8,923 nt of DNA from an uncultured Eubacteriales bacterium. GTDB lineage: Bacteria; Bacillota; Clostridia; Oscillospirales; Oscillospiraceae. The stretch is taken from assembly GCA_902461475.1 (NCBI GenBank), contig CABPXX010000038.1, positions 1-8,923 of the forward strand. Direction: 5' to 3'. Below, one piece after another: positions 1 through 8,923 of the stretch (its first letter is position 1; the number at the start of each line of letters is the position of its first letter). The translations under genes and the position numbers were made by a program. The notes under the pieces were generated by a model. That model did no database searches and had not been told where the DNA came from. It saw nothing but the letters and a program-made list of their open reading frames with translations.

Positions 1-160
1 TCAGTTTCGCTTAATTTTTTCCTTCATCACCTACTTGACTTCATACCATTGGACTTTCTGTGATTTTGCAAGCAAAGCATACTGGAACTGAGCAGGGAAA
101 GCTATTCACACATTCCAACAAGGAAGCTATCGTAAACCAAGCAGAAGCAACAAAGCGGGT
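1..160 (-). other. Region after the methyltransferase, no supported gene
   Basis: After the TAA of the methyltransferase no ORF has both a ribosome site and useful length. A 24-codon open stretch at 34-105 ('IAFPAQFQYALLAKSQKV' and onward) has protein-like composition but no start codon. A possible ATG at 27 gives only eight codons. I see no terminator hairpin or clear promoter. Confidence 0.4.
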
Positions 161-1639
161 TTAACTTGCCAGAAGCACCAGCGAAATACCATAGAGTACA
201 TAGTCCACGCATGGGATAGCCACGCTGTTGCCCAACGCTTTATATCGTGCGGAGTCTGAAGCGCCGGGGATCGCTGTCCAGCCGTCGGGGAAGCCTTGGA
301 GCCGCTCGCATTCCAGAGGGGTCAGGCGGCGGATGAGTCTGAGGCGGTGTGTATCATCATCTAGCACCAGATCCGTAGCATCCTTGTGCTGACGGGCACT
401 TTGGGTGCTGACAACTGCCCCGTCTTTGAACACGTCCACTCGCTGTCTACTGAATACCGCATGATGGTCCGTTGCGGTGAGTGTGTAGGCAATGTCCTCC
501 TGATAACCAATGCCATTCCCGCCGTTTTGGGGCTGACGGTCTATGGCATTGCCGGTGATACAGAATACGGGTTCCTGCTCCACCAATGGCACATTGTTGC
601 CACCAGTACCGTATCTGGCGGACATGGTGGGGGCCACCGCATGAGGGCCGGTGTAGCGGGAGTCGATGCCGTGGTTCTCGTAGACCAGAGGCTGGTGCCC
701 ATGTTCCTGGGCCCGGAGTGTGGCTGTCACATCCATGCTGCACCCTATGACGCTGCCACCCTGGTCGTTGAGGCATAAAACCGACGGCATACAGTTGCCG
801 CCGGCGCTGCCCTTCAGCGTGGGGGCGAGTTCTTCGCCATAGCCGATGCCTCCAGCTGATGCTCCGGCTCCAGCGGAGAAACCGGCAATAAAGGTCTGCT
901 TCATCCCTGGTTGCGCTCCCAATGCTCCCGCCACGTCGTGGAGATCCCGAATTTCATCTCTCTGATTGGCCGCAAATGCTATTGGCCGGAGCAGGCCATT
1001 TTGATCGGTGGACACATTATTGGTGAAAGTGTTCTGGTACTCGTCCAAACCCTCCGTATTTTCTTGGCTTGGCTGGGTGACGAAGGTTTGCATCTGCATA
1101 TTACTGGTAGCCATGAGAGCCCCAGACACTCCGTGGAGATCGATACCCTCATCTCGCTGGTTGATGTGATATGCTTTTAGTTCGGTGCCACTTCTGTCCG
1201 GGGGGATAACTCCCGACTGGATCTCTAACGCTCTCTTGAGCGGTGGTGGGAGTCCTTTTCCACGTTCAAAAGCTCGGCGGAGAATACCCAGGCAGGCTTT
1301 CCTGGTCAAATAATATTTGCTGGGAGGATTGACCTGCAAAATCTGCGACAAGGAAGATTCTTTTTCTTCTCTGGGGGACACCCCAGTATTGAGCGTCAAG
1401 GCATCGCCACGCCAGGGAGAAATCAGTTCCCAATATGATTCGCCCAGCAGATTCCCAGCGCCCGGTGTCAGGTCGAGGGACTGAAACATCACAAACTTTA
1501 ATGCGGACGATCTCTTCCAGGACGATGCGGAAGTCCTCGCCTTTTGGGGTGCCGCTGGAGAAGGCTCCGGGAACGTTTTCCCACAACAAGAATCGAGGTC
1601 GAACATGGAAATCTGCTGGGTGTCGCTGCTTTTCTGCAT
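161..1639 (-). CDS. Cytosine-C5 DNA methyltransferase, target-recognition part with motifs IX and X
   Basis: 492 residues from an ATG with AAAGGAG seven bases upstream, inside the previous gene. The first 124 residues are read from the same DNA as the end of the N-terminal ORF. This segment includes 'SLDLTPGAGNLLG' (54-66), 'SSLSQILQ' (95-102) and 'KYYLTRKACLGILRRA' (108-123), and resembles the start of proteins I recall from Firmicutes phages and elements. Residues about 155-400 form a long repetitive target-recognition region. Motif IX follows ('RRLTPLECERLQGFP', 437-451), then motif X ('ARYKALGNSVAIP', 464-476). It lacks the SAM loop, catalytic Cys and ENV, so it needs the N-terminal protein, as the beta subunit of M.AquI does. 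The methylated sequence cannot be predicted. A single joined protein made by frameshifting, or a decayed gene, are alternatives; the open frame, good ribosome site and intact motifs favour function. Confidence 0.8.
   Translation of the reverse strand: MQKSSDTQQISMFDLDSCCGKTFPEPSPAAPQKARTSASSWKRSSALKFVMFQSLDLTPGAGNLLGESYWELISPWRGDALTLNTGVSPREEKESSLSQILQVNPPSKYYLTRKACLGILRRAFERGKGLPPPLKRALEIQSGVIPPDRSGTELKAYHINQRDEGIDLHGVSGALMATSNMQMQTFVTQPSQENTEGLDEYQNTFTNNVSTDQNGLLRPIAFAANQRDEIRDLHDVAGALGAQPGMKQTFIAGFSAGAGASAGGIGYGEELAPTLKGSAGGNCMPSVLCLNDQGGSVIGCSMDVTATLRAQEHGHQPLVYENHGIDSRYTGPHAVAPTMSARYGTGGNNVPLVEQEPVFCITGNAIDRQPQNGGNGIGYQEDIAYTLTATDHHAVFSRQRVDVFKDGAVVSTQSARQHKDATDLVLDDDTHRLRLIRRLTPLECERLQGFPDGWTAIPGASDSARYKALGNSVAIPCVDYVLYGISLVLLAS
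452..1174 (-). repeat. Repeats in the target-recognition region of the methyltransferase
   Basis: Two kinds of protein repeat are visible in the 492-residue ORF. The first is a pair of about 30 residues at 156-186 and 221-250 (bases 1174-1082 and 979-890), both with NQRDE, DLH, V-x-GAL and a closing M-x-QTF-like end. The second is a set of four units, each ending in a TL or TM dipeptide: 'GIGYGEELAPTL' (264-275), 'MDVTATL' (302-308), 'PHAVAPTM' (332-339) and 'GIGYQEDIAYTL' (376-387). TL/TV dipeptides are typical of C5-methyltransferase target-recognition domains. Confidence 0.6.
1266..1271 (-). other. UUU-UGA: candidate +1 frameshift site joining the two methyltransferase ORFs
   Basis: The first ORF ends with Phe UUU and stop UGA. 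Slipping forward by one base keeps a perfect UUU pairing for the P-site tRNA and continues as Glu-Arg-Gly-Lys in the second frame, which is the +1 direction needed. This resembles the CUU-UGA shift site of release factor 2 genes. No close upstream Shine-Dalgarno-like stimulator is seen (the nearest, AGGAAAG, is more than 20 bases away), so efficient shifting is uncertain. Confidence 0.4.
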
Positions 1640-1955
1640 TTCTCATCTCCTTTACGATTCTGATTTGCTCCATAAATAAACCGGAACGTGCGCCGGAGAG
1701 ACCGGCACGCTTTCCTGCCACGGACAAATCCTGGCAGGGCGAGCCGCCGCAAATGATATCTACTGGCGGCAGCTCGGCACCGTGGAGCTTTGTAATATCC
1801 CCCACATGGATCATGTCGGGAAATCGGTGCTTGGTCACCTCCATGGGAAAGGCTTCGATTTCACTGGCCCATACAGGGATGATCCCGTTATGGACGGCAG
1901 CCAAAGGAAATCCGCCGATCCCATCAAATAAACTACCAAGGGTCAGTGTACTCAT
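1266..1955 (-). CDS. Cytosine-C5 DNA methyltransferase, N-terminal part (motifs I-VIII)
   Basis: 229 residues, starting in an ATGA overlap with the VirB6-like gene. It holds the SAM-binding and catalytic half of a C5-methyltransferase: motif I 'SLFDGIGGFPLA' (8-19), an acidic 'SEIEAF' (31-36), 'GDI' (52-54), motif IV 'GGSPCQDLS' (70-78, nucleophile Cys74), motif VI 'ENV' (126-128) and motif VIII 'QRRKR' (195-199). The target-recognition region and motifs IX and X, needed for activity, are missing; they lie in the next ORF in another frame. The split point, after motif VIII, is the same as in the known two-subunit enzyme M.AquI, whose alpha subunit has a similar length. It ends at UUU-UGA, a possible +1 shift site. 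It is probably the alpha subunit of a two-part enzyme, or the first part of a frameshift-joined one. Confidence 0.88.
   Translation of the reverse strand: MSTLTLGSLFDGIGGFPLAAVHNGIIPVWASEIEAFPMEVTKHRFPDMIHVGDITKLHGAELPPVDIICGGSPCQDLSVAGKRAGLSGARSGLFMEQIRIVKEMRNAEKQRHPADFHVRPRFLLWENVPGAFSSGTPKGEDFRIVLEEIVRIKVCDVSVPRPDTGRWESAGRIILGTDFSLAWRCLDAQYWGVPQRRKRIFLVADFAGQSSQQILFDQESLPGYSPPSF
1647..1653 (-). promoter_or_regulatory. Internal ribosome site for the second methyltransferase ORF
   Basis: AAAGGAG on the minus strand, followed by a seven-base spacer and the ATG at 1639. It lies inside the first methyltransferase gene, where it encodes part of Val-Lys-Glu-Met (101-104). It decides the start of the second ORF and argues that this ORF is translated independently rather than being a chance open frame. 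Confidence 0.75.
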
Positions 1956-2851
1956 TTGGCCACCGCCTGGACCACCGTTCTGGTGGTATTGACCGCAGCC
2001 TGGGCCGTATAGACCGCAGACATAATGCTGGCTCTAGTGGTGGTGTCCAGGCCGAAGGTTCCGGCGATGCGTGGAATTTCCCCTGCGGACAACATCAGTC
2101 CCAGACCCAGAAGGGCATTTTCTTTGAATACCATCAATCCTGCAATGAGGATGGTGGCTTGCAGGAAGGCGGTGAGGCAGAGTCCAATGATCTGCTTGCA
2201 CCATTGGATGAAGCCGTCGGTATAGCCACGGGGGACGCTGAACATATACAGGCTGCCCACAGCGATTTGGATGAGCAGGATACCGCCTCGCTTCAGGTTT
2301 GCAAAGAATACCTTGATGACGGCATAGGCCATGAGAATGATGCAGAACAGGAGCATGATGGGGCTGGTGATGGAAGCAAAGCCGAAGTAGGAGCCGGATG
2401 TCATTTCGGTCAGGGACTCCACATCACCGAGAGTGTCGATGATCTCCGTGGCCACTTGGCCAATGGAGGTTCCGTATCCAGTGATTCCGGCGGTGAGACT
2501 GCCCTGCAACGTGACGGAGAGTTCATAGAGCCGCACGGGTACCACCGTGAAGAGACCTGCTGCCATAAAGCCCTTTATGGCATTGAGGGCGGTCTCTTTG
2601 AGGTTTCCTCTGCCGGAGGAATACTCAATGCCGCATTCAAAACAGGCCACTACAAGCCCTGTGCCATAGAGCGCCCAGGCCAGATAGGAGAAAAACAGTA
2701 CAATGCTCTGCACCCAGTTCATGGTGAACAGCTCCACGCCCATGTTACCCATCTCGGCAAAAAAGTTACCCAGAAAGCCCATGATCTGACTGTAGATCCA
2801 ATCAATGATCTGGCTCAGGACAGTATCAGCTACAAAATCCCAAATAAACAA
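1952..2851 (-). CDS. VirB6/TrbL-like polytopic conjugation protein, TTG start
   Basis: 299 residues from a TTG that follows AGAGGTG with a nine-base spacer; an upstream TTG at 2935 lies inside the hairpins and is unlikely. The protein is strongly hydrophobic, with likely membrane helices near 45-72, 88-108, 161-184, 190-206 and 219-256. The N-terminal 'DWIYSQIMGFLGNFFAEMG' (17-35) and 'NWVQSIVLFFSYLAWALYG' (45-63) are typical of the VirB6-like proteins of Gram-positive Tn1549-type elements. VirB6/TrbL proteins form the inner-membrane base of the type IV secretion channel that moves DNA to the recipient. The Ala/Thr-rich C-terminus (272-299) is probably cytoplasmic. Its stop overlaps the next start as ATGA, so the cytosine methyltransferase is translationally coupled to it. 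VirB4 and other transfer genes would be expected further along, outside the window. Confidence 0.8.
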   Translation of the reverse strand: MFIWDFVADTVLSQIIDWIYSQIMGFLGNFFAEMGNMGVELFTMNWVQSIVLFFSYLAWALYGTGLVVACFECGIEYSSGRGNLKETALNAIKGFMAAGLFTVVPVRLYELSVTLQGSLTAGITGYGTSIGQVATEIIDTLGDVESLTEMTSGSYFGFASITSPIMLLFCIILMAYAVIKVFFANLKRGGILLIQIAVGSLYMFSVPRGYTDGFIQWCKQIIGLCLTAFLQATILIAGLMVFKENALLGLGLMLSAGEIPRIAGTFGLDTTTRASIMSAVYTAQAAVNTTRTVVQAVAK

Positions 2852-2877
2852 TGGTTGGTTCACCTCTTTTCGGAATG

Positions 2878-2934
2878 AGGCCGTACCAACCGCATGACAC
2901 AAAGACCCCGCAGCTGGTACGGCCTTTTGTGTCA
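2878..2934 (-). promoter_or_regulatory. Two interlocking hairpins upstream of the VirB6-like gene
   Basis: Two perfect inverted repeats are interleaved. On the minus strand TGACACAAA (2934-2926) pairs with TTTGTGTCA (2903-2895), nine pairs. AGGCCGTACCA (2925-2915) pairs with TGGTACGGCCT (2888-2878), eleven pairs. The arms are ordered 1-2-1'-2', so the two stems are either alternatives or form a pseudoknot. Neither is followed by a U-run. The structure ends 10 bases before the AGAGGTG ribosome site (2867-2861) of the next gene. The word GGCCGTACC is shared with the terminator region at 6292-6304. A role in tuning VirB6-like expression or in RNA processing is inferred. Confidence 0.6.
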
Positions 2935-2958
2935 ATCAATTACATGGTTTGCTGGGTG

Positions 2959-3306
2959 TTAGATGCCAACGATACCCCAGATGTACAGGGGGGCGGTGAG
3001 GGTAAACACCAGACAGGCAAACAAAATGGCGGGTGCTGTCCACTCAAACTGCCCGGTTTTCCGATAATCAAAGTATGCAGTACCCACTTTGACAAAGAAA
3101 AATACCGCGAGGATCAGATCAATGGCAGGGAAGACCACGTTGTTGACCACAGTCTTGATTTGGGTGGATGCGGTGGTCCAGGTGCTCTCTACGGCTCCAG
3201 CTACATCTCCGCTGCCAGCGGCCAGGGCTGTGCCTGCCATCAGGGAGGTCATGGCCAGCGCCACCACCAGTAAGAGAGCAAAGCGTTTGTAGTTCCATTT
3301 ACGCAT
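2959..3306 (-). CDS. DUF3852 small membrane protein, VirB2-like position
   Basis: 115 residues; the ATG has GGAGG six bases upstream. The N-terminus is a clear signal peptide: basic start (MRKWNYKR), hydrophobic core (9-24), likely cleavage after 'GTALA' (25-29). The mature part has an amphipathic stretch ending in 'VVNNVVFPAID' (53-63), a first membrane helix about 58-78, the loop 'YFDYRKTGQFEW' (78-89) and a second helix about 91-112. This matches DUF3852 proteins found directly upstream of VirB6/TrbL-like genes in Tn1549-type elements. Signal peptide, two helices and position all resemble VirB2/TrbC pilin-like subunits of type IV secretion systems. A pilin-like role is therefore plausible but unproven. 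The next gene follows after a 107-base gap carrying two overlapping hairpins. Confidence 0.85.
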   Translation of the reverse strand: MRKWNYKRFALLLVVALAMTSLMAGTALAAGSGDVAGAVESTWTTASTQIKTVVNNVVFPAIDLILAVFFFVKVGTAYFDYRKTGQFEWTAPAILFACLVFTLTAPLYIWGIVGI

Positions 3307-3341
3307 AGATTACCTCCAGTTACAAAAATATAGTGTGTATT

Positions 3342-3384
3342 TGGGCCCGGATGATGCTCTGGAACATCAGGGGGTGGAGGCCCA
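3342..3384 (-). promoter_or_regulatory. Weak nested hairpin between the SpoVG and DUF3852 genes
   Basis: The gap 3307-3409 has no gene. On the minus strand TGGGCC (3384-3379) can pair with GGCCCA (3347-3342), enclosing TGATG/CATCA (3369-3365 with 3356-3352). No T-run follows at once, so it is not a standard terminator. The ribosome site of the next gene (CTGGAGG) lies about 25 bases further on. I see no convincing promoter; an AT-rich TATATT lies just before the ribosome site but lacks a -35 partner. Confidence 0.3.
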
Positions 3385-3409
3385 CTGAAAAAAGGACTCA
3401 GGTGAACCA

Positions 3410-3760
3410 TTACATCTGCTGGCTCATGGCCTGCCGGGAGTTCTGCTCCTGCTGCTCCCGGAGCTTTTGCTCATAAGCGGTATTGACCGCCTTCACCAGC
3501 GCAGTCCGAGCTTCGGCGGTGATGGCGTGGAAGGTGTCGTTGTACTTGGTCTGACCGTGTTTTTGGTAGGACTCCTGGGGCATGGAGACGAACCGGCCTT
3601 TGTCGGACTCGATAATACGGATGCCGTGGACAGCAAAGGCACCAGCGATGGTAGCACTGGCATAGGCTTTGGTTTTGAAGTCTCCATCTACCAGACGGTC
3701 GATGCGTGCTTCTACCTGGGGGGTGGGAATGTCCTGCTGTATGTTCTTAGGTGTTGCCAT
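3410..3760 (-). CDS. SpoVG-domain protein
   Basis: 116 residues; the ATG has AAAGGAG eight bases upstream. The SpoVG core spans about 16-95: 'VEARIDRLVDGDFKTKAYAS' (16-35), 'GAFAVHGIRIIE' (40-51), 'GRFVSMPQ' (55-62) and 'FHAITAEARTALVKAV' (77-92). The helix after the core ends in a Gln-rich tail (100-116) absent from chromosomal SpoVG. SpoVG proteins are small site-specific nucleic-acid binders that influence sporulation, cell division and virulence genes in Firmicutes. Copies on conjugative elements are common next to the transfer genes, as here, and probably regulate the element itself (inference). It is the last gene before the transfer module; a gap of 103 bases with a weak hairpin separates it from DUF3852. 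Confidence 0.85.
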   Translation of the reverse strand: MATPKNIQQDIPTPQVEARIDRLVDGDFKTKAYASATIAGAFAVHGIRIIESDKGRFVSMPQESYQKHGQTKYNDTFHAITAEARTALVKAVNTAYEQKLREQQEQNSRQAMSQQM

Positions 3761-3778
3761 GGTGTTGATCTCCTTTCT

Positions 3779-4504
3779 TTACATGGATGGATGGATCATG
3801 TCGGGAACGGTGGGAGATTTCTGCTGAAGCTGCTCCAGCTGCTCTCTGGCCCAGTCGGGCAGATGCTCCTCCCGGAGAATGCCGATAAAGTCGCTGCGAT
3901 TCCATCTGGCCTGCTCTCCGTCGCCAAGACAGGTGGCATATACCGCTCGGCCGGAAGCGGTGGGGTTGCATCCGAAGCCCCCAGTCGCCAGCCAGAGCTG
4001 GTTTTCCGGAGCCCAGTAGGATTCCCTCAGGGTGAAGGGACTCATGACCAGCACCGTGCCTTCCAGCTCTTGTCCGGTCATATCGTCGCAGTGGGAGCCG
4101 TCGAACAGTTTTAGCTCTGCCTGTGCCTCCCGGAAAGCGTTGACGAAGCCGTCCAGCACAGCAGGGTGACTTTCCACCGCAAACTCATAATTGCGGTCAC
4201 AAGGGGGAATAAAAGTGGATGCAGCCCATGTTTTGTTTTGAGGGCTGAACCGCCCATCATACTGCTTTTGTTGTAGGGTGGAAGATAACACCCATCCCAC
4301 ACGCTTAAAACCGAAGCTGTCGATGACGCTCTGGGCGCAGTTAGCGTCCAGATGCATCCCATCAAAGCTCTTGCGGATGGCCTCCTCAATGGCTTGCTTG
4401 CAGGCGACATTCTCCGAGTGACTTGCCTGCCAAAGCCCTATCTCGTCTTGCCGCTTAGCTTCGGAGAGGGAGCTGAGGTAGAGGTAAGCGTAATCGTTAG
4501 TCAT
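3779..4504 (-). CDS. DUF3849 domain protein with uncharacterised C-terminal domain
   Basis: 241 residues from the ATG at 4504, which overlaps the previous gene by 8 bases and has AAAAGG a few bases upstream; a GTG at 4516 is an alternative. Residues 1-125 carry the DUF3849 pattern: 'LWQASHSENVACKQAIEEAI' (24-43), 'FDGMHLD' (47-53), 'WVLSSTLQQKQYDGRFS' (71-87) and 'SHPAVLDGFV' (112-121). The C-terminal part (about 135-225) is a second conserved-looking unit: 'GTVLVMSPFTLRESYW' (149-164), 'LWLATGGFGCNPTASGRAV' (170-188), 'LGDGEQARW' (193-201) and a closing charged helix. No catalytic motif, signal peptide or membrane segment is seen. Such proteins are usual cargo of Clostridia conjugative elements and have no known function. 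It is followed by SpoVG after an 18-base gap. Confidence 0.75.
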   Translation of the reverse strand: MTNDYAYLYLSSLSEAKRQDEIGLWQASHSENVACKQAIEEAIRKSFDGMHLDANCAQSVIDSFGFKRVGWVLSSTLQQKQYDGRFSPQNKTWAASTFIPPCDRNYEFAVESHPAVLDGFVNAFREAQAELKLFDGSHCDDMTGQELEGTVLVMSPFTLRESYWAPENQLWLATGGFGCNPTASGRAVYATCLGDGEQARWNRSDFIGILREEHLPDWAREQLEQLQQKSPTVPDMIHPSM

Positions 4505-4940
4505 GGGCCTTTTCACACTCCGTGGCCATTTTGGTCAACGCCTCGTGCCACTTTGCTTTGTGGTCGTCGGACACCACAAGGACAGCGCCGTCTACGCTGA
4601 ACACTCGGAGATTGTCAAAGAGAATGCCTGCATCCGCAAAGGCCTCTGCCGGAATGGGAAGCATATCCTCGTCACACCCGTGGCAGCTGCCGCACATATC
4701 CTCATCGCCCTCCTGGCCCTCCCAGCCAGTCATCATATCTGCGCCCAGGCTGTTGACCAGCCGCATCAGCGTAATCATAGCGGCGGCTTTCTCCACAGGC
4801 TTCATCTCCGGCTTGAGCAGGACGATGGCATTTTCCAGGGTGTGCAGCTCCAGGGTTTCCTCTTGCTCCAGACCGCTCAGAATCAGGGCGGCAGACTGGA
4901 TGACGGCTTTTCCGTCGTTGGTGTAGTTGATAAATGTCAT
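4497..4940 (-). CDS. Protein with AbrB/SpoVT-like C-terminal half and a Cys cluster
   Basis: 147 residues from the second possible ATG: GGAGG lies seven bases before 4940 but runs into the ATG at 4946. The N-terminal half (1-70) is mainly helical and acidic, with 'LELHTLENAIVLLKPEMKPV' (30-49). A linker holds CGSCHGC (Cys83, Cys86, Cys89) flanked by Asp/Glu. The C-terminal half has 'LPIPAEAFADAGI' (94-106) and 'DNLRVFSVDGAVLVV' (109-123), the beta-strand, helix and strand pattern of AbrB/SpoVT-type swapped-hairpin domains. Similar proteins recur in Tn1549-like elements between a methyltransferase and DUF3849 genes. A regulatory or DNA-binding role is possible but not shown: a normal AbrB N-terminal DNA-binding hairpin is not evident. 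It overlaps the next gene by 8 bases. Confidence 0.6.
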   Translation of the reverse strand: MTFINYTNDGKAVIQSAALILSGLEQEETLELHTLENAIVLLKPEMKPVEKAAAMITLMRLVNSLGADMMTGWEGQEGDEDMCGSCHGCDEDMLPIPAEAFADAGILFDNLRVFSVDGAVLVVSDDHKAKWHEALTKMATECEKAHD

Positions 4941-4958
4941 GTTCATTCCTCCATATCG

Positions 4959-5927
4959 TTAAGTATTTTGATTTGGTTCATGGATCAGGGTATAACGCCC
5001 CTCGTACTCGTCGGTGGGGGACAGGTGAAACATACTCAGTTGCCAATTCCTTGCCGTGTTGTAGCGGCGGGGGTCGTAGTTGGTGATGACAATTTCTTCG
5101 TACTCACTGCCTGCCTTCTGGGACATGCTGTTGGGTCGGGTGGTGTAGAAGATATAAAACTCCTTATACAGCTCCACGATATAGGGACAGTAGTTGTAGG
5201 ACACCATGACGTACCCTTCGCAATTCAGGAGGGCATCGTGGAGCCGCTGGTGATCCTCCTTTGGGAAGACCACCGCATAGCAGCCCTCTGCCTCGTAATA
5301 GGGAGGATCGCAATAGAAAAACGCACCTTTCCGGTCGTATTGGCGTACAATTTCCACGCAGTCCTTGTTTTCAATGATGACCTCCGCCAACCTGCGGGAG
5401 CATTCCCAGACCAGGTGAAAAAAGCGACGGATGTCGCAGGTTTTTCCTGCAAAGGACTTGGCCCCGCCACTGAAGCTGTATCGGATAAGCTTGAAGTAGT
5501 CTGCGGCCCGGCGGACGTCTCCACGAGGAGCCCTCTCCAGCATCATTCTGCGGATGGCCTCTCCATCAGGCGGCTCCAGATATCGCTGGGTCAGCTCCAT
5601 CTCTTGGCTGAGATAATCGTCGGTGAATTCTTCCTTGGAGAAGAATTTGTACAGCACATTGAAATCATCTCGGGTGTTCAGGGGCAGAAAGCCCAGCTCC
5701 AGAAGCAGGGCCATAGTTCGGTTCTTGACGCAGCAGAAGAGGTTGGTCAGGTCGCTGTTGAAGTCGTTGTATACCTCCATGCAGCCTTGTTGAATGGGAC
5801 GGTTGAGGGTTACGGTGCCGCTGCCACCAAACACGTCGATAAACCGGGAAAAATGTGGGGGAGCCAGACGGTGGATCAGCCAAAGCAGCTTGGCTTTGCC
5901 GCCCACCCATGGGATAAAGCTCTTCAA
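4959..5927 (-). CDS. D12-class adenine-N6 DNA methyltransferase (Dam-like), TTG start
   Basis: 322 residues; transfers a methyl group from S-adenosylmethionine to adenine N6 in DNA. Visible motifs: 'FIPWVGGKAKLLWLI' (4-18, the motif X region near the N-terminus, typical of the D12/alpha class), 'FIDVFGGSGTVTL' (29-41, SAM-binding motif I), and the catalytic 'DPPY' (207-210, in 'FFYCDPPYYEAEG'). The length is normal for the family. The start must lie before the WVGG motif; the only suitable codon is TTG at 5927, overlapping the upstream TGA as TTGA, with GGCGGTG seven bases before it. No restriction endonuclease lies beside it, so it is probably an orphan enzyme that protects the element from host restriction or marks its DNA. 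The recognition site cannot be read from the sequence; GATC is common in this family. Confidence 0.9.
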   Translation of the reverse strand: MKSFIPWVGGKAKLLWLIHRLAPPHFSRFIDVFGGSGTVTLNRPIQQGCMEVYNDFNSDLTNLFCCVKNRTMALLLELGFLPLNTRDDFNVLYKFFSKEEFTDDYLSQEMELTQRYLEPPDGEAIRRMMLERAPRGDVRRAADYFKLIRYSFSGGAKSFAGKTCDIRRFFHLVWECSRRLAEVIIENKDCVEIVRQYDRKGAFFYCDPPYYEAEGCYAVVFPKEDHQRLHDALLNCEGYVMVSYNYCPYIVELYKEFYIFYTTRPNSMSQKAGSEYEEIVITNYDPRRYNTARNWQLSMFHLSPTDEYEGRYTLIHEPNQNT

Positions 5928-6226
5928 TCGACGTCACCGCCAAAGGAGTCCAGAGATCGCTCCAGTCCCTCCCTGGCCAACTTCAGACCATGTTCCATGG
6001 CTCTCAACTGGCCAATGGTGGAATAGACCTCCCCGGCGGTTACGGCATAGAAGTAACCGTCTTGGCTGCTGGCAATGGGATGCCCCTTTTTGCGCAGACG
6101 GTGGACCTGTTTACGCAGTTCAGTGCCGCTGATGTGGAGTGCTGTCTCGATCTGACGGCTTTTCTGGATGTTTTTTCTGCCTTTGCACACGGCCTTCAGA
6201 TAGGCCAATACCTGTTGTTCTCGCAT
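5924..6226 (-). CDS. Small winged-helix/helix-turn-helix protein
   Basis: 100 residues from the second of two adjacent ATG codons (6229 and 6226); GGAAAGGA lies six bases before the second but only three before the first, so I chose 6226. Residues about 17-50 read as a helix-turn-helix ('SRQIETALHISGTELRKQV', 23-41, then a basic 'HRLRKKGHPI'), followed by a short beta wing with 'GYFYAVTAGE' (57-66). The C-terminal third (67-95) is a charged helix that may dimerise. Similar small proteins occur in phages and conjugative elements of Firmicutes, where they are predicted DNA-binding proteins. It is the first gene after the terminator, and its stop overlaps the start of the adenine methyltransferase gene (TTGA), so it may regulate or partner that gene. 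Target sites are unknown. Confidence 0.7.
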   Translation of the reverse strand: MREQQVLAYLKAVCKGRKNIQKSRQIETALHISGTELRKQVHRLRKKGHPIASSQDGYFYAVTAGEVYSTIGQLRAMEHGLKLAREGLERSLDSFGGDVD

Positions 6227-6240
6227 CATTGTTCCTTTCC

Positions 6241-6304
6241 GGGGCCATACCCGAACAAGGAACAACAAAAAAGCAGGAGCCGTGTCCCTTTCGGGTACGG
6301 CCCC
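6241..6304 (-). promoter_or_regulatory. Alternative hairpin competing with the terminator
   Basis: On the minus strand, GGGGCCGTACCCG (6304-6292) is complementary to CGGGTATGGCCCC (6253-6241): 13 pairs with one G-U, extendable by two A-U pairs. It uses the same 5' arm as the terminator, so the two folds exclude each other. The base of this longer hairpin abuts the GGAAAGGA ribosome site (6240-6233) of the helix-turn-helix gene. The one non-Watson-Crick position is G-U on the minus-strand RNA but A-C on the plus strand, which fits selection on the minus-strand RNA. Any regulatory role is inferred. Confidence 0.5.
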
Positions 6305-6305
6305 T
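6267..6305 (-). terminator. Rho-independent terminator after the tandem ArdA-like gene
   Basis: Read on the minus strand, AGGGGCCGT (6305-6297) pairs with ACGGCTCCT (6283-6275): nine pairs including one G-U. An inner CCC/GGG stem is capped by a GAAA tetraloop, and the hairpin is followed by GC and six T residues (6272-6267). This is a textbook intrinsic terminator, 36 bases past the stop of the upstream gene. Its 5' arm can also pair with a downstream segment (see the alternative hairpin). Confidence 0.88.
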
Positions 6306-6340
6306 GTGTGTTTTGTTTGGGAATATGAGAGGGTTACGGT

Positions 6341-7507
6341 TTACTGCATCTGCATCCCTTCCAGTTTAGGGTCAGAGGTAGGGCAGAGGAGGGGTTCGCC
6401 ATCTTCTCGCGCCACCAGCCCATAGGGGGTCAGGACTGCATTGGCATGATTCAGGATGTCTCTGCCGTAGGCATTGAGATTGACGTGCTCTTGCAGCATG
6501 GAAAGGGTTTGCTCATCCAAGATGGTGTGCAGCTTCTGGAGTGCCACCTCCTTGGGACTGCGCTGGTCGGGCTGGAGCAGGTAGTCGTCCAGATTTTCCG
6601 CAATGCGAGCGGCGGCGACGACCTCGTGGCAGTCGGTGGCAAGGATGACTGCTTTGAGTTTGGTGAGCTGTCCATACCGCTCCAGGCATTTGATGGTCTC
6701 TGCCAGCTGATTCAGATCCTGGATGTCGTTGCACTCCAGGTTCTCCAGCAGATCGGGAATGGCGCTGTCCTCGGCCCAGAAGACCACCTGGTCCCAGGAA
6801 GCAGATTCGCCCAGCTCCTCCAGAACACGGGACAGCTGGCTCTGTGTGGCGGGGAGTTCCAGAGTGACCTTGGGTTCCTGCTGATTAGAACCTTTGGCCA
6901 CCAGCATGCGAATGGCGTAAGAGGGAGGCTTGGGAACTACGTCCAGGCTGTCATGTACCTGCTTGAGGTCTTCATGCTGGGTCACATAGCCATGGCTGAC
7001 AAAGACACCGCCCTCCTCAAATCTGGATTTTCTGCCGAGCATATCAAAGTCCAGATACTCAAAGATGGAGTCGGGAACTTTTTCAAGTGCAGGGATAAAA
7101 TCGTTCTCGGCATAGAATCTGCCCAGCTGCTCATCCGTTGTGGCGTTGACCACATGGCAGCAGTCTGTGCTGTAGGCCAGATCCAGCAGGGTGGAGAGAG
7201 GGATGGGGCCATGGTCTTTGGCTGCTTCCATCTGGACCAGTCCTTCGAAAGCGGCCTTTTCCATGTCACTCAGCCCCTCCAGCCTGGTTAGCAGGGCGTT
7301 GAGCTGGTAGAGGTCACAGTCCGAGCTCAGATGGTCATGGAGAAAGGGAAAGGCTCCCGGATGGAGCAGTTCCAGGTCCGGTTTTTCACCGGGGGCCATT
7401 TGGAGCTTATCCATGGCATCCTGGAGCTGATAGTAGGTAGCCGGAAGCTCCAGGCAGCAGTATTGATTATTTTTCCCGTAGAGCGCAATGCAGAACGCAT
7501 TATCCAA
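6341..7507 (-). CDS. Tandem ArdA-like protein (two modules), TTG start
   Basis: 388 residues. The start is a TTG with GGAGG eight bases upstream, overlapping the previous gene by 8 bases; no ATG has suitable spacing. Two copies of one module are visible. Copy 1 has '[17 protein letters not shown]' (19-35), a '[14 protein letters not shown]' helix (66-79), 'STDCCHVV' (113-120), and '[10 protein letters not shown]' then '[10 protein letters not shown]' (151-175). Copy 2 has '[17 protein letters not shown]' (216-232), '[15 protein letters not shown]' (264-278), 'ATDCHEVV' (290-297), and 'NLNAYGRD' then 'AVLTPYGLV' (343-365). The order helix, acidic TDC segment, Y/F-x-x-x-GR motif and terminal strand matches ArdA of Tn916-like elements. 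ArdA dimers mimic about 40 bp of DNA and inhibit type I restriction enzymes; here two modules may act as a built-in pseudo-dimer (inference). A strong terminator follows, so this gene probably ends its transcript. Confidence 0.7.
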
Positions 7508-8483
7508 GGGTCATTCCTCCTGTCTGGTGGTCGTAGTCTTCCTGATACTTGGCAGGGTCTGCGCCGGGGACATCCCAGCCACACATACTGCCCACCTCCA
7601 TGGCCTGTCTTTGCCACATATCTACACCAAGGTGCTCATTGAGCTGGTCGGCCAGTTCCACATTCCGCTCCTTGTCGCCGGTGTCCCACTCGGAGGGGTG
7701 GTAGCCGGTTTCACCTCGTTTGATGCAAATCAGCTGGCCCGTAGTGGGCAGGGTGGAGTAGCACATCTCCGGCAGTCCCTCTGCCAATTTGGGGGAGAAG
7801 CGCTCCTCCTCCGTCTGGATACTCCAATCGTCGAAGCTCCACAGATGGACATACAGCTCGTCGTCGCCAATGCAGATATCTCGCTGCTCAAATCCTTCGC
7901 CCCAGCCATCCGATGCCTGCCCAGAGATATACTCCTTCAGGTTGGACAGTTCCACCGGGGTAAGGGCCCCTGCAACACGGCATTCCGCAACACCCCAGAG
8001 CTGGCCGTTTCGATCCTCGACCGTGAACACAGCTGACTGGACTTTCCGGTTGACGCTGTCATCTTCGCTGTACCAGTGCATCAGCCCACGTTCCATTTCT
8101 TCCGGCATACGGTATTTGGTGAGAGCGCTGAGAATGTCACCTTCGTAGCCACGCAGCATTTTGCCATCCAGCTGGGTACAGTCCTCCTCTATGTCGCCGT
8201 ACTCGTTGCGGGTGTAGAGGTCCGCTGTCAGGGGCATATACAGCTTCAGGGTAGTGAGTTCTGGTGGAATCACGGAGAAGCTGTCCTCTCCAATGATCAG
8301 GGCAAGGCCACTGCCGTTGTCCCACTTCATGTGGAACTGGCCGATATCGTCGATGTAGTCCAGGGTGCCGGTGCTGCCCGGCTCCAGCTGGGTATAGGGG
8401 TCTTTCATCTCTCTGAGTTTAATTCTGCTTCCTGCGGGGAATTGCTCTCGCAGGAAATTCAGCCATTCCTTGGGAACTGACAT
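7500..8483 (-). CDS. DUF4314 domain protein with two further domains
   Basis: 327 residues; the ATG directly follows the previous stop and has a GGGAGGT ribosome site inside the upstream gene. Three segments can be seen. Residues 1-74 form a small beta-rich domain (FPAGSRIKL at 15-23, [11 protein letters not shown] at 36-46, [12 protein letters not shown] at 52-63) that I recognise as DUF4314, common in Clostridia conjugative elements. Residues about 75-230 hold an acidic region with '[14 protein letters not shown]' and '[11 protein letters not shown]', of unknown function. Residues about 240-315 hold a third unit ('[19 protein letters not shown]' and '[13 protein letters not shown]'). There is no signal peptide or membrane helix, so it is probably cytoplasmic. 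The function is unknown. Its place between two ArdA-like genes suggests a part in the same antirestriction or establishment block, but that is context only. Its last codons carry the ribosome site (GGAGG) of the following gene. Confidence 0.75.
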
Positions 8484-8923
8484 TTACATACCTCCCATTT
8501 GAAAAGTTTGTTCTTCTTGGTGTGTTTCTCCCATCATCAGTACCTCCAGGCTTATCGTGCCGTGGTAGGCCACATACCCCCGGTCGGTAAATGTACCAGT
8601 CTCTTGATTCATGTGCTGCAGGCCGTACTTCTCGTAGTCATAGAACTCGTCCAGATTGGGGTCATACTCAAAGTGGCCGGACTGCTGGATCATGAACATT
8701 CCGTACTCTGCAGGGGTATGGGCGCCGGGGGCAAACTGGAACAAATCCAGATTCTCGGCCAGACAGCAGATCTGGCTGGCATTCTTTGGCTCAGCCAAGG
8801 CTACCACAGCCCCCAGCTTTTGAAGGTTATCCCGGTCAAGTCTGGCCACAGCCCATGCCAGGTCGTTAAGGTCGAAGATGCTTTCCTGTTTGAAATCCAG
8901 TGCTACATCCACCTCCATAGGGA
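8484..8923 (-). CDS. ArdA-like antirestriction protein, 5' end cut by window edge
   Basis: This frame is open to the window edge. The first ATG (8918) has no ribosome site in the few bases before it, so I treat the gene as N-terminally truncated; about 145 residues are visible. Counting from that ATG, an 'FDLNDLAWAVARL' helix (15-27) is followed by a helical middle and then 'YDYEKYG' (93-99) and 'GTFTDRGYVAY' (108-118). This matches the C-terminal layout of Tn916-type ArdA, where a tyrosine/glycine motif (YxxYGRD-like) precedes a GTF strand. ArdA proteins are acidic DNA mimics that block type I restriction enzymes when a mobile element enters a new host; that role is inferred from the family. 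The end of the gene contains the GGGAGGT ribosome site of the next gene, and its TAA touches the next ATG, so the two are probably translationally coupled. The assignment rests on motif layout, not close identity. Confidence 0.65.
   Translation of the reverse strand, partial: PMEVDVALDFKQESIFDLNDLAWAVARLDRDNLQKLGAVVALAEPKNASQICCLAENLDLFQFAPGAHTPAEYGMFMIQQSGHFEYDPNLDEFYDYEKYGLQHMNQETGTFTDRGYVAYHGTISLEVLMMGETHQEEQTFQMGGM

Follow-up and report, generated by a model that had tools for sequence, protein, structure and literature searches.

An overlapping +1 reading frame conserved in phage-type DNA C5-cytosine methyltransferase genes, and its fused and decoupled forms

Introduction

Among the DNA C5-cytosine methyltransferases, M.EcoHK31I has a second polypeptide that is encoded in an alternative frame within the first. 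It is an enzyme of two polypeptides, whose small chain carries only motif IX (PMC3404938). M.AquI is a C5-methyltransferase made from two ORFs that are parted between motifs VIII and IX, and the passage of its source that deals with the enzyme makes no mention of an extra domain on the second chain. Dmt of phage P1 is a continuous, bifunctional enzyme that also has adenine methyltransferase activity. To our knowledge, few long overlapping genes have been established in double-stranded DNA phages. Overprinting of an enzyme gene is exemplified by the tymoviruses, in which p69 is overprinted on the replicase (PMC8227390). Outside viruses, the standard annotation software does not allow long overlaps between genes (PMC8665328).

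In this paper, we deal with a locus in an 8,923-nucleotide stretch of DNA from an uncultured Eubacteriales bacterium (contig CABPXX010000038.1), referred to throughout as the window, which shares something with each of these systems. As in M.AquI, a C5-methyltransferase is encoded by two ORFs parted between motifs VIII and IX, but the window ORFs have 374 bases in common, read in different frames, and the second of them begins with an additional domain, B, for which the M.AquI passage offers no counterpart. The likeness to M.EcoHK31I lies in the two polypeptides; however, the motifs are divided differently, since ORF B of the window holds the target-recognition region together with motifs IX and X after the B domain, whereas the B of most relatives is without any methyltransferase motif. 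The C5 part of P1 Dmt has B in its +1 frame as well, although there B is embedded in a continuous gene. With the tymovirus pair, the locus shares a second frame placed in an older enzyme gene, but B spans phages whose hosts belong to several bacterial phyla and is also found fused, decoupled and in frame. In the open-licence PMC literature, searched by title or the start of the abstract, we found no description of the overlap.

The window locus

ORF A is found at positions 1266..1955 of the minus strand and encodes 229 amino acids. It represents the N-terminal part of a C5-methyltransferase, with motifs I-VIII (residues FDGIGGF, SPCQ, ENV and QRRKR among them), and ends early. ORF B (161..1639, minus strand, 492 amino acids) lies in the +1 frame relative to ORF A and consists of the B domain, the target-recognition region and motifs IX-X. 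Its start ATG, read from the sequence, is at 1637..1639 (minus strand) and is preceded by a ribosome-binding site, AAAGGAG, at 1647..1653 (minus strand), which is 7 nt 5' of the ATG and within ORF A. Over the 374 bases of the double-coding stretch (1266..1639, minus strand), motifs VI-VIII of A are encoded in one frame and residues 1-124 of ORF B in the other. The preliminary description of this DNA had reported exactly this arrangement, and its coordinates hold. The conserved core of B, residues 97-139 (1223..1351, minus strand), coincides with confidently predicted helices, follows the pattern LSQIL..KYYL..KACLGILRRA..RGK.LP..L..AL, and has its 3' end beyond the ORF A stop.

The Pfam family PF00145 matches both ORFs above its cut-off, in ORF A over residues 6-147 (whole-protein E 8.6e-33) and in ORF B over the C-terminal residues 395-482 (E 1e-10; 194..457, minus strand), which correspond to motifs IX and X. 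The enzyme is therefore split after motif VIII, and the earlier comparison with the division of M.AquI stands. The family model TIGR00675 gives 106 bits with ORF A, above its cut-off of 100.65, and 41.5 bits, below it, with ORF B alone. By these matches, both halves belong to the C5 cytosine DNA methyltransferases, and such activity is predicted. In relation to the continuous methyltransferase of a close relative (L001), window A is the first part, and residues 197-391 of ORF B correspond to residues 249-490 (62%). For residues 1-140 of ORF B, matches at E <= 1e-3 were returned for 3528 database proteins, the best identity being 99% among the 120 matches listed.

Upstream of A, the minus strand encodes TrbL_5, DUF3852 (weakly TrbC-like), SpoVG, DUF3849, a D12 adenine methyltransferase, an ArdA-like protein and DUF4314, and the window looks like a portion of an integrative conjugative element, judging from this gene content. 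The D12 adenine methyltransferase and the ArdA-like antirestriction protein, at positions 4959-7504 of the minus strand, share their element with the C5-methyltransferase, and together the three are likely to form an anti-restriction cluster.

Distribution of the embedded frame

In the window, B is the extra segment at the start of ORF B; in most relatives it is a whole ORF of about 130-160 codons, placed at +1 within a continuous methyltransferase gene. A tblastn search with the window segment gave 43 matching records among 50,697 from phages and 10 among 72,556 from plasmids, and a search of the same number of phage records with B matched 140. Twelve matching loci (L001-L012) were inspected, and in 11 of these B lies at +1 relative to a methyltransferase ORF, which continues past it, with L002 split like the window. 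Two sets of 80 IMG/VR loci each were then chosen by the methyltransferase alone, using either window ORF A (this set and its kin being termed Bacillota-type) or the methyltransferase of a Sinorhizobium phage as the query. B is present in the +1 frame of 79/80 and 80/80 loci, respectively, and the sole exception of the 160, L014, is of the decoupled type described below and has B downstream. In the 79 loci of the first set B is usually about 130 codons long, with an ATG that is most often 29 nt 5' of the ENVPGAF codons.

Taken together, 451 B matches were placed relative to an A frame: 424 are at offset +1 and none at any other offset, while the 27 without an overlapping A comprise 25 decoupled loci, one in-frame case (L273) and one cut by the end of its contig (L242). 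Stops fall within 19 of the 451 matches, in 12 only near the end of the match, where B has its own stop, and internally in seven, namely four ghosts in decoupled genes, L402, L270 and ZF40. In L270 (G014:C24), which has two internal stops in its B match, the A frame also contains stops, and this is a broken copy.

The most familiar carrier is phage P1, where the +1 frame of dmt scores 76.5 bits for B compared with a highest value of 29.3 in 200 permutations of the gene (see below), and B is found in 81/81 P1-type loci (P1 and 80 from IMG/VR), one of them with a stop inside the match. Together with the 159 of 160 IMG/VR loci, this upholds the earlier remark that phage proteins contain similar segments. 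Scores for the +1 frame are comparable in Vibrio phage CP-T1 (90), Enterobacter phage CobraSix (96), Pseudomonas phage TC7 (81), Akkermansia phage Chantilly (84) and Morganella phage vB_Mm5 (77), and mycobacteriophages Phoebus and Dove, which lie outside the permutation-tested set, have a +1 B with 159 open codons. The hosts of phages with B are thus spread over several phyla, including those of Akkermansia and Mycobacterium. B is weak in CcrColossus (38 bits, null maximum 27) and phiCbK (27 bits, null maximum 21), its frame has two stops in ZF40, and in Vibrio phage 1.270.B (L449) no B score exceeds the permutations and the +1 frame is open for 51 codons only; the C5-methyltransferase annotated in L449 is itself short or truncated, at 492 nt. 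Among genomes, a B match is present in 27 of 99 around G001, a count that includes weak matches from in-frame families or from a second, Dcm-like subfamily, and in 20 of 398 across its phylum.

The annotation of P1 (AF234172) has dmt and no other gene over the B stretch, where the predicted B product would begin at about position 66728 (or 66713) and finish at 67201. In Escherichia phage vB_EcoM-813R1 (L603, P1-type), a "hypothetical protein" annotated at 1282-1773 lies in the B frame; a second hypothetical protein adjoins it, and no gene named dmt appears within the stretch shown. Four of the inspected loci (L003, L005-L007) have a gene for an adenine-specific or other DNA methyltransferase directly 5' of the C5-methyltransferase, and in P1 and a Pantoea phage-plasmid the adenine and C5 kinds are combined in one protein.

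The start signals of B were compared with those of permuted genes. Within the open B frame, 93% of Bacillota-type loci (n=183) have an ATG (58% when permuted), and in 91% (24%) this is accompanied by a Shine-Dalgarno match of at least 4, which makes up the full signal. For other phages (n=129) the corresponding values are 99% (71%) and 48% (12%), and independent initiation is less clear in this second group since only 48% have the full signal.

Selection on the +1 frame

Conservation of the second frame was measured against a null in which synonymous codons were permuted within each gene, so that A stays the same both as a protein and in its codon use, and the +1 frame was scored with B profiles. 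A profile of 26 Bacillota-type B sequences gives 68-109 bits in 84/84 distant methyltransferase genes, some of them near-copies, and every one beats each of its own 100 permutations, the highest of which reaches 54 bits. In the reverse test, a profile built from the distant set only was applied to 89 Bacillota-type genes; the median score is 86 bits, and 88 of the genes exceed all 100 permutations, the exception again being L014. The chance that the +1 frame is stop-free over the B match under permutation has a median of 0.045 per gene (88 genes). The second frame is open and conserved beyond the demands of the first.

The same constraint is visible in the methyltransferase frame. Among 301 unique genes, compared as embedded, fused and other sets in four divergence classes with pairs that are not independent, the ratio of third- to first-position divergence in A is 2.1-8.7 upstream of the overlap and 0.8-2.4 inside it. 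Third-position change inside the overlap amounts to 37-75% of the upstream value, while first-position change mostly rises. In the P1-type genes (66 unique of 81), the ratio is 0.6-1.2 inside and 2.7-4.2 outside. Synonymous change in the methyltransferase frame is suppressed over the overlap, and the suggested conservation of the double coding is borne out by both kinds of test.

Fused and decoupled forms

In all, 401 loci were classified, with 43 rows skipped, as embedded (329), fused in the manner of the window (50) or decoupled (22). A tree of 107 A proteins, from 45 of the embedded, 43 of the fused and 16 of the decoupled loci together with three outgroup rows, has the fused label changing at least nine times, seven of which are forced by well-supported branches, bearing in mind that the outgroup is not clean, one other row having joined it, and that the changes could include reversals. 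Fused loci sit beside embedded relatives at several places in the tree, and the nearest row to the window is Pseudoflavonifractor sp. An85, at 95% identity. Most relatives have B embedded, as does the outgroup, itself not clean; the fusion of B to the C-terminal half of the methyltransferase is derived and seems to be recurrent. The preliminary description had proposed that the second subunit gained an overprinted N-terminal extension; the order is the reverse, with B the older element, free-standing in continuous genes, and the C-terminal half joined on to it.

The split form is common to many separate assemblies and forms a deep clade, so it is not an assembly error. It had been anticipated that close relatives with one continuous ORF would point to a recent frameshift or such an error. 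Close relatives of this kind do exist (L001, L227-L229 and L232), but all of them keep the +1 frame, so the split is derived and is not a mere frameshift error.

The decoupled form comprises a single clade (support 100/99), nested within fused relatives, of 25 loci, some of which are near-copies. In these, A runs to motif VIII, and its +1 frame contains a ghost of B that scores 5-31 bits and, in 20 loci of the 25, is interrupted by stops, while a separate downstream ORF consists of B and the methyltransferase C-terminal half. An A profile run over the decoupled B finds nothing above threshold, a 2-bit remnant in L213 excepted. As both stretches resemble B, the overlap was presumably duplicated. 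For the decoupled B, the median dN/dS (NG86) is 0.18 over 27 non-independent pairs with dS of 0.05-1.5, from 19 unique sequences, and divergence at the first, second and third codon positions is 0.29, 0.22 and 0.58. Amino acids are thus kept while third positions vary, which indicates selection on the B protein and rules out an RNA or DNA signal as the object of the conservation. Purifying selection on B is visible both in the suppressed synonymous change of A and at the protein level where B stands alone.

In-frame domains, structure and the proposed partner role

Two other families of C5-methyltransferases end in a domain, read in frame with the enzyme, that is homologous to B, with hhalign probabilities of 97.8% (E 1.2e-12) and 96.8% (E 2.1e-10). 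Rows were obtained for 58 of 60 loci in a comparison of the two arrangements: 12 have B in frame, with an embedded remnant of at most 16 bits; 22 have B embedded (90-146 bits) and none in frame; and 24, all more distant methyltransferases, have neither. These B-less enzymes, and the weak, broken or missing B of some phages, indicate that B is dispensable for some such methyltransferases.

The AlphaFold models of B are confident mainly in the C-terminal helices, with a pTM of 0.32 for the window form and 0.41 for the decoupled form. A sequence search of the PDB with B returned no match at E <= 1, and Foldseek searches of the PDB with the two models returned none at E <= 0.001. Pfam, searched with 28 B sequences, gave three families with one member each and a best E of only 0.027. 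In BFVD, the one match to the B model at E <= 0.001 is a phage cytosine methyltransferase; the next, an 81-residue protein of Mycobacterium phage Thibault (E 0.0018), pointed to the mycobacteriophage +1 B genes. The PHROG family phrog_16143 (139 positions), named "DNA methyltransferase", matches 21 of the 28 B sequences at E <= 0.01, so B-like ORFs have probably been called in some phage genomes. With model confidence limited and no PDB relative found by sequence or fold, the role of B rests on gene association: every context found, whether embedded, fused to the C-terminal half or in frame at the C-terminus, is a C5-methyltransferase, and B is on this basis taken to be a methyltransferase partner that probably binds the enzyme.

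Interpretation

What is conserved at +1 within phage-type C5-methyltransferase genes is the amino-acid sequence of B. The explanation that we favor, with a probability of around 0.75, is that these genes contain an old gene within a gene, in which B is under purifying selection and has a start of its own, from which a small protein that partners the methyltransferase is likely to be translated, and that the fusion in the window has turned this pair into an enzyme of two subunits, A and B. Internal initiation would produce B alongside the methyltransferase from one mRNA, and the B protein would bind the enzyme. Loss of the frame boundary could then fuse B to the C-terminal half without harm and would yield the two-subunit enzyme of the window, in which A, with motifs I-VIII, and B, with target recognition and motifs IX and X, may come together in the manner of M.AquI, the B domain serving as a docking or regulatory module. 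B is probably translated in all of the forms.

We lean, with rather less assurance, towards a broader view, in which B is an unrecognised family that was overprinted before the gene came to be shared among the phages of Bacillota, Pseudomonadota, Verrucomicrobiota and Actinomycetota, acts as an obligatory or regulatory partner, and has escaped the overlap at least twice. If so, the two escapes would be the separate stretch of the decoupled clade and relocation as an in-frame C-terminal domain, a hidden gene would be present even in phage P1, and the family would offer a natural experiment on how overlapping genes form and come apart. DNA cytosine methyltransferases would also gain a new accessory protein, and the phage methyltransferase genes that have already been cloned would contain an unnoticed second gene. 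The importance of the system lies in a widespread overlapping pair, conserved at the protein level and present in a textbook phage, that can be seen at several stages, embedded, fused, decoupled with a decaying copy and in frame, so that the persistence and separation of overprinted genes become directly testable.

Of the alternatives, the one that retains most weight is that B is a real protein with an unrelated job, such as anti-restriction, packaging or host take-over, that merely shares its DNA with the methyltransferase. Overprinted viral proteins often have unrelated accessory roles, silencing suppressors among them (PMC8227390), and an ArdA-like protein is encoded in the element of the window; that every context of B found is a C5-methyltransferase, in-frame fusions in other families included, makes this unlikely, although it speaks for association and not for binding. 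Decidedly less probable is programmed +1 frameshifting in place of internal initiation, by which an A-B fusion would be made and, in the window, one full-length enzyme. B does lie at +1 of A throughout, and a shift near the end of A in the window would put all motifs in one chain, yet the ATG and Shine-Dalgarno sequence of B are kept far upstream of that end, and in the continuous forms a shift would truncate the enzyme.

That the +1 conservation is a by-product of a conserved methyltransferase protein or of its codon usage has next to no chance of being correct, since, even though motif VIII (QRRKRIFLVADF) dictates many +1 residues and permuted copies reach 54 bits, or 72 bits for one gene in another permutation test, the real scores top all permutations in all but one gene, B is conserved without an overlapping methyltransferase frame at a dN/dS that is not near 1, B exists as an in-frame domain in other families, and methyltransferases of the same superfamily manage without it. 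The reading of the locus as an ordinary C5-methyltransferase hit by a recent frameshift or an assembly error, with a meaningless +1 frame, has the continuous close relatives on its side and can be dismissed with equal firmness, as the split is not confined to one assembly or shallow twig and the new frame is under selection, being kept across phages above all permutations with synonymous change suppressed over the overlap.

A second, Dcm-like subfamily

A long open +1 frame, of 143-202 codons, is also found in a Dcm-like subfamily of C5-methyltransferases (L274, L275, L277, L278, L591 and L594-L598), where it ends in ..LSDILIPDAPEKYYLS.. Permutation runs gave rows for 11 of 14 and 6 of 7 loci, and 10 of 11 genes top all 200 permutations at 18-34 bits, L277 and L278 being alike and L599 falling short. 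Given this subfamily, B-like overprinting may be older still. The ratio of third- to first-position divergence in the Dcm-like genes is 2.6 upstream of the overlap, 2.0 and 1.4 in its two halves, and 2.0 downstream (51 pairs).
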